A DNA stretch of 64,000 nt from an uncultured Sphingomonas sp. (GTDB taxonomy: Bacteria > Pseudomonadota > Alphaproteobacteria > Sphingomonadales > Sphingomonadaceae): the NCBI GenBank assembly GCA_913776045.1, contig CAJYOI010000005.1, forward strand, positions 53,127-117,126, in the 5' to 3' direction. Under the pieces are notes generated by a model. That model made no database searches. It was not told the origin of the DNA and was given only the letters and a program-made list of their open reading frames with translations. Below are positions 1-64,000 of the stretch, piece by piece. Position numbers and translations under genes: made by a program. Every line of letters starts with the position of its first letter. Position 1 is the stretch's first letter.

Positions 1-2334
1 GTCGCGCCGAGCGGGCAGGCGCAGACGAAGCGTGGCGAAGCGGTTCGCCGACTGGCGCACTGTCCAGCGATCGACTCCGTCCGCGCGCCGGAACGTCACG
101 CTTAGGTCGGGATGCGTCAGCGCAGCATGGTCCCACGCAGCGGGCAGGCCGGGCCGCAGCGTCAACCGCTTGGCCAACGCATCGGGCGTCACGCCGAACA
201 GCCCCTCGACGACCGTGCGCGCCATCACACCCGACCCGTCGGCGAAGTCGCGCTGCGCCTCTCGTCTGTAGACGTCGAGGTAGTTAATCGACCCGACGTT
301 GCCCGGGCTGATCCCCATGTACATGCTGGCGAGCAGCGCACCCTTGGTCAGCGTGAAGGCCTCTTCGCCGCGCCCCGCCTGCCATAGCGCAAGTGCGGTA
401 TGCAGGTTCTCGCCCATCACGACGTTGTTGACCGACCAGGTGTAGGGCATCCAGTCGGAGGATGCGTAGACGCCATAGGCTCGGTCGGTGGGTACGCCTG
501 GGCCGGCGACCGGCAGGCGCGGCATGTCGCGCGCGACGGCATCGGCCATCCGCCACGCTTCTTGCGGCGTCGGCACGCCCGAATCGACCGTGTGGTAGAA
601 GCTCCACAGCCCTGCGCTCGGGTGCAGTGCGCGCTCACCCAGCCCGTCGCGATATTCGGCGAAGCTGCCGACACGTGGCTGCCAGAGCTCGGCGCGCATC
701 GCCTTGCCGATCGCTGCCGCCTCGCGCTCATACGGCGCGGCGTCCTTCCCCAGCGCACGGGCCATGCGGGCGGCCTCGCGGTTGTGGAACAGGTTGTAGG
801 CCGACGCATAGGCGACGCCGCCGCCCGAATATTGGATGTCGTCGCTCGCCCAGATCTGGGCATAAGCCTCGTACAGCGGCCCGCCGGCGAAGGGGCGGCG
901 GAACAGGCGGCGCTCCCAGGCCAGATGCCGCTCGATCACCGGCCACGCCTCGCGCGCAAAATCCAGATCGCCGGTCCAGGCAAGGTGGCGGAACAGCGCG
1001 TCGATGAAGACCGCGTTCATGTCGTAGTGCGAGTTCGACAGGTCGCCGTTCGAATGGAGCGCGGCTTCGTTGCGCGCGAAATTGCTGTCGGCGTCGGCCG
1101 GCGGAATGGCGGCGGGGATGGCTGAGACATTCTGCCGCGGCAGCCACGCGCGGAAGTTCGCCCGCGCGCGATCATGCCAGCCGAGCGCGTCGAGCGCGTA
1201 AGGTCCACGCCAGCCGAGCAGCTTCGTCCGCCACGCGACCGCACCGTGCATGATCGCCGACTGCGGCGCATCCCACACCGCGTCGGCGGCGATGTTGAGC
1301 GCCCCCACCGCGGCATCGAGCCATGGGTCGGGTGTCGCGATCCGCACGCGGTTACGCACCTCGGCGGCATGGGTGCGGGCAGCCTCGAACACTGCGGGAA
1401 GCTCCGTCGGGGCATAGCGCGGTGCGAGTGGCGGCAGCGGTGCGGCCGCGCGACGGTCGGCGCTGACCGCGGCATAGGTCGACAGGTCCGCGTTCGCGGC
1501 CGCCGCGTAGCTGCGGCGCTGAAGGATCAGGAAGGCCCCGGCCCCGGTCAGATCCAGCGTCCCGGCGACGACCGGACGCTTCGGACTGGCGCCGCGCGTG
1601 ATTGCCGCAGCGGCATCGGTCCACGCCTCGCCCTTGTGAAAGCCGCTGACCGCGCCATTCAGCAAGGTCCCGAAGATCGTTCCCGGTGGACCCTCGACAC
1701 TGAAACCGTGGAGATCGAGGATGGGCGTGTTGCGTTCGGCGAACTCCGGTCGGAAGGCGAACCAGTCGCTGATTGGGATGCTCTCCGTCCCGATGTCGCC
1801 ATCGCGTTTGCCGCGTTGGCCGTTGACCCCGCCGAACCGCCACGCAAGCGTCATCCCGGCCGGAACCCCCGTTCCGATAACGCGAACCGCCGCTCCCTCG
1901 GTCGCTGCGAGCGCGACCAGGGTCAACGTGATCTCACCCCCGGCCAAGCGCGGGTCGGTGATGCGATAGTCGAGTTCGCCGGGGCGATAGCGTGTCGTGA
2001 TGCTCTTCGCATCGTGCAGCCACCACCGCGTGCCGTCCGACGCCTGCACCGCAAAGCGCAGATTGCCGCCGCGACCCGGCAGGTAGAGCACGAATTCCGG
2101 CCGGTCGCCGCCATCGACACGGAATGCGGTGTTGCCGCCGTATAGCGGGCGATTGAACCGCTCGGTGCCGTTCTCGATGACGAAGGCATCGCCATCCGGT
2201 CGGTAGCGGATCGGGCGGTCGAGCGCTCCCGCCCGGTTGGGCTGGAGCGCTTCGGTCGCGACCAGGGTCTGCGTGTGCGCAGGACCTGCCGACGCGAGGA
2301 GCGCGGTGGCGAGCAGGGCGGCGCGAGGAGTCAT
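1..2334 (-). CDS. DUF4450-like six-hairpin glycosidase-type protein (C-terminus cut by window edge)
   Basis: The reading frame is open for 778 codons from an ATG at 2334 to the left edge, so the C-terminus is missing. A signal peptide of about 20 residues (MTPRAALLATALLASAGPA) indicates export. A beta-rich N-terminal part with GDAFVIENGTERFNRPLYGG is followed by an alpha-helical part with motifs such as NSHYDMNAVFIDALFRHLAW and SSDWMPYTWSVNNVVMGEN, the layout of (alpha/alpha)6 six-hairpin glycosidases. The N-terminal block resembles DUF4450 proteins found in polysaccharide-utilisation loci. It neighbours a PL10 pectate lyase on the same strand, so a role in pectin or rhamnogalacturonan breakdown in the periplasm is inferred. 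Substrate and catalytic residues cannot be assigned from sequence alone. Confidence 0.75.
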   Translation of the reverse strand, partial: MTPRAALLATALLASAGPAHTQTLVATEALQPNRAGALDRPIRYRPDGDAFVIENGTERFNRPLYGGNTAFRVDGGDRPEFVLYLPGRGGNLRFAVQASDGTRWWLHDAKSITTRYRPGELDYRITDPRLAGGEITLTLVALAATEGAAVRVIGTGVPAGMTLAWRFGGVNGQRGKRDGDIGTESIPISDWFAFRPEFAERNTPILDLHGFSVEGPPGTIFGTLLNGAVSGFHKGEAWTDAAAAITRGASPKRPVVAGTLDLTGAGAFLILQRRSYAAAANADLSTYAAVSADRRAAAPLPPLAPRYAPTELPAVFEAARTHAAEVRNRVRIATPDPWLDAAVGALNIAADAVWDAPQSAIMHGAVAWRTKLLGWRGPYALDALGWHDRARANFRAWLPRQNVSAIPAAIPPADADSNFARNEAALHSNGDLSNSHYDMNAVFIDALFRHLAWTGDLDFAREAWPVIERHLAWERRLFRRPFAGGPLYEAYAQIWASDDIQYSGGGVAYASAYNLFHNREAARMARALGKDAAPYEREAAAIGKAMRAELWQPRVGSFAEYRDGLGERALHPSAGLWSFYHTVDSGVPTPQEAWRMADAVARDMPRLPVAGPGVPTDRAYGVYASSDWMPYTWSVNNVVMGENLHTALALWQAGRGEEAFTLTKGALLASMYMGISPGNVGSINYLDVYRREAQRDFADGSGVMARTVVEGLFGVTPDALAKRLTLRPGLPAAWDHAALTHPDLSVTFRRADGVDRWTVRQSANRFATLRLRLPARRD

Positions 2335-2370
2335 GGTCGATGCCCTTGGATTGGACGATACGAATAATGC

Positions 2371-2458
2371 CCGTCGTCATCCCGACGAACGTCAGAATCC
2401 AGAGCCACACGCCGATCCGCTGTTTGCTCTGTATCCCGGATCGGGTCCGGGACGACGG
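2371..2458. repeat. Palindromic intergenic repeat (GTCATCCCG family)
   Basis: This 88-bp element begins CCGTCGTC and ends GACGACGG, a perfect 8-bp terminal inverted repeat. Inner near-inverted pairs (ATCCAGAGC against GCTCTGTAT) allow a long cruciform. It fills most of the gap between the DUF4450-like gene and the PL10 gene. The motif resembles short repeats that are abundant in sphingomonad intergenic regions; copy number cannot be judged from this window. Confidence 0.65.
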
Positions 2459-2472
2459 CGGATGGGCCCGAG

Positions 2473-3780
2473 TCAGCCCTTCACGCGCGCCTGCCACGCC
2501 GGATAGGCCGCGATTGCGCGCTTGGGTACGTCCATCCACCAGCTATAGCCGTTGCGGCGCCCTTCGGAGATGCCGTTGACGTCGTCGTGGATCGACTTGT
2601 CCTTGTCGCCGAAGATCGGCTTGCCGGTGACGAGGTCGTAGTTGCGCGACCACAGCCGCCCCGCCCCCGGCTTCGGCAGCAGCTTGCGCCCTTCCGGCGT
2701 GCGGGTGAAGGCGACGTCGTACACCGCGACCGATGTGAGCCACGCGACGCCGGCGTCGATTGCGGCGCGCACGGCCGGGGTCGGGCGGGGTGCGCGCATC
2801 AGAAACATCAGAATGTCGGTCGTCTCGCCGCTGGCGATCGAGCGCGGTTCGTAGTTGCGGGCGGAGATCGGCGCGAGCGTCAGCGCATCGACCTGTTGCG
2901 GCCAGCCGGTCAGCCGGCCGTTCTGGCGGACCTGCGCGCGCAGGATGACGTCGGTCGCGCGGGCGACGGCGGTGCGCGCCTTCGCCCGCAGGTCGGCGGG
3001 GACGAAGCGATAGCCGGCATCCTCGCCCACATCCTCCAGCAGCATGGCGACGAGCGCCACGCCATTGTCGTTGAAGGTGATGCCGTCGTGGAAGCCGCCC
3101 TCCAGCGGATAGACCTGCGGCCAACCGCCGTTGGGATATTGCGCGGCGAGCAGGTAGCGCACGCCCTTCACGAAACTGGCGCGATAGCGATCGCCGTCGC
3201 GGCCCGGCAGGGCGGTCGCGAGGCGGCCGAGATAGTGCATCTCGTGCGTCGTCGCGTCATTGTCGATCGTGCCGACGAAGGTCCAGAACCGGTCGACCGG
3301 CGCATCGAAGTTGGTGGGATCGAGCACCATCGTCTCGGCGTCGTTGGCATAGCGCTGGCCGCGCAGTCGCGCCGGGCCGCCGCGGTCCTGGTTCTTGCTC
3401 CACCCGCCGGCCGGCGTCTGGAAGCTGACGATGGTGTCGCCGATCCGCTTTGCCTCAGCCGAGGTATACCACGCCGCATCGCGGTCGAGTGGAGCGGCGC
3501 GATGTCCGCCGCCCTTGGCGATCGGGGGCGGCGGGGGCGTTTCGCCAGGACGGAGTTCGGCGGCAAGCGACGCGCGGTCGGCGCGCATCGCGGCTTCGGA
3601 GCGAGTGAGATAGGCGAGCCAAGCGGCGCGCTCGCGCACCGGCAGGGTCGCGATGCGTTCGCGGGTCAGCGATTGCGCCGGCTGGTTGGTGCCGATGACC
3701 TTGGCCATCACCGGCCAAGCGAGCGGGACGGCCGCTGCCACCAGTGTCAACGCCCCGAACTTACCGATCTTTGCCCACAT
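2473..3780 (-). CDS. pelA: Pectate lyase, polysaccharide lyase family 10 (PelA/Pel-15E type)
   Basis: Endo- or exo-acting lyase that cleaves polygalacturonate by beta-elimination, giving 4,5-unsaturated oligogalacturonates. The 435-residue protein starts with a hydrophobic N-terminal segment (WAKIGKFGALTLVAAAVPLA) that acts as signal peptide or anchor, so it works outside the cytoplasm. Family hallmarks are the block FQTPAGGWSKNQDR, the helical core with QYPNGGWPQVYPLEGGFHDG, the segment RNYEPRSIASGETTDIL and the C-terminal DKDKSIHDDVNGISEGRRNG. The ATG at 3780 was preferred over one nine codons upstream because GAGGAGAGGG lies just before it. It diverges from the glycosidase at 3979 and shares that promoter region. 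Confidence 0.92.
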   Translation of the reverse strand: MWAKIGKFGALTLVAAAVPLAWPVMAKVIGTNQPAQSLTRERIATLPVRERAAWLAYLTRSEAAMRADRASLAAELRPGETPPPPPIAKGGGHRAAPLDRDAAWYTSAEAKRIGDTIVSFQTPAGGWSKNQDRGGPARLRGQRYANDAETMVLDPTNFDAPVDRFWTFVGTIDNDATTHEMHYLGRLATALPGRDGDRYRASFVKGVRYLLAAQYPNGGWPQVYPLEGGFHDGITFNDNGVALVAMLLEDVGEDAGYRFVPADLRAKARTAVARATDVILRAQVRQNGRLTGWPQQVDALTLAPISARNYEPRSIASGETTDILMFLMRAPRPTPAVRAAIDAGVAWLTSVAVYDVAFTRTPEGRKLLPKPGAGRLWSRNYDLVTGKPIFGDKDKSIHDDVNGISEGRRNGYSWWMDVPKRAIAAYPAWQARVKG

Positions 3781-3887
3781 GACCCTCTCCTCTTTCGGTC
3801 GCGGCAAGATTTTCCTAGCATGCGAACCTTGTTCCCATTATTTCACCTGTCAAAGCCTGTTTTACAATCAGAATCGGCAGGCGATCG

Positions 3888-3899
3888 GGGGAATTCCCC
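3888..3899. promoter_or_regulatory. Perfect 12-bp palindrome GGGGAATTCCCC in the divergent pectin promoter
   Basis: The sequence GGGGAATTCCCC is its own reverse complement and lies midway in the 198-bp gap between the PL10 and glycosidase genes. It could bind a dimeric regulator acting on either gene. The match to a named family is not clear. Confidence 0.4.
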
Positions 3900-3938
3900 T
3901 GATCCAGGACAAGCGCCAGGCCAAACCGACGCTGTTTT

Positions 3939-3950
3939 GACACCGGTGTC
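3939..3950. promoter_or_regulatory. LacI-type operator-like palindrome GACACCGGTGTC
   Basis: A perfect 12-bp palindrome centred on CCGG, with the central CG step typical of LacI/GalR-family operators. It overlaps a TTGACA at 3937-3942 that could serve as a -35 element for the plus-strand operon starting at 3979. Binding there would be expected to repress. No LacI-family gene is in the window, so the regulator would be encoded elsewhere. Confidence 0.5.
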
Positions 3951-3978
3951 CCAGCCTGTGGGACGGAGAGGAGATGCA

Positions 3979-6210
3979 ATGCCACGGTCGTTCGGAGTCG
4001 CCGCCGGAATCATCGCGACCACGCTGACCGCGAGCGTTCTGTCCGCCCAGCCGATCGACCGCGCCGCGCTGGTCCGCCGGCATGCGATCACGCTGACCGC
4101 GCCCGACCCGCACGCTCCGGTGATGCTCGGCAACGGGGCGCTGGGGTTCACCGCCGACATCACCGGGCTGCAGAGTTTCCCGAGCCTCTATTCCGAACTC
4201 GCGCCCCTGCTGACGATGGCGCAATGGGCGTGGCACAGCTTCCCCAACCCCAAGGGCTATACCGAGGCCGACGGACTGGTGCAGGTACCGGTCCCCGGGC
4301 GAGGCGAGCAGCCGTACGCCTGGATGAAGAGCTTCGACGCGGTCCAGACCAATCCGACGCTCGGCTGGCTGCGCGCGAACCCGCATCGCATCTCGCTCGG
4401 CCGGATCACGATGACGATCGACGGCGCAGCGCCCGATCCGGCGAAGCTGACGCAGACCCACCAGACGCTCGACCTGTGGACGGGGACGTTGACCAGCCGG
4501 TTCGTCTATGCCGGCCAGCCGGTGACGGTGGTAACGCGCGTCCACCCGACGCAGGACCTGATCGAGGCCGACGTGACGTCGCCCCTGGTCGCCAGCGGAC
4601 GCCTGGCGGTCAGCGTGCGCTATCCGGGCGTTAGCGATGCGATCAATCCCGATCCGTCGCGTTGGGACACCGGCGGGACGACCGCGATCCTCGCCCGGAC
4701 GCCGGGCCGCATCCGCCTGTCGCGCACGATCGACGCGACGCGATACTGGTCAACCGTCGTCGCCAATGGCGGGGTGGCGCAAAGCGGCCCCGCATCCGTA
4801 CGCGCGAGCGGCACCGGCAACCGCCTGAGCGTCGCCGTGCGCTTCGAACGCAGCGCCACCGCGCCCGCCACGCCCGCGCTCGGCGCGACAGCCACCGCGA
4901 CCCCGGCGGCGTGGCGGCGGTTCTGGACGACGGGCGGCGCTGTCGATTTTTCGGGCAGCACCGACCCGCGCGCAGCAGAACTCGAACGCCGCGTCGTGCT
5001 GTCGCAGTATCTGTCCGCGATCAACGGCGCGGGCGAATTGCCGCCGCAGGAGGAGGGGCTGTTCTCGGACAGCTGGTTCGGCAAGTTTCACCTGGAAATG
5101 CACCCATGGCACGCCGCATGGCAGGCGATGTGGGGGCGGCCCGAGCTGCTCGAGCGGAGTCTCGGCTGGTACGTCCGCCACCTGCCCAAGGCGCGTGAGG
5201 AGGCCGCGCGCCACCGCATCGCCGGCGCCTGGTGGCCGAAGATGGTCGGGCCGGAGGGGCGCAACAGCCCGAGCCCGGTGTCCCCGTTCCTGATGTGGCA
5301 GCAGCCGCACCCGATCCTGCTCGCCGAACTCGTCTGGCGCACCCGCCGCGACCGCCCGACGCTCGACCGCTATGCACAGCTGGTCGAGGAGACCGCGACC
5401 CTGCTCGCCGACTGGCCGCTGGACGGCCGCGACCTGGGGCCGCCGCTGATTCCGGCGCAGGAGAATTACGACCCGCTGACGACGCAGAACCCGACGTTCG
5501 AGGTCGAATATTTCCGCTGGGGACTGACCACGGCGCAGGCCTGGCGCGAACGCCGGGGCCTGAAGCGCCGCGCCGACTGGGACCGGACGCTTGCCCGCAT
5601 CGCCCCGCCGCCGACGCGCGATGGGCTGTACCTGCCGGTCGAAAGCCTGTCCGATTTCTGGCGCATCGCCGCCTCGGCAGAATGCAAGGGCAAGGCCGAG
5701 GCGCTGCCGTGCCGCAATCGCGATCACCCGTCGTTCCTGATGGCGTACGGCTTCATTCCGGGCGCGCGGATCGATCCGGCGACGATGCGCCGCACCTTTG
5801 CCGCGACCGAAGCGCATTGGGACCTGCGCCAGACCTGGGGCTGGGATTTCCCGATGATGGCGATGACCGCGGCACGGCTGGGGATGCCTGACAAGGCCGT
5901 CGACTGGCTGTTCGCGGCCCAGAAGAACAATCAATGGGGCGTGACCGGGATGACGCCGCGCGTGCACCTGGACGCGCATGCCGCGGACCTGGTGCCAACC
6001 AGCGGCGGGGCGGGCGGGGTCGCGATGGCGAAGAACCCCGATGGTCCGGGCTACAAGCGCGCGGCCGAAACCTATTTCCCCTCCAACGGCGCGCTGCTGA
6101 TGGCGGTCGGGCTGATGGCGGGCGGCTGGGACGGGTCGCACGGCCCCGCGCCCGGATTCCCCCGGACCGGCTGGCGCGTCCGCGCCGAAGGCCTGACCCC
6201 CGCGCCATGA
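3979..6210 (+). CDS. Secreted six-hairpin (GH65/GH95-like) glycosidase of the pectin locus
   Basis: A 743-residue exported protein with a signal peptide ending near SVLSAQ. The N-terminal beta-sandwich-like region (HAPVMLGNGALGFTADITGL) and the C-terminal helical region (LFSDSWFGKFHLEMHPWHAA, QENYDPLTTQNPTFEVEYF, QTWGWDFPMMAMTAARLG) match the overall architecture of GH65/GH95-type (alpha/alpha)6 glycoside hydrolases. GNGALGF is the usual opening signature of that clan. The start at 3979 is preceded by GGAGAGGAG; a long open stretch upstream is the antisense of the PL10 gene. It is the first gene of a plus-strand operon and overlaps the next upstream start. Substrate is unknown; a neutral or acidic pectin side-chain sugar is an inference from context. 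Confidence 0.8.
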   Translation: MPRSFGVAAGIIATTLTASVLSAQPIDRAALVRRHAITLTAPDPHAPVMLGNGALGFTADITGLQSFPSLYSELAPLLTMAQWAWHSFPNPKGYTEADGLVQVPVPGRGEQPYAWMKSFDAVQTNPTLGWLRANPHRISLGRITMTIDGAAPDPAKLTQTHQTLDLWTGTLTSRFVYAGQPVTVVTRVHPTQDLIEADVTSPLVASGRLAVSVRYPGVSDAINPDPSRWDTGGTTAILARTPGRIRLSRTIDATRYWSTVVANGGVAQSGPASVRASGTGNRLSVAVRFERSATAPATPALGATATATPAAWRRFWTTGGAVDFSGSTDPRAAELERRVVLSQYLSAINGAGELPPQEEGLFSDSWFGKFHLEMHPWHAAWQAMWGRPELLERSLGWYVRHLPKAREEAARHRIAGAWWPKMVGPEGRNSPSPVSPFLMWQQPHPILLAELVWRTRRDRPTLDRYAQLVEETATLLADWPLDGRDLGPPLIPAQENYDPLTTQNPTFEVEYFRWGLTTAQAWRERRGLKRRADWDRTLARIAPPPTRDGLYLPVESLSDFWRIAASAECKGKAEALPCRNRDHPSFLMAYGFIPGARIDPATMRRTFAATEAHWDLRQTWGWDFPMMAMTAARLGMPDKAVDWLFAAQKNNQWGVTGMTPRVHLDAHAADLVPTSGGAGGVAMAKNPDGPGYKRAAETYFPSNGALLMAVGLMAGGWDGSHGPAPGFPRTGWRVRAEGLTPAP

Positions 6211-6221
6211 AGGACAAAGCG

Positions 6222-7568
6222 ATGACGAATGAAAGCCGGCGCGACGTGCTGAAGGGTCTGGTGGGCGGATCGGTGGCCCTCGCCGCGACGCAGGTCGCCG
6301 CGCAGACCCCCGCCCCGAGGCCCGCCGGCCCGCCCCCGCGCGAGTGGGTGGACCCGAAGACCGGCCACCGCATCGTCCGGCTCAGCCCCGATGGCGGCGG
6401 CGGCAAGCTGTATTTCTACAAGAACAGCTTCAGCCCCCAAGGCGACCTGATGGCGATGTCGGTGCCCGAGGGGATCGCGGTCGTCGACCTGAAGACGCGC
6501 AAGCTGCGCACGCTGGTCGCCGATACGCGTGCCGAGTTGATGTTCACGGCACGCCGGTCGCGTACATTGTTCTATTCAATCAGCGACCCCGGCGAGGCGC
6601 AGCCGATGGACCGGGCGCGCACGATCTTCGCGGTCGATATCGACAGCGGCAAGGCGCGGCAGGTCGCGCGGATGCCGAACGGCGTCATCAATTCGCTGAA
6701 CGCCGACGACACGCTGATGCTGGGCTTCGTCGCGTACGGCTCGCAGCCGCTGCAGCCCGGCGTCGCCGACGTGCGCAACCGTAAGTTCGACCAGGCCGAA
6801 TATGCCGCGACCGGGCCGGATGGAAAGCCGCTCAACTTCGCCAAGGCCAAGGGCGTGCGGATGCTCCAGCGCTGGGCGGCGCGATACCCGATGGAAATCT
6901 TCGTCCTCGACCTGAAAACCGGCCAGCGGCGCGTCATCCACAAGACCAACGAATGGATCGGCCACACCCAATTCTCGCCGACCGACCCGAGCCGCATCAT
7001 CTTCTGCCACGAAGGGCCATGGGACCGCGTCGACCGGATGTGGACGATGCGCATCGACGGCAGCGACCTGCGCCGCACGCACGATCGGACGATGAATTTC
7101 GAAATCTTCGGCCACGAATGGTTCGGGGCGGACGGGCGCGAGGTGTTCTACGATCTTCAGACCCCGCGGGGTCAGGTGTTCTGGGTCGCCTCGGTCGATC
7201 TGGCGATGGGCAAGCGCGTCTACCGGCTGGTCGATCGCGACGATTGGGGCGTGCATTTCAACCGGTCGATGGACGGGAAGCTGTTCGCCAGCGACGGGGG
7301 CGATGCCGACATGGTCGCGCATGCGCAGGACGGCAAATGGCTGTCGCTGCTCCGCCCCGAACCGGTGCCCGATGCCGAGCCGGAGAACTACCGCGGCGAC
7401 CTGATTACCTGCGAAGTGATGCGGCGCGAGCGGTTGGTCGATCTGTCGGCGCATGATTATCGGCTGGAGCCGAATTTGACCTTCACGCCGGATGGCCAGT
7501 GGATCGTGTTCGTGTCGAACATGCATGGCGCCAACCATGTGTACGCGGTTGAGGTCGCGAAGGCGTGA
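6222..7568 (+). CDS. ogl: Oligogalacturonate lyase, PL22, with Tat signal
   Basis: Cleaves digalacturonate and unsaturated digalacturonate to 5-keto-4-deoxyuronate, the last depolymerising step of pectin catabolism. The protein is a seven-bladed beta-propeller; conserved blocks include WIGHTQFSPTDPSRIIFCHE, FEIFGHEWFGADGREVFYD and the final EPNLTFTPDGQWIVFVSN, containing the histidines that bind the catalytic Mn(II) in this family. The N-terminus SRRDVLKGLVGGSVALAA is a twin-arginine signal. The ATG at 6222 has AAGGA seven bases upstream; an ATG at 6207 overlaps the previous stop but lacks such a site. Characterised PL22 enzymes are mostly cytoplasmic, so the Tat signal points to periplasmic action here. 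Confidence 0.9.
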   Translation: MTNESRRDVLKGLVGGSVALAATQVAAQTPAPRPAGPPPREWVDPKTGHRIVRLSPDGGGGKLYFYKNSFSPQGDLMAMSVPEGIAVVDLKTRKLRTLVADTRAELMFTARRSRTLFYSISDPGEAQPMDRARTIFAVDIDSGKARQVARMPNGVINSLNADDTLMLGFVAYGSQPLQPGVADVRNRKFDQAEYAATGPDGKPLNFAKAKGVRMLQRWAARYPMEIFVLDLKTGQRRVIHKTNEWIGHTQFSPTDPSRIIFCHEGPWDRVDRMWTMRIDGSDLRRTHDRTMNFEIFGHEWFGADGREVFYDLQTPRGQVFWVASVDLAMGKRVYRLVDRDDWGVHFNRSMDGKLFASDGGDADMVAHAQDGKWLSLLRPEPVPDAEPENYRGDLITCEVMRRERLVDLSAHDYRLEPNLTFTPDGQWIVFVSNMHGANHVYAVEVAKA

Positions 7569-7592
7569 GGTACACCTTCGAAATTGCTCAGC

Positions 7593-7612
7593 CCCTCCCC
7601 TGAAGGGGAGGG
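7593..7612. repeat. Short palindromic repeat CCCTCCCCT-GA-AGGGGAGGG
   Basis: A perfect 9-bp inverted repeat with a 2-base centre lies in the 102-bp gap between the PL22 and GH105 genes. It may attenuate transcription or protect mRNA ends. No T-run follows, so it is not called a terminator. Confidence 0.55.
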
Positions 7613-7670
7613 ATGAAAGATGCCTATCGCCTTCGATTTCTCGCTTCCGGCTTCTGTAGGACGTAATCTC

Positions 7671-9860
7671 ATGCGCCTCCCTCTCACCGCGATCGCCCTC
7701 ACCCTCGCCACACCCGCCACCGCGCAGGTCCCGCCGGGCATCGACGCCGCCTGGCTGACCCCGCTCCCGCGCCCGGCGATCGTCACCGACCGACTGCCGA
7801 CCCGCGAGGAAGCGGTGCGGATGGCCGAATATGTCTCCGCCGCGCAGATCGCGTCGATGGCGAGCAAGCCGATCCCCGTATCGACCGGCGGCGCGCTCGA
7901 TCACATGTCGTCGAACTGGGTGTCGGCGGCATATTACGTCGGCGCGGCGCGGCTGGCGCGCGTGTCGGAGGATCCGCGGACATTGCGCTTCCTGACCGCC
8001 GTCGCCGAGCATTACAATTACAGCGTCCGCGGCGCGAAGTCGGGGGCGACGATGCTCAACGCCGACGATATCGCGATCGGCGACCTGTACGCCGAGCTCT
8101 ATTCGCGACGGCGGCAGGAGGGAACGATCCTGCCGCTTCGCCAGCGGCTCGACTGGCAGGTCCCGCATCTGGCGCGCAGTACCGAGACGCCGGCGCTGAT
8201 CTGGTGGTGGTGCGACGCGCTGTTCATGGCGCCTCCGGTGCTGGCGCGGATGTCGGCGATCACGCGCGATCCGAAATATCTCGCCGCCGCGGACAAGGAA
8301 TGGCGCCGGACCGCAAGACTGCTGTGGTCGCCGCAGCATCGACTGTTCTTCCGCGATGCGCGGTTCCTCGATCGGAAGGAGGCCAACGGCCAGCCGATCT
8401 TCTGGTCGCGCGGCAATGGCTGGGTCGTCGGCGGGCTGGCACGCTGGCTGGAGGCGATGCCGGCCGATTATGTCGGCCGCGCCTATTACACCGACCTGTT
8501 CCGCACTTTGATGGGTCGGATCGGGGAGCTCCAGCGCGCGGACGGGCTGTGGCCCGCCAGCCTGCTCGCGCCCGACGCCTATCCCGAAGCCGAGACGTCG
8601 GGCTCCGCCTTCTTCGTCTATGGCATGGCGTGGGGGATCAACCATGGGCTGCTCGACCGGACGACCTATCTGCCGCGGGTGCTCAAGGGTTGGGCGGCGC
8701 TCAATCGTCAGCTGACACCCGACGGCCAGTTGGGCGCTGCGCAGAAGACCGGGGACCAGCCGGTCCACACCCGGCCTGAGGAAACCGGACCCTATGCCAA
8801 TGGCGCCTACATCCTCGCCGCGCTTGAGATCGCCGATCTGAACGGTCCGGTGCAGACGCTGCCGCAGGCCGAGCCGGGTCCCGATACGCCCGCGCGCATC
8901 GCCGCGACCACTCCGCAGCCGCCGGCGCCGGCGACCGTCGTCGGTGCCGCGGAACAGGCCCGGCGCGCCGAGGAAATGGCGGCGGTAGCGAAGCTCAGCT
9001 ACGAACCCGCGACGCTCGGCCGTGCGCCCGAGGTGGCACCGCTCGCGCCCCCGCCGCCCGCCGAACAGCGCCGCCGCGCGGTCGCCCGCTTCGCGCCCGA
9101 CCGGCTCGACGACCTGTTGTGGGAGAACGACCTGGTCGCGCACCGCATCTACGGCCCCGCGTTGGAAGCGAAGGAGCCGCCGTCGGGATCGGGCATCGAC
9201 GCCTGGGCGAAGCGCGTGCGCTGGCCGTTCATGGACCGGCAGCTGAAGTTTCCCAACTACCACACCGACCGCGGCGAGGGCCTCGACTTCTATGACGTCG
9301 GCCGCACCCGCGGCGCCGGGGGTCTGGGCATCTGGTACCAGAACAAGCTGTGGACCAGCCGCAATTTCTCGACGTACCGCATCGCGCAGACGGGTGGCGA
9401 CGTGGCGCGGTTCAGCGTCGATTATCGCCCCTGGCCGGTCGATGTCGTGCGCAAGGTGTGGGAAACGCGCGAATTCTCGCTGCCGCTCGGCACGCATTTC
9501 ACACAGATGCGATCGACGCTGCAATCGGACAGCACGGACCCGCTGATCGTCGGTATCGGCATCGGCAAGGTCGGCGCGGCCGGAACCCGCCCGACGATCA
9601 TTCGCGACCGGGCGAACGGGCGGATGATCTTCTGGGGAGCGGACGACGCCGATCACGGGCGGATGGGTCTCGCCGTTCTGGTCGATCCGAAGATGGTCGC
9701 CGGCTTTGCCGAGGATGCGGAGAACTACCTGATCCTCCTGCGCGTCACGCCGGGCCAGCCGTTCACCTATTATACCGGATCGGCCTGGGACCGGGGCGGC
9801 GACGTGCCCGACCAGGCGGCTTGGGAGGCGATGGTAGCGAAGGAACGGCCTGTCTTCTGA
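7671..9860 (+). CDS. GH105 unsaturated uronyl hydrolase fused to a DUF4861 domain
   Basis: Two-domain exported protein of 729 residues. The signal peptide MRLPLTAIALTLATPATAQ sets the start at 7671; a longer frame back to 7620 lacks such features. Residues about 35-400 are a GH105 (YteR/YesR-type) six-hairpin hydrolase, which removes the 4,5-unsaturated uronic acid from lyase products by hydration of the double bond; NADD (near 130-133) and WWWCDALFMAPP (Asp near 182) are the family's aspartate motifs. A Pro/Ala-rich linker (about 405-480) leads to a C-terminal DUF4861-like domain (LGIWYQNKLWTSRNFSTYRI, about 540-729) of unknown function. It follows the PL22 gene and probably acts on its substrates or on rhamnogalacturonan fragments. 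The fusion puts the DUF4861 activity on the same molecule. Confidence 0.88.
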   Translation: MRLPLTAIALTLATPATAQVPPGIDAAWLTPLPRPAIVTDRLPTREEAVRMAEYVSAAQIASMASKPIPVSTGGALDHMSSNWVSAAYYVGAARLARVSEDPRTLRFLTAVAEHYNYSVRGAKSGATMLNADDIAIGDLYAELYSRRRQEGTILPLRQRLDWQVPHLARSTETPALIWWWCDALFMAPPVLARMSAITRDPKYLAAADKEWRRTARLLWSPQHRLFFRDARFLDRKEANGQPIFWSRGNGWVVGGLARWLEAMPADYVGRAYYTDLFRTLMGRIGELQRADGLWPASLLAPDAYPEAETSGSAFFVYGMAWGINHGLLDRTTYLPRVLKGWAALNRQLTPDGQLGAAQKTGDQPVHTRPEETGPYANGAYILAALEIADLNGPVQTLPQAEPGPDTPARIAATTPQPPAPATVVGAAEQARRAEEMAAVAKLSYEPATLGRAPEVAPLAPPPPAEQRRRAVARFAPDRLDDLLWENDLVAHRIYGPALEAKEPPSGSGIDAWAKRVRWPFMDRQLKFPNYHTDRGEGLDFYDVGRTRGAGGLGIWYQNKLWTSRNFSTYRIAQTGGDVARFSVDYRPWPVDVVRKVWETREFSLPLGTHFTQMRSTLQSDSTDPLIVGIGIGKVGAAGTRPTIIRDRANGRMIFWGADDADHGRMGLAVLVDPKMVAGFAEDAENYLILLRVTPGQPFTYYTGSAWDRGGDVPDQAAWEAMVAKERPVF

Positions 9861-9898
9861 CGATTGAGCGCTGCGGCCGGGGCGGGTAAAGGGCGGGT

Positions 9899-10831
9899 GT
9901 GTTCCCGACCCCGCTGCCCTACCGCGTCCTCGCGCTCTACCGCTTCACGCCCTTCGCCGATCCGGCGGCGATCAAGCCGGCGTTGCTCGAGGTGTGCGAG
10001 GCGAACGATGTCCACGGCACGCTGCTGCTGGCGACCGAGGGGCTGAACGGGACGATCGCGGGCAGCGATGCGGGCGTGCAGGCAGTGCTCGATCATTTGC
10101 GCAATTTGCCGGGCTGCGCCGACCTGTCGGGCCGCGAAAGCCGGGCCGCGACCGCGCCGTTCCACCGCATGAAGGTACGCATCAAGCGCGAGATCGTGAC
10201 GATGGGGGTGCCGGAGGTGGATGCGTCCGACGCCGGCAATTACGTCGCGCCGGCGGACTGGAACGCGCTGATCGCCGATCCCGACACCGTCGTCGTCGAC
10301 ACCCGCAACGCGTATGAAGTGCGGATCGGGACGTTCGCAGGCGCCGTCGACCCCGCGACAGACAGCTTCCGCGACTTTCCGGCGTGGGTGCGCGAGAACC
10401 GCGCCGCCCTAGAGGGCAAGCGGATCGCGATGTTCTGCACCGGCGGCATCCGCTGCGAAAAGGCGACCGCGCTGGTGAAGGCCGAAGGATTCGAGGACGT
10501 CCACCACCTGCAGGGCGGCATCCTGAACTATCTGGAGCATGTGCCGCCGGCCGAAAGCCTGTGGCGCGGCGAATGTTTCGTGTTCGACGAACGGGTCGCG
10601 GTCGGCCACGGGCTGGAACTCGGCACCCACGGCCTGTGTCGCGCCTGCCGGATGCCGGTCAGCGCCGAAGACCGGGCGTCACCGCTGTACGAAGACGGCG
10701 TCGCCTGCCCCGCGTGCCACGATCAGCGCGACGCGGCGCAGCGCGCGGGCTATGCCGAACGGGCGAAGCAGGCGGCGCTCGCCGAAGCGCGCGGCGAGCG
10801 GCACGTGGGGCAACGGTCGGTCAGACCGTGA
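9899..10831 (+). CDS. trhO: tRNA uridine(34) hydroxylase TrhO (rhodanese family)
   Basis: Catalyses oxygen-dependent 5-hydroxylation of uridine 34 in tRNAs, a step toward cmo5U/mo5U wobble modification, in the cytoplasm. The 310-residue protein has the TrhO N-terminal domain (residues 1-95), a rhodanese domain with DTRNAYEVRIGTFAGA and the active-site loop CTGGIRCEK (Cys180), and a C-terminal cysteine-rich tail (CRACRMP, CPACH). The start is a GTG at 9899. It begins 38 bases after the pectin operon on the same strand but belongs to another process. It converges on sufA, overlapping its 3' end by 11 bases. Confidence 0.93.
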   Translation: MFPTPLPYRVLALYRFTPFADPAAIKPALLEVCEANDVHGTLLLATEGLNGTIAGSDAGVQAVLDHLRNLPGCADLSGRESRAATAPFHRMKVRIKREIVTMGVPEVDASDAGNYVAPADWNALIADPDTVVVDTRNAYEVRIGTFAGAVDPATDSFRDFPAWVRENRAALEGKRIAMFCTGGIRCEKATALVKAEGFEDVHHLQGGILNYLEHVPPAESLWRGECFVFDERVAVGHGLELGTHGLCRACRMPVSAEDRASPLYEDGVACPACHDQRDAAQRAGYAERAKQAALAEARGERHVGQRSVRP

Positions 10832-11174
10832 AGCTTTCCCCACACCCGCACGCGCCCTTGGCGTTCGGATTGTTGAACACGAAGCCCGCGGCGAAGTCGT
10901 CCTCGACCCAGTCCATCGTCGATCCGACGAGGTACAGCACCGACGCGCCGTCGACGTAGAGCGTGCCGCCCGGCGTCTGGATCGCTTCGTCGAACGGCTT
11001 GGCCTCGGTCACGTAATCGACCGAATAGGCCAAGCCCGAACAGCCGCGCCGCGGGGTCGACAGCTTGACGCCGATCGCGCCTTCGGGCGCGCGCGACATC
11101 AGGTCGGCGACGCGGGCTTCGGCGCCGGGGGTCAGGTTCAGCACCGCGGGACGCGGGCGGGCAGTCGTCGCCAT
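10821..11174 (-). CDS. sufA: Iron-sulfur cluster carrier SufA/IscA (HesB family)
   Basis: A-type carrier that accepts Fe-S clusters from the SufBCD scaffold and passes them to apoproteins. The 117-residue length and the three conserved cysteines (RRGCSGLAY, and the C-terminal CGCGESF) are those of the HesB/IscA family. The ATG at 11174 overlaps the stop of sufT by four bases (ATGA), which decides the start; a longer frame upstream runs antisense-like through sufT. It is the last gene of the SUF operon. Confidence 0.94.
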   Translation of the reverse strand: MATTARPRPAVLNLTPGAEARVADLMSRAPEGAIGVKLSTPRRGCSGLAYSVDYVTEAKPFDEAIQTPGGTLYVDGASVLYLVGSTMDWVEDDFAAGFVFNNPNAKGACGCGESFTV

Positions 11175-11632
11175 CAGAGCATTCCCAGTTCGAGCTTGGC
11201 CTCGTCGCTCATCTTCGACGGGTCCCAGGGCGGATCCCAGACGAGGTTGACGTCGACCGTCCCGACGCCGGGCACCGCGCCGACGCGCAGTTCGACTTCG
11301 GCGGGCATCGATTCGGCCACCGGGCAATGCGGCGTGGTGAGCGTCATCGTCACCACCGCGTGACCGTCGTCGGTCACCTCGACATTGTAGATCAGCCCCA
11401 GCTCATAGATGTTCACCGGGATTTCTGGGTCGAAGATGTCCTTCAGCGCGGCGATGATCCCGTCATAGGTTTCGCCACCGGGCTCGCCGGCCTTCAGACC
11501 CTGCGGCTTTTCAGCCAGAAAGCCGGACAGGTAATCGCGCTTCCGCTCCCCGCTCTCGACCGCATCCTCGACCCGCGCACGCGGCGGCGGGGCCACGGCG
11601 TCCACTTCCTCGACAGCGAAACGCTCGCTCAT
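11174..11632 (-). CDS. sufT: SufT-like iron-sulfur assembly factor (DUF59/MIP18 family)
   Basis: Auxiliary factor for Fe-S cluster maturation. The MIP18/DUF59 domain covers residues about 55-150, with DIFDPEIPVNIYELGLIYNV and the TPHCPVAESMP motif that holds the family's conserved cysteine. A further 55 residues at the N-terminus (acidic, with RKRDYLSGFLAEKPQ) precede the domain. Both ends overlap neighbouring genes by four bases (ATGA), so it is translated together with sufS and sufA. Confidence 0.92.
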   Translation of the reverse strand: MSERFAVEEVDAVAPPPRARVEDAVESGERKRDYLSGFLAEKPQGLKAGEPGGETYDGIIAALKDIFDPEIPVNIYELGLIYNVEVTDDGHAVVTMTLTTPHCPVAESMPAEVELRVGAVPGVGTVDVNLVWDPPWDPSKMSDEAKLELGML

Positions 11633-12966
11633 CCGAATATCCTCGTCACTCGTTCGATCCCCTTCACCAGCGCCTCGACGTCGGCGGGGGAATTATAGAC
11701 ACCGAAGCTCGCCCGCGCGGTCGCGGGTACGCCCAGCAGGTCCATCAGGGGCTGCGCGCAATGATGCCCGGCGCGGATCGCCACCCGGCTTTCGTCCAAG
11801 ATGGTCCCGATGTCGTGCGGATGCACCCCATGAATCGCGAAACTCACGATTCCGGCCGAATCCTCCGGCCCGAACAGCGAGACCGAATTGAGCCCGGCCA
11901 ATGCCTCGCGCGTGGCCCGGACCAGCGCGGTTTCGTGCGCGTGGATGCGGTCGAGGCCGATGTCGCTGACATAATCGATCGCGGCGTGAAGCCCGAGCAC
12001 GCCGACGATATGCGGCGTCCCCGCCTCGAACCGCGTCGGTGCGGGGGCATAGGTGGTGCGCTCGAAGCTCACCTTGTCGATCATCGACCCGCCGCCTTGG
12101 TACGGCGGCATCGCATCGAGCAGTTCGGCCCGGCCCCACAGCACGCCGATGCCGGTCGGGCCGTAGAGCTTGTGCCCCGAGAACACGTAGAAGTCGCAGT
12201 CGAGCGCGCGCACGTCGACGCCGAGGCGCGCGACCGCCTGACAGCCATCGACCAGCAATTTCGCACCGACACCATGCGCCAGATCAGCGGCGCGGCGGAC
12301 ATCGAGGACCGAACCGAGCACGTTCGACACATGCGCCAGCGCGACCAGCTTGTGTGCCGGCGTCAGCATGCGCTCACAAGCGTCCAGATCGATGCGGTGA
12401 TCGGCGGTCAGCGGGACGACGTCGATCGCCAAGCCCCTGGCTTCGGCGACCATCTGCCACGGCACGATGTTGGAGTGATGCTCGAGCGCGGAAAGCAGGA
12501 TGCGATCGCCGGCTTTCAGCTGCGTGCCGGCCCAGCATTGCGCGACGAGGTTGATCCCCTCGGTCGCGCCGCGGACGAAGACGATCTCGTTTTCGCCCGC
12601 GCCGATGAAGCTGGCGACGCGGCGGCGCGCGGCCTCATAGGCGAGCGTCATGTCGGCCGACCGCTGATACACGCCGCGGTGGACGGTCGCGTAATCCTGC
12701 GCATAGCCGCGCGTGATCGCATCGATCACCGGGCGCGGCTTCTGCGCGGTCGCGGCGGTGTCGAGATAGGCCCAGCCTTCGGGGATGGCGGGGAAGTCGG
12801 CGACCGCATCCAATTCCTCCCCGGCACGGGGAGGGGGACTGCGATGCGCAGCGTCGGGGTGGAGGGGGTTCTCCGCGAGGGATGCACTGTGAGGCGGCCC
12901 CCCTCCACCACCGGCTTCGCCGGCGGTCCTCCCCGTGCCGGGGAGGATTTGGGTGGCATCACTCAC
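11629..12966 (-). CDS. sufS: Cysteine desulfurase SufS with repeat-encoded N-terminal insert
   Basis: PLP enzyme that releases sulfur from cysteine for SufBCD. Family motifs are clear: YLDTAATAQKP, ATEGINLVAQ, ALEHHSNIVPW, the PLP lysine in FSGHKLYGPTG (Lys266) and the catalytic cysteine in RAGHHCAQPLM (Cys403). The GTG at 12966 overlaps the sufD stop (GTGA), so translation is coupled. At 445 residues it is about 35-40 longer than usual SufS. Residues about 7-51 (Gly/Pro-rich) are encoded by a 133-bp palindromic repeat inserted at 12815-12947. The extra segment precedes the first core motif, so activity is expected to be kept. No in-frame ATG lies between the repeat and the core. Confidence 0.93.
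   Translation of the reverse strand: MSDATQILPGTGRTAGEAGGGGGPPHSASLAENPLHPDAAHRSPPPRAGEELDAVADFPAIPEGWAYLDTAATAQKPRPVIDAITRGYAQDYATVHRGVYQRSADMTLAYEAARRRVASFIGAGENEIVFVRGATEGINLVAQCWAGTQLKAGDRILLSALEHHSNIVPWQMVAEARGLAIDVVPLTADHRIDLDACERMLTPAHKLVALAHVSNVLGSVLDVRRAADLAHGVGAKLLVDGCQAVARLGVDVRALDCDFYVFSGHKLYGPTGIGVLWGRAELLDAMPPYQGGGSMIDKVSFERTTYAPAPTRFEAGTPHIVGVLGLHAAIDYVSDIGLDRIHAHETALVRATREALAGLNSVSLFGPEDSAGIVSFAIHGVHPHDIGTILDESRVAIRAGHHCAQPLMDLLGVPATARASFGVYNSPADVEALVKGIERVTRIFG
12815..12947. repeat. 133-bp MITE-like palindromic element, copy 1 (inside sufS)
   Basis: It is bounded by a perfect 20-bp terminal inverted repeat: TCCTCCCCGGCACGGGGAGG at 12815-12834 and its reverse complement at 12928-12947. 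Each end is itself a hairpin. An inner inverted pair, GTGGAGGGGG (12859) and CCCCCTCCAC (12899), and a small hairpin CCGGCTTCGCCGG complete a nested structure. Copy 2 at 27888 has the same length, identical ends and the inner GTGGAGGGGG at the same offset of 44 bases. No open reading frame for a transposase is present, so movement would need enzymes in trans. Confidence 0.9.
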
Positions 12967-14036
12967 AGCGCGGTCTCCAGCCACCGGTCGGCATCCGCAA
13001 CAAATGCTTCCCGCACCGTCTCGTCGCCGATCCGCTCCAGCGCGTCGGCCACGAACGCGCGCGTCAGCAGCGCCTTGGCGCGCGCGGGCGGGATGCCGCG
13101 GCTTTCGAGGTAGAACAGCGCGCGTGCGTCGAGTTCGCCCACGGTCGCGCCGTGCGCACACTTCACGTCGTCGGCGAAGATCTCCAGCTCGGGCTTCAGG
13201 TTCACCGTCGCGGTCCGTTGCAGCAGCAGCCCGCGCAGCGACTGCTCACCATCGGTCTTCTGCGCATCACGCGCGACCTCGACCGCGGCGGCGAGGCTGG
13301 CGGTGGAGGTGTCCGCCGCGACCGCGCGCCACGTCTGGTGGCTGCTGCCATGCGGCTGGGCGTGGCGCACGCGGACAGCGCACTCCTGACGCTGCGCGCC
13401 GCGGGTCAGTAACGTGCCGCCCATCTCGGCATACGCCTCTACGCCATCGAGCGCGATCGCCGCGTCGAAGCGCGTCCCCATGCCGCCGGCGCCGAGGAAG
13501 GTCGCGACATAGCTCGCGCCCTGTCCGACCGACACTTCGTCGCGCGTCGACACGAAGCCTGCGTCGGCGACGACCCGCACCGCGCGTTGCAACCGGGCGG
13601 AGCGGGCGAGCTCAACCTGGACCAGCCGGTTCGCCCAGCCGGTGCCGACATAGCTTTCGACGATCGTCGCAACCGCGTCCTCACACAACCGGATGCGCGC
13701 GGGCAGATGGTTTTCGCCACCGGTCGAGACATGGACGATCTCGACCGCCGTCTCGGCCTCCGCGGCGTCCAGCGTCAGCGACCAGCCGGTCCCGCTCGCC
13801 TGTGCGCCGAGCGGGTGCGCGGTCGTCATGTCGAGTGCTTCGACGACCAGCCGTCCGGGGTTGCTCTGCTCGGGTGCGAAGACGCCGTCGACGAACACCA
13901 GCCGCGGGCCGTCGAGGCCAAGCGAGGCAGAAGCCGGCGCGACCGAGCGCTCGCTGGCCGCCGCAGCGCGCAGCGCCTCAAGATCAGCCCAGCGCCAAGA
14001 TTCTTCCCGCGTCGAGGGAAGCGTTACCGTCGCCAT
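12963..14036 (-). CDS. sufD: Fe-S scaffold protein SufD
   Basis: Component of the SufBC2D scaffold on which Fe-S clusters are built. The 357-residue protein carries the beta-helix core typical of SufB/SufD, with the SufD C-terminal signature DDVKCAHGATVGELD and LFYLESRGIPPARAKALL. The ATG at 14036 was chosen; a GTG two codons upstream (14042) overlaps the previous stop and is an alternative. The C-terminal end overlaps sufS by four bases. Confidence 0.94.
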   Translation of the reverse strand: MATVTLPSTREESWRWADLEALRAAAASERSVAPASASLGLDGPRLVFVDGVFAPEQSNPGRLVVEALDMTTAHPLGAQASGTGWSLTLDAAEAETAVEIVHVSTGGENHLPARIRLCEDAVATIVESYVGTGWANRLVQVELARSARLQRAVRVVADAGFVSTRDEVSVGQGASYVATFLGAGGMGTRFDAAIALDGVEAYAEMGGTLLTRGAQRQECAVRVRHAQPHGSSHQTWRAVAADTSTASLAAAVEVARDAQKTDGEQSLRGLLLQRTATVNLKPELEIFADDVKCAHGATVGELDARALFYLESRGIPPARAKALLTRAFVADALERIGDETVREAFVADADRWLETAL

Positions 14037-14038
14037 CG

Positions 14039-14380
14039 TCACGCCCCCGCCCGCTTGGCGACGAGCGCCGCGATGCCGGTCTTGCGTTCGCTCTCGACGC
14101 ATTTCGCCAGTTCGCCGTTCAGCGCCGCCAGCATGACCTTCTTCACCTCCGGCCGGATCGCGCGGTCCTGTGCGCCCGCGTAGCGCGACTCGAACTGCGG
14201 CACGCACCGTTCCATCGCGGCGCAGCCGATGCGGTCGATTTGCAAATCGCCGGTCGACTTGCGCGTCTTGCAGGTGCCATCGCTCAGCGAGCCGCGCCAA
14301 TTCTGCAACCGCGCGCCGATCGTTGCGCCGTCATCGACCGCAGGTGCGGCCTGTAGCATCAGGAGAGCCGCGAGGATCAC
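14039..14380 (-). CDS. Small exported hypothetical protein embedded in the SUF operon
   Basis: A 113-residue protein with a short hydrophobic N-terminus (ILAALLMLQAAPA) that looks like a signal peptide. The rest is charged and has four cysteines (in GTCKTRKS, IGCAAMERCVPQF and LAKCVES), consistent with disulfides in the periplasm. The start is a GTG overlapping the sufC stop by four bases, and its stop lies just at the sufD start, so it is translated within the operon. I do not recognise the family. The four cysteines and the operon position suggest a link to redox or metal handling, but this is only inference. Confidence 0.7.
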   Translation of the reverse strand: MILAALLMLQAAPAVDDGATIGARLQNWRGSLSDGTCKTRKSTGDLQIDRIGCAAMERCVPQFESRYAGAQDRAIRPEVKKVMLAALNGELAKCVESERKTGIAALVAKRAGA

Positions 14381-15120
14381 GCCGCGACCGCCCCGTAACC
14401 TTCGCGCTCCAGCTCCAGCGCCAGCTCGGGCCCGCCCGAGCGCGTGATGCGGCCGTCGGCGAGCACATGGACGCGGTCCGGCTGCACGTAATCGAGCAGC
14501 CGCTGATAATGGGTAATCAGCAGCACCGCCTTGTCGGGCTTGCGCATGATGCGGTTGATGCCGTCGCCGACGATGCGCAGCGCGTCGATGTCGAGGCCGG
14601 AGTCGGTCTCGTCGAGGATCGCGAACTTCGGCGCGATGATGCCCATCTGCACCATCTCGTTGCGCTTCTTCTCGCCACCCGAGAAGCCGACGTTGACCGG
14701 ACGCTTCAGCATGTCCTGCGGGAGCCCCAAGTCGTCCGCCTGCGCGCGCGCGAGCTTCAGGAAGTCGCCGCCCGACAGCGGCTTCTCGTCGCGAGTCGCG
14801 CGCTGGGCGTTCAGGCTCTCGCGCAGGAACTGGACGTTCGACACGCCGGGGATCTCGACCGGGTACTGGAAGCCAAGGAACACGCCGGCGGCGGCACGCT
14901 CATGCGGTTCGAGTTCGAGCAGGTCTTGGCCGTCGAAGGTCACCGACCCCTCGATCACCTCGTAACCCGGCCGCCCGCCCAGCACATAGCCGAGCGTCGA
15001 TTTGCCCGCGCCGTTCGGCCCCATGATCGCGTGGATCTCGCCCGCGTTGACCTCGAGGCTGAGGCCCTTGAGGATCGGCTTGCCGTCGATTTCGGCGTGG
15101 AGGTTTTCAATCTTGAGCAT
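14377..15120 (-). CDS. sufC: Fe-S assembly ATPase SufC
   Basis: ABC-type ATPase that drives cluster assembly on SufB/SufD; soluble and cytoplasmic. The 247-residue protein has Walker A GPNGAGKST (34-42), the signature region VGFSGGEKKRNEMVQM, Walker B FAILDETDSGLD and the switch histidine in LITHYQRLL. The start [10 protein letters not shown] at 15120 is the usual SufC start; upstream codons belong to the overlapping small gene. It overlaps that gene by 14 bases and the next gene by four. Confidence 0.96.
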   Translation of the reverse strand: MLKIENLHAEIDGKPILKGLSLEVNAGEIHAIMGPNGAGKSTLGYVLGGRPGYEVIEGSVTFDGQDLLELEPHERAAAGVFLGFQYPVEIPGVSNVQFLRESLNAQRATRDEKPLSGGDFLKLARAQADDLGLPQDMLKRPVNVGFSGGEKKRNEMVQMGIIAPKFAILDETDSGLDIDALRIVGDGINRIMRKPDKAVLLITHYQRLLDYVQPDRVHVLADGRITRSGGPELALELEREGYGAVAA

Positions 15121-15328
15121 CAACGAAGCCTTCGGTCCAATTATCCTGATCGACGTCATATTCGTCGGTCTGAAACCCATCGGGATGATCTGAAAATCCG
15201 GGTCGCAACCTCAATCGGGCAACGGCAGCCATGGCTGCGTCGGGAGTTGAATAGACGCCAATCAACTTGGCATCTTCCGCGTCCTCATCGTCGCTGCGAA
15301 CGTGCCAGAGCAAGTGAACGACACTCAC
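15107..15328 (-). CDS. DUF7336-like small protein between sufB and sufC
   Basis: A 73-residue acidic protein. The pattern [37 protein letters not shown]-hydrophilic-DGF and the final WTEGFV fits the DUF7336 family of unknown function. It overlaps the sufB stop by four bases (ATGA) and the sufC start by 14, so it is an integral operon member rather than a spacer. No cysteine is present, so it cannot carry a cluster through cysteines. A regulatory or adaptor role in SUF assembly is possible but unproven. Confidence 0.78.
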
Positions 15329-16788
15329 CCCACACTCCCCTCAAGCGAAATCCCAAGCAGCTTCTGCGCCTCGACCGCAAACTCCATCGGCAACTGCTGC
15401 AACACCTCACGCGCGAAGCCGTTGACGATGAGCGCGACCGCCGCTTCCTGGTCGAGCCCGCGCGACATGGCGTAGAACAGCTGGTCCTCGCTGATCTTCG
15501 ACGTGGCCGCCTCATGCTCGATCTGCGCCGACGGATTGCGGACCTCGATGTACGGCACGGTGTGCGCGCCGCATTGGTCCCCGAGCAGCAGCGAATCGCA
15601 TTGGGTGAAGTTGCGCACGCCCTCCGCATTCGGCGCGACGCGGACCAACCCGCGATAGGTGTTGTCGCTGCGGCCGGCCGAAATCCCCTTGGACACGATC
15701 GTCGATCGGCTACCCTTGCCGTTGTGGATCATCTTCGTGCCGGTGTCGGCCTGCTGGCGGTTGTTGGTCACCGCCACCGAGTAGAATTCGCCGACCGAAT
15801 CCTCGCCGTTCAGCACGCATGACGGGTATTTCCACGTAACCGCCGAGCCGGTCTCGACCTGGGTCCAGCTGACCTTGCTGCGCTTGCCCTGACACAGCGC
15901 GCGCTTGGTCACGAAATTATAGATGCCGCCCTTGCCGTTCTCGTCGCCGGGATACCAGTTCTGGACCGTGCTGTACTTGATCTCGGCATCGTCGAGCGCG
16001 ACCAGTTCGACGACCGCAGCATGCAACTGGTTCTCGTCGCGCATCGGGGCGGTGCAGCCCTCAAGATACGAGACGTACGCGCCCTTATCGGCGACGATCA
16101 AAGTGCGTTCGAACTGGCCGGTGTTCTCGGCATTGATGCGGAAGTAGGTGCTAAGCTCCATCGGGCAGCGGACGCCCTCCGGAATGTAGACGAACGTCCC
16201 GTCGCTGAACACCGCGCAGTTGAGTGTCGCGAAGTAGTTGTCGTGCATCGGCACGACCTTGCCGAGCCACTTCTTCACCAGCTCGGGATATTCGCGGATC
16301 GCCTCACTGATCGACCGGAAGATGACGCCGGCGGCTTCCAGCTCGGCGCGAAACGTCGTCGCGACGCTGACCGAATCGAACACCGCATCGACCGCGACCT
16401 TGCGCGCGCCCTCGACCCCGGCGAGCACCTTCTGCTCCTCGATCGGGATGCCGAGCTTTTCGTAGACGCGCTTGATCTCGGGATCGAGCTCGTCGAGCGA
16501 CGAAATCGTCGGCTTCGCCTTCGGCTCGGCGTAATAATAGGCGTCCTGGTAATCGATCGGGTCGATATTCAGCTTCGCCCAGTCAGGCTGCTCCATCGTC
16601 TGCCACAGCCGAAACGCCTTCAGCCGCCAGTCGAGCATCCACTGCGGCTCGTTCTTCTTGGCGCTGATGTAGCGGACGGTGTCCTCGGACAGGCCCTTGG
16701 GCGCGAATTCCTGCTCGATGTCCGAGCTGAAGCCCCATTCGTACTTCTTGTTCGCGGCCTCGTAAGCCTCGGCATTCTTCGTAGCCAT
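15325..16788 (-). CDS. sufB: Fe-S scaffold protein SufB
   Basis: Main scaffold subunit of SufBCD. The 487-residue protein has the full SufB architecture: N-terminal helical part ([20 protein letters not shown]), the beta-helix core with [20 protein letters not shown] and [20 protein letters not shown], and the C-terminal core motif [20 protein letters not shown] containing the conserved cysteine that receives sulfur. It follows the regulator gene by four bases, with only AGG 12 bases upstream as a weak ribosome-binding site, supplied by the edge of a palindromic repeat. Confidence 0.96.
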
Positions 16789-16792
16789 GATC

Positions 16793-17302
16793 TTAAACCT
16801 GTTCCCCGGCGAAGGCCGGGGTCCAGCCTCCGACCGGTTGCGACTGGACCCCGGCCTTGGGTCCCATCAAAGTAGTACTTTGATGGGTACCCTGCGCCGG
16901 GGAACTGAGTTGGGTAAGCGTGATGCCGGCAAGCGCCGATCGCACCGCGCCGTTGACCGTACCCATATGCGGCCGGACGTGGCACGTGCCGCCTACCGCA
17001 CAATCATGGCTCGCCGGATCGACGCAGGTGGTGAGCCCGATCGGCCCCTCGATCGCCTCGACGATATCGGCCAGCGTGATCGTCGCCGGCGGCCGTGCGA
17101 GGCGGAAGCCCCCGCCGGTCCCGCGCGCGCTGTCGATCAGCCCGGCGGCGCTGAGGCGGCTGACGAGCTTCTGCACGGTCGGCAGCGGCAGGCCGGTCTC
17201 CTCGGCGATGACGGTCGCGTTCAGCCGGCCCGACACGCCGCAGTGCCGCGCGGCGGCTGCGAGCAGCACCACGGCATAATCGGCTTGGGCGGTCAGGCGC
17301 AT
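16793..17302 (-). CDS. Rrf2-family SUF operon regulator with repeat-encoded C-terminal tail
   Basis: Transcription factor of the IscR/SufR type, with an N-terminal winged helix ([40 protein letters not shown]) and three cysteines at 93, 101 and 107 that should bind a [2Fe-2S] cluster, reporting cluster status to the suf promoter. Family members are about 135-150 residues; this one has 169. The last 37 residues (about 132-169) are encoded by the palindromic repeat at 16801-16905 and look unlike the rest. It is the first gene of the SUF operon, four bases before sufB, so it likely regulates its own operon. Confidence 0.92.
16801..16905. repeat. Nested palindromic repeat at the 3' end of the Rrf2 regulator gene
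   Basis: Three nested inverted repeats: outer GTTCCCCGGCG (16801) with CGCCGGGGAAC (16895); middle AAGGCCGGGGTCCAG (16812-16826) with CTGGACCCCGGCCTT (16844-16858); and a separate hairpin CCCATCAAAGTA (16863) with TACTTTGATGGG (16876) around a single G. The third, AT-rich hairpin sits between the middle and outer right arms as if inserted into an older repeat. The element is unrelated in sequence to the 133-bp elements. Confidence 0.85.
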
Positions 17303-17320
17303 TGTTGCGAGCGGCTCTCA

Positions 17321-17343
17321 AATCGGAGGGAATCGTTCCGATT
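17321..17343. promoter_or_regulatory. Inverted repeat AATCGG-N11-CCGATT upstream of the SUF regulator
   Basis: Two 6-bp arms separated by 11 bases lie 19-41 bp before the start of the Rrf2 gene, with an extra GGAATCG inside. The position suits an operator for autoregulation by the Rrf2 protein. The motif was not compared with known IscR or SufR sites. Confidence 0.45.
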
Positions 17344-17398
17344 GGGCAGATAGGGGGTTGGGGTGCGTTGCACAACCCGTAGCGGCGGACAGCAAAAC

Positions 17399-17428
17399 GC
17401 CCGCCCGGTCACTTGGGACCGGACGGGC
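17399..17428 (-). terminator. Rho-independent terminator of the isocitrate lyase transcription unit
   Basis: A 12-bp stem with one mismatch (GCCCGCCCGGTC and GACCGGACGGGC, loop ACTTGG) is followed on the minus strand by GTTTTGC. It lies downstream of the 51-residue gene. Confidence 0.8.
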
Positions 17429-17454
17429 AGGCACCCTCTCCAGGGAGTCTCAGG

Positions 17455-17610
17455 TCAGCCCAGTCGGCCCAGCCGGTGGTACAGGTTGCTGAACTTCGCC
17501 GAACGCGGTTCGTCGGCGATCTTGCGGACGTAATCGGCGACGGCTTCCTTCATCAGGCCGAAGTCCTCGGTCGAGAAGACGGCGCGGCTGCGTTGCGGTT
17601 CGTTGGTCAT
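17455..17610 (-). CDS. 51-residue conserved-looking small protein downstream of aceA
   Basis: A short frame with good codon bias, from ATG 17610 to TGA 17455. The protein is charged, with FSTEDFGLMKEAVADYVRK and a basic C-terminus (FSNLYHRLGRLG). GGAGACGAG precedes the start. It lies 12 bases after isocitrate lyase and before a clear terminator, so it is the second gene of that unit. I do not recognise a family; the tight coupling suggests a function tied to aceA, perhaps as a modulator. Confidence 0.65.
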   Translation of the reverse strand: MTNEPQRSRAVFSTEDFGLMKEAVADYVRKIADEPRSAKFSNLYHRLGRLG

Positions 17611-17622
17611 CGTCTCGTCTCC

Positions 17623-18906
17623 TTATGCGGCTTGCTTGGTGAACTGATCGGCTTCGGTGCTTTCCGAATAGGCGGTGGTCGAACTGCTGCCCCCGGCGAG
17701 TGTCGTGGCGACGAGGTCGAAGTATCCGGTGCCGACCTCGCGCTGGTGCTTGGTCGCGGTGTAACCATCGGCTTCGGCGGCGAATTCGGCCTGTTGCAGC
17801 TCCGAATAGGCCGCCATCCCGCGGTCCTTGTACCCGCGCGCCAGCTCGAACATGCCGTAGTTGAGCTGGTGGAAGCCGGCGAGCGTGACGAACTGGAACT
17901 TGTACCCCATCGCCCCGATCTCACGCTGGAAACGGGCGATGTCGTCGCGGTCGAGGTTCTTTTCCCAGTTGAAGCTGGGCGAGCAATTATACGCCAGCAT
18001 CTTGTCCGGAAACTCCTTCTTGATCGCCTCGGCGAAGCGCCGCGCGTCGTCCATGTTCGGCTTCGATGTCTCCCACCACAGCAGGTCGGCGTGTTCGGCG
18101 AAGGCGAGGCCACGCTTGATGCAATGGTCGACGCCGGTACCGTCCTTCAGGCGGTAGAAGCCCTCGGGCGTGCGTTCGCCGGTCAGGAATTCGCGGTCGC
18201 GGTCGTCGATGTCGCTGGTGATGAGCCGCGCCGATTCCGCGTCCGTCCGGGCGCAGATGATCGTCGGCACGCCGCTGACGTCCGCCGCGAGGCGCGCCGC
18301 ATCGAGGTTGCGGATATGCGCCTGGGTCGGGATCAGCACCTTGCCGCCCAGATGGCCGCACTTCTTCTCGGCGGCCAGCTGGTCCTCGTAGTGCACGCCC
18401 GCCGCTCCGGCCGCGATGTACGCCTTCATGATCTCGAAGCAGTTGAGGGGGCCGCCGAAGCCGGCTTCGGCATCCGCGACGATCGGCGCCAACCAGTCGC
18501 GGGTCGCCCCACCCTCGCTATGTTCGATCTGGTCGGCGCGCAGCAGCGCATTGTTGATCCGCCGCGCCAGCTCCGGCCCGGCGTTGGCGGGATAGAGCGA
18601 CTGGTCGGGGTACATCGCGCCAGCGGTGTTGGCGTCGGCCGCAACCTGCCAGCCCGACAGATAGATCGCCTTCAGCCCCGCACGGACCTGCTGCATCGCC
18701 TGGTTGCCGCTCATCGCGCCCAGCGAATTGATATAGGGTTCGCTCTGAAGCAGTTCCCACAGCTTCAGCGCGCCGCGCCGGGCAAGGCTGTGCTCGATCG
18801 GCACCGATCCGCGCAGCCGCTCGACATCGGCGGGCGTGTAGGGGCGCACGATGCCGTCGAAGCGGCCCTTGGGCGCGGGAACCAGATCTTCGAACGTCGT
18901 CGTCAT
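17623..18906 (-). CDS. aceA: Isocitrate lyase
   Basis: First enzyme of the glyoxylate shunt: splits isocitrate into glyoxylate and succinate for growth on acetate or fatty acids. The 427-residue protein contains the signature KKCGH (181-185, catalytic Cys183), the Mg-binding region [12 protein letters not shown] and [23 protein letters not shown] precedes the ATG at 18906. It diverges from a RamB/ScfR-like regulator, which likely controls it. Malate synthase is not adjacent. Confidence 0.97.
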
Positions 18907-19031
18907 GTGTCGTCCCTTCGTTGTGTTCGGATAATGACGGCGGGGTAACGGACAATCTTCGCGACAGAACAGCCTGAAATTGACAGGACCGAGGTCGTCG
19001 GGTCGGTGTCTATCGCGCTACTTGATGTCGC

Positions 19032-19050
19032 GTTGTAAAATCTTCACAAC
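19032..19050. promoter_or_regulatory. Inverted repeat GTTGT-N9-ACAAC before the RamB-like gene
   Basis: A 5-bp inverted repeat with a 9-base spacer lies 7-25 bases before the start codon at 19057. No clear ribosome-binding site is seen, so the transcript may be leaderless and the repeat could be an autoregulatory operator. The 150-bp gap back to aceA is the shared promoter region. Confidence 0.4.
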
Positions 19051-19056
19051 GCCGCA

Positions 19057-20439
19057 ATGGCTGATCGCAAGCTGTTCGCCGGATACGCCGTCCGCCGCCT
19101 TCGTCGCGGGGCCGCCCTAACGCAGGCGGCGATGGCCGAAATGCTGGGGATTTCGCCCAGCTACCTGAACCTCGTCGAGCGCAATCAGCGGCCGGTGTCG
19201 GCCAGCCTGTTGCTGGCGCTGGCCGAACGCTTCGACTTCGATCCACGTACCCTGGCCGCGGGCGAGCCCGGTGGCGGCGCCGAGGCGATCCGGCGGCGGC
19301 TGGCCGATCCGATCTTCGCCGACCTGGAGATCGACCGCGCCGAGCTGGAGGAGTGGCTGGTCGGCGCGCCCGGCGGGGCGGAGGCGTTCGCCCGCGCCTA
19401 TGACCGCGGCGGCGGGAGCGCGACCGCGGCAGAACCCGTCGACGCCGGCACCGCCGTCCGCCGCGAGATCGAACGCTGGCGCAACCATTTCGCCGACCTC
19501 GACGCCGCCGCCGAAGCACTGGCCGACGAACTGCGCCAGGGCGCCGGCGACCTGTTCGGCAGCCTCGCCGACCGGCTGCGGGTCAAGCACCAGCTCTCCA
19601 TCCGCATCCTGCCGCTGGAAGTGCTGACCGACGTCCGCGTCCGCATCGACCTCCACGCGCGGCAGATCCAGCTGTCCGAGACGCTCGACCCGCCGAGCCG
19701 CGTCTTCGCGCTCGCCCGCCACCTCGGCCAGATCGAGGCGCGCGCGGAGATCGATGCCCTCGTCCGCGGCGCCGGCTTTGTTGATCGCACGGCGGACAAA
19801 CTCTACCGCCGCCACCTGACCGGCTATTACGCCGCTGCGGTGATGATGCCCTACGCCCGCTTCCTGCGCGCGTGCGAGGCGACCGGATACGACCTCGACC
19901 TGATCCGCCGCCGCTTCGGCGCGTCGCCCGAGCAGGTCGCGCACCGGCTGACGACGCTCAGCCGCGTCGGCGCGCGCGGCCTGCCCTTCTTCATGCTGCG
20001 CACCGATCGCGCGGGTCAGGTGTCGAAGCGATTCGCCGGGGCGAGCAACGCGCCGCTGGTCGAGGGGCCAGGGCTGTGCCCGCTGCTCGACACCTTCACC
20101 GTCTTCCAGCGCCCCGACGAGCGCATCGTCCAGCTCGTCGCGCTGGAAGACGGCAGCCGCTGGTTCACCTCGTCGCGCTGCGTCGGCCCGCCTGGCGGCT
20201 GGCAAGGCGCCGTCCGCGCGCGCTTCGCGGTGACTCTGGGCCTCGCCGCCGATGCCGCCGGCACGCTCGCCGCCGCGCGCGGCCTCGACCTGGCCGGCGA
20301 AGCCACGCCCGTCGGTCTGGGCTGCCGCGCCTGCACCCGCCCCGACTGCCCTCAACGCTCCGCCGCGCCTGCGGGCCGCGCGCTGATCGTCAGCGATCGA
20401 GAAGCGGGGGTGTCACCGTTCAGCTTCGCGCAGGATTAG
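19057..20439 (+). CDS. XRE-family short-chain acyl-CoA-type regulator (RamB/ScfR-like)
   Basis: Cytoplasmic transcription factor of 460 residues. Residues 10-65 form an XRE helix-turn-helix (TQAAMAEMLGISPSYLNLVE), followed by an ImmA/IrrE-like central part (about 140-290: LADRLRVKHQLSIRILP) and a C-terminal DUF2083-type domain with a cysteine-rich motif GLGCRACTRPDCPQR. This domain order is that of RamB and ScfR, regulators of acetate and propionate metabolism. It is transcribed away from aceA across a 150-bp gap, so control of the glyoxylate shunt is likely. Confidence 0.88.
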   Translation: MADRKLFAGYAVRRLRRGAALTQAAMAEMLGISPSYLNLVERNQRPVSASLLLALAERFDFDPRTLAAGEPGGGAEAIRRRLADPIFADLEIDRAELEEWLVGAPGGAEAFARAYDRGGGSATAAEPVDAGTAVRREIERWRNHFADLDAAAEALADELRQGAGDLFGSLADRLRVKHQLSIRILPLEVLTDVRVRIDLHARQIQLSETLDPPSRVFALARHLGQIEARAEIDALVRGAGFVDRTADKLYRRHLTGYYAAAVMMPYARFLRACEATGYDLDLIRRRFGASPEQVAHRLTTLSRVGARGLPFFMLRTDRAGQVSKRFAGASNAPLVEGPGLCPLLDTFTVFQRPDERIVQLVALEDGSRWFTSSRCVGPPGGWQGAVRARFAVTLGLAADAAGTLAAARGLDLAGEATPVGLGCRACTRPDCPQRSAAPAGRALIVSDREAGVSPFSFAQD

Positions 20440-21059
20440 CCGGGGTGTTTGGGCAGGATCAGCGCGAACAGGTCGGCGGTTCGGCCTTTGGCGCCGCCGC
20501 CCGGGAAATGGGTCTGTCGGCTCCGTTCCGGCGTGATGGTTTCGAACGTTATCGTGAACACGCTTGGCGGTGGCGGGCCGCCGGCGGGGTCGTACCAGCC
20601 GGACGTCGGCTCGGCGTAGAAACAGGGATCGGCCAAGATGGAATCGACCGCACGTCCGTCCTCGATGGATAAGGTCCATGCCCGGCGAGACGTTGGCTGA
20701 ATCGGGGCATCTTTCCCCCAGAGGCGGCTACGCCCGACCTCGGTGCCGCTCCACAGCCCTGCGGCGTCGCGGGTCAGGACGATACTGTACCAATAGTCCA
20801 CGAGGTGGCCGCCGGTTGCGTAGAAGCGGATCTGCGTCGGAGCCTCGGGCATGGGCGCGTTCAGCGCCGATCGCAGCGCCCGATGCTCAGGCAGCCCGCT
20901 CGGTTGCGGTGCCCAAGACGAGTCGGGCAATCGAGCCAGCGCCTCGGCAACCGGACCGCAGCCCTTCAGGACCGCCCGCGCCGCCGTGGCCGCCAGCACC
21001 GGATCCTCAATCGGGCTCGGCATCAGTGTCAGATACGCCGCGAGCAAGCCGCTCATCAT
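20436..21059 (-). CDS. Hypothetical protein
   Basis: A protein of about 207 residues starting at one of two adjacent ATGs (21059 or 21056) just after GGAGG. The N-terminus MMSGLLAAYLTLMPSP is moderately hydrophobic and may be a signal sequence. Two cysteines (KGCGPVAE and ADPCFYAEP) and aromatic-rich segments (IRFYATGGHLVDYWYSIVLT) suggest a folded secreted domain. I do not recognise a family. Its stop overlaps the end of the RamB-like gene by four bases on the opposite strand. It is followed upstream by another secreted hypothetical gene in the same direction. Confidence 0.65.
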   Translation of the reverse strand: MMSGLLAAYLTLMPSPIEDPVLAATAARAVLKGCGPVAEALARLPDSSWAPQPSGLPEHRALRSALNAPMPEAPTQIRFYATGGHLVDYWYSIVLTRDAAGLWSGTEVGRSRLWGKDAPIQPTSRRAWTLSIEDGRAVDSILADPCFYAEPTSGWYDPAGGPPPPSVFTITFETITPERSRQTHFPGGGAKGRTADLFALILPKHPG

Positions 21060-21075
21060 GCCTCCGTCTTCCAAT

Positions 21076-21855
21076 CTACCCGCACCACAGCGCGCCATGC
21101 TTCAGCCGCGGTTTGCCGCACGAACCGTCGGGCACCGGCAGCGGTGCCCCCGGTTTCCACAGCCCGAGCCGGCGCTGAAGGCCCGGCGTTTCGGAATCGA
21201 TCACCGCCACCGGATTGCCATCGCCATAGCGTGTCGCGCTGCGATAGCGCAGTATCTGCGCATAGCGGCCGGCCGCGCCGAGCCGGTTGACGGTGATCCA
21301 GAAGGCGTAGGGTGCATCCGCAGTCGGCTCGGCCGAGACGATCGCACCGCGTAGCGGGCCGCGATCAATGTAGCGGACCTCTTGATTGTTGTTGCTGCCC
21401 GTCTGCTTGGAATAGACCATCACGAAAGTATCCGTGGCGCGATCATAGGCCAGAGCCATGGTCCCGATCAGCCGATCGCCGTTCCCGCCGGGCAGGCTCG
21501 CTGCCTGAACCAGCAGGATGGGCCGGTTCGGCCGCGCAAGAACGATGCGGGCGGCGAGCAGATAGTGCGGGCGGTCGAACGGCCCGGCTGCGGCGCGCGC
21601 GGTCAGGATGGTGTCGAGCGCGGGCCGGCAGGTCCTGCCGCCGTCGCGCGTCAAGCAAAGCCGCACTTCGCCCGGCGCCTTCTCGGTCCCGTCCCCCCGC
21701 GGATCATCGACCGGCGGCCCTTGGGTGACGAGAAAGCGCCACCCCTCGGGCGCACGAAATTTGGCGGAGAGCGGCAGGTCGGCGAGCGTGGGCTGCGTCA
21801 CGGGCGTCACGCCCGGCGCGACGACGAGGCTCAAGCATCCCAGCAGCAACGTCAT
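21076..21855 (-). CDS. Exported hypothetical protein
   Basis: A 259-residue protein with a short signal-like N-terminus (MTLLLGCLSLVVAPGVTPV; Cys7 might be a weak lipobox cysteine). Beta-rich segments follow (APEGWRFLVTQGPPVDD, RLIGTMALAYDRATDTFVMV, AFWITVNRLGAAGRYAQILR). Four cysteines pair as CLTRDGGRTC and CGKPRLKHGALWC near the C-terminus, typical of disulfides in the periplasm. No family is recognised. It lies between the LysE exporter and the preceding hypothetical gene, all on the minus strand. Confidence 0.65.
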   Translation of the reverse strand: MTLLLGCLSLVVAPGVTPVTQPTLADLPLSAKFRAPEGWRFLVTQGPPVDDPRGDGTEKAPGEVRLCLTRDGGRTCRPALDTILTARAAAGPFDRPHYLLAARIVLARPNRPILLVQAASLPGGNGDRLIGTMALAYDRATDTFVMVYSKQTGSNNNQEVRYIDRGPLRGAIVSAEPTADAPYAFWITVNRLGAAGRYAQILRYRSATRYGDGNPVAVIDSETPGLQRRLGLWKPGAPLPVPDGSCGKPRLKHGALWCG

Positions 21856-21871
21856 CGCCTTCTCCCGGCCG

Positions 21872-22495
21872 TCACCGCCGCATCGCCGCCATCGCGAGGC
21901 CCGCCGTCATCACCGCCCCGCCCCCGGCGCGCTGTGTCCATTTGCGGACACCCGGCCGGCGGATCATGCCCGACGCGGTCGAGGCGGTCAGGGCATAGAG
22001 CGTGTCGGTGGTCGCCGCGATCAGGACATAAGTCGCGATCAGCAGCGCCGCCTGCGGGACATAGGCCGCGTCGGGGCGGATGAACTGCGTGGCGAAGGCG
22101 ATGAAGAACAGGATCGTCTTGGGATGGAAGGTGCCGACCACGACGTTGGTCAGGAACGCCGCGCGCGCGCTGACCGGACGCCGCGTGGCATCGTCGGTAT
22201 CGGATGCGCGGCTGCGCAGGATCGCAAGTGCGCCGATCACGATCAGATAGATGGCGCCTGCCCATTTCAGGATAATGAAGGCCAGCGCCGATGTTTCGAG
22301 GATCGCCCCGGCACCGGCAAGGGACACCGTCATCGCGACGAGATTGCCGACCGCCATCCCCGCGACCGAGGCGAGCGCGGTGCGACGCCCCGAACTGAGC
22401 GCAAACCCGATGATGCTGGCTACCCCGGGGCCGGGGATCAGCGCCATGATCAGCGACGCCAGGGCGAAGGCGAGCCAGAGGTGCAGGTCGATCAT
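21872..22495 (-). CDS. LysE/RhtB-family amino-acid exporter
   Basis: Inner-membrane exporter of 207 residues. The family signature ALIPGPGVASIIGFALSSGRR is at residues 18-38, followed by five further hydrophobic segments; the usual six-helix topology fits. The substrate within the family (lysine, threonine, homoserine or other) cannot be predicted. It overlaps the upstream thioesterase stop by four bases (ATGA), so the two are co-translated. Confidence 0.88.
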   Translation of the reverse strand: MIDLHLWLAFALASLIMALIPGPGVASIIGFALSSGRRTALASVAGMAVGNLVAMTVSLAGAGAILETSALAFIILKWAGAIYLIVIGALAILRSRASDTDDATRRPVSARAAFLTNVVVGTFHPKTILFFIAFATQFIRPDAAYVPQAALLIATYVLIAATTDTLYALTASTASGMIRRPGVRKWTQRAGGGAVMTAGLAMAAMRR

Positions 22496-22917
22496 GCTGG
22501 ACTGTTCCGATCCGAGGACGGAAGCGCGTCGAGGAAGGGTGCCGCAATCTCAGGCGTGATCCGCAGCAATCGCCCGCTCGCCTTGTCGAGCAGGGCCCAG
22601 GTCGTCCGCGCCGCTACCTTCACCTTGCCGTCGTCGCCGGTAAAGCGGACGTGACGGTCGAAGCGGGCGCCCTTGGGGGCGTCGCCGACCCAGGTTTCGC
22701 CGGTCACGCTTTCGCCGGCGACCAAATTGCCGCGATAGTCGATCTCGTGGCGGACGACGACCCAGATATAGGCGTCCTGATGCTCCGATGGCGCGACCGC
22801 GGCCCAGTGGGCGACGGCGATGTCCTGGATCCAGCGCACCCATTCGGCATTGTTGACGTGGCCGAGTTCGTCGATGTGCTCGCGCTGAGCGGTGAAGCGG
22901 CGGGTGAACGGCGTCAT
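22492..22917 (-). CDS. Acyl-CoA thioesterase, 4HBT hotdog family
   Basis: Soluble 141-residue hotdog-fold enzyme that hydrolyses acyl-CoA thioesters. The motif ELGHVNNAEWVRWIQD (residues 17-32) is the 4HBT/FadM-type active-site loop with its HVNN. The start at 22917 is set by this usual N-terminus (MTPFTRRFTAQREHID). It is followed directly by the LysE exporter gene with a 4-base overlap. The substrate is unknown. Confidence 0.88.
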   Translation of the reverse strand: MTPFTRRFTAQREHIDELGHVNNAEWVRWIQDIAVAHWAAVAPSEHQDAYIWVVVRHEIDYRGNLVAGESVTGETWVGDAPKGARFDRHVRFTGDDGKVKVAARTTWALLDKASGRLLRITPEIAAPFLDALPSSDRNSPA

Positions 22918-22958
22918 ACGCCTTTCTACCGCGTTTGCGCCGGTGGCGGAAATGCGAA

Positions 22959-22986
22959 AGCGCCCCGACCACGAGGTCGAGACGCT
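22959..22986 (-). terminator. Terminator after the small exported protein gene
   Basis: A 12-bp stem AGCGCCCCGACC / GGTCGAGACGCT (two wobble pairs, loop ACGA) is followed on the minus strand by CTTTCG and T-rich sequence. It ends the 23007-23300 transcript. Confidence 0.7.
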
Positions 22987-23006
22987 CTGGCCGTTCGGTA
23001 GGTTGA

Positions 23007-23300
23007 TTAGCGCGAGGCGACCTGCACGGCCTTCGCGCGGGCGGCGACCTGGACGTGGACCGGGTCGATCGCGACGCCGCGCTGGCTCCAGCCCTTCTGG
23101 TCGTGGCAGTCGCCACGGCGGATCAGGCGGTTGGCATAGGTGCCGGCGATGCCCCACCCGCTGCGGATGCAGTAGCGATCGGCATCGGCCTGCTGCGTCA
23201 GCGTGATCGCGTCGAACGCGCGGGACTGCGCGGCGGCGGGGGCGGCGGTGGCGATCAGGCTGGCGGCGGTGGCGGCGATCAGGGCGGTGGTCTTGGTCAT
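23007..23300 (-). CDS. Small exported hypothetical protein
   Basis: A 97-residue protein with a clear signal peptide (MTKTTALIAATAASLIATAA, cleavage near APAAAQ). The mature part has two cysteines (RYCIRSGW and RGDCHDQK), probably a disulfide, and a positively charged C-terminus. AAGGAGAC lies just before the ATG. It has its own terminator downstream, so it is monocistronic. I do not recognise its family. Confidence 0.72.
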   Translation of the reverse strand: MTKTTALIAATAASLIATAAPAAAQSRAFDAITLTQQADADRYCIRSGWGIAGTYANRLIRRGDCHDQKGWSQRGVAIDPVHVQVAARAKAVQVASR

Positions 23301-23490
23301 AATGTGTCTCCTTCTGCGTTGCTCGGCGCTGTTTCGCGCTGCACGAAGGAGGCGTTGCAGGAGGTGTGCCAGACTAATAAGTCACTGTTCCAAGACGCTT
23401 TTGTCGAAGGGGTGCCTTAGTTTGGCAAATCGGGAGCGAAAATCTCGCCAATCTTCGGCGCACCACACCGCAAAAGGTTAGCAAAACAAA

Positions 23491-23516
23491 ACGCCCCGGC
23501 ATCGCTGCCAGGGCGT
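23491..23516 (-). terminator. Terminator directly after ctaD
   Basis: An 11-bp stem ACGCCCCGGCA / TGCCAGGGCGT with loop TCGC, followed on the minus strand by TTTTGTTTTGC. It closes the ctaC-ctaD transcript 33 bases after the stop of ctaD. The remaining 190 bases up to 23300 hold the promoter of the small exported protein and no other gene I can see. Confidence 0.85.
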
Positions 23517-23548
23517 CTCGCTTCAGCCGGAGGCTGTCGTCGGATCGA

Positions 23549-25219
23549 TCAGTCGATCTTCGGCAGCGTCTCGAACTGGTGGTACGGCGGCGGCGAGCTG
23601 AGCGTCCACTCCAGGGTGGTCGCCCCTTCGCCCCAGGGATTGTCGCCCGCCTTCTTGCCCGCGATCAACGACCAGATCAGGTTGACGAAGAAGATCGCCA
23701 TACCGGCCGCCATGATCATGTAGCCGATCGTGGCGATGTTGTTGAAGTGGGCGTAGGCATCCGGATAGTCCGGGTAACGACGCGGCATGCCCTGCAGACC
23801 CAGGAAATGCATCGGGAAGAACAGGATGTTCACGCCGATGAAGAACACCCAGAAGTGCAGCTGCCCCAGGAATTCGTTCATCATCTTGCCACTCATCTTC
23901 GGGAACCAATACGTGAACCCGGCGAACAGCGAGAAGACCGCACCCAGCGACAACACATAGTGGAAGTGGGCGACGACGTAATAGGTGTCCTGCATGTAAT
24001 CGTCGACGCCGCCGTTGGCGAGGACGACGCCGGTGACACCACCGACGGTGAACATGAAGATGAAGCCGATCGCCCACACCATCGGGGTCGGGAAGCGCAT
24101 CGACCCGCCCCACATCGTCGCGATCCACGAGAAGATCTTGATGCCGGTCGGAACCGCGATGACCATCGTCGCCGCGGTGAAGTACATCTTGGTGTTCACG
24201 CTGAGGCCGGTCGTGAACATGTGGTGCGCCCACACGACGAAGCCGACGACACCGATCGCGACCATGGCGTAGGCCATGCCGAGGTAGCCGAACACCGGCT
24301 TGCGGCTGAAGGTCGCGACGATGTGGCTGATGATGCCGAAGCCCGGCAGGATCATGATATACACTTCGGGGTGGCCGAAGAACCAGAACAGATGCTGGTA
24401 CAGCACCGGGTTACCGCCGCCAGCCGGATCGAAGAAGGTCGTGCCGAAGTTGCGGTCGGTCAGCAGCATCGTGATGGCCGCGGCCAGCACGGGAAGGGCG
24501 AGCAGCAGCAGGAACGCGGTGACCAGGATCGACCAGGCGAACAGCGGCATCTTGTGCAGCGTCATGCCCGGTGCGCGCATGTTGAAGATGGTCGTGATGA
24601 AGTTGATCGCACCCAGGATCGACGATGCGCCGGCCAAGTGGAGCGACAGGATCGCCATGTCCGTCGACGGCCCTGGCTCACCATAGGTCGACAGCGGCGC
24701 ATAGAGCGTCCAGCCATTGCCTGCGCCGCCGAAGAACGGCGATGCCAGCAGCAGCAGGAACGACGGCACCAGCAGCCAGAACGAAATGTTGTTCATGCGC
24801 GGGAACGCCATGTCCGGCGCACCGATCATGATCGGCACGAACCAGTTGCCGAACCCGCCGACCATCGCCGGCATGACCATGAAGAACACCATGATCAGGC
24901 CGTGCGCGGTGATGAGCACGTTCCAGAAGTGCAGCGCCTCGTCGAAGCTGACTGTGCCGCCGTGCAGCACGCCGGCCCAGGCGGGCAGATACTGAATGCC
25001 CGGGTGCATCAGTTCGGCGCGCATCAGGCCGGAAATGCCGCCGCCGATGATCCCCGCCACAATGGCGAAGATCAGGTACAGCGTGCCGATATCCTTGTGA
25101 TTGGTCGACAGGAACCAGCGGGCGAAGAAGCCCGGCTTGTGATCGGCATCGTGATGATGCGCGTCATGGGCGTGACCGTGCGCGTCGAACGCGGACGGGG
25201 TGAGCGCGGTATCGGTCAT
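23549..25219 (-). CDS. ctaD: Cytochrome c oxidase subunit I
   Basis: Catalytic subunit of the aa3-type heme-copper oxidase in the inner membrane. The 556-residue protein has 12 membrane helices and the heme/CuB ligands in [27 protein letters not shown] and [14 protein letters not shown], plus the heme a ligand in [13 protein letters not shown] histidine-rich N-terminus ([16 protein letters not shown]) precedes the first helix. It starts three bases after the ctaC stop, so the two form one unit. Confidence 0.98.
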
Positions 25220-25222
25220 CGG

Positions 25223-26392
25223 TTAGTTTCCACGAGCGCCGAACGCGCCTTGGGTGGCGGTTGCGGCCTGGTTCGAAGTGGCGGGAGTTTCGGTCGTGTT
25301 GACGACGGCATCGGTACCGTTCGCCGGAACGATGGCGCTGGCCGGGGTGGCGGTGTCGTCGGTGCCGGCGGCATTGCCGTTCAGATTGGCCGCGGTCGTC
25401 GTCGGGGCCGCGGCGCCCGGCATCTTGCCGCCCTTGGCCGCGATCCAGGCGGCGAACTGCTGCGGCGTCACCGCTTCGACCGCGATCGGCATATAGGCGT
25501 GACGCGCGCCGCACAGTTCGGAGCACTGGCCGAAATAGAGGCCCGGCTTCTCGATGGTGAAGCTGGTTTCGTTGATGCGGCCCGGAATCGCATCGAGCTT
25601 GATCCAGAACGCCGGGACCGCCCAGCTGTGGATCACGTCGGCGGCAGTCGTCAGCAGGCGGATCGGCACGCCGACCGGCAGGACGATACGGTTGTCGACC
25701 GCCAGCAGGCGGGGACCATCGGCGTCGGTGCGGAAGCGGGTGCCGGCCGGAACCTCGCTACGCTCCTTCAGCATGTTCGCGGTGATCTGCACCCCGCCAT
25801 GATCGGGATATTCATAGGTCCAGTACCACTGGTTGCCGGTCGCCTTCAGCGTGACGGCACCAGCAGGGGCCGGCTTGAACTGCGCGGCGAGCAGACGGAT
25901 CGACGGGACCGCGATCGCGACCAGGATCAGGACCGGAACCAGCGTCCAGATCACTTCGATCGCGGTGTTGTGGCTGGTCTTCGACGGGCTCGGGTTCGCC
26001 TTCGCGCGGAACCGGATCATCGCGTAGACGAGGAGTGCGAGGACGATCAGCGAGATGATCGTGATGAGCGGCACCAGCCACACGTCATGGAAATGACGCG
26101 CCTGGCGGCCGGTCGGCGTGACCTGCGTCTGCATCCCGAACCAGCCGTCGGAGGGCTGGCCGACATGTTCGACCGGGGTGATCAGCGGCGTGCCGTCGGC
26201 GGCCAGCAGCGGATCGGCCGGCTTGGCGGCCGGAGTCGCAGCGGCAGCCGGCGCAGCGGCCGCAGGCGCGGAGTCCGTCGCGGCGGCGGCGGCGGCCGGC
26301 GCGGCAGTATTCGCCGGAGCGGCTACGGCTCCCGTTCCCGCGAGCACGAGCCCGGCGGCGGCGATGATCGTCTTCAGACCAGTCATGCGCAT
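25223..26392 (-). CDS. ctaC: Cytochrome c oxidase subunit II with Ala/Pro- and Thr-rich extensions
   Basis: Carries the binuclear CuA centre that takes electrons from cytochrome c. CuA ligands are visible: the His in DVIHSWAVPAFWIKLD and the block QCSELCGARHAYMP with two Cys, His and Met. Two membrane helices lie at about 95-115 and 140-160. A signal-like segment is followed by about 45 Ala-rich residues, and the C-terminus has about 60 Thr/Ala/Asn-rich residues beyond the domain, making 389 residues against about 270-300 for typical relatives. It is the first gene of the ctaC-ctaD pair. Confidence 0.96.
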   Translation of the reverse strand: MRMTGLKTIIAAAGLVLAGTGAVAAPANTAAPAAAAAATDSAPAAAAPAAAATPAAKPADPLLAADGTPLITPVEHVGQPSDGWFGMQTQVTPTGRQARHFHDVWLVPLITIISLIVLALLVYAMIRFRAKANPSPSKTSHNTAIEVIWTLVPVLILVAIAVPSIRLLAAQFKPAPAGAVTLKATGNQWYWTYEYPDHGGVQITANMLKERSEVPAGTRFRTDADGPRLLAVDNRIVLPVGVPIRLLTTAADVIHSWAVPAFWIKLDAIPGRINETSFTIEKPGLYFGQCSELCGARHAYMPIAVEAVTPQQFAAWIAAKGGKMPGAAAPTTTAANLNGNAAGTDDTATPASAIVPANGTDAVVNTTETPATSNQAATATQGAFGARGN

Positions 26393-26582
26393 CTGTGTTT
26401 AGCCCAAGTCCCTGTTCGATAGCGGCAGGCGTGCACGCGCCGCTGGGCCCGAAAGAAAAGGCCCGATCCCGACGGCCTATACGCGGGGGATGCCAATGCC
26501 TCAAGCGCCCAGCGTTACGCTTTTTGCGTCGAGTGCCCCGGGCGCCGTTGCGATGGACGTTTCGGCTCCCTATGCGCGGCGC

Positions 26583-27158
26583 ATGACCGAAGATCAGGTG
26601 CTCGACGAATTCCGTGCGGCCGAAGCGCTGCTGGAGGGCCATTTCATCCTGTCGTCGGGACTGCGCTCGCCCCGCTACCTGCAATGCGCGCGCGTCCTGA
26701 TGGACCCGAAGCGCGCCGCGCGGCTGACCGACGCGCTAGCGGCCACGCTGCCGGCGGAGCTCAAGATCGACGCGGTCGTGTCGCCGGCGATGGGCGGCGT
26801 GATCGCGGGGCACGAGATGGGGCGGTCGCTGGGCGTGCCGGCGATGTTCCTGGAACGCCCCACCGGCACCTTCGAGCTGCGCCGCGGGTTTCGCCTGGAG
26901 CCGGGCACGCGGGTGCTGATGATGGAGGATGTCGTGACGACCGGCCTGTCGAGCCGCGAGGCGATGAAGGCTATCGCCGCCGGCGGCGGCGTCGTCGTCG
27001 CCGCCGCCGCGCTGGTCGACCGGTCGAACGGCAAGGCGGACTTCGACGTGCCCTTCTATCCGCTGATCCGCATCGACGTGCCGAGCTACTCGACCGACGC
27101 CCTCCCGCCCGAACTTGCAGCGATCCCGCCGATCAAGCCCGGGAGCCGGGCGGCATGA
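26583..27158 (+). CDS. pyrE: Orotate phosphoribosyltransferase
   Basis: Converts orotate and PRPP to OMP in pyrimidine synthesis. The 191-residue protein has the PRTase motif [15 protein letters not shown] and the region [24 protein letters not shown]. The start at 26583 ([20 protein letters not shown]) matches the usual N-terminus, although earlier in-frame ATGs at 26490 and 26553 exist and no strong ribosome-binding site is seen. The 190-bp gap to ctaC holds promoters for both directions. It overlaps pdxJ by four bases. Confidence 0.94.
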
Positions 27159-27886
27159 CGGCGAACGACCTGCGCCTGGGCGTCAACATCGACCATGTCG
27201 CGACCGTGCGCAACGCCCGCGGCAGCGGCTATCCCGATCCGGTGCGGGCGGCGTTTCTGGCGGCGGAAGCGGGCGCCGACGGCATCACCGCGCACCTGCG
27301 CGAGGATCGCCGGCACATCACCGACGACGACATCGCGCGGCTGTCTGACGGCCTGCCGATCCCCTTGAACCTGGAAATGGCGGCGACGCAAGAGATGCTG
27401 GCCATCGCGCTGCGTCACCAGCCGCACGCCGCCTGCATTGTCCCCGAACGCCGCGAGGAGCGGACGACCGAGGGCGGGCTCGACGCCGCCGGCCAGCACA
27501 ATCATCTGGCGCCGATGGTCAGCGCGCTGAGCGACGCCCGCATCCGCGTGTCGCTGTTCATCGAACCCGATCCGCGCCAGATCGAAGCGGCGATCCGGCT
27601 GCAGGCGCCGGTCGTCGAACTCCATACCGGCCGCTATGCCGAACTGTCCGGTGACGCACAGACCGCCGAACTGCGCCGCATCGCCGATGCCGCGGCGCTG
27701 GCGGCGAAGAACGGAATCGAGGTCCATGCCGGGCACGGGCTGACGTTCGACAATGTCGTACCCATCGCCGCGATCCCGCAGGTGCGCGAGTTGAATATCG
27801 GGCATTTCCTGATCGGCGAGGCGATTTTCGACGGACTGGGCCCGGTGGTGCGGCGGATGCGTGATCTGATGGATTCGGCGCGGTGA
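27155..27886 (+). CDS. pdxJ: Pyridoxine 5'-phosphate synthase
   Basis: Condenses 1-deoxyxylulose 5-phosphate and 3-amino-1-hydroxyacetone phosphate to pyridoxine 5'-phosphate, the last ring-forming step of vitamin B6 synthesis. The 243-residue TIM barrel shows [60 protein letters not shown] and [11 protein letters not shown]. It overlaps pyrE (ATGA). Its stop is two bases before a 133-bp repeat. Confidence 0.97.
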
Positions 27887-27887
27887 A

Positions 27888-28020
27888 TCCTCCCCGGCAC
27901 GGGGAGGGGGACCGCCGACCGCAGGTAGGTGGTGGAGGGGGATCGCCGGGGGCGGCTCGTTCGTGGCCCGCCCCCTCCACCATCGCTGCGCGATGGTACC
28001 CCTCCCCGTGCCGGGGAGGA
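27888..28020. repeat. 133-bp MITE-like palindromic element, copy 2 (between pdxJ and acpS)
   Basis: It starts with TCCTCCCCGGCACGGGGAGG (27888-27907) and ends with the exact reverse complement (28001-28020). Inner GTGGAGGGGG (27932, offset 44 as in copy 1) pairs with CCCCCTCCAC (27971), and CATCGC/GCGATG forms a small hairpin. Length and ends are identical to copy 1 at 12815 while inner loops differ. It begins two bases after the pdxJ stop and ends six bases before the acpS start; its terminal GGAGGA supplies the acpS ribosome-binding site. Confidence 0.9.
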
Positions 28021-28025
28021 TTTTG

Positions 28026-28430
28026 ATGATTATCGGCCTCGGCTCCGATCTCTGCAACATCGAGCGGATTCAGTCCTCGCTCGATCGCTTCGGCGCGCGG
28101 TTCGAGGCGCGGTGCTTTACCGACGTCGAGCGCGCCAAGGCCGACCGCCGCCCCTTCACCAAGGCGGGCACCCTCGCCAGGCGCTTCGCCGCCAAGGAGG
28201 CGTTCTCCAAGGCGGTCGGCACCGGCTTCGCGCGCGGCGTGTTCATGAAGGACATCGGCGTCGTGAACCGCCCCGGCGGCGCACCGACGCTTGCGCTGAC
28301 CGGGGGTGCGAAGGCGAGGCTTGACGCCATGACTCCCGAGGGCCACGTCGCGGTGGTACATTTGACGCTGACCGACGACCATCCCTGGGCGCAGGCTTTC
28401 GTCATCATCGAGGCGATCAAGGAAGGGTGA
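28026..28430 (+). CDS. acpS: Holo-[acyl-carrier-protein] synthase
   Basis: Transfers the 4'-phosphopantetheine arm from CoA to acyl carrier protein. The 134-residue protein has the family motifs [15 protein letters not shown] and [17 protein letters not shown] (metal-binding Asp and Glu). The ATG at 28026 follows GGAGGA by five bases; that site belongs to the adjacent palindromic element. It is followed by lepB with a TGATG junction. Confidence 0.96.
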
Positions 28431-29314
28431 TGGCGGACGATTTGGCGATCAATTCCGGCCCTGCGACCGACGTGCGCGTCGACGGCGGCGAACCGGCACC
28501 GGTCGTGCGCAGGACCGACTGGTGGGCCGAGCTGAAGGGCTTGCTCTGGCTGATCGTCGCGGTGCTCGGCTTTCACAGCCTGGTCGCCAAGCCCTTCTAC
28601 ATCCCGTCCGAATCGATGATGCCGGGGCTGCTGGTCGGCGACCGGCTGGTCGTGACGAAGTTCCCGTATGGCTACAGCTTCGTCACCCCGACCTTCCACC
28701 TGCTACCGTTCATGAAGGGCCGGCTGTTGGGGTCGCTGCCCGAACGCGGCGACGTGGTGATCGTAACCCCGCCGGGCACCCGCACCGATTACATCAAGCG
28801 CGTCATCGGCCTGCCGGGCGACCGGCTGGAGGTGCGCGGGGGCGTCGTGTTCCTGAACGGTCGCGAAGTGCCGCGCCGCGCGATGGGCGACCGGTTGCTG
28901 CCGATCGATCCGAACAACCAGTGCACCAGCTATGGCCCCGACGCGATCATCCGCGGCGCCGACGGGCGCGAGATGTGCCGCCTGCCGATCTATCGCGAAA
29001 CGCTGCCCAACGGCCGGTCGTACGACACGATCGACAGCGGTTATTCGTTCGGCGACAATTACGGACCCGTCACCGTCGCGCCCAACCACGTCTTCCTGAT
29101 GGGCGACAATCGCGACAATTCGGCCGACAGCCGCTTCCCGGTCGAACCCGACAAGGGCCTGGGTGGTGCTGTGCCCTGGGAGAATATCGGCGGGCGCGCC
29201 GAATTCATTACCTTCTCGTTGGACGGCACGGCGACGCTCAACCCGCTGACCTGGCCCAAATCCTTCCGATCGGGCCGCGCCGGCCTGTCGCTTCATCCGC
29301 AAAAGGACCGGTAA
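28430..29314 (+). CDS. lepB: Signal peptidase I
   Basis: Inner-membrane protease that removes signal peptides from exported proteins. The 294-residue protein has one N-terminal membrane helix (GLLWLIVAVLGFHSLVAKPF), the catalytic serine in IPSESMMPG (Ser62), the general-base lysine in DYIKRVIGLPGD (Lys123) and the box GDNRDNSADSR. The start overlaps the acpS stop by one base (TGATG); a GTG one codon upstream is possible. Confidence 0.95.
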   Translation: MADDLAINSGPATDVRVDGGEPAPVVRRTDWWAELKGLLWLIVAVLGFHSLVAKPFYIPSESMMPGLLVGDRLVVTKFPYGYSFVTPTFHLLPFMKGRLLGSLPERGDVVIVTPPGTRTDYIKRVIGLPGDRLEVRGGVVFLNGREVPRRAMGDRLLPIDPNNQCTSYGPDAIIRGADGREMCRLPIYRETLPNGRSYDTIDSGYSFGDNYGPVTVAPNHVFLMGDNRDNSADSRFPVEPDKGLGGAVPWENIGGRAEFITFSLDGTATLNPLTWPKSFRSGRAGLSLHPQKDR

Positions 29315-30456
29315 TGGCCGATACTCCCGTCGCCGACGTCGTCATCCGCGACGGTCGTCGCCCCGTGCCGGTCATGGAGGGCGCCAGCCCGAGCGAGGTG
29401 CGCGACCCCGCCGTCCGGCAGGAGATCAAGCGCGCCGCGGTGTGGATCGGCATGATTTCGGCCGCCGCGCTGGTCGTGCTGCTGATCCAACCGCTACTCA
29501 TCATCCTGGCGGGTCTGGTCTTCGCCTCGCTGCTGGACGGCGGGGTTCGACTGCTCGGCCGCGTGCTGCCGATCGGGCGGTCGTGGCGGCTGCTGATCGT
29601 CTGTCTGCTGACGATCGCCTTCCTGATCGGCACCTTCTACCTGACCGGGGTGCAAGTGACCGAGCAGGTCACGCAGCTTCGCTCGACACTCGAGACGCAG
29701 GCGGTACGCTTCACCACCTGGCTGAGCAGCCAGGGGCTGATGCCGGGCGCCTCCGACATCAACGGCATCGCGCGCCAGGCGCTCAGTTCGGTCGGGCGCC
29801 TGACGTCCTGGGTCGGCACCGCGATCGGCGCGCTGACGACGCTATTCATGATCCTGGTCGTCGGCCTGTTCGTCGCGATCGAGCCGCGCACCTACGAGCG
29901 CGGCCTGCAATGGCTGGTCCCGCAGGAGCATCGCGAGGAATTCTCGCTGACGATCCGCCGCATGAGCTACACGCTGCGCCGGCTACTGTTCGGCCGCATC
30001 CTGGGTATGGTCGCGGAAGGCGTGCTGACCTGGGTCGCACTGATGGCGGGCGGCGTGCCGATGGCGATGATTCTGGGCATCCTGACCGGCCTGCTCGCCT
30101 TCATTCCCAACATCGGGGCGTTCATTTCGGGCGCGCTGATGATCGCGGTCGGCTTTTCGGCCGGCGTCGACACCGGCATCTGGGCGATCGCGACCTATGT
30201 CATCGTGCAGGTGTTCGACGGCTACGTCCTGCTGCCGATCGTCGCCAAGAAGACGGTCGACATGCCGCCGGCGCTCACGCTGGGCACCCAGATTCTGGCG
30301 AGTGCGCTGCTAGGCATCCTGGGGCTGGCGCTGGCCGATCCGATCACGGCGATGACCAAGGCCGCGCTGGAACGCCGTGGCGAACGCGCGGCCAAGGATC
30401 AGGACGGCGACGAGGACGGCCGGGACGCGACGAGCGAATCGAACAGCGACAGGTAA
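29314..30456 (+). CDS. AI-2E family transporter (TqsA/PerM type)
   Basis: Inner-membrane protein of 380 residues with about eight hydrophobic segments. The family pattern is seen in LLIQPLLIILAGLVFASLLDGG, the periplasmic-like central part, and FGRILGMVAEGVLTWVALMA plus GVPMAMILGILTGLLAFIPN. Some relatives export autoinducer-2, others transport ions; the substrate here is unknown. Its start overlaps the lepB stop by one base. The acidic C-terminal tail overlaps a convergent glycosyltransferase gene by 58 bases. Confidence 0.88.
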   Translation: MADTPVADVVIRDGRRPVPVMEGASPSEVRDPAVRQEIKRAAVWIGMISAAALVVLLIQPLLIILAGLVFASLLDGGVRLLGRVLPIGRSWRLLIVCLLTIAFLIGTFYLTGVQVTEQVTQLRSTLETQAVRFTTWLSSQGLMPGASDINGIARQALSSVGRLTSWVGTAIGALTTLFMILVVGLFVAIEPRTYERGLQWLVPQEHREEFSLTIRRMSYTLRRLLFGRILGMVAEGVLTWVALMAGGVPMAMILGILTGLLAFIPNIGAFISGALMIAVGFSAGVDTGIWAIATYVIVQVFDGYVLLPIVAKKTVDMPPALTLGTQILASALLGILGLALADPITAMTKAALERRGERAAKDQDGDEDGRDATSESNSDR

Positions 30457-31493
30457 TCGCCCGCCGGGTCGCCGGTGACCGCGACCGGTGTCGGGCGCTC
30501 GCCCCCTGCGCCGATCCGCTGGTCGATCGCGGCGACCAGCGCGTCGGCATCGTCCCGTCCGACGATCGTGCCGTGGCGCGTGTCGGGGATCAGTTCGTAG
30601 ACCGCCGGGGTCGAATCGGTGGTGACGACCGGGGCGCCGACCGACAGCGCCTCGCGCACCACACCCGGCACGCCTTCGTAATCGGACGTCAGCACGACCG
30701 CGGCCGCGCCCGCCATCGCCGGCATCGGATCGGGGACATGACCGGCGAGGATCAGCCGATCGGCGATGCCGAGGGTTTCGGCGCATCGCATCAGTTTCGC
30801 GCGGTCCGGCCCTTCGCCCAGAAGGACGAGCGGGATGGTCGAATCGGCCAGTCGCGCCAATGCCGCGATCGCGCGGTCCCAGCGTTTCTGCGGAACCAGC
30901 CGTCCGACCCCAAGCAGATAGCGCGGGGGCAGGTCGACCCCGACCGCCCCTGCGCCGCGCCGCGGTGGCGGGTTCTCGATCACCGCAAGGCGTCTCTCGG
31001 GCATCGCCATGCGCCACGCGGCATCGGTCGCCATCGCCGGGCTCATCGCCACCAGTCGGTCGAGAAACGCCGGATGCATCCTGAGCCACCGCGCATAGGC
31101 CGCGCGCATCGGCGCGATCATGTCGATCCGGTCGAGCGCGTTCGACAGCTTGCCGAGCGTCGGCGGACACGCCCGCCCCAGTCGCGCCCGCGTCCAGCCG
31201 GCCACCGCGGTGTAGCGATTGCCGGGGCAGAAGATCGTGTCGGGCCGCAACCGCGCGACGAGGCCCGGCACCTTTGCCACGAGCATGGCATAGTTTCGCG
31301 TGTCGATACGGATGCACTCGACCCCGTCGGCGATCTCGTCGGCCAGCGGCCCGGCATCGCAGCCGACGATCAGCGTCACCCGCCGGCCCCGCGCGACCCA
31401 TTCGCGTGCCAGTCGCAGCTGCACCCGCTCCACCCCGCCGCCGTCCAGCGTCAGTGCATAGGTCAGAATATGCTGGGCCAGCGGCTGCGTCAT
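30399..31493 (-). CDS. Glycosyltransferase family 4
   Basis: GT-B fold enzyme of 364 residues that transfers a sugar from a nucleotide donor. The N-terminal domain begins with HILTYALTLDGGGVERVQLR (GG loop), and the C-terminal domain has LLGVGRLVPQKRWDRAIAAL and the donor-binding EGVPGVVREALSVGAPVVTT. The ATG at 31493 fits the domain start; an upstream ATG (31547) is less likely. It diverges from a membrane protein gene and converges on the AI-2E transporter gene. The donor and acceptor are unknown; cell-surface glycan synthesis is inferred. Confidence 0.9.
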   Translation of the reverse strand: MTQPLAQHILTYALTLDGGGVERVQLRLAREWVARGRRVTLIVGCDAGPLADEIADGVECIRIDTRNYAMLVAKVPGLVARLRPDTIFCPGNRYTAVAGWTRARLGRACPPTLGKLSNALDRIDMIAPMRAAYARWLRMHPAFLDRLVAMSPAMATDAAWRMAMPERRLAVIENPPPRRGAGAVGVDLPPRYLLGVGRLVPQKRWDRAIAALARLADSTIPLVLLGEGPDRAKLMRCAETLGIADRLILAGHVPDPMPAMAGAAAVVLTSDYEGVPGVVREALSVGAPVVTTDSTPAVYELIPDTRHGTIVGRDDADALVAAIDQRIGAGGERPTPVAVTGDPAGDYLSLFDSLVASRPSSSPS

Positions 31494-31681
31494 CGAGGCG
31501 CGCGTCCTAGCCGCCCCTATGCTCCTGGCAAATGATCGGTCTTGCATTGTTCGCGCTTTCGTCAGGACCGGGGAAATGCCAAGCAGGCTAACGTAACCGC
31601 GGGGCGGCCACGAAACTGGCCATTGTCGCGGCCATGCAATATCCCGGTGCGCTTGGGTGGCGAAGCTTCCCGACGTACCGA

Positions 31682-32653
31682 ATGCCAAGTGTCGGAAGTT
31701 ACAGGGCCGAGTATCCCATCGTGAGGTCACCCGAACTGCCGCACGCCCCCGTTGACGCCACGACCGGCGATGTCGATGCGCTGGTCCCGATCGAGCGCAT
31801 CCGCCGCCGCTGGCCGGTCGTTCTGGCGGGTGCGATGACGCTGCTGATGGTCGCCGGTCTCGCGCGCGAACTGCTCGATCATGGGCTTCACGCGCTGTGG
31901 CGGCATGTGCCGGCCAGCCCCGCCTTCTACCTGGCGTTCGCGCTGCTCTATATGTCCGCGCCGACCTTCGACTGGCTGATCTTCCGCCGCTTGTGGGGGT
32001 TGCCGGCCGCCGGTCTGGTCGCGCTGGTCAAGAAGCGGATCGCGAACGAGGTCGTCGTCGGCTATTCGGGCGACGCCTATTTCTACGTCTGGGCGCGCGC
32101 GCGGATGAAGATGGTCGCCGCCCCGTTCGGCGCGGTGAAGGACGTGACGATCCTGTCGGCGGTGGCGGGCAATCTCATCACGCTGGCGATGGTCGTCATA
32201 TCGCTGCCGTTCGCTCGCGACCTGCTGTCCCCCGACATGTTTAAGGTGGTGGCGGGGTCGGCGGCCATCACGCTCGCCATCTCGTTGCCCTTCCTGATCT
32301 TCTCGCGCCGCGTCTTCTCGCTGCCGCGGCGGATGCTGTGGTGGGTGTTCAACATGCACTGCCTGCGGCTCGCCTTCGGATCGCTGATGATCGCGGTCGC
32401 CTGGGCCTTCGCGATGCCCGACGTGGCGCTGGGCATGTGGCTGTTCCTGGCCGCGGCGCGCCTGCTCGTGTCGCGCCTGCCGCTCGTTCCGAACAAAGAC
32501 CTTCTTTTCGCCAATTTCGCGATCCTATTGATCGGACAAGGCGAAGCGTTGTCGGACCTGATGGCCTTCACCGCCGCGCTGACCCTGGCCGCGCACGTCG
32601 CGCTGATCGGCGTGTTCGGCCTGTCGAGCCTGTTTGTCCGGAACCGCGCATGA
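31682..32653 (+). CDS. Polytopic membrane protein of a glycan cluster
   Basis: A protein of about 323 residues with about seven to eight hydrophobic helices (for example VLAGAMTLLMVAGLARELL, PAFYLAFALLYMSAPTFDWL, VTILSAVAGNLITLAMVVIS). It recalls lysylphosphatidylglycerol-synthase/UPF0104-type membrane regions, but no motif proves this. The start is uncertain: 31634, 31682 and GTG 31721 are all possible, and low GC at third positions before 31721 hints at a later start. It is followed by DUF2141 with a 4-base overlap and lies between glycosyltransferase genes, so a role in lipid-linked sugar or glycan transport is possible. Confidence 0.7.
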   Translation: MPSVGSYRAEYPIVRSPELPHAPVDATTGDVDALVPIERIRRRWPVVLAGAMTLLMVAGLARELLDHGLHALWRHVPASPAFYLAFALLYMSAPTFDWLIFRRLWGLPAAGLVALVKKRIANEVVVGYSGDAYFYVWARARMKMVAAPFGAVKDVTILSAVAGNLITLAMVVISLPFARDLLSPDMFKVVAGSAAITLAISLPFLIFSRRVFSLPRRMLWWVFNMHCLRLAFGSLMIAVAWAFAMPDVALGMWLFLAAARLLVSRLPLVPNKDLLFANFAILLIGQGEALSDLMAFTAALTLAAHVALIGVFGLSSLFVRNRA

Positions 32654-33159
32654 TCCGTCCCGTCGCTGCCGCCGCCCTGCTGACCCTGGCCATGCCCGTG
32701 CAGGCACAGGTCGTCGATGAATCCGCCAGCTGTACCGGCATTCGCGGACCGGCGCTGCAAGTGACCGTCACCGGGCTGAAGGACCGTACCGGCCGGCTGA
32801 AGCTGGAACTCTACCCCGCCAACGCCGATGATTTCCTGAAGGACGACACCGATCTGATGAAGGAGGGCAAAGTCTTTCGCCGCGCCTGGGCGGCGACGCC
32901 GATGAGCGGCGCCGTCGTCATCTGCATCCGTGCACCCGCACCGGGCCGCTATGCGTTGCTCTTCACGCATGACCGTGACGGCAAGAACAAGTTCAACTTC
33001 TGGCGCGACGGGGCGGGCTTCGTCGGATCGGCCAATCTCGGCCGTGCCCGCCCCAAGCTCGACCAGGCGCTGGTCACCGTCGGGGCAGGCGTGACCCCGG
33101 TGACGATCCGCGCGCAATATCTGCGCGGCCTGTCCGGCTTCGCGCCGCACGCCGACTAA
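32650..33159 (+). CDS. Exported DUF2141-family protein
   Basis: A 169-residue protein with a signal peptide (MIRPVAAAALLTLAMPVQAQ). The mature part is the DUF2141 pattern: VTVTGLKDRTGRLKLELYPA, PAPGRYALLFTHDRDGKNKF and a final beta region. The family is a periplasmic beta-sandwich of unknown function. The start overlaps the membrane protein stop (ATGA), and a glycosyltransferase follows 11 bases later, so the three form one unit. Its role within glycan synthesis is not known. Confidence 0.88.
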   Translation: MIRPVAAAALLTLAMPVQAQVVDESASCTGIRGPALQVTVTGLKDRTGRLKLELYPANADDFLKDDTDLMKEGKVFRRAWAATPMSGAVVICIRAPAPGRYALLFTHDRDGKNKFNFWRDGAGFVGSANLGRARPKLDQALVTVGAGVTPVTIRAQYLRGLSGFAPHAD

Positions 33160-33170
33160 CGCCCACGCGC

Positions 33171-34355
33171 GTGCGGATCGTCGACGTCAACGAATTCTAT
33201 TCGCCGACCGGCGGCGGCGTCCGCACCTATCTCGACCGCAAGATGGGCATATTGGCCGATCTGGGCCACGAACTGATCGTCATCGCGCCGGGCTATGAGG
33301 ACGCGGTCGAGGAACGCCCCGGCGGCGGCGTCATCCACTGGGTGAAGGCTCCGCGCCTGCCGTTCGATCGCAGTTACGGTCTGTTCTGGGATGCCGCACC
33401 GATCACGCGGCTGCTCGATGCGATCGATCCCGACGTGGTCGAGGTTTCGTCGCCCTGGCGCCCCGCTTGGATCGTGGCAGAGTGGCAGGGGCGCGCGCTG
33501 AAGGTCTTCTTCGCGCATAACGACAACATGGGTGCCTATGCCGTGCGCTGGCTGGAAGGCGTGGCGGACACGGCGACCGTCGAGCGCTGGTGCGCTTGGT
33601 ACACCCGCTACATGGGGCGATTCCTCGACCGGTTCGACCTGTTCGTGACCAACGGCGAAGAGCTCGCCCGGCGGCACGAACGGCGTGGGCTGCGGGTCGA
33701 TGCCGCGATGCCGCTGGGCATCGACCGCGGCTATTTCTCGCCCGATCTGCGGGACGAGGGGTTGCGTGCCGCTCTGCTCGCCCAGTGCGACCTGCCGCCG
33801 AGCGCGAAGCTGCTGCTCGGCGTCGGGCGGCATCACCCCGAAAAGCGCTGGCCGACGATCATCGACGCGGTCGAACGCGCGGGCGAACGGATGCCCGTCG
33901 GTCTGGTGCTGCTGGGCCAGGGCGTCGACCACCAGAAGCTCGCGCGGCAGGTGGCGGACAGCCCGCATATCCGCCTGTTCCGCCCGGTCTACGACCGTCT
34001 GCGCTTCGCCCGCATCATGGCGAGTGCCGATGCGCTGATCCACGGATCCGACGCCGAGCCCTTCGGCCTGGTCGCGCTGGAGGCGGTCGCGAGCGGGTTG
34101 CCGCTGATCGTGCCCGACGAAGGCGGCGCCTTCGACATCGCCGAGGCGCCCTTCGCCGAAACCTATCGTGCCCGCGACGCCCGCAGCTGCGCCGCGGCGA
34201 TCGGCCGGCTGTTCCGCCGCGACCCCGCCATCCTGCGCGCCGCCTGCCGCCACGCCGCGGTGAAGGTGCGCACCGACCAGGATCACGCGGCGATGCTGGT
34301 CGACTATTACCGCGCGGCGATCGAGGGCACGCCGGGCGCTGCGTTGCGCGCATAG
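33171..34355 (+). CDS. Glycosyltransferase family 4
   Basis: GT-B enzyme of 394 residues starting at GTG 33171. The acceptor domain opens MRIVDVNEFYSPTGGGVRTY, and the donor domain has LLLGVGRHHPEKRWPTIIDA and the nucleotide-sugar-binding EPFGLVALEAVASGLPLIVP. The protein has no membrane helix and should act at the inner face of the membrane. It is the third gene after the membrane protein and DUF2141 genes, and its end overlaps a convergent GT39-like gene by 49 bases. Sugar specificity is unknown. Confidence 0.92.
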   Translation: MRIVDVNEFYSPTGGGVRTYLDRKMGILADLGHELIVIAPGYEDAVEERPGGGVIHWVKAPRLPFDRSYGLFWDAAPITRLLDAIDPDVVEVSSPWRPAWIVAEWQGRALKVFFAHNDNMGAYAVRWLEGVADTATVERWCAWYTRYMGRFLDRFDLFVTNGEELARRHERRGLRVDAAMPLGIDRGYFSPDLRDEGLRAALLAQCDLPPSAKLLLGVGRHHPEKRWPTIIDAVERAGERMPVGLVLLGQGVDHQKLARQVADSPHIRLFRPVYDRLRFARIMASADALIHGSDAEPFGLVALEAVASGLPLIVPDEGGAFDIAEAPFAETYRARDARSCAAAIGRLFRRDPAILRAACRHAAVKVRTDQDHAAMLVDYYRAAIEGTPGAALRA

Positions 34356-35770
34356 AGCCGGAACCGCGCCCCGATCCGCTGGTCGAGCCGGTAGCCGTTG
34401 GCTACCGCCCAATGTTCGAGCCCCGCGTCGAGCGTGTCGTCGCCGCTGCTCCATTGCCCCTCGCCCCCGATCAGGACATAGACCGGCGGGTCGGCGGTCA
34501 GTTCCTCTAAACGCGCGCGCGATATGAGGTGCAGCGCGCGTTCCTCGGGCGCTGCGAGAAGCGTGCGGCTGCGGAAGTAGAAGGGGCCGGTCGCGAACCG
34601 CCGATCGGGCGGGCGCGACAAAATTTGTGGCGACAGTGTCGCGACGCCTTTATGGTCCCGCAACGCGCGTGTGACCGCCAGGCCTTCGCCGAGATTCCCG
34701 CCCTTCGCCACCGCCTCGACGCTCGGCGCCAGGCCGGCGCACGCGAACACCGCCGCCGCGATCCGCCAGCCGCGCGCGGGCGGACGCACCTGCCACACAA
34801 GGCCCAGCCGCACGAACAGGGGCACCAGCATCGGCAACAGATATTGCCGCCACGTCGGCGCCGGCAGCAGCGCTGCAATCAGGCCTGCGAGGATCAGCAG
34901 GTCGAGCAGGCGCCCCTCCTTTTCGAGGGGCCGGGGGTGGGTCGACCGCCCCGAGTGTCGCAGGGCGGAAAGAAGAATGACGACCATCGCCAACAGCGCC
35001 GGCCCGAGGGCCAGAAACTTCAGCACATCGACCAGCTTCGTCGCGCCCGACAGCTTCCACGCTCGCCCGGCCGCGGCATAATATTCCGCCGGGGCATCGG
35101 CCGGAAAGGTGAACACACCGAAGCGGAACGCGTCGGGCGCCAGCGCCGCCAGCCATCCGACCAACAGAGCCGTCGGCACCGCCCCCAGCGCGATCCAGCC
35201 GGGCCGATGCCGCCGCACCACCAGCGCATACGCTCCGTACGCCGCCGCCGGCAGGGCGTAGGAGATTTTCGTCGCCGCTGCCGCGCCTAGCAGCAGCCCG
35301 ACCAGCACCGCCCCGCCCCGCGTACCCGCCCCCCGTTCGACGCGCAGCATCGGGATGAGCGCCACCGCCAGCAGCACGGCCGGCAGCGCGTCGTTGCGCG
35401 CGGTGCCGGCGGAGAATAGCAGGATGTCGCTTACGGCGAACAGCGCAGCACTGGCGGTCGCAATGCGCGAATCGACGTCGGCCTCCCGCATCGCGCGCCA
35501 CGCGGCGACGACCACGACCACGCCGAGCAGCGCGTTGACGATCCTCAGCGCCGGCCACGCGACCATACCGAACGCCCCCGCGATGGGCGCGAACGCGAAC
35601 GGCTGGAGCGGGGTCTGAAGGTAGGCATAGTCGCGGTACGGCAGCCATCCGTCCGCCGTCAGCATCGCCGCGGCGACATATTGGCTCTCGTCATGATCGA
35701 CCGGACGCAACAGCGCGAGCGCGATCAGGGCGACGGTCAGGAGGAGGAGGGCCGGGCGATGAACGGGCAT
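34307..35770 (-). CDS. ArnT/GT39-like membrane glycosyltransferase
   Basis: An integral membrane protein of 487 residues with about 9-11 helices. The first periplasmic loop has RPVDHDESQYVAAAMLTADG, carrying the acidic DE motif of dolichyl-phosphate-mannose/ArnT-type transferases that use polyprenyl-phosphate sugars. A charged stretch HSGRSTHPRPLEKEGRLLD in the middle is encoded by a GC-rich palindrome and may be an acquired insert. The ATG at 35770 was preferred over GTG 35785. It is transcribed towards the GT4 gene and likely completes a surface glycan pathway; the product is unknown. Confidence 0.82.
   Translation of the reverse strand: MPVHRPALLLLTVALIALALLRPVDHDESQYVAAAMLTADGWLPYRDYAYLQTPLQPFAFAPIAGAFGMVAWPALRIVNALLGVVVVVAAWRAMREADVDSRIATASAALFAVSDILLFSAGTARNDALPAVLLAVALIPMLRVERGAGTRGGAVLVGLLLGAAAATKISYALPAAAYGAYALVVRRHRPGWIALGAVPTALLVGWLAALAPDAFRFGVFTFPADAPAEYYAAAGRAWKLSGATKLVDVLKFLALGPALLAMVVILLSALRHSGRSTHPRPLEKEGRLLDLLILAGLIAALLPAPTWRQYLLPMLVPLFVRLGLVWQVRPPARGWRIAAAVFACAGLAPSVEAVAKGGNLGEGLAVTRALRDHKGVATLSPQILSRPPDRRFATGPFYFRSRTLLAAPEERALHLISRARLEELTADPPVYVLIGGEGQWSSGDDTLDAGLEHWAVANGYRLDQRIGARFRLYARNAAPGVPSIAAR
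34913..34930. repeat. Small palindrome CCCCTC-N6-GAGGGG within the GT39-like gene
   Basis: The arms CCCCTC and GAGGGG around CTTTTC, followed by a G-rich tract (GGGGGTGGG), resemble the short CCCTCCCCT repeat at 7593. They encode part of the charged linker in the membrane protein. Confidence 0.4.
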
Positions 35771-35831
35771 CGGTGCGACGAACACGGTTTAGGGTGGGGG
35801 TGCAAGCCTCGTCCGCGAGTCCTGGACAGGC

Positions 35832-36146
35832 TTACCGCCCCCCCCTTCTCCCGCGCGCCGCTTCGCCCGCGGCGTCGAGCGGGTCGCCCGCCATCATGTC
35901 CTGCGCCGCCGCCAGCATTTCGGCATCGCCCGACCCCGCCTGGCGATAGGCCCCTGTCGATGCCGACGCTTCACCCGCGGCGCGCCGCAGCGTCCAGCCA
36001 TCGTCGCCGCGGCACGCGATCCCGCCGGTCGCAGGCGCCGCAAACACGCGGCAATAGGCGCCGTTCGCATCCTTGAAGCTGGCGATCATCCGCACCGCCG
36101 CGCCATCCTGGTTAAACCCGAATGCCCTCCCGTTCTCCCCGAACCT
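35832..36146 (-). pseudogene. Remnant of an anti-sigma-factor-like gene (C-terminal fragment)
   Basis: The frame is open from a stop at 36147-36149 to TAA at 35832, with no ATG and only a GTG at 36095. The translated piece AVRMIASFKDANGAYCRVFA and GGIACRGDDGWTLRRA resembles the C-terminal globular part of anti-sigma factors of ECF systems, which are usually over 200 residues. The N-terminal domain and its partner sigma gene are missing here. The remains are only about 100 codons, so it looks like a degraded copy. It lies next to another broken gene. Confidence 0.5.
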
Positions 36147-36164
36147 TCACAAGGGAGACGAACC

Positions 36165-36955
36165 ATCAAGCGCATCATCATCGGGACGACTTGCTTGGCC
36201 CTGACCCTCGTGTGCAGCGCGGCATCAGCGCAGCTGTTTGGCGGTGGCGGCCAGTTGGGTGGCGGTCTGGGCGGCGGGATCGGCAGCACCGTTGGAAGAC
36301 GCTGAACAGCGGCAGCCGGATCGACGGGCGTGGCGTCACCGAAGGATCGGCGCGGATCGACCGGTCGATCGACCGCCGGTCGGGCCGGGTCCGCGGCGGT
36401 ACACAGATCGACAGCGCGCTCGACGGCGCGACCGGCATCACCGGGCGGCGTGGTCGCGGGGCCGGATCGGGCGGCGTCGCGGGATCGCTAGGCGGTGACA
36501 TCGATGCACGACCGGTCGGTACCGATGACGTCCGGGCGGTCGGTCGCACCGCCGCCGGCACCGGCCGGAGCCTCGCCCAAGCGGGCCGCGACGCCGGGAG
36601 TGGCGCAGTCGGCAATCTGCGGGATACCGCGGGCGGCCTGCGCGGCAGCGGTTCGGCCGCGGGGTCGGGCCTTCTGAGTGGTGGGACGCTGGCGCTAGCC
36701 GGATCGGCCGCGGCAAACGGCGCAGGCAGCTTCGACGTGGCGCCCGGCATGGCGGTGGTCGATGCCAAGCATCGCACGATCGGCACCGTGCGCGACGTGT
36801 AGACCACGACCGACGGCACGGTGCGGTCGGTGACGGTCGCGGTCGGCGACCGGTTGGCGACGCTACCGGCGGCGAATTTCAGCGGGTCGGGCGAGGTGCT
36901 CGTCTCCGCTACGGGTAAGGGTGACGTCCGGAAGCAGGCCGCAGACCAGCCGTAA
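36165..36955 (+). pseudogene. Broken gene for a glycine/arginine-rich exported protein
   Basis: The region reads as one protein if three faults are repaired. It begins with ATC at 36165 where ATG is expected, after GGGAGACG, giving a signal peptide (IKRIIIGTTCLALTLVCSAA...). That frame ends at TGA 36303-36305, while the continuation TLNSGSRIDGRGVTEGSARI is in another frame, a one-base deletion near 36294. The second part runs to an in-frame TAG at 36800-36802, after which TTTDGTVRSVTVAVGDRLAT continues to TAA at 36953-36955. The C-terminus (GMAVVDAKHRTIGTVRDV) looks like a PRC-barrel-type strand. The middle is Gly/Arg-rich. No function is assigned. Confidence 0.75.
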
Positions 36956-37045
36956 GGACCCACCCGGGCCGGCCGCCACTCGGCGCCGGCCAGGCGGGGG
37001 GCGTGCCCGGCAGTCCTATGGGCCGGGTGCGCCCCTCTTTACAAT

Positions 37046-37084
37046 CGACGCCCCCGCCGCCCCCGCGCGGCGGGGGCGGCGTCG
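37046..37084 (-). terminator. GC-rich hairpin directly after pepN
   Basis: CGACGCC and GGCGTCG close a long hairpin whose inner arms are GCCGCCCCCGC-type, two bases after the pepN stop. The minus-strand sequence beyond is ATTGTAAAG with no strong T-run, so it may act as a weak terminator or mRNA end stabiliser. Confidence 0.55.
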
Positions 37085-37086
37085 TG

Positions 37087-39687
37087 TCAGTCGAGGCTCT
37101 TCGACGCCTGCTCGAACATGTCCTTCGACAGGCCCGGCGTGGCGAGGATTCGCTCCAGCTCGCCGCGCATCAGCCCGGCGCGGCCGGCGTCGAAGCGCTT
37201 CCACCGGCCGAGGGGCGGCAGCAGCTTCGCTGCGGTCTGCGGGTTGAGCTTGTCGAGCGCGATCAACTGATCGGCCAGAAAGCGATAGCCTCGCCCCGAA
37301 ACGTCGTGGAACGCGCGCTGGTTGACCCCGAAGGCCCCTACCAGCGCTCGCGCACGGTTGGGGTTGGCGAGCGTGAAGTCGCGGTGGTGCGCCAGGTCCT
37401 CGACCACCGCCACCGTGTCGTCGCGCGACGACAGCGCCTGCACCTGGAACCATTTGTCCAGCACCAGCGGATTGTCGGCATAGCGGTTGTAGAAGATGTC
37501 GAGTGCCGCCTCGCGCTCGTCCGACGCGCCACCGACCAGCGTCACCAGCGCGCCCTGGCGGTCGGTCATATTGTCCGCCGCTTCGAACTGCGCGAACGCC
37601 AGCGCCGCCGCATCGCTCGCGCCGGCCGCGGTGATATAGCCGAGCGCGACCGTGCGCAGGCGGCGACGCCCCTTGGCCACGGGCGAGTACTCGAACGCCT
37701 CCGAATGGCAGGCGGCATAGGCGGCTCGCCATTCCGCCTCCAGCGCGCGACCCAGTTCGGCGCGCAGCGCCTCGCGCGCGTGATAGATCGCGTCCGGGTC
37801 GACGACCGCCATCTGGTCGCCGACGAAGCTTTCGGACGGCAGCAAAACCGCCTCCGCGATGAAGGCCGCATCCAGCGCCGGGTCGGTCAGCGTGTTCCGC
37901 ACCGCGTCCACCACCGCCCGCGTGTTGCTGCGTCCGGTCGCGACCGCGGCGACCAGCGTATCGAGCATCAGCTGCTGCATTGCCTCGTACCGGGCGAAGG
38001 GATCGTCGTCGTGCGCGCTCAAAAAGGCGAGGTCTTCCGCGGTACGATCGGTTTCGACGATAACGGGGGCGGAAAAACCGCGGTTGATGGAGAGTACGGG
38101 GCGTTCGGGCACCGTCTCGAACGCGATCTCCGCCTCGGTGCTGTCGAGCAGGAACAGCTGTTCCTCGGTCAGCGCATTTCCGGTTTCGCCGCCGAACAGC
38201 CTGATCTTAAGCGGCAGGACCATCGGTTGCTTGGTCGGCTGGCTTGGCGTCGGCGGCACGCGCTGCGACAAATGCAGCGTCGCGCGACCTCCGCTGTGCG
38301 TCAGTCGCGCGGTGACCCGGGGCGTGCCGGCCTGCGAATACCACAGGCGGAATTGCGTCAGGTCGACCCCGCCGCCTTCCTCCATGCACGCGACGAAGTC
38401 CTCGCACGTCGCTGCCTGGCCGTCGAGCCGGTCGAAATACAGGTCGGTGGCGGCGCGAAACCGCTCCGGCCCCAGGATCGTCGCCATCATGCGGATCAGC
38501 TCGGCGCCCTTGTTGTAGATGGTCGCCGTGTAGAAGTTCGAGATCTCGATATATTCGTCTGGCCGGACCGGATGGGCCAGCGGCCCGGCGTCCTCCGGAA
38601 ACTGCGCGGCGCGCAGGCCCCGCACGTCCTCGATCCGCTTGACCGCCGCGCTGCCCTGATCGGCGGAGAAGCCCTGGTCGCGATAGACGGTGAAGCCTTC
38701 CTTCAAGGACAGCTGAAACCAATCGCGGCAGGTGATGCGGTTGCCCGACCAGTTGTGGAAATATTCGTGCGCGACGACCGCGGCGATGCCCTCGTAATCG
38801 TAATCGGTCGCGGTATCGGGGTCGGCGAGGATGTAGCGGCTGTTGAAGATGTTCAGCCCCTTGTTCTCCATCGCGCCGAAGTTGAAGTCGTCGACCGCGA
38901 CGATGTTGAACACGTCGAGGTCGTATTCGCGGCCATAGACACGCTCGTCCCAGCGCATCGACGTCTCGAGCGCCTGGAGCGCGTGGTCGGTCTTCGCCAG
39001 ATCGGCGGCACGAACCCAGATGCCCAGCTGCACCTCGCGGCCCGACCGCGTGACGAAGGTCGAGCGGTTGGCGACCAGATCGCCCGCGACTAGCGCGAAC
39101 AGGTAACTCGGCTTGGGGAAGGGATCGTGCCACTCCGCCCAGTGCCGCGCGTCGCCCAGGTCGCCCGATCCGACCGGATCGCCGTTCGCCAGCAGCACCG
39201 GGAAGCGCGCCTTGTCCGCCGTCATCCGTACCCGGTAGGTCGCGAGCACGTCGGGCCGGTCGGGGAAGAAGGTGATGCGACGAAACCCCTCCGCCTCGCA
39301 CTGGGTGCACAGCAGTCCGCCCGAGGCATAGAGGCCCATCAGCTGGGTGTTCGTCTCGGGCGAGATTTCGACCAGCGTCTCGACCGCGTGCGCATCACCC
39401 GACAGCGGCACGATCAATGTCCCGTCATCGAGCAGAAAATCGTTCAGCGCGACGCCATCCACCGCGACCGACAGCGGGCGCAGGCCGTCGCCGTCCAAGC
39501 GCAGCGGGCGGTCATGGGCACCGTTTCGCACGACCTTCAGCACCGCGGTGACATGCGTCTGCGCGGGGTCGAGGTCGAAGTTCAGGTCAATGGTTTCGAC
39601 CTGCCAGTCGGGCGCGCGATAATCGCTGCGGCGGATGATCCGGGGGGCGGCGGCGGCGGTGCTCTGAACGTCCATGATGCGGTTCAT
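37087..39687 (-). CDS. pepN: Aminopeptidase N (M1 family)
   Basis: Zinc aminopeptidase that releases N-terminal residues from peptides, cytoplasmic in most proteobacteria. The 866-residue protein has GAMEN (271-275) for N-terminus recognition and HEYFH (307-311) as zinc site, with the downstream glutamate in WFQLSLKEGFTVYRDQ. Length and domain order match E. coli-type PepN. The ATG at 39687 gives the usual N-terminus. It diverges from an M28 peptidase gene across 99 bp. Confidence 0.96.
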   Translation of the reverse strand: MNRIMDVQSTAAAAPRIIRRSDYRAPDWQVETIDLNFDLDPAQTHVTAVLKVVRNGAHDRPLRLDGDGLRPLSVAVDGVALNDFLLDDGTLIVPLSGDAHAVETLVEISPETNTQLMGLYASGGLLCTQCEAEGFRRITFFPDRPDVLATYRVRMTADKARFPVLLANGDPVGSGDLGDARHWAEWHDPFPKPSYLFALVAGDLVANRSTFVTRSGREVQLGIWVRAADLAKTDHALQALETSMRWDERVYGREYDLDVFNIVAVDDFNFGAMENKGLNIFNSRYILADPDTATDYDYEGIAAVVAHEYFHNWSGNRITCRDWFQLSLKEGFTVYRDQGFSADQGSAAVKRIEDVRGLRAAQFPEDAGPLAHPVRPDEYIEISNFYTATIYNKGAELIRMMATILGPERFRAATDLYFDRLDGQAATCEDFVACMEEGGGVDLTQFRLWYSQAGTPRVTARLTHSGGRATLHLSQRVPPTPSQPTKQPMVLPLKIRLFGGETGNALTEEQLFLLDSTEAEIAFETVPERPVLSINRGFSAPVIVETDRTAEDLAFLSAHDDDPFARYEAMQQLMLDTLVAAVATGRSNTRAVVDAVRNTLTDPALDAAFIAEAVLLPSESFVGDQMAVVDPDAIYHAREALRAELGRALEAEWRAAYAACHSEAFEYSPVAKGRRRLRTVALGYITAAGASDAAALAFAQFEAADNMTDRQGALVTLVGGASDEREAALDIFYNRYADNPLVLDKWFQVQALSSRDDTVAVVEDLAHHRDFTLANPNRARALVGAFGVNQRAFHDVSGRGYRFLADQLIALDKLNPQTAAKLLPPLGRWKRFDAGRAGLMRGELERILATPGLSKDMFEQASKSLD

Positions 39688-39786
39688 ATGCCCCTTGCGC
39701 GCATTTGACAGCCTGCGAATTGCGCCAATGCGAATGACGTTGCTACGCTCCAGCCATCGTTATTCTCCCGAGAGGACCTGCAAACC

Positions 39787-41481
39787 TTGGCCAAAACCCG
39801 CTTCGCGTCCGCCGCGGCGCTCTCGCTCGTGTTAGCCCTGCCCGCCACGGCACAGACCGCGCCGACGCCGGCGCCCGCCGCACCTGCCCCGGCCGTCGAC
39901 AGCGGCGCCCGCAATGCGGTGACCAACGCCGCTCTGCCGCCGGCCGAAGCCGCGATGAAGGCACACGTCATGTTCCTGGCGTCGGACGCGATGAAGGGCC
40001 GCGATGCGGGCAGTCCGGAATATGACATCGCCGCGCAGTATGTCGCGTCGCAATTCTACGCCGCGGGCCTTCGCCCGATGGGCGACGACGGCAGCTATCT
40101 GCAGAAGGTGCCGCTGATTACGGTCAAGGCGAAGGACCAGGGCAGCTTAAGCTATCAGCCGGCCAAGGGCGCAGCGGTGCCGATGACGTTCGGCAAGGAT
40201 TACGTCCCCGGCACCAACCCGTCGAAGCCGGCGACGAAGGTCGACGCCCCGCTCGCCTTCGTCGGCTTCGGCATCGTCGAACCCGGCAGCAAGCGCGACG
40301 ATTATGCGGGCGTCGATGTGAAGGGCAAGATCGTGCTGCTGTTCGGCGGCGCCCCCGAAAGCCTGCACCCCGAACTGCGCGCCCATTTCGGCAGCGCGGC
40401 GACCAAGCGCGCGATCGCGATGGCGAAGGGCGCAGTCGGCGTGCTGACGATCGAACCGACCGTCGGCATGATCAACGTCGCGGCCGCGGGATACCAGCGT
40501 CCGCGCGTGACGTGGGAGAAGAAGGACGGCACCGGCTTCGACCCCGCCCCCGGCGCCCCCGGCCTGGGCCTGATCAGCCAGGCGTTCGCGCAGACGCTGT
40601 TCGCGGGCTCCAAGCTCGCCTGGGCGGACGTCGTGAAGGGTGCGGCCTCGGCCGAAACGCGCTTCAAGGCGACCGTGCTGCCGGGCCGCATCTCGGCGGC
40701 GATCAACACCGAATGGACGCCGCTGCCCAGCTCCAACGTCGTCGGCCTGCTGCCGGGCAGCGACCCGAAGCTGAAGGACGAATACGTCGTCCTGTCTGCC
40801 CACCTCGACCACGTCGGCGTCGGTCGCGCGGTGAACGGCGACACCATCTATAACGGCGCCGAGGACAACGCCGTCGGCATCGCCTCGCTGATCGAGGAAG
40901 CGAAAAAGTTCAAGGCGAGCGGTACGCCGCCCAAGCGCTCGATCCTGTTCCTGGCGGTCACCGCCGAGGAAAAGGGCCTGGTCGGTGCGGAGTATTTCGC
41001 CAACAACCCGACCGTGCCGCAGGCGGCGATGGTGGCCGACGTCAACCTCGACATGCCGATCATCACCTACAAGTTCGAAGACGTGATCGCGTTCGGGGCC
41101 GACCGTTCGACGCTGGGTCCGATCGTGCGCAAGGCCGCCGCCTCGATCGGCGTCGGCTTCTCGCCCGATCCGATGCCCGAACAGGGCCTGTTCACCCGCA
41201 GCGATCACTATCGCTTCGTCCAGCAGGGCGTTCCGAGCGTGTTCCTGTGGCCGGGCCAGGCGGGTCCGGGCAAGGCTGCGGTCGATGACTTCTTCAAGAA
41301 CCACTATCACAAGCCCAGCGACGAAGTGTGGCAGATGCCTGCGCTCGACTGGAGCCAGGGCGTGCGCTTCGTCGACGTGAACTACGCCATCGCGCGCGAG
41401 ATCGCCGATGGCGCCGAACGGCCGAAGTGGAACAAGGGCGATTTCTTCGGCCTGCTCTATAACGGCTACGGCGCGAAGTAG
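39787..41481 (+). CDS. Exported M28-family metallopeptidase
   Basis: A 564-residue zinc peptidase with a signal peptide (MAKTRFASAAALSLVLALPATAQ). The start is TTG at 39787, with GAGAGGA upstream; no ATG fits the signal peptide. A PA-like insertion (about 115-290) is followed by the M28 catalytic core with metal ligands in VVLSAHLDHVGVG, GAEDNAVGIASL, TAEEKGLVGAEYF, VNLDMP and the final NHYHKPSDEVW. It acts in the periplasm or outside on N-terminal residues. The neighbouring aminopeptidase N may complete peptide breakdown. Confidence 0.93.
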   Translation: MAKTRFASAAALSLVLALPATAQTAPTPAPAAPAPAVDSGARNAVTNAALPPAEAAMKAHVMFLASDAMKGRDAGSPEYDIAAQYVASQFYAAGLRPMGDDGSYLQKVPLITVKAKDQGSLSYQPAKGAAVPMTFGKDYVPGTNPSKPATKVDAPLAFVGFGIVEPGSKRDDYAGVDVKGKIVLLFGGAPESLHPELRAHFGSAATKRAIAMAKGAVGVLTIEPTVGMINVAAAGYQRPRVTWEKKDGTGFDPAPGAPGLGLISQAFAQTLFAGSKLAWADVVKGAASAETRFKATVLPGRISAAINTEWTPLPSSNVVGLLPGSDPKLKDEYVVLSAHLDHVGVGRAVNGDTIYNGAEDNAVGIASLIEEAKKFKASGTPPKRSILFLAVTAEEKGLVGAEYFANNPTVPQAAMVADVNLDMPIITYKFEDVIAFGADRSTLGPIVRKAAASIGVGFSPDPMPEQGLFTRSDHYRFVQQGVPSVFLWPGQAGPGKAAVDDFFKNHYHKPSDEVWQMPALDWSQGVRFVDVNYAIAREIADGAERPKWNKGDFFGLLYNGYGAK

Positions 41482-41495
41482 GTCTGTCTCAAGGG

Positions 41496-41530
41496 CGTCA
41501 GGCTGTCGACGGATCGTCGGCGGCCTGACG
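41496..41530. terminator. Hairpin between convergent genes (possible bidirectional terminator)
   Basis: CGTCAGGC (41496-41503) pairs with GCCTGACG (41523-41530) between the M28 stop (41481) and the lipoprotein stop (41533). No T-run is seen on either side, so the call is weak. Confidence 0.35.
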
Positions 41531-41532
41531 GC

Positions 41533-42135
41533 TCAGCGGAACATGCAGGTCACACCGGCCCACATGTCGGTGACCTCTGCATCCTTACCGGGACCGTCGA
41601 GCAGACCGCCCATGCCGCCTGCGGCGAACTCGATTCCCAACGTACTGTCGGGCAGCGTGATCGCATAGGCGCCCTCCAGCGCAGCGCGCGTCGATCCGGG
41701 GCCGATGCCGGCCATGGTCGTCACCTTTCCCTCGGCTGCGCGATCGACCGACCAGCCTGCGAAGCGATCGTCCTGGAACTGCACCGTCAGACCGTCGCTG
41801 AAGCGCGCCCACGCCAAGGGCCCCGCGCCGCATTCCGTGTTCGTGCCGGTTTCAGGCTGTCCTCGCGCGGCAAGTGCGGAAAGCGTCTGGCGTCGAGGCG
41901 TGCCGAAGGCGATCGGGCGCGTGCGGCCGCTATCCGGGTCGATCAGTCGCAGGCCCTCCCCCTCGATCGCGACGACGATCGACGATGCCGTCGCAGTGGG
42001 GCGGGGCGTCGGCGTAACAGGCGATGCGGACGGACTCGGAGCCACCGCGGCGCTGTCGTTCCGTGTCGCCGGTATTGCGTTCGGGCCGCAACCTGCCAGG
42101 CCGAACAGTAATCCTGCCGTCAGTGTTGCGCGCAT
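41533..42135 (-). CDS. Hypothetical lipoprotein
   Basis: A 200-residue protein with a lipobox: LLFGLAGCGPN, Cys at residue 16, after a signal sequence starting at ATG 42135. A Ser/Pro/Thr-rich linker (about 25-50) precedes a domain with VVAIEGEGLRLIDPDSGRTR and GIGPGSTRAALEGAYAITLP. I do not recognise the domain with certainty. AAGGAGGC lies before the start. It lies at the 3' end convergent to the M28 peptidase gene and is followed upstream by the flagellin terminator region. Confidence 0.75.
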   Translation of the reverse strand: MRATLTAGLLFGLAGCGPNAIPATRNDSAAVAPSPSASPVTPTPRPTATASSIVVAIEGEGLRLIDPDSGRTRPIAFGTPRRQTLSALAARGQPETGTNTECGAGPLAWARFSDGLTVQFQDDRFAGWSVDRAAEGKVTTMAGIGPGSTRAALEGAYAITLPDSTLGIEFAAGGMGGLLDGPGKDAEVTDMWAGVTCMFR

Positions 42136-42197
42136 CGTTCGCCTCCTTCTCTCAGGCGACGATAGGCGGTGCGCCGCAGCCATGCAAAAACGGCGAA

Positions 42198-42225
42198 AGC
42201 CCCGGTGGTCGAAACCACCGGGGCT
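42198..42225 (-). terminator. Rho-independent terminator of the flagellin gene
   Basis: A perfect 12-bp stem AGCCCCGGTGGT / ACCACCGGGGCT with a CGAA tetraloop, followed on the minus strand by TTTCGCCGTTTTT. It lies 65 bases after the flagellin stop. Confidence 0.9.
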
Positions 42226-42290
42226 CTATCCCTGTATCGGGCGTGGCGCCTGTCAGGGGGGTAACGCCACCCCCGCTAGGACGGGACAGC

Positions 42291-43166
42291 TTAGCGCAGC
42301 AGCTGAAGAACCGACTGCTGGCTCTGGTTGGCCTGGCTCAGCATCGCGTTCGACGCCTGGCTGAGGATCTGGGCCTTGGCGAGCGCTGCGGTTTCCGCCG
42401 AATAATCGGTGTCCTCGATCCGGCTGCGGGCGTCCGACAGGTTGGTGATGTTCGTGGTAAGGTTGTTCACGACCGATTCAAGGCGGCTCTGCGATGCACC
42501 GAGCGTAGCACGCTTGGTCGAGACGAAGCTTAGCGCGTTGCTTGCCGCGGTGATCGCTGTATTGGCGTTCGAAGCGCTGCTGACGTCCAAGTCGGCAATT
42601 TTGATGTCAGCAGCTTTGGCAGTTACCGGGGGGGTAGCAGCAGGGTCTGCCGCGCGATCCGCGGTAAGGACCGCGCCGAAGTCCAGCGAGACGGTGGTGC
42701 TCGCATTCGCGCCAACCTGGATTGCGACGGCGCCGTTAGTACCCGCAGCACCGGTAAAAAGTTTTACGCCGTTGAATTCTGTGTTTTGCAAGACGCTGCT
42801 GATCTGGGTCGTCAGCTGGGTGACTTCCGCGTTCAGATTGGTACGGTCAGAGGTGCCGTAGGTCTGTGATGCAGACTGCACGGCCAGCTCGCGGACACGC
42901 TGCAGCATGTTGCCGACTTCTTCCAGTGCGCCTTCCGCGGTCTGCGCCATCGACATGCCGTCGTTCGCGTTGCGGATCGACTGGCTCATGCCCTTGATCT
43001 GCGAGGTCATCGACGTGGCGATCGCGAGGCCGGCGGCGTCGTCCTTCGCCGAGTTGATGCGCTTGCCGGTCGACAGGCGCTCCATCGAGGTCGACAGGGC
43101 CGAATTCGCCTTGGTCGAAGCGTTCGCGGCGCGCATCGAAGCGATGTTGGTACCGATGACAGTCAT
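42291..43166 (-). CDS. fliC: Flagellin
   Basis: Filament subunit of 291 residues. The N-terminal D0/D1 region ([40 protein letters not shown]) and the C-terminal helix ([20 protein letters not shown]) are conserved, with a short variable central part (about 130-190). The start at 43166 has AAGGAGA upstream. A sequence matching a sigma-28 promoter lies at 43236-43263. It is transcribed away from the flagellar regulator and the large fli operon. Confidence 0.97.
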
Positions 43167-43235
43167 ATCGAATCTCCTTGTCAGCGACGATCCCGCTACC
43201 CCCCCTTGCTGCGGAAGCTCGAGCCGTCGAAGGTG

Positions 43236-43263
43236 ATAACGGCCGCCCGTTCGGGACATTTAG
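43236..43263 (-). promoter_or_regulatory. Sigma-28 (FliA)-type promoter for flagellin
   Basis: Reading the minus strand: CTAAA (43259-43263), 15 bases, then GCCGTTAT (43236-43243), against the consensus TAAA-N15-GCCGATAA (6 of 8 in the -10 box, exact spacing). It lies about 70 bases before the start codon. Confidence 0.75.
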
Positions 43264-43426
43264 AACAAATTTTCATCGCGATTTTTGCGAGCTCCAGAAG
43301 ACGCGGATTCGCCTGTCAAATGCCCCTACGCGCAGGGAAAACGACACCGGCGCGCGATACGGGCGCGGGGGCACGGGAGCGACAGAGGCAGAAATTTGCC
43401 GGCAAGCTGCGGCATTTTACCGGCCG

Positions 43427-43434
43427 TTAACCAT
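43427..43434. promoter_or_regulatory. CtrA half-site TTAACCAT upstream of the flagellar regulator
   Basis: TTAACCAT matches the 8-mer CtrA half-site described for Caulobacter. It lies 43-50 bases before the ATG at 43477. The longer string CGTTAACCATTC recurs before the receiver gene at 60524. The 310-bp gap 43167-43476 otherwise holds the flagellin promoter and no visible gene. Confidence 0.6.
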
Positions 43435-43476
43435 TCATGCCGCATTCCCCATCGTGTTCAGGGGAAGTTTCACGTC

Positions 43477-44775
43477 ATGGTTTCACTCTTTCCATCAGCA
43501 GCGGTGCTCCGTCAGAAGTATGCGGTGGTATCGGGGATGCGGGCCCAAGGGTTCGCGATCGGGTCGTTCGAAACCGGCCGCCCCACCCCGGGCGACCTGT
43601 TCCTGATCGCGGACGGCGAGACACCGCCGGTCGCCAGCCGCACGCTGGTGATGGGCGAGGGCGCACCGAAAGCGGTCCCCTTCCGTAACGGCAATCCCGC
43701 GCGCCTCAGCTTCGAATCGCACGACGCCGCGATCGGCGCCGGCTTTGCGACCGCCATGCTGCGCCCCAGCGCACCGGTCGCCGCCGATCCCGAGAGCCTG
43801 GCGCTGTACACGCTGGCCGAGCGAATCGCCGCCAGTGACATCACCGTCCTGATCAACGGCCCGACCGGCACCGGGAAGGAAGTGCTGGCCCGTGCCATTC
43901 ACACCGGGTCGCCGCGCGCAAACGGGCCGTTCATTGCAATCAATTGCGCTGCGCTCCCCGAGTCGATGCTGGAAGCAATGCTGTTCGGCCATGTGAAAGG
44001 CAGCTTCACCGGCGCGTCGTCGGGCGGCGACGGCTTCTTCCGCGCGGCCAACGGCGGCACGCTGCTGCTCGACGAAATCGCGGAGATGCCGCTTGGCCTT
44101 CAGGCCAAGCTGCTGCGCGCGCTGCAGGAACGCGAGGTCGTGCCGATCGGCGCGACGACGCCGGAGAAGATCGACGTCCGCGTCATCGCCTGCGCCAATC
44201 GCGACCTGCAGGCCGAAGTCGCCGCCGGCCGCTTCCGCGCCGACCTCTACTACCGCCTGTCGGTCTTCCCGCTGTCGACCCGTGCGCTTGCCGAGCGGCG
44301 CGGCGACATTCCCGCGCTCGCCGCGGCGATGATCGTGCGCCACGGCAACGACCGCGCCGAACTACCCTGGCTTGCTCCGGAAGCGCTCGACGTGCTGCTG
44401 TCGCACGACTGGCCGGGTAACGTCCGTGAGCTGGAGAACGTCATCCAGCGCGCGATGCTGCTGGCGCGCGGCGACCGGATCGAGCTGACCGACATCATCT
44501 TCGATCGGCCCACCCCGGCCGCGCCGATGATGATGACGCAGACGGTCAGTAACGACGACGAACCGCAGACGGGCGATCACAAGACGCTGGGCAAGGTCGT
44601 CCAGATGAGCGAATTCGCCGCGATCCGCGAAACGCTCGCCGCCTGCGGCGGCAACCGGATCGAAACCGCCAAACGTCTGGGCATTTCGGAGCGTACGCTG
44701 CGCTACCGCTTGGCCAAGGCGCGCGAGCAGGGCGAGCAGATCGCCGCCCCGCATAGCCGGAGTGCCGCACTGTGA
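43477..44775 (+). CDS. Sigma-54-type flagellar transcription regulator (FlbD/FleQ-like)
   Basis: A 432-residue AAA+ enhancer-binding protein heading the fli operon. The AAA+ domain has Walker A GPTGTGKE (128-135), the sigma-54 contact loop GSFTGA (175-180, the usual form is GAFTGA), Walker B GTLLLDE (194-200) and the sensor region NVRELENVIQRAMLL. A Fis-type helix-turn-helix ends the protein (ETAKRLGISERTLRYRLAKA). Residues 1-100 lack the phospho-acceptor pattern of receivers. Such proteins open sigma-54 promoters of class II flagellar genes. It overlaps fliE by four bases (GTGA). Confidence 0.92.
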   Translation: MVSLFPSAAVLRQKYAVVSGMRAQGFAIGSFETGRPTPGDLFLIADGETPPVASRTLVMGEGAPKAVPFRNGNPARLSFESHDAAIGAGFATAMLRPSAPVAADPESLALYTLAERIAASDITVLINGPTGTGKEVLARAIHTGSPRANGPFIAINCAALPESMLEAMLFGHVKGSFTGASSGGDGFFRAANGGTLLLDEIAEMPLGLQAKLLRALQEREVVPIGATTPEKIDVRVIACANRDLQAEVAAGRFRADLYYRLSVFPLSTRALAERRGDIPALAAAMIVRHGNDRAELPWLAPEALDVLLSHDWPGNVRELENVIQRAMLLARGDRIELTDIIFDRPTPAAPMMMTQTVSNDDEPQTGDHKTLGKVVQMSEFAAIRETLAACGGNRIETAKRLGISERTLRYRLAKAREQGEQIAAPHSRSAAL

Positions 44776-45140
44776 GCATCGGTCCCGTCGGCGGTGCCAT
44801 GGGCATCGACCGGGTCATGGCTCTCCGGAGCCAGATCCTCGAACGCAACCAGGCGCTGGCTCGTGCGGCCGACAGCGCCAACCCGTCCGCCGCGGCGGAC
44901 GTGTCGCAAGCCGCCAAGCCCAGCAGCTTCGCCGATACGATGAGCGACGCGCTGAAGAGCGTGAACAAGACCCAGGCGCAGGCGAGCGAGCTGAGCGCGC
45001 AATATGAACGCGGCGAAACGATCGACATCGCGAAAGTGATGCTCGCGCGTCAGCAGGCGTCCGTCGGCTTCGAAGCCACCCTTCAGGTCCGCAATAAGCT
45101 GTTGTCGGCTTACAAGGACATCATGAGCATGCCGGTGTAA
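44772..45140 (+). CDS. fliE: Flagellar hook-basal body adaptor FliE
   Basis: Joins the MS ring to the rod, in the periplasm after export. The 122-residue protein ends with the FliE helix motif MLARQQASVGFEATLQVRNK and LLSAYKDIMSMPV. The start is GTG at 44772, overlapping the regulator stop. fliF follows three bases later. Confidence 0.94.
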   Translation: MSIGPVGGAMGIDRVMALRSQILERNQALARAADSANPSAAADVSQAAKPSSFADTMSDALKSVNKTQAQASELSAQYERGETIDIAKVMLARQQASVGFEATLQVRNKLLSAYKDIMSMPV

Positions 45141-45143
45141 TCC

Positions 45144-46874
45144 ATGGCCACGCAACTCGTCCCCTCATCCGGCGCCGTTCCCACCGAACCGCGCTTTGCC
45201 AATCCGCTGAAGCAGGTCACCGGCTTCATGGGCCAGCCTGCGGTCAAGCGCAGCCTGCCGCTGATCTTTCTGGTCGGCCTGATCGCCGCCGCCGCACTCG
45301 CCTGGGCGACGCTGCGCACGCCGCCGCAAAAGGTGCTGTTCGGCGGCCTGGCCGATGCCGACAAGTCGGCGGTCGTCCAGGCGCTCGACACCGCCAACAT
45401 CGAAAACGGCGTCGACGGATCGGGCAACGTCACGGTTTCGGAAGAGGATTATCACAAGGCGCGCATGCTGCTGGCGGGCCAGGACCTGCCGAAGGCGGCG
45501 CCCGGCGGCTATGCGCTGCTCGACCAGTTGCCCATGGGCGTAAGCCGCGCGGTCGAGGGCGAACGCGTCAAGCAGGCGCGCGAGACCGAGATCGCCCGAT
45601 CGATCGAGGAGATCGACGTCGTCGCCGAAGCGCGCGTCCACCTCGCCACGCCCGAATCGACCGTGTTCGTGCGTGATCAGGCGGCTCCCACCGCCTCGGT
45701 CGTCGTCAAGCTGCAGCCCGGCCGCGTGCTGAGCGACGCGCAGGTCCGCTCGATCGTCAACCTCGTCGCCGCGTCGGTGCCGGGGATGAAGCCCGATGCG
45801 GTGACCATCGTCGACCAGATGGGCACTCTGCTCAGCAATTCGAGCGACGGCAACGGCACGGGCGAGGCGGACAAGCGCATCGCCATGCAGCGTCAGGTCG
45901 AGGAAAAGGTGAAGGCGCAGGTCGCGCAGCTGCTGACCCCGCTGGTCGGTGCCGGCAACTTCACCGCCGAGGTGCAGGCCGACATCAATTTCGATGAGAC
46001 GCAGGCGACGCGCGAAAGCTATGAGAAGCAGGGTACGCTACGGGCCGAGCAAGGCAGCTGGACCGGCAACCAGCCGAATGCAGGCCCTCCGGGCGGCATT
46101 CCGGGTGCGCTGAGCAACCAGGCGCCGGCCGCCTCGACGCTGACGACCCCAGCCAATGGCGCGACCCAGCCGCCGCCCAACGGCGCCCCCGCTACCGGCG
46201 CTACGCCCGCCGGCCCGGTGACCGATGCGATGAAGCAGTCCGACAGCTTCACCCGCAACTATGACCTCGGCCGTGAAGTCTCGGTCACCCGCAACGCGCC
46301 GGGCAGCGTCCGCCGCCTGTCAGTCGCCGTCCTGCTGCGCGATCCCGACAAAGGTCGCCGGACGCCTGCCGAAATCCAGCAGATCACCGGGCTCGTTCAG
46401 GCGGCGGTCGGCTACAATGCCCAGCGCCAGGACCAGGTGCAGGTCATCTCGAAGAAGTTCACCGGTTCGGCCACCGAAGGCGTCGAGGGGCCGGCCTGGT
46501 ACCAGGCGGAATGGGTGCCGATGGTGGCGCGCCACGCGACGGCGCTGGTCATCGCGCTGCTCGTACTGCTGCTGGGCGTCCGTCCGATCGCCAAGGCGCT
46601 GATGAAGAAGCGCGAGGATGCGACCGGCGATCCGGCCAAGCTCGCGTTCACCAACCCGAATGCCGATCCGGCCCTGCAGGGCGAGAATGGCGTCGATGGG
46701 GCCGAGGGCGCTGGGAAGGCCGCGATCGACGCACCGACGGTGTCGATCGAAATGCTCGACAACGCCCGCAACTATGACGAACGCGTGGGTCTCGTCCGCG
46801 GCTTCACCCGCGAAAACCCGACCCGCGCCGCGCTCGCCGTGCGTGACATGATCAAGACCGGAGCAGCGCAGTGA
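45144..46874 (+). CDS. fliF: Flagellar MS-ring protein FliF
   Basis: Forms the inner-membrane MS ring. The 576-residue protein has two membrane helices (about 33-53 and 462-480), the ring-building part (KVLFGGLADADKSAVVQALD, VAEARVHLATPESTVFVRDQ) and a Pro/Ala/Asn-rich stretch before the second helix (about 310-355). The C-terminus (MLDNARNYDERVGLVRGFTR) binds FliG. It overlaps fliG by four bases. Confidence 0.97.
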   Translation: MATQLVPSSGAVPTEPRFANPLKQVTGFMGQPAVKRSLPLIFLVGLIAAAALAWATLRTPPQKVLFGGLADADKSAVVQALDTANIENGVDGSGNVTVSEEDYHKARMLLAGQDLPKAAPGGYALLDQLPMGVSRAVEGERVKQARETEIARSIEEIDVVAEARVHLATPESTVFVRDQAAPTASVVVKLQPGRVLSDAQVRSIVNLVAASVPGMKPDAVTIVDQMGTLLSNSSDGNGTGEADKRIAMQRQVEEKVKAQVAQLLTPLVGAGNFTAEVQADINFDETQATRESYEKQGTLRAEQGSWTGNQPNAGPPGGIPGALSNQAPAASTLTTPANGATQPPPNGAPATGATPAGPVTDAMKQSDSFTRNYDLGREVSVTRNAPGSVRRLSVAVLLRDPDKGRRTPAEIQQITGLVQAAVGYNAQRQDQVQVISKKFTGSATEGVEGPAWYQAEWVPMVARHATALVIALLVLLLGVRPIAKALMKKREDATGDPAKLAFTNPNADPALQGENGVDGAEGAGKAAIDAPTVSIEMLDNARNYDERVGLVRGFTRENPTRAALAVRDMIKTGAAQ

Positions 46875-47890
46875 CCGAGATTCAGGGGGGCGGCCGCACC
46901 TACACCGGCGTCGAGCGCGCCGCGGTCCTGATGATGCTGGTGGGCGACGACGAAGCCGCCGCGATCCTGCAAAAGCTGGATCCGGAAGAAGTCCGCCAGC
47001 TCGGCAAGGCGATGTTCGCCGTCGCCGACGTGAGCGAAGCGGAGGTCGAGGACGTGCTCGACGATTTCGTCGGCCACGCCCGCCAGCGCACCGCGATCGG
47101 CTTCGATCCGCGCCCCAAGATCGAAGGCATGATGACCAAGGCGCTCGGCCCCGAAAAGGCCGACAGCGTGCTCGCCCGCATCACGCCGACCGAGGCCGCC
47201 TGTCAGATCGACCTGCTCGACTGGCTGGACGCGACCGAGATCGCGACGATGATCGAAACCGAACATCCCCAGGTCGCAGCGATCATCCTGGCCAATCTGG
47301 AATCCTCGGTGGCGGCCAAGGTGCTCGAAATCCTGCCCGAGCATGTCCAGCCGGAGATTTTGCACCGCGTCGCCAAGCTGGGGCCGATCACGCCCGAGGC
47401 GGTCGACACGCTGAATGCGATGCTGTCGAATCGCGCCGGCCGCAGCGGGGCCAGCTCGGCCGCGCTCCAGCTCGGCGGCACGAAGGAGGCGGCGAAGATC
47501 ATGCAGTCGGCGCGCAAGGCGACCGAGAATCGGGTGATGCCCAAGCTGCACAAGATCGACAAGGACGTCGCCCGTGCGATCGAGGAGGCGATGTTCGTCT
47601 TCGACAACCTGCTCGACCTCGACGACAAAAGTCTCGGTACGCTTATCCGCAACGTCGATACCGACAACCTCGTCCGCTCGCTCAAGGGCGTCGAGGAGCC
47701 GGTGCGCGAACGCTTCCTGGGCTGCATGTCCAGCCGCGCGGCCGACGGCATCCGCGACGAAATGGAATCGCGCGGGCCGATGCGCCTCAGCGAAGTGCTC
47801 GACGCGCAGAAGGCGGTCATCGCCGTCGCGCGGGCGCTTGCGAAGGACGGGACGATCATGATGGGCGGCGGCGACGACGACTATGTCTGA
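46871..47890 (+). CDS. fliG: Flagellar motor switch protein FliG
   Basis: Rotor protein that interacts with the stator and sets direction. The 339-residue protein shows the N-terminal FliF-binding part (ERAAVLMMLVGDDEAAAILQ), the middle EHPQVAAIILANLESSVAAK and a C-terminal domain with VRERFLGCMSSRAADGIRDE carrying the charged torque residues. The start is GTG 46871. It is followed by fliH 54 bases later. Confidence 0.97.
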   Translation: MTEIQGGGRTYTGVERAAVLMMLVGDDEAAAILQKLDPEEVRQLGKAMFAVADVSEAEVEDVLDDFVGHARQRTAIGFDPRPKIEGMMTKALGPEKADSVLARITPTEAACQIDLLDWLDATEIATMIETEHPQVAAIILANLESSVAAKVLEILPEHVQPEILHRVAKLGPITPEAVDTLNAMLSNRAGRSGASSAALQLGGTKEAAKIMQSARKATENRVMPKLHKIDKDVARAIEEAMFVFDNLLDLDDKSLGTLIRNVDTDNLVRSLKGVEEPVRERFLGCMSSRAADGIRDEMESRGPMRLSEVLDAQKAVIAVARALAKDGTIMMGGGDDDYV

Positions 47891-47944
47891 CGTCCCGCGG
47901 TTCGCCCTCGCCACCCACTCTGACGCCGAAGGTTACGACGCCGC

Positions 47945-48691
47945 ATGACCGACTTTCACGCCGGTTTCGTCAGCCGCCACGATGCGGCGGCCGCCGCGCT
48001 CAGCGCCGCCTTTGCGGTACCGAACGGGTTCGAGCCGCGCGACCTGACCGGTAAGCCTCCAGCATCGGGATCGGGGCCGAAACCGAAGAGCTTCTCCCCG
48101 CAGAGCGACGGCGGGCCGCGTCACTTCACGCCGTTCGACCCCGACACCAGGCAGAACGAGGGCTGGGATCCCAGCGCCCCGGACGCCGCATCGTTCGGCG
48201 ACGGGTTCGTCGATGTCGCATCGGTTCGCATGGCGGCGCATGCCGAAGGCTTTGCCGCCGGGCTGGCGCAGGGGGCCGCCGACGCCGGCCGTGACCGCGC
48301 GTTCGTCGAATCGCTGGGCACGGCACTCGGCCGAGGCGCGGCCTTCGATCGCGAGCGGTTGGCGCGCCAGTTGCGCCAGACCGTCCTTCTGCTCGTGTCG
48401 CGCCTGGTCGGCGACGTCGGCGTGTCGGGAGAATTGCTGGCAAGCCGGATCGAATCGGCGGTCGACGCTCTGGCCGATTCGGCGGAAAGCGCCTTGCTGC
48501 GCCTCAACCCCGCCGACGTCACGCTGGTCGAGGGGCGCCTGCCCGCGACGCTCTTCCCGGTCGGTGACCCCAACGTCGTGCGCGGCAGCTTCGTGCTCGA
48601 AAGCGCCTCGACCATCGTCGAGGACGGCCCCGACCGCTGGCTCGAACAATTGACAACCGCCATCGACCGGGTCGCCCCACCGACATGCTGA
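47945..48691 (+). CDS. fliH: Flagellar export ATPase regulator FliH
   Basis: Cytoplasmic stator-like partner of FliI. The 248-residue protein has a disordered Pro/Ser-rich start (1-85), a small helical stretch (MAAHAEGFAAGLAQGAADAG) and the conserved C-terminal domain (LARQLRQTVLLLVSRLVGDV, LNPADVTLVEG). Sequence conservation is low, as usual for FliH; the call rests on its place between fliG and fliI. It overlaps fliI by seven bases. Confidence 0.85.
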   Translation: MTDFHAGFVSRHDAAAAALSAAFAVPNGFEPRDLTGKPPASGSGPKPKSFSPQSDGGPRHFTPFDPDTRQNEGWDPSAPDAASFGDGFVDVASVRMAAHAEGFAAGLAQGAADAGRDRAFVESLGTALGRGAAFDRERLARQLRQTVLLLVSRLVGDVGVSGELLASRIESAVDALADSAESALLRLNPADVTLVEGRLPATLFPVGDPNVVRGSFVLESASTIVEDGPDRWLEQLTTAIDRVAPPTC

Positions 48692-50013
48692 ACGATTTCG
48701 CCGACCGCTACCTCGACGCCTTGGGCGCGAGCGACTTTACGCCGCGTCCGTCGATCGCCGGGCGCCTCGCCTCCTATGACGGGCTGCTGATGGAAGCGAT
48801 CGGGCTGTCGCTGCCGGTCGGCACGATCTGCGCGATCGGCAGCGGCGAAAGCGCAGTCGAGGCCGAAGTGATCGGCTTCCGCGCCGGCCGCACGATCATG
48901 ATGAACCTGGGCGGTCCGGCCGCCCTTCTGCCCAACGCCCCCGTCCGCCCGGTCGGTCCCCCGGGGGAGGCCGAGGTGGGTAGCGCGATGCTCGGCCGCG
49001 TGGTCGACGGGTCGGGCAAGCCGATCGACGGCAAGGGGCCGATCCGCGGCGCCACCCGCTGGCCGCTTGCGGGCAAGCTTCAGTCCCCGCTCGACCGCGG
49101 CCGCGTGCTCGAACCGATGGACGTCGGCGTCCGCGCGATCAACGGCCTGCTGACGATCGGCCAGGGTCAGCGGGTCGGCATCATGGCCGGGTCGGGCGTC
49201 GGCAAGTCGGTGCTGCTCGGCATGATGGTCCGCGCGGCAAAGGCCGACGTCGTTGTCGTCGGGCTGATCGGCGAACGCTCCAGAGAAGTCGCCGACTTTC
49301 TGGAAACCAAGATTCACGGCGAGGCGCGCGCGCGCTCGGTCGTCGTCGCGGTGCCGGCCAACCATTCGCCGGTGCTGCGCATCCGCGGCGCGCTGCGCGC
49401 CACCGCCATTGCCGAGGCGTTTCGCGCCGAGGGCAAGCGCGTGCTGCTCATCATGGATTCGCTGACCCGCGTCGCGCACGCCGGCCGCGAGATCGGCCTG
49501 GCGCTGGGCGAACCCGCCTCCGCGCGCGGCTATCCACCGTCCGCCATCGCGATGCTGCCCAATCTGATCGAGCGCGCGGGCACCTGCGCCATTTCAGGCG
49601 GGTCGATCACCGCGATCTACACCGTGCTGGCCGATGGCGACGACGGCAACGATCCGGTCGTCGATTCGGCACGCTCGATCCTCGACGGGCACATCGTGCT
49701 CAACCGGGCGCTCGCTGAGCGCGGCGTCTATCCCGCGATCGACGTCGGCCCGTCGGTCAGCCGCGTCATGACCGACATCACGTCAAAGCCGCACCAGCAC
49801 GCCGCGCGCGTACTGCGCCGGCATCTGGCGACCTACGAAGAGAATCGCGACCTGGTGCTGATGGGCGCCTATCGCGCCGGCGCGGACCCTGCGATCGACG
49901 CAGCCATCGCCTATCACCCCGCGGTCATGGACTATGTCCGCCAGGATTACGACGCGGTCGTACCGCTCGACGATGCGGTGATGGAACTGACCGGCGTGTT
50001 CGGCGATGGCTGA
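48685..50013 (+). CDS. fliI: Flagellar export ATPase FliI
   Basis: Hexameric ATPase of the flagellar type III export apparatus, related to F1-beta. The 442-residue protein has Walker A GSGVGKS (169-175), Walker B LLIMDSLTRVAHAGREIG and YPPSAIAMLPNLIERAG. It overlaps both fliH and fliJ, so the three are co-translated. Confidence 0.97.
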   Translation: MLNDFADRYLDALGASDFTPRPSIAGRLASYDGLLMEAIGLSLPVGTICAIGSGESAVEAEVIGFRAGRTIMMNLGGPAALLPNAPVRPVGPPGEAEVGSAMLGRVVDGSGKPIDGKGPIRGATRWPLAGKLQSPLDRGRVLEPMDVGVRAINGLLTIGQGQRVGIMAGSGVGKSVLLGMMVRAAKADVVVVGLIGERSREVADFLETKIHGEARARSVVVAVPANHSPVLRIRGALRATAIAEAFRAEGKRVLLIMDSLTRVAHAGREIGLALGEPASARGYPPSAIAMLPNLIERAGTCAISGGSITAIYTVLADGDDGNDPVVDSARSILDGHIVLNRALAERGVYPAIDVGPSVSRVMTDITSKPHQHAARVLRRHLATYEENRDLVLMGAYRAGADPAIDAAIAYHPAVMDYVRQDYDAVVPLDDAVMELTGVFGDG

Positions 50014-50434
50014 CAAGCACACGCAGAAGCTCAACCGCCTGCTGCGCGTCCGCACGCTGCAGCTCAACCTGACGCGCGCGGGCGAATCGACGGCCAACGC
50101 CAAGCTGGACAGCGAAACCGAGCTGACACACCGCATCCAGCGGCTGGTCGACAATGTCGCCCCGCGCCCGAGCGCCGGCGGGTTCGCCGCCGATCTGGCC
50201 GCCGCCGCCTATTATCGCGACCGCCTGCACGCCTCCGCCGTCGCTGCCGAGACGCGCCGCGCTATGGCTGAAGCCGGTCTGGAGCGCGCCCGCGAAGCGA
50301 CCCGCGAAGCCCGCCGCGACCAGTCGGCGATCGAAAAGCTGATCGTCCGCGCCGAGGCGCAGGCCGTGCGCAAGGAACTGCGCGCGATGGAAGACGCGCC
50401 GCACTTCAAGAAAAATCGGCACGCTTCTTGCTGA
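50006..50434 (+). CDS. fliJ: FliJ-like flagellar export protein
   Basis: A 142-residue, almost fully helical and charged protein with coiled-coil heptads (RLLRVRTLQLNLTRAGEST, ERAREATREARRDQSAIEKL). FliJ proteins link FliI to FlhA and are weakly conserved; the position after fliI and the coiled-coil character support the call. It overlaps fliI by eight bases and ends 37 bases before fliK. Confidence 0.8.
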   Translation: MADKHTQKLNRLLRVRTLQLNLTRAGESTANAKLDSETELTHRIQRLVDNVAPRPSAGGFAADLAAAAYYRDRLHASAVAAETRRAMAEAGLERAREATREARRDQSAIEKLIVRAEAQAVRKELRAMEDAPHFKKNRHASC

Positions 50435-50471
50435 GTGCCCCGCGACGTCTCGTCTCAGGATCGCTCACGCA

Positions 50472-52811
50472 ATGCTTCAACCGACCACCCTATCGCTGAC
50501 ACCGCTGCTGAGCCCCGCCCGCGCGGGTGGTTCGCCGATGACGACGACCAGCGATTTCGCGCTGGCGCTGGCGGATCTGGCGGGCGGCATAGGCGCAACG
50601 ACGCCACCGGTTGCCTCCGCCGCACCCTTGATCGACATTACGACCGTCCGGCCGGAACTTGCCGCTTCCGGCAACGCCTTGCCGGCCGATATCGCGGCGC
50701 TGGTCGGGGAGATGCCCGTAACGCCGATCGTGATGCCTGTCCCTACCCGGGAGACGCAGACGCCTGCCGCCCAGCCCAATATGCCTGTCGCGGCTTTGAT
50801 TGCGACAGCGATTGCCGACGATGTCGTCGCCCCCATCCCAATCGCCCTTACGATGCTGCCGTCGGTTCGACCGGACCCGGCTTCGGCCCCGGAAGCCACC
50901 ATCACAACCTCCGTCGCTGCGACGAGGCTGACACTGTCACCAGCGCTGAGGAATGTGCTTGCTCCGGTTGCGACAGCAACCTTGCCCGTTGCCGACGCCA
51001 CGATGGTGGCGGGTGCGAAGGCAACGCCTTCGGCTGCCGTCACGCCAGTCGCAATCCCGGTGGAAACTGCTGAAACCACGGGCGCCCCCGCCCCTACCGC
51101 CGACGTCGCAACCACGCCTCCTGTTGCTGCGAAGCCGCGCGGACGACGTACGCCATCGGCGACGATCGAAGCTGCAACTCTGCCCGAGAGCCGGCAAAGC
51201 TCCGCCGCGCTCTCGATCGACACGACCCCGGCGGAGGCGCAGTCCGACATGACCGATGCGTCGCCACGTAAGCGAAAGGATGCCAAGCCGGTCGTCGCGA
51301 CCGACGGCGTGGCCGTTGCTCCGACGACGATCGCGCAGCCACCGGTCGCGATCGCACCCGTTGCGTCGCTTACCCCGACGGCACCGGCTGCCATCGAAGC
51401 GGTGTTCGTCGACTCGGCCGCGTCGGCATCCTTCACGCCACCCGCGCCCATCGCACCACAGCCGGTCGCGGACGATACGATAGCGCAGGTTGCAACCCCG
51501 ACACCACGCGTCCTGTCGATGCCTTCCGCGTCGCAATCGAGCGACACGACAGCGGTTGCCCGCCCATCGGCATCCGTCACCTTTAACGTCGGACCGACGC
51601 TGACCGTAAGCCTGGTCTCGCACGAGCAGCGTGCATCGTCCGTGCGTCCCGACGCAACACAGCCGAGCTCAACAGCGAATGCCGAAGAGGCGACCGAACA
51701 GACACCGGCGGTGACAGCGGAGCCGGTGCCGCGCGCGGTGCCATCATCGGCGCTGCCGCAATCGATGGTCGCGGCAGCAGTCCTGAGGCCGACGACGATC
51801 ACGCAGCCCGTCGCTTCGCCGATGTCCCCGCGTCCTGTCGCGCTCGCACCTATCCCGGGGGGGGCGACGCCGCGCGCAGCAAGCCCGGTCGAAGGGTTCG
51901 TCGTGCCGAGCGCGTTCGCCGAGCGACTGGTGGGGGTGAGCGAAACGCCGGTCGTCCAGTCGGCGGCACCCGAACCCGCTACGATTGTGGCACGCGTCGA
52001 CACGCAGCCTGCGCCCCTTACGACCGGTCTACACCTTACGCCGGGTGCGTCGGTAGCCCAGCCCGCGTCCGCACCGCGAGTCGCCGATCAACCCGCACCG
52101 GTGATCGACAGCTTCGTCGAGGCCGCCCGGCCGGTCGCGCGGGTCGACGTCCCGACCGTTCCGCTCGCCGCCACGCCGACTTCGCCGCAGCGCGCCGAGG
52201 TGCTGCCGGCCGCGCAGATGTTCGCACAGGCGATGTTCTCCGCGCCGGCAGCTCCGGTCGAAGATGCAGACACCGCGTCCGATGCGCTGCCGGTGTCGAT
52301 GCTCGGCACTGCCGGCCAGGCCACCGCGACCGGCCCCGCGCCGATCGCAGTCCCGGCCAGCGCGGCAGCCGACCGCAACACGCTCGACATGTCGCGTGGC
52401 GAATGGATGATGTCGATGATCGATAAGATCGAGACGCTGCGCGACGAATCGGGCGCGGTCGGCGAGACGCGGCTGTCGCTGTCGCCCGATGCTCTCGGGA
52501 ATGTCGACGTCTCCGTCCGCCGCGACGATTCGGGCCAGTATCAGGTCCGCATCAGCGCCGACACGGCGCAGGCCCGCACGATGCTGGCCGATGCAGCACC
52601 GCGGCTGAACGACATGGCCGAGGCCCGCGGGCTGAAGTTGTCGCACGCCGGCGTCGAGACGGGCACCGGCACCGGCACAAACCCGGGCTTTGCCGATTCG
52701 AATCGTCGCGAGGCCCAACAGTCGGCGCCGACCGCGCGTCGCCCGGCCTCCGCTACCACCGATTCGGGCGCGAGCGGCAACCCGACCAACCAATACACGC
52801 GAATCGCCTGA
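50472..52811 (+). CDS. fliK: Flagellar hook-length control protein FliK, extended Ala/Thr/Pro-rich form
   Basis: Secreted ruler that sets hook length and switches export specificity. Only the C-terminal part (about 640-740: GETRLSLSPDALGNVDVSVR, RTMLADAAPRLNDMAEARGL) is the conserved Flg_hook domain. The first 600 residues are low-complexity, rich in Ala, Thr, Pro, Val and almost free of Cys and aromatic residues, which fits an extended secreted rod. At 779 residues it is longer than E. coli FliK (about 375). It ends 17 bases before fliL. Confidence 0.9.
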   Translation: MLQPTTLSLTPLLSPARAGGSPMTTTSDFALALADLAGGIGATTPPVASAAPLIDITTVRPELAASGNALPADIAALVGEMPVTPIVMPVPTRETQTPAAQPNMPVAALIATAIADDVVAPIPIALTMLPSVRPDPASAPEATITTSVAATRLTLSPALRNVLAPVATATLPVADATMVAGAKATPSAAVTPVAIPVETAETTGAPAPTADVATTPPVAAKPRGRRTPSATIEAATLPESRQSSAALSIDTTPAEAQSDMTDASPRKRKDAKPVVATDGVAVAPTTIAQPPVAIAPVASLTPTAPAAIEAVFVDSAASASFTPPAPIAPQPVADDTIAQVATPTPRVLSMPSASQSSDTTAVARPSASVTFNVGPTLTVSLVSHEQRASSVRPDATQPSSTANAEEATEQTPAVTAEPVPRAVPSSALPQSMVAAAVLRPTTITQPVASPMSPRPVALAPIPGGATPRAASPVEGFVVPSAFAERLVGVSETPVVQSAAPEPATIVARVDTQPAPLTTGLHLTPGASVAQPASAPRVADQPAPVIDSFVEAARPVARVDVPTVPLAATPTSPQRAEVLPAAQMFAQAMFSAPAAPVEDADTASDALPVSMLGTAGQATATGPAPIAVPASAAADRNTLDMSRGEWMMSMIDKIETLRDESGAVGETRLSLSPDALGNVDVSVRRDDSGQYQVRISADTAQARTMLADAAPRLNDMAEARGLKLSHAGVETGTGTGTNPGFADSNRREAQQSAPTARRPASATTDSGASGNPTNQYTRIA

Positions 52812-52828
52812 AACAGGGGAAGTGAATC

Positions 52829-53488
52829 ATGAGCGATAAACCCGAAGCGCCCGACGGCGCGAAGCCCAAGAAGAAGGGCGGCATCGTCAAGCTGGTCGTC
52901 ATCGTCGTCGTCCTGCTGGCGCTGGTCGGCGGCGGCGTCGGTGCCGGGCTGTATGCGGCCTCCAGCGGCCTGATCGGCGGTGGCGGCCACAAGGAAGAAG
53001 CCGAGGATCCGAACAAGCCCAAGCTTGTCCCCAAGTCGGAGGAAAAGCGCGCAGACGCCGGTGGAGAGGGCGGCGGCGAAGGCGGCGGCGGCGGCGGCGG
53101 CGAAGAGGGCGGCGAGAAGGCCGACGAGGGCGAACACCTGCCCACGCCGAAGGGCCGCAATGGGGACGATTATGCGTCGAACTACTTCACGATGGAGAAG
53201 GAGTTCACCTCGAACCTGAAGGAGAGCACGCACTTCATCCAGGTCGGGATCGCGGTGTCGACGCCCTATGACGATCGCGTCATCGGCAACCTGAAGACAC
53301 ACGAAATCGCGGTGCGCTCCGCCATCCTGATGGCACTCGCCAACACCGACGAGGAGGCCGTCTTCACGCAGACGGGCAAGGAGGCGCTGCAACAGCAGCT
53401 GGTCCAGGCGATCAACGGCGTTCTCAAACAAAAAGAAGGATTCGGAGGGATTAGTAACGTCTACTTTACCAATTTTGTTGTTCAGTGA
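52829..53488 (+). CDS. fliL: Flagellar basal-body protein FliL with a Gly/Glu linker
   Basis: Single-pass inner-membrane protein near the stator. The membrane helix is at about 20-45 (LVVIVVVLLALVGGGVGAG). A Gly/Glu-rich linker (GGEGGGEGGGGGGGEEGGEK, about 75-95) precedes the periplasmic domain (FIQVGIAVSTPYDDRVIGNL, ending GFGGISNVYFTNFVVQ). The length of 219 exceeds the usual about 150-180 because of the linker. A GGGGAAG site lies before the start. Confidence 0.93.
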   Translation: MSDKPEAPDGAKPKKKGGIVKLVVIVVVLLALVGGGVGAGLYAASSGLIGGGGHKEEAEDPNKPKLVPKSEEKRADAGGEGGGEGGGGGGGEEGGEKADEGEHLPTPKGRNGDDYASNYFTMEKEFTSNLKESTHFIQVGIAVSTPYDDRVIGNLKTHEIAVRSAILMALANTDEEAVFTQTGKEALQQQLVQAINGVLKQKEGFGGISNVYFTNFVVQ

Positions 53489-53494
53489 CCGTGC

Positions 53495-54472
53495 ATGGTT
53501 AACAGCACGGCAACCGACACGATCGAGCGGCGCGAACGGCCCAGAGCGACGGCGGCACACGCCCCGACGCTAGGCGTCGCGAATCTCAACCCGTTCGGCG
53601 ACCTCCACACGCTGCAGCATCTGTCCGCGCGCTTGGCGCGGGCGCTGCGTGGCGTCTTCGAGCCGGTGCTGCGCCGCAGTCTGCGCACCTGGGCCGAGCC
53701 GCTGGCCGTCCAGCGCTTCGCCGATTATTCGGCGGAGCGCGACGGGCTGCTGACCGCGTGGCTGCCGATGGCGATGGCGCCGACCGAAGCGCGTGCGTTC
53801 GTGATGTTCGACGGCGGCTTCGTGCTCGAAACGCTCGACCTGTTCTTCGGCGGCACCGGCGAGCGCCCGCGCGCCCTGCCCAGCGAATTCACGCCCGCCG
53901 CCGAAGCGATGATCAACCGGCTGGGCGGCATGATCGCCAAGCCGCTGACGACCGCCTGGAGCTCGATGGAGCGGCTGAATTTCCAGCCGGGCAATCCCGA
54001 AGGATCGCCTGCGATGCTGCAGGGCTTCGACGGCGACGATGCGATGATCGTCACCCGTTTCGGCCTGGCCGGAACCGGCGGCGAGCCGATCTTCATCGAC
54101 ATCGTCTATCCGGTCGCGGCGCTGAAGCCTTTCGCGCCAACGCTGACCGGCAAGGTCATGAGCCGCTCGTCGGTCGAGCCAAAGTGGCGCAGCGGTCTGA
54201 CCCGCGCCGCGATGAACGTGCGCTTCCCGATCCGCTCGGTCCTGGCCGAACCCGTCATGTCGCTGGCCGACCTGATGGAGCTGAAGGTGGGCGACGTCGT
54301 CCCCGTCAGCTTCGGACAGGAAGTGCCGGTGATGGTCGGCAAGGACCGGCTGGGCCTGGGCATCGTCGGCACGTCGAACGGCAAGGCCGCGATCCGCATC
54401 ACCAAGCTGAACCGCGACGGCGATGACGAAGACCAACCGACTTACGACGCTTACGAAGAGGACGCGCGATGA
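53495..54472 (+). CDS. fliM: Flagellar motor switch protein FliM
   Basis: C-ring switch protein of 325 residues that binds CheY-P. The middle domain shows LSARLARALRGVFEPVLR and EALDLFFGGTG-like FVLETLDLFFGGTGERPR; the C-terminal SpoA-type domain has PVMSLADLMELKVGDVVPVS. The usual N-terminal CheY-binding helix (LSQ-E/D-I-D) is not seen in the short N-terminus, so CheY contact may differ. It overlaps fliN by four bases. Confidence 0.92.
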   Translation: MVNSTATDTIERRERPRATAAHAPTLGVANLNPFGDLHTLQHLSARLARALRGVFEPVLRRSLRTWAEPLAVQRFADYSAERDGLLTAWLPMAMAPTEARAFVMFDGGFVLETLDLFFGGTGERPRALPSEFTPAAEAMINRLGGMIAKPLTTAWSSMERLNFQPGNPEGSPAMLQGFDGDDAMIVTRFGLAGTGGEPIFIDIVYPVAALKPFAPTLTGKVMSRSSVEPKWRSGLTRAAMNVRFPIRSVLAEPVMSLADLMELKVGDVVPVSFGQEVPVMVGKDRLGLGIVGTSNGKAAIRITKLNRDGDDEDQPTYDAYEEDAR

Positions 54473-54762
54473 ACGACATGACCGGCGGATTCCCGGTCGA
54501 CGCCAGTGTGGCCGCCAATTTCCGGCTGCTCCAGGACGTCGACGTCAAGCTGACCGTCGAGATCGGCTCGACGAGCCTGACGCTGCGCGAACTGCTCGCG
54601 CTGGGGGAGGCAAGCGTGATCGAGCTCGATCGCCACGCCAATGAACTGCTCGACGTGTTCGTCAACGGCACGCTGATCGGCCGCGGCGAAGTCGTGACCG
54701 TCGGCGAGAAGTTCGGCGTGCGCATGACCGAGCTGGTCAGCCCCGACAAGCGCACGCGCTAA
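54469..54762 (+). CDS. fliN: Flagellar motor switch protein FliN
   Basis: C-ring component of 97 residues, nearly all SpoA domain: LTVEIGSTSLTLRELLALGE and LLDVFVNGTLIGRGEVVTVG. It overlaps fliM (ATGA) and is followed by fliO 15 bases later. Confidence 0.95.
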   Translation: MNDMTGGFPVDASVAANFRLLQDVDVKLTVEIGSTSLTLRELLALGEASVIELDRHANELLDVFVNGTLIGRGEVVTVGEKFGVRMTELVSPDKRTR

Positions 54763-54777
54763 AAGGACGCCCGGGCG

Positions 54778-55035
54778 ATGATGTGGTCCTATATCCTGAA
54801 GCTGCTCGTGCTGCTGCCCTTGGTCTGCGGCCTGCTGGTCGGCTGCCTGTACCTGTGGCGCCGCCTGGAGGCGCGCATGCCCGGCAACCAGGGCGAGCGG
54901 ATGCTGAAGGTCAAGGAGACGATGATGATCTCCCCCGGCCTGCGCCTCGCCGTGCTCGATTTCGAAGGCCGCCGGTTGCTGATCTCGGTCGGCCGCGGCG
55001 GCGTGACCCTCATCGACAAGGCCGACATCCTGTGA
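54778..55035 (+). CDS. fliO: Flagellar export component FliO
   Basis: A small membrane protein of 85 residues with one helix (ILKLLVLLPLVCGLLVGCLYLW) and a cytoplasmic part (KVKETMMISPGLRLAVLDFE, LISVGRGGVTLI), as in FliO, which helps to assemble FliP. The position between fliN and fliP supports the call. Two adjacent ATG codons start it. Confidence 0.88.
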   Translation: MMWSYILKLLVLLPLVCGLLVGCLYLWRRLEARMPGNQGERMLKVKETMMISPGLRLAVLDFEGRRLLISVGRGGVTLIDKADIL

Positions 55036-55061
55036 CTTTCGCTGAGGCCGTCCTTCCCGAC

Positions 55062-55874
55062 ATGCGCAGCAATTCGGGCCGTATCGTCCGCGGCCTCGTC
55101 ATCGTGTTCGCGGTGATGACGGCGCTGCTGGTCGCCTTCCCCGCCTTCGCCCAGGCCGCGCCTGCCGCCCCCGTGCCGCCGGCCGCCCCCGGCGTCGGCG
55201 ACGCCATGGACCGCGCGCTCGGCCAGCTCGGTGGCGGGCAGGCGCCGCTCAGCCTGTCGCTGCAAGTCCTCATCATCATGGGGCTGCTCACGGTTCTGCC
55301 GAGCATCGTCCTGATGATGACCAGCTTCACGCGGATCGTCATCGTGCTCGCGATTCTGCGCCAGGCGATGGGCCTGCAGAATTCGCCGCCCAACCAGGTC
55401 ATCATCGGCCTGTCGCTGTTCCTGTCGCTATTCGTGATGTCGCCGGTCATCACCCAGGTGAACGACAACGGCATCAAGCCCTATGCCGCTGGCCAGATCA
55501 ACGCGACCCAGCTGATCGAGCGCGGCGGCGAAAGCTTCCATGCCTTCATGCTGAAGCAGACGCGGGTGAAGGACGTCACCATGTTCGCCGGCATCGCCAA
55601 GAGCGGTCCTTATGCGAACCAGAAGGATGTCCCCTTCTCGGTCCTGCTGCCCGCCTTCGTCACGTCGGAGCTAAAGACCGCGTTCCAGATCGGCTTCCTG
55701 ATTTTCCTGCCCTTCATCGTCATCGATCTTGTGGTCGCGACCGTCCTCATGTCGCTGGGCATGATGATGCTCTCACCCCAGATCATCTCGCTTCCCTTCA
55801 AGCTGCTGCTGTTCGTCCTGGTCGACGGATGGGCGCTGACGATGGGCAGCCTTGCCAACAGTTTCGTGAGTTAG
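55062..55874 (+). CDS. fliP: Flagellar export gate protein FliP
   Basis: Core of the FliPQR export gate in the inner membrane. The 270-residue protein has a cleavable signal peptide (GRIVRGLVIVFAVMTALLVA), four membrane helices and the motif RIVIVLAILRQAMGLQNSPP. The ATG at 55062 starts the signal peptide; a GTG at 55032 overlapping the fliO stop would add ten residues and is an alternative. fliQ follows four bases later. Confidence 0.95.
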   Translation: MRSNSGRIVRGLVIVFAVMTALLVAFPAFAQAAPAAPVPPAAPGVGDAMDRALGQLGGGQAPLSLSLQVLIIMGLLTVLPSIVLMMTSFTRIVIVLAILRQAMGLQNSPPNQVIIGLSLFLSLFVMSPVITQVNDNGIKPYAAGQINATQLIERGGESFHAFMLKQTRVKDVTMFAGIAKSGPYANQKDVPFSVLLPAFVTSELKTAFQIGFLIFLPFIVIDLVVATVLMSLGMMMLSPQIISLPFKLLLFVLVDGWALTMGSLANSFVS

Positions 55875-55878
55875 CGCG

Positions 55879-56148
55879 ATGGACGCCGATTATTTCCTGA
55901 CCGTCGCGCGCGAAGCGATGTGGATCCTGGCGCTCGCATCAGCGCCGATCCTGATCCCGGCGCTCGTCTCCGGCCTGATCCTTGGCATGATCCAGGCGGC
56001 GACGTCGATCAACGAACAGACGCTGACGTTCGTGCCGAAACTGATCGTCGTCGCGGTCAGCCTGGTCGTGTTCGGGGCGATGATCCTGGGGCTGCTGGGC
56101 GACTTCATGACCAGCATCTTCGAGCGGATTCCGGAACTCGTTCGATAA
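55879..56148 (+). CDS. fliQ: Flagellar export gate protein FliQ
   Basis: Two-helix membrane protein of 89 residues that surrounds the gate. Typical motifs are MWILALASAPILIPALVSGL and MIQAATSINEQTLTFVPKLI. It lies between fliP and fliR with gaps of four and three bases. Confidence 0.96.
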   Translation: MDADYFLTVAREAMWILALASAPILIPALVSGLILGMIQAATSINEQTLTFVPKLIVVAVSLVVFGAMILGLLGDFMTSIFERIPELVR

Positions 56149-56151
56149 TCT

Positions 56152-56925
56152 ATGTTGGGTTTCGGCCTCTCGATCGAGCCCCAGCTCTGGGCACTGCTGT
56201 TCACGATGGTGCGCGTCGGCGCCGCCTTCGTGGCAGCCCCGGTGTTCGGCGCCGTCGCGGTGCCGTTGCCCGTGCGCATCTTGCTGTCGGGCGCGATCGG
56301 CATCCTGGTGCTCAATAGCCAGAGCTATGCGGTCCCGACCGAAATCTTCGCGCTCACCACCTTCGTGTCGATCGCAGGCGAGATCCTGGTCGGCCTGGCG
56401 ATCGGCTTCATCATCCAGATCGCCTTTGCCGCGCCGCTGGTCGCGAGCGAGCTGATCGGCACGTCGATGGGGATCGGCTTCGCCCAGGCGATCGATCCGC
56501 TGAACGGCACGTCAAGCCCGGCGCTCGGCCAGTTCCTGTCGATCCTGTTGACCCTGCTGTTCCTGTCGGTCGACGGGCACCTCATCCTGGTCGACCTGAT
56601 CGTACGCTCCTACGAAGCCCTGCCCCCCGGCGCCGCGTGGATCGCGCCCGAGCGGCTGCGCAACATCGCCTTCTTCGGCGGCTATGCCTTCCTCGCCGGC
56701 CTGTTGCTGGCCCTGCCGGTCGGCTTCCTGCTGCTGAGCCTCAACCTGGTCGTCGGCATGCTGTCGCGATCGGCCCCTGCCATGAACCTTTTCGCCGTCG
56801 GCCTGCCCGCAAGCCTGGCCGTCGGCGTCGTCGCCCTGATGATCGGCCTGCCCGCGATGGGCGACTATATGCAGGTCATCGTCCGCGAAGCGCTCGACAT
56901 GACCGCAAAGCTGGTCTTCGGCTGA
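56152..56925 (+). CDS. fliR: Flagellar export gate protein FliR
   Basis: Inner-membrane gate protein of 257 residues with about six hydrophobic helices. FliR features are MVRVGAAFVAAPVFGAVAVP and LVASELIGTSMGIGFAQAID. It overlaps flhB by one base (TGATG). Confidence 0.96.
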   Translation: MLGFGLSIEPQLWALLFTMVRVGAAFVAAPVFGAVAVPLPVRILLSGAIGILVLNSQSYAVPTEIFALTTFVSIAGEILVGLAIGFIIQIAFAAPLVASELIGTSMGIGFAQAIDPLNGTSSPALGQFLSILLTLLFLSVDGHLILVDLIVRSYEALPPGAAWIAPERLRNIAFFGGYAFLAGLLLALPVGFLLLSLNLVVGMLSRSAPAMNLFAVGLPASLAVGVVALMIGLPAMGDYMQVIVREALDMTAKLVFG

Positions 56926-58049
56926 TGTCGGAGGGCGGCGAAAAGACAGAAGCCCCGACACCCAAGCGCCGTCAAAAGGCGCTTGATGAAGGGCAGATGC
57001 TGCGCAGCAAGGAATTCGCCTCTGCGCTGGGCATGCTGATCGGTTGCGCCTGGATCGCGATGCTGGGGCCGGGCATGCTCGCCGCGCTGAAGGGCGTGAT
57101 GGCGGCCGGTTTCACCTTCGGGCGCGACGATGTCGAGCATTTCGAGCCGTTCCGCCCGCTGGCCGAGGCGGGTGCGAAGCTGATGCCGTCGATCCTGGTG
57201 CTGTTCGCGGTATCGATCGTCGGCGCGATCCTCAGCCAGGCGGGTCTCGGCGCGCTGCACTTCAACCCGAAGCTGATGGCGCCCAAGCCGTCGAAGCTCA
57301 ATCCGCTGTCGGGCCTGAAGCGCATCTTTGGCCCGAACGGCTGGGTCGAACTCGGCAAATCGCTGCTGAAGGTCGCCCTGCTGGGGTCGATCGGCGGTTA
57401 TATGCTGTGGTCGATGGCGCAGTCGTCGATCGGCCTCGTCACCTCCGACTTCCACCGGGCAATCGAGAATCTCGGCGGTACCTTCCTGACGCTGCTGTTC
57501 GTCATGGCCGGCGGGCTGGTGCTGATCGCGATGATCGACGTGCCGCTCCAGGCCTTCCAGCTGCTCTCCAAGCTCCGCATGAGCAAGGACGAGGTCAAGG
57601 ACGAACATAAGGAAGCCGAGGGTAATCCTGAGAACAAGGCGCATCTGCGTCAACGCCAGCGCGAGATCCTGAAGGGCGGTTTCCGCAAGGCGATGACCGA
57701 GGCGCATGTCGTGCTGACCAACCCGACGCACTTCTCGGTTGCGCTACGCTACGACGCGGGTCGCGATCAGGTGCCGGTCGTGGTGGCCAAGGGGCGCGGC
57801 GCGACTGCACTGGCCATCCGCGAACTCGCCGCCGAAATGCGCGTGCCGATGCTGGAATATCCAACGCTTGCCCGCGGTATCTACTACACCAGCAAGGAGG
57901 GGCAGGAGATCCGCGACGACCTGTATCTCGCGGTCGCGACCGTCCTCGCCTTCGTGTTCGGCGTCAACCAGGCCGCCGGTGGGCTGCAACCGCTGGTTAC
58001 CGTGCCCGACACCGCGAAATTCGACGAGAACGGCATCAAACAGAGCTAA
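56925..58049 (+). CDS. flhB: Flagellar export switch protein FlhB
   Basis: Controls the change from rod/hook to filament substrates. The 374-residue protein has the N-terminal signature EKTEAPTPKRRQKALDEGQM, four membrane helices and the self-cleaving site NPTH (266-269) in VVLTNPTHFSVALRY. Its stop codon TAA is part of a sigma-28-like -35 box for fliD. Confidence 0.97.
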   Translation: MSEGGEKTEAPTPKRRQKALDEGQMLRSKEFASALGMLIGCAWIAMLGPGMLAALKGVMAAGFTFGRDDVEHFEPFRPLAEAGAKLMPSILVLFAVSIVGAILSQAGLGALHFNPKLMAPKPSKLNPLSGLKRIFGPNGWVELGKSLLKVALLGSIGGYMLWSMAQSSIGLVTSDFHRAIENLGGTFLTLLFVMAGGLVLIAMIDVPLQAFQLLSKLRMSKDEVKDEHKEAEGNPENKAHLRQRQREILKGGFRKAMTEAHVVLTNPTHFSVALRYDAGRDQVPVVVAKGRGATALAIRELAAEMRVPMLEYPTLARGIYYTSKEGQEIRDDLYLAVATVLAFVFGVNQAAGGLQPLVTVPDTAKFDENGIKQS

Positions 58050-58073
58050 ATCTTTGCGGCCGACGGTCGATAG
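58047..58073 (+). promoter_or_regulatory. Sigma-28 (FliA)-type promoter for fliDS
   Basis: TAAA (58047-58050), 15 bases, then GTCGATAG (58066-58073), against TAAA-N15-GCCGATAA (6 of 8 in the -10 box, exact spacing). It lies 20 bases before the GTG of fliD and uses the flhB stop codon as its -35. Confidence 0.7.
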
Positions 58074-58093
58074 AAGGGGGGAAGGGGACGCTC

Positions 58094-59500
58094 GTGGTCG
58101 ACTCGATTGCAAAGACGCTCGGATCGGGATCGGGGATCGACATCTCCGCGCTCGTCACCGGCTTGGTCAGCGCCCAGTTTTCGCCCAAGACCAAGCAGAT
58201 CGAATCGCGCACCGAGACGCTGACCGCCCAGATTTCCGCGGTGTCCGAGCTGAAGAGCGGCATGACGCAGTTCGCCTCGGCGCTGGCCAGCCTGATCAAG
58301 GGCGGGTCGCTGGGCACGCAGGCGACCAGCAGCAACACAGGCATCGTGAAGGCGAGCGTCATCGGCGGCAAGCAGGTGGCGGCTCTGTCGGCCTCGATCG
58401 AGGTGAAGCAGATCGCGGCCACGCAGGTAACGGCGTCCAACACTATCGCGGCGAACACCTCACTGGGGGCGGGATCGATCAAAATCCAGTTCGGCGCCTA
58501 CAACGCCAGCGATGCCTTCGTCGCCGATTCGACCGACATCCCGGCGATCACCATCGACGCTGCGAATTCGACCCCCAGCGCGATCGCCGCCAAGATCAAC
58601 AGCACCGAAGGTGCCGGGCTGACCGCATCCGTCATCACCGACGGCAACGGCGAACGGTTGGTGCTGAAAAGCGCAACCGGCGCGGCCAAGGCGTTCACCA
58701 TCACGACCAGTGGCGGCTCGACGGCGTTCGCCAGTGCCCTCACCGTCACGGCGAATGATACGAAGATCAAGACCGATGCAGCCGATGCGATCGTCGCCGT
58801 CGATGGCGTCGAGGTCTCGCGATCGACGAATACCGTTACCGATCTGATCCCCGGCATCCAGCTCGACCTGCAATCGGCGGCGGTGGGCACGAAGGTGACG
58901 CTGGGCAGCACGCCATCGACCGCGGCGCTGACCCAGGCGGTCAACGACGTCGTCACGACCTACAACGAGCTGTACAAGATGGTGCAGACCGCGACCGACC
59001 CGATCAACGGCAAACTTTCCCGCGATCCCGCGGCGCAGGAAATGAAGCGCCAGCTGCGATCGCTGACCCTGGTCGATCTGACCGGCGCGACCGACGGCAG
59101 TCCGCGGACTTTGTCCGAACTGGGCGTGGCAACCAATCGCGACGGCTCGCTCAGCGTCGATTCGAAGCGGCTGGCGACGGTCATGGCGGCCAACCCGACC
59201 GCGGTCGAAGCGATGTTTTCCGATCGCGGCGTCCGATCGCAGAAGGACGGCCTGTCGGCGACGCTCAATGCGATGTCGTCGACCGTCACCAGTTTCGCTT
59301 TCGGCCTGGGCGCCGCTCAGACGCGCTACAGCAAGGCGCAGACGGCGCTGACCGCCGAGAAGAGCAAGCTGGCCGAAGCGCAGGAAAAGGCGACCACGCG
59401 GATGACCCAACAATATTCGACGATGGATTCGCGCGTGTCCGCGTACAAGGCGACGCAAAGCATGCTCGATAAGCAGATCGCCGCTTGGAACAAGAGCTGA
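58094..59500 (+). CDS. fliD: Flagellar filament cap protein FliD
   Basis: Cap protein that folds flagellin subunits at the filament tip. The 468-residue protein has the N-terminal motif GSGSGIDISALVTGLVSAQF, a variable middle with the hook-IN-like GAGSIKIQFG, and the C-terminal heptad region (MTQQYSTMDSRVSAYKATQS). The start is GTG 58094, with GGGGAAGGGG upstream. fliS follows two bases later. Confidence 0.95.
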   Translation: MVDSIAKTLGSGSGIDISALVTGLVSAQFSPKTKQIESRTETLTAQISAVSELKSGMTQFASALASLIKGGSLGTQATSSNTGIVKASVIGGKQVAALSASIEVKQIAATQVTASNTIAANTSLGAGSIKIQFGAYNASDAFVADSTDIPAITIDAANSTPSAIAAKINSTEGAGLTASVITDGNGERLVLKSATGAAKAFTITTSGGSTAFASALTVTANDTKIKTDAADAIVAVDGVEVSRSTNTVTDLIPGIQLDLQSAAVGTKVTLGSTPSTAALTQAVNDVVTTYNELYKMVQTATDPINGKLSRDPAAQEMKRQLRSLTLVDLTGATDGSPRTLSELGVATNRDGSLSVDSKRLATVMAANPTAVEAMFSDRGVRSQKDGLSATLNAMSSTVTSFAFGLGAAQTRYSKAQTALTAEKSKLAEAQEKATTRMTQQYSTMDSRVSAYKATQSMLDKQIAAWNKS

Positions 59501-59502
59501 TC

Positions 59503-59901
59503 ATGGCCCGCTACGCAAGCGCCCTCGCCCGTCCTGAAGCGACCTATCGCTCGATCGATCTGGTCAGCCGCACTGGCGGCCAGGATTCCGCAGGGCTCGT
59601 CTCGCTACTCTATACCGAATGTATCCGCGCGTTGCGGTCGGCGGCATGGGCGGCGGAAAACCGCCGGTACGAGGTCAAGAGCGAGCGCGTGACCCGCGCG
59701 CTGTCGGTCCTCTTCGCACTGGAGAACGGCCTGGACTTCGACAATGGCGGCGACCTGTCGCGCACGCTGTCGCGGGTCTATCAGGGGTCGCGCAAGGAGA
59801 TCGTCAACGCCAGCCTGGGAATGGACCCGGCGCCGTTCCTGGCTGTCGCGACGACGCTCGAGGAAATCGCCGGCGCCTGGGAATCCGCGCGCCGTGCGTG
59901 A
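59503..59901 (+). CDS. fliS: Flagellin export chaperone FliS
   Basis: Cytoplasmic chaperone of 132 residues that binds the flagellin C-terminus. The family pattern of helices is seen (SAGLVSLLYTECIRALRSAA, VTRALSVLFALENGLDFDNG, LSRTLSRVYQGSRKEIVNAS). The ATG at 59503 follows the fliD stop directly and fits the family length. It is the last flagellar gene in the window. Confidence 0.9.
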   Translation: MARYASALARPEATYRSIDLVSRTGGQDSAGLVSLLYTECIRALRSAAWAAENRRYEVKSERVTRALSVLFALENGLDFDNGGDLSRTLSRVYQGSRKEIVNASLGMDPAPFLAVATTLEEIAGAWESARRA

Positions 59902-59934
59902 CGCCGGCGTTTTAAGCCGCTAGCGACGGCGGCG

Positions 59935-60471
59935 ATGAGTCAGCCGCATATCGTCGCCCTTGGCGGGACCAGCCGCCCGCAATCCTCGACCGGCGCCGCG
60001 CTCGCCCGCGCGCTGGCCATCGCCGAAGCCCGCGGCGCGCGGACGACGCTGCTGACCGGCGATGCGATCGCGTTTCCGAATTTCGAACCCGGTCAGGGCG
60101 ACGGCAACCCGACGCTCGACGCCTTCCTCGCCGCGCTGCGGTCGGCCGATGGGATCATCATCGGGTCACCGGGCTATCACGGCACCTTTTCGGGGCTGGT
60201 CAAGAACGCGCTCGACCATGTCGAGCTGATGGCGAAGGACGAGCGGCCTTATTTCCACGGCCTGCCGGTCGGGCACATCGCCACCGCCGCAGGCTGGCAG
60301 GCCGCCGTCGCGACGCTGATCGGGCTGCGCAGCATCACTCATGCCCTGCGCGGCTGGCCGACGCCGCTGGGCGTCGCGATCAACACGGCCGAGGGGCCGG
60401 ACGCGATCGACCGCGCCGAGCCGCAACTGGCGACGATGGTCGGGCAGATGCTGGACTTCCTGAAGCGCTGA
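59935..60471 (+). CDS. NADPH-dependent FMN reductase-family protein
   Basis: Flavodoxin-fold enzyme of 178 residues. The phosphate-binding loop ALGGTSRPQSSTGAALARAL (residues 8-27) and the motif GIIIGSPGYHGTFSGLVKNA are those of NADPH:FMN/quinone reductases. The substrate is unknown. It starts 33 bases after fliS but has no flagellar role known to me. Confidence 0.9.
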   Translation: MSQPHIVALGGTSRPQSSTGAALARALAIAEARGARTTLLTGDAIAFPNFEPGQGDGNPTLDAFLAALRSADGIIIGSPGYHGTFSGLVKNALDHVELMAKDERPYFHGLPVGHIATAAGWQAAVATLIGLRSITHALRGWPTPLGVAINTAEGPDAIDRAEPQLATMVGQMLDFLKR

Positions 60472-60494
60472 GCCGGCTTGGCGTTGACGCCGCG

Positions 60495-60502
60495 TTAACC
60501 AT
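60495..60502. promoter_or_regulatory. CtrA half-site TTAACCAT upstream of the receiver gene
   Basis: TTAACCAT lies 22-29 bases before the ATG at 60524, in the 12-base string CGTTAACCATTC that also precedes the flagellar regulator. The short distance suggests a leaderless or very short transcript. Confidence 0.5.
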
Positions 60503-60523
60503 TCCGGCGTAGCGTCGACGACG

Positions 60524-61105
60524 ATGATCGACGTCCGTCCCGTCCCCGCCCCGCCCATGATCCTGGTCGTCGATGATAACGGCACTAACCTCGCCGTGCT
60601 ATGCCGTCGGCTGAGCCGGGCGGGCTTCGTCGTGATCCCGTGCGACACCGGCCGACAGGCGCTGACCGTGGTCGCCGGGGGCGGCATCGACCTGGTGCTG
60701 CTCGACATGGTCATGCCTGAAGTTTCGGGCGTCGACGTGCTGAGCACGTTGCGTGGATCGCGCGCGACCGCAGACCTGCCGGTCATCGTCATCACCGGTC
60801 GCAGCGAGCCGACCGCCGCGGTCGAGGCGCTCGCTGCGGGTGCGGACGACTGGATCGCCAAGCCCTTTTCCTTCGAGGTACTCGCGGCGCGGATCGACCG
60901 CGTCCTCGCGCGATCGGCGCGTCTGACCGACCTGAAGCGATCGAACGCGTCGCTCGACGCGCGGATAGCGCAGCGCGCGATCGAACTGGGCGAGGCGCAC
61001 GCCAAACTGGCGGTCACCCGCGCCGACCGCATCCGCCTGATCGCATCGATCCAGGCGCTGAGCGATCAGGTCGAACGCCTCAACGGGTCCAGTGCCGCCA
61101 ACTGA
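60524..61105 (+). CDS. Single-domain response regulator with coiled-coil tail
   Basis: A 193-residue protein. Residues 12-130 form a receiver domain with the acidic pair DD (17-18), phospho-acceptor Asp61 in LVLLDMVMPEVSGV, Thr91 and Lys113 in IAKPFSF. The rest is helical and charged (KRSNASLDARIAQRAIELGE), probably a coiled coil, with no DNA-binding or enzymatic domain. Its partner kinase is not in the window. The CtrA-like site before it and its place after the flagellar cluster hint at a link to motility or the cell cycle. It overlaps a convergent transporter gene by 26 bases. Confidence 0.88.
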   Translation: MIDVRPVPAPPMILVVDDNGTNLAVLCRRLSRAGFVVIPCDTGRQALTVVAGGGIDLVLLDMVMPEVSGVDVLSTLRGSRATADLPVIVITGRSEPTAAVEALAAGADDWIAKPFSFEVLAARIDRVLARSARLTDLKRSNASLDARIAQRAIELGEAHAKLAVTRADRIRLIASIQALSDQVERLNGSSAAN

Positions 61106-62027
61106 ACCAACCGACGATCGCTACCGCGATCGTGACGCATAGGCCCAGGATCGCATCGAACGCCCAGGGCTCCTTGGCATAGGGCAACCCCTCGACATTC
61201 ATCCCGTACAGGCCGGTCAGGAACGTCAGCGGCAGGAACACCATCGCCGCGATCGCGATGACCAGGCTGCGCTGGTCGATCAGTTCGCCGCGCAGGTCGG
61301 TCAGCGTCTCGTGCATCAACCCGGCGCGCTCGCGAATCGCCTCCACCTCTTCGGCCATCCGCGCTGCACGATCGGCAGCGGACGACAGGTGCACGCGGTC
61401 GTCGTCCTGCAACCAGTCGGCGGGCAGCGCCGCGAGCTTCTCCAGCGCCGCACGCTGCGGGTTGAGGAAGCGGCGATAGCCGATCGCTTCGATCCGCACG
61501 CGATTGACGCGCTGGCGCAGGCGAAAGGCGCGCACCGCCTCAATCTGCGTCTCGCACACGTCCAGCCGGTCACCGAGATCGGCGACGACGGGGTCGAGTT
61601 CCTCAGTGATTGTCGTGGAAAACTCCGCGATCAGATCGCCGGGATCGAGTATCCTTCCCGCCGCCACCGCACGCTTGACCGTCTCCAGCGCCTTCAACTG
61701 CCGCCGCATGACCGTGTAGACGTGCCCCGCACGCGCATAGATCCGCACCGAGGCGAGCAGGTCGGTACCCATGTCCGCCTCGGTCAGCCCACGCAGGTTG
61801 ATCAGCGCGCCATCGTCCATCGGCGTGCAGCGTGGGCGGGTTTCGGCGGCGACCAGCCCCTCGATCACATAATCGGGCAGCTTGGCGTCTTCGCTCAACC
61901 ACGCTCGCGCATGTTCGTCGGACACGCAAAGATGGACCCAGACCATATCGCCGGGGGCGGATGGCGCGGACGCGAGTTCGATCTCTTCGGCGCGGCCGTC
62001 GCGAAGGGCGTAGGCGAAACCGCTCAT
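61080..62027 (-). CDS. CorA/ZntB-family metal transporter
   Basis: A pentameric divalent-cation channel or Zn exporter of 315 residues. A large cytoplasmic helical domain (MRRQLKALETVKRAVAAGR) precedes two C-terminal membrane helices with the signature GMN in LTGLYGMNVEGLP and a final WFSWRHW. The loop after GMN resembles ZntB more than CorA, but the choice is not certain. The start at 62027 overlaps the siroheme-synthase gene stop (ATGA). Confidence 0.88.
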   Translation of the reverse strand: MSGFAYALRDGRAEEIELASAPSAPGDMVWVHLCVSDEHARAWLSEDAKLPDYVIEGLVAAETRPRCTPMDDGALINLRGLTEADMGTDLLASVRIYARAGHVYTVMRRQLKALETVKRAVAAGRILDPGDLIAEFSTTITEELDPVVADLGDRLDVCETQIEAVRAFRLRQRVNRVRIEAIGYRRFLNPQRAALEKLAALPADWLQDDDRVHLSSAADRAARMAEEVEAIRERAGLMHETLTDLRGELIDQRSLVIAIAAMVFLPLTFLTGLYGMNVEGLPYAKEPWAFDAILGLCVTIAVAIVGWFSWRHWTR

Positions 62028-62767
62028 CGTCGCCTCTCTACCCACAAGGTGAGGCCGGGTTCCGTCACGCCCGGCACCGGGCCCGCAATTCGTACCGCGT
62101 CGGCGCGGGCCCGGTCGAGAATGGCGGGCGCGACATCGGGGGCGTGGTGGATGCGGTCGGCGAGTGCCAGCAACCGGGCATCGCGCAGGGTCAGCAGGTC
62201 GGGATCGTCGGTCACCGTCAGCGTTTCGATCCGGCTCTCGATGGTGCCGGCCGCCGTCAGCCAATCCTCGACCGCGATGGGTGCCACGAGCGGATCGAGC
62301 GGCCCGCCGGGCGCCAGCGCCGCCCCGATCGCCCGCCGCCGATCGCCACCATCGGGCCACCGCGTTCGTATCGCGCCGCGCGCGGCTTGCAGCCCTTTGG
62401 CGAGAGTCCCGAGCCCGGCCGGCAACCATGCCTCCAGCCGCTGGCGTAGCGCCGCGGCCAGCCCCGCCGACACGCCGCCGGTCCCGACTGCGATCAAAAC
62501 GTCACCGCGCTCGACGATCGCCGGCAGGGTGAAGTCACACAGCGCCGGTCGATCAACGACGTTGACCAGCACCCCGCGCGCCTTCAGCCGAGCGACTGCC
62601 GCGTCGTCGTCGACCACGATCGCAAGCGCCGCGTCGGTCGCATCCTCCCCGACAACTCGCGCTCCGGCGCGGTCGAGCAGCCGCCGCTTCGCCTCCGCCG
62701 CCTCACCCTCGCCGATCAGCACAACGGCGCGGCCGGTCAGACGGATAAAGACAGGTAGGCTGTGCAC
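62024..62767 (-). CDS. CysG N-terminal module (precorrin-2 dehydrogenase/ferrochelatase) with a truncated methyltransferase stub
   Basis: A 247-residue protein. Residues 1-110 form the Rossmann domain of siroheme synthase (RAVVLIGEGEAAEAKRRLLD), which oxidises precorrin-2 with NAD. The following part (110-185) is the dimerisation region. The C-terminal segment TVTDDPDLLTLRDARLLALA copies the first strand and helix of the SUMT (uroporphyrinogen methyltransferase) domain, then the protein ends. So the fused CysG form is cut short, with a separate methyltransferase expected elsewhere. It overlaps the transporter gene by four bases and probably makes siroheme for sulfite or nitrite reductase. Confidence 0.85.
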   Translation of the reverse strand: MHSLPVFIRLTGRAVVLIGEGEAAEAKRRLLDRAGARVVGEDATDAALAIVVDDDAAVARLKARGVLVNVVDRPALCDFTLPAIVERGDVLIAVGTGGVSAGLAAALRQRLEAWLPAGLGTLAKGLQAARGAIRTRWPDGGDRRRAIGAALAPGGPLDPLVAPIAVEDWLTAAGTIESRIETLTVTDDPDLLTLRDARLLALADRIHHAPDVAPAILDRARADAVRIAGPVPGVTEPGLTLWVERRR

Positions 62768-62776
62768 GCTACGCCG

Positions 62777-64000
62777 TTACAACCAATCCGGCACCCGCTC
62801 CGCGCCCATCACCGTCTCCGCCGCGATACGGTCGGCGACGATAGCGTAGCGGTCGCCGTCCACCAGCACTTCGGGCACCAGTGCGCGACTGTTGTAGGTC
62901 GAGGCCATCGTCGCGCCGTAAGCCCCGGCGGTGCGGAAGATGGCGAGGTCGCCGCTCTTCACCACATCGACCTCCCGGTTTTTGGCGAAGGTGTCGCCGC
63001 TTTCGCACACCGGGCCGGCGATATTCGCGGACATGCGTTCGCCCGTTGCCTCGACCGCCACGAAGTCATGGAACGCGTCGTACAGCGCCGGCCGCGCGAG
63101 GTCGTTCATCGCCGCATCGACGATCACCCAGGGGTCGCCGACGCCCGGCTTCACCCAGATGACCTTGGTCAGCAGCACGCCCGCATTGCCCGCGATCACG
63201 CGGCCAGGTTCGAACATCAGCGTGACGTCCCAGTCCTTCGTCACCCGCGCAACCATCGCACCGAGTTCGGCCGGCGAGGGGAAGACGTCGCCCGGCTTGT
63301 ACGGCACGCCGAGGCCACCGCCCAGGTCGACATGCGTGATCGTGTGACCGCGCGCACGCAGCTCGGCGACCAGCTCACCAATGCGGATATAGGCCTGCTC
63401 CAGCGGCGCGAGGCTCTGCAACTGGCTGCCGATGTGGATGGCGACACCGCGCAGGGTCAGGCCGTCGAGCGGAGCCAGCCGGTCGAAGATCGCGACCGCA
63501 TCGCTGATCGCGACGCCGAACTTGTTCTCCGCCTTGCCGGTCGAGATTTTGGCGTGGGTGCCGGCGTCGACGTCCGGGTTGACCCGCAGCACCGCCGGCG
63601 CGCGCTGGCCTCGCTTGGCGGCGAGCGACGCGAGGACGCTGCCCTCTTCCTCCAGCTCCAGGTTGAACTGGCCGATCCCGGCATCGAGCCCGGCCTCCAG
63701 CTCCATCACTGTCTTGCCGACGCCCGAAAAGACGATGTCCTCGGGCCTCATGCCCGCCGCCAGCGCACGACGCATCTCACCCACCGAGACGACGTCGGCG
63801 CCATAGCCCATGTTGGCCATGATCCGCAGCACCGCGAGGTTGGGGTTGGCCTTGATCGCATAGGCCAGATGGACCTTGCCGGCCTGTTCCATCCCTTCAC
63901 GAAACGCGCGGGCGTGGCGTTCGAAGGTGCGGCGCGAATAGACGTAGACGGGGGTGCCGACCTCTTCCGCGATGCGGGTCAGCGGTACGTCTTCGGCGTG
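62777..64000 (-). CDS. lysA: Diaminopimelate decarboxylase (N-terminus cut by window edge)
   Basis: PLP enzyme that makes lysine from meso-diaminopimelate. The open frame runs to the right edge, where HAEDVPLTRIAEEVGTPVYV is the family's N-terminal segment, so only a short part is missing. Motifs are YAIKANPNLAVLRIMANMGY (PLP lysine), HIGSQLQ, HVDLGGGLGVPY, EPGRVIAGNAG and CESGDTFAKNR with the catalytic cysteine. It is nine bases upstream of the siroheme-synthase gene on the same strand. Confidence 0.96.
   Translation of the reverse strand, partial: HAEDVPLTRIAEEVGTPVYVYSRRTFERHARAFREGMEQAGKVHLAYAIKANPNLAVLRIMANMGYGADVVSVGEMRRALAAGMRPEDIVFSGVGKTVMELEAGLDAGIGQFNLELEEEGSVLASLAAKRGQRAPAVLRVNPDVDAGTHAKISTGKAENKFGVAISDAVAIFDRLAPLDGLTLRGVAIHIGSQLQSLAPLEQAYIRIGELVAELRARGHTITHVDLGGGLGVPYKPGDVFPSPAELGAMVARVTKDWDVTLMFEPGRVIAGNAGVLLTKVIWVKPGVGDPWVIVDAAMNDLARPALYDAFHDFVAVEATGERMSANIAGPVCESGDTFAKNREVDVVKSGDLAIFRTAGAYGATMASTYNSRALVPEVLVDGDRYAIVADRIAAETVMGAERVPDWL

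Follow-up and report, generated by a model that had tools for sequence, protein, structure and literature searches.

The sufS gene of this Sphingomonas genome carries, directly after its sixth codon, an in-frame palindromic element that belongs to a multi-copy repeat family, and in-frame palindromes of this and other families recur across species and, outside sufS, across other conserved genes. Very probably, the palindrome is translated from a GTG coupled to the sufD stop codon and tolerated ahead of the enzyme core, by a process that recurs across genes and repeat families. The case of sufS is thus one of many, spanning other genes, species and repeat families, and is wider than the original prediction, which concerned sufS alone.

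In the window, our term for the whole 64,000-nucleotide stretch analysed, sufS (11629–12966, minus strand) encodes a 445-residue cysteine desulfurase with a GTG start, recognised by Pfam (Aminotran_5, PF00266, residues 67–433, E = 2.7e-137) and by phmmer against solved cysteine desulfurases. The GTG (12964–12966, minus strand), with a GGAG 8 nt upstream, shares the minus-strand sequence GTGA with the sufD stop codon TGA (12965–12963); sufD occupies 12963–14036 on the minus strand, its start codon being our choice. Codons 1–6 (VSDATQ; 12949–12966, minus strand) precede the 135-nt element (12814–12948, minus strand), which has the ends ATCCTCCCC...GGGGAGGAA and is recognised by its multiple copies, its fold and its occurrence in relatives. 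It sits between the GTG/sufD-stop overlap and the conserved LDxxADFPAIP core, and its codons 7–51, reading ILPGTGRTAGEAGGGGG...SPPPRAGEE, would give SufS 45 extra Gly-, Pro- and Ala-rich residues ahead of the first conserved segment. From codon 52 onward the protein reads LDAVADFPAIPEGWAYLDTAATAQKP, with which SufS of Sphingomonas usually starts; this codon, TTG (Leu52; 12811–12813, minus strand), is the sole candidate for a later in-frame start ahead of the core, judging from the sequence and from relatives. As predicted from the DNA alone, a repeat therefore encodes residues of about 7–51, placed between the sufD-coupled GTG and the first core motif. The same prediction gave a length of 133 nt, not a multiple of three, which called for adjusted junctions; the unit is in fact 135 nt and in frame here.

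The SufS core (11629–12813, minus strand) starts LDAVADFPAIP and is conserved with insert-free relatives in an alignment of 39 SufS sequences, from which two of 24 insert-free rows were left out because of a frame problem. K266 and C403 are invariant in this alignment; a conserved lysine and cysteine are the criterion for a class V aminotransferase of the SufS type. Residue 56 aligns to residue 10 of the solved chain 1i29, which we take to be the CsdB/SufS chain of E. coli, and the insert therefore precedes the conserved part of the enzyme, leaving the core untouched as had been proposed. The RNA of positions 12800–12980 has a predicted folding energy of -112.6 kcal/mol (z = -6.1), which none of 200 shuffles equals. 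An AlphaFold model of SufS built with the 39 sequences has a mean pLDDT of 66.9, with block means of 25–42 over residues 1–60; most of residues 61–104 also lie below 50, so the model is no proof of a disorder limited to the insert. The one Rfam match of positions 12700–13100, to mir-8927, scored 24.4 bits where the cut-off is 160 (E = 0.0075) and was taken as chance.

When compared with its own genome, the 135-nt element returns 73 BLAST rows, corresponding to 40 distinct places once the strands, and neighbours within 200 bp, are merged. We call this family, to which the sufS element belongs, family 1; other families were separated from it by eye only. The window contains a further copy (27888–28023, listed without a strand), 80% identical to the sufS element over 61 nt; it lies about 2 bases past the stop codon of an ORF whose end is at 27886. 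In 22 other unique copies with clear ends, whose loci were fetched, the unit is 126–138 nt long and runs from ATCCTCCCC to GGGGAGGAT, with, by eye, an outer hairpin pair and an inner GGTGGAGGGGG/CCCCCTCCACC pair. The ends are inverted repeats in all 22, but the ends had also served as the search key. Copy lengths leave a remainder of 0, 1 and 2 on division by three in 9, 3 and 10 copies, respectively, so a copy can often land in frame without special adjustment. Furthermore, the family is poor in stops: 113 of the 132 reading frames of the 22 copies are open, against a mean of 90 in shuffles (0 of 200 shuffles reach 113), and in the 16 copies without a gene assignment 82 of 96 are open against 67, statistics that are descriptive as the copies are related by descent. 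No obvious target-site duplication was noticed by eye in the flanks. RAYT (Y1_Tnp, PF01797) was considered as the mobiliser and rejected, with no match in this genome and matches in only 6 of 81 genomes of the genus, our own counted; the RAYT search yielded no mobilising enzyme, and no transposase was linked to the element. The copies at L065 and L041 end with GGGGAGGAT right before the ATG of genes that we presume, from Pfam and familiar motifs, to be rpoN and hisF, where the repeat may supply a Shine–Dalgarno sequence.

A search of the genus detected SufS in 288 of 295 genomes. We fetched 160 suf operons, comprising the matches listed with the best E-values and an evenly drawn sample, and therefore enriched for insert carriers; with the window this made 161, and 160 were parsed after L314 (genome G162), whose junction is N-masked, was left out. 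From the sufD stop to ADFPAIP, 77 of the 160 junctions measure 29–92 nt and 83 measure 131–367 nt. Among the long junctions, 19 (the window counted) have the overlap start in frame and an open frame to the core, over gap lengths that vary from 131 to 179 nt with the frame maintained; the other 64 form a spacer class that is out of frame with the overlap start except in L310, which also has a better-placed downstream ATG. In the evenly drawn part, 45 of 60 other genomes were parsed, giving 22 short, 21 spacer and 2 in-frame junctions. All 19 in-frame inserts and 37 of the 64 spacers fold strongly (z < -3 against mononucleotide shuffles). Relatives might all have carried a similar non-repeat sequence, an outcome for which the 77 short junctions offer no support. 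Nor is the insert specific to one strain, as had been suggested for checking in related sphingomonads: genomes G000, G062 and G162 have it in common, and it is in frame in the sister species G062 and in other relatives. The wider set (L068–L126) holds 59 loci, mostly sphingomonads by record title, with 41 usable, 16 unusable and 2 without one of the genes; here, 8 of the 41 have long in-frame inserts, 6 of which fold with z < -3. These 8 come from Sphingosinicella, Parasphingorhabdus, Pelagerythrobacter, Altererythrobacter, Novosphingobium, Sphingomonas natans and two metagenome-assembled genomes without a genus.

Carriers of the in-frame insert tend to be rich in the repeat. Ten carriers, G162 with its masked junction among them, show 11–70 rows of element matches per genome, against 0–11 in ten genomes without an in-frame insert (eight with short junctions, G197 with a spacer, and G027 from outside the parsed 160); the difference has a Mann–Whitney p of about 3e-4, for picks that are non-random and with both strands counted. 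The sufD–sufS junction is not a unique hot spot, as sufT–sufA is also at least 80 nt long in 48 of 160 operons (L178–L337), 38 of the 48 folding strongly, and the length of sufB–sufC varies widely too. Several observations stand beside these counts. Near the sufB start in the window (about 16787–16880), a 22-residue translation resembles another palindromic repeat. In L165 (G134), L170 (G167) and L230 (G131), the SufS core is preceded by an in-frame ATG that falls within another palindromic repeat, half of which may be translated. Palindromic elements of G162 (L150, L372, L424, L439) are broken by N runs, perhaps assembly gaps at strong hairpins, and at G026:C1:2419548-2420734 the sufS match falls into two overlapping pieces, one with two internal TGA codons, which points to a frameshift or an assembly error.

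The in-frame inserts are not all of one kind. Family 1 accounts for 13 of the 19 (G000, L313, L178, L179, L181, L184, L316, L317, L182, L180, L183, L315 and L193), and the element comes after exactly six codons in 12 of these 13 rows and in the distant Sphingosinicella locus L085. That shared position favours a history in which the family-1 sufS insert arose by a single old insertion and was then inherited or recombined and lost many times; this is quite possible, falling somewhat short of probable, and as it concerns history only it is compatible with our main reading. It has to be set against the other repeats at the site, assigned by eye, which need several insertions: one reading LPLPLAGEGRGEG...LPPSPAGGRG and variants in L186, L187 and L190, and further ones in L223, L288 and L336. 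Additionally, the three junction states require at least 52 changes on a FastTree phylogeny of SufB, SufC, SufD and the SufS core, a tree of 170 rows in which 49 of 167 inner branches are weak. A general rule of six codons before any repeat does not hold, as it applies to family 1 only, L184 has two codons, and the hairpins of the other families start later by eye.

Family 1 also lies in frame in other genes of its own genome. Ten ORFs were taken to Pfam, L043 being too short to judge, and the recognised hosts are the GlyS beta subunit, LigD, a tRNA-synt_1c protein that we read as GluQRS, a Mur ligase that we take from its motifs to be MurD, an IMS polymerase that is presumably ImuB-like, and MurB. 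The LigD copy is located between the phosphoesterase and ligase domains, and the MurB copy at the N-terminus. With SufS, at least 7 of the 23 copies with loci (from the 40 places) are genic and in frame, and others lie just upstream of rpoN and hisF. The frame of entry into the element differs between hosts, giving SS in GlyS and ImuB and ILPG in SufS, MurD and MurB.

The same sites were compared among 20 chosen relatives and our own genome, with the repeat peptides assigned by eye. The GluQRS site holds family 1 in 6 of 21 genomes and only 15–24 nt in the other 15; the MurD site holds family 1 in 5 of 21 and different repeat peptides in at least two. At the GlyS site, 8 of 21 genomes (one masked) have family 1, 5 have other repeat peptides and 4 a 15-nt loop, and the remaining sequences are non-repeat or undecided. 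MurB carries family 1 in 4 of 21 (one partly masked), and LigD occurs with and without an insert among the 20 relatives, in a very variable linker whose homology was judged by eye. The distances across the sites are divisible by three in 21 of 21 genomes for GluQRS, 20 of 21 for MurD, 19 of 20 for GlyS and 19 of 21 for LigD, and the exceptions are N-masked (G162, twice) or have doubtful anchors (MurD of G184, LigD of G033). The MurD matches of G237 and G033 contain one and three stops, respectively, yet both are stop-free between the anchors, and in G033 the frame is open across the insert up to the GITGTNGKS motif. The ligD match of G033 (L425/L434) consists of two pieces in different open frames near a repeat-rich linker, a split that may be real.

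A bolder reading would be that sphingomonad housekeeping proteins contain fixed docking sites, at the N-termini of SufS and MurB and in MurD, GlyS and GluQRS loops, and that unrelated palindrome families cycle through these by targeted insertion, a shared mechanism guiding the choice of site rather than random insertion and selection alone. We think it unlikely that such sites exist or that these five are examples of them; if they were, the proteins concerned would carry a rapidly changing, repeat-encoded segment.

For SufS, the overlapping GTG or ATG is the only start common to all 19 in-frame loci, and the frame is open from there to the core. The overlap start is therefore probably the one used and the peptide of residues 7–51 made, as far as sequence can indicate, and the possibility that translation begins after the repeat finds no support in these loci. 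An SD-like core is present at the overlap in 15 of 19 in-frame loci and 52 of 64 spacer loci; found in both classes, it was set aside as proof of use, and it lacks diagnostic value because it is located in sufD. The contrary reading, which has little probability in our view, is that the element is an untranslated sufD–sufS spacer, that SufS starts downstream at TTG52, and that the hairpin serves mRNA stability or attenuation. The 64 long, out-of-frame junctions (of 160), 37 of them strongly folding, speak for it, as does an ATG or GTG shortly before the core in nearly all of them. The accessible text of PMC3733652 adds that many N-terminal REPs may be extragenic, through misannotation. In the window strain TTG52 could in principle start translation. 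However, GGAGG is only 2 nt from it, and the codon is CTG in the sister G062 and CTA in G162. Six of the 19 in-frame loci (L288, L223, L313, L186, L190 and L187) lack any further in-frame ATG, GTG or TTG, which answers in part the caution raised in that portion of PMC3733652. The two classes of long junction are also nearly exclusive: among the 83 rows, which are related to each other, 62 lack an open overlap frame but have an ATG or GTG 8–22 codons before the core, 19 show the reverse combination, L310 combines both features and L230 has neither; none of the 19 in-frame loci has an ATG or GTG at that distance. Finally, family 1 lies mid-gene in GlyS, MurD and GluQRS, and a restart there is implausible.

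Selection on the insert appears loose. Its dN/dS is 0.24–1.48 in 13 pairs of carriers, below 1 in 12 of them, against 0.03–0.11 for the core, in pairs that overlap and with small counts. The frame appears to be kept and the sequence only loosely so, which suggests weak constraint at the protein level and is easier to reconcile with a tolerated linker than with a functional domain. In 12 of 13 pairs the insert shows fewer synonymous differences per site than the core; together with a dN/dS that reaches 1.48 in one pair, this means that, instead of the peptide being retained, the DNA or RNA hairpin may be the selected target, or the inserts may be recent or exchanged. True domestication, in which the insert would have a selected role such as coupling, partner binding or tuning of SufS, can draw on the dN/dS below 1 in 12 of 13 overlapping pairs and on the insert common to G000, G062 and G162, but is very improbable given an insert dN/dS well above that of the core and a place that in other species is empty or holds an unrelated repeat, so that no particular sequence is required across the genus. 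The word domesticated in the original prediction was accordingly too strong, as tolerated read-through fits as well.

Under our preferred reading, a repeat of roughly 126–138 nt, GC-rich and built of hairpins, would have landed just after the sixth codon of sufS, presumably by transposition, and its translation would start at the GTG that is coupled to the sufD stop. The repeat could persist through the maintained sufD–sufS coupling, the scarcity of stops in any frame and the tolerance of the region before the core, with a peptide that is probably tolerated rather than useful. More generally, inserted copies would survive only where they are in frame and free of stops and the place tolerates them, and the same course of events would apply to further genes and repeat families.

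The best-known palindromes that code for protein are those of Rickettsia, a genus of obligate intracellular bacteria. Here, a genus rich in cultured species shows them in several conserved housekeeping genes, and no insert, an in-frame insert, a spacer and a different family occur side by side among its species. With these states coexisting, it becomes possible to test how mobile repeats turn into protein sequence, whether they choose their sites or are simply tolerated there, and at what cost to the enzyme.

Of the known systems, the Rickettsia palindromic elements (RPEs) are the closest in description. In the accessible text of three papers, they are palindromes of about 105–146 bp found between genes and in frame within genes for unrelated conserved proteins, and different groups can lie near the same place in orthologues (PMC2229807, PMC10969869, PMC3767692). 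Family 1, with copies of 126–138 nt both between and within genes, is likewise in frame in unrelated conserved proteins and missing from some orthologues (GlyS, MurD, GluQRS, MurB, LigD), and the comparison with Rickettsia drawn at the outset proved apt. The likeness is one of description, and family 1 differs in its Sphingomonas host, its GC-richness, the several GC-rich hairpins per unit and its N-terminal use at a stop/start overlap. By analogy, the sufS element probably works as RPEs do, as a stop-poor palindrome tolerated where the frame remains open. Other repeats resemble it less. The GTAG/CGTC REPs, in the accessible part of a 2013 paper, are units of 20–40 bp with a GTAG or CGTC tag, found inside ORFs such as tRNA synthetases of E. 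litoralis and S. alaskensis and, for CGTC-1, in S. wittichii (PMC3733652). Family 1 shares with these the palindromic repeats within ORFs, but it is about 126–138 nt long with ATCCTCCCC/GGGGAGGAT ends, and has no tag and no RAYT in its own genome. The Caulobacter CIR, also an alphaproteobacterial repeat, is about 110 bp and is described, in the accessible text, as absent from genes and with stops in all six frames (PMC2229807), whereas family 1 is stop-poor and intragenic. The ERIC, NEMIS and RU MITEs are, in the same portion of that source, small inverted-repeat elements, some fused in frame (PMC2229807); family 1 shares the terminal inverted repeats and in-frame fusion, but no target duplication was noticed (by eye only) and no transposase is linked to it. 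A literature search, with subscription journals mostly outside its reach, found, among the titles listed, none that deals with family 1 or with palindromic repeats of SufS in sphingomonads. In-frame palindromes are thus already known in principle, from Rickettsia and from other sphingomonad REPs; what look new are family 1 itself, its position at a stop/start overlap, and the way different families re-use the same sites within one genus.
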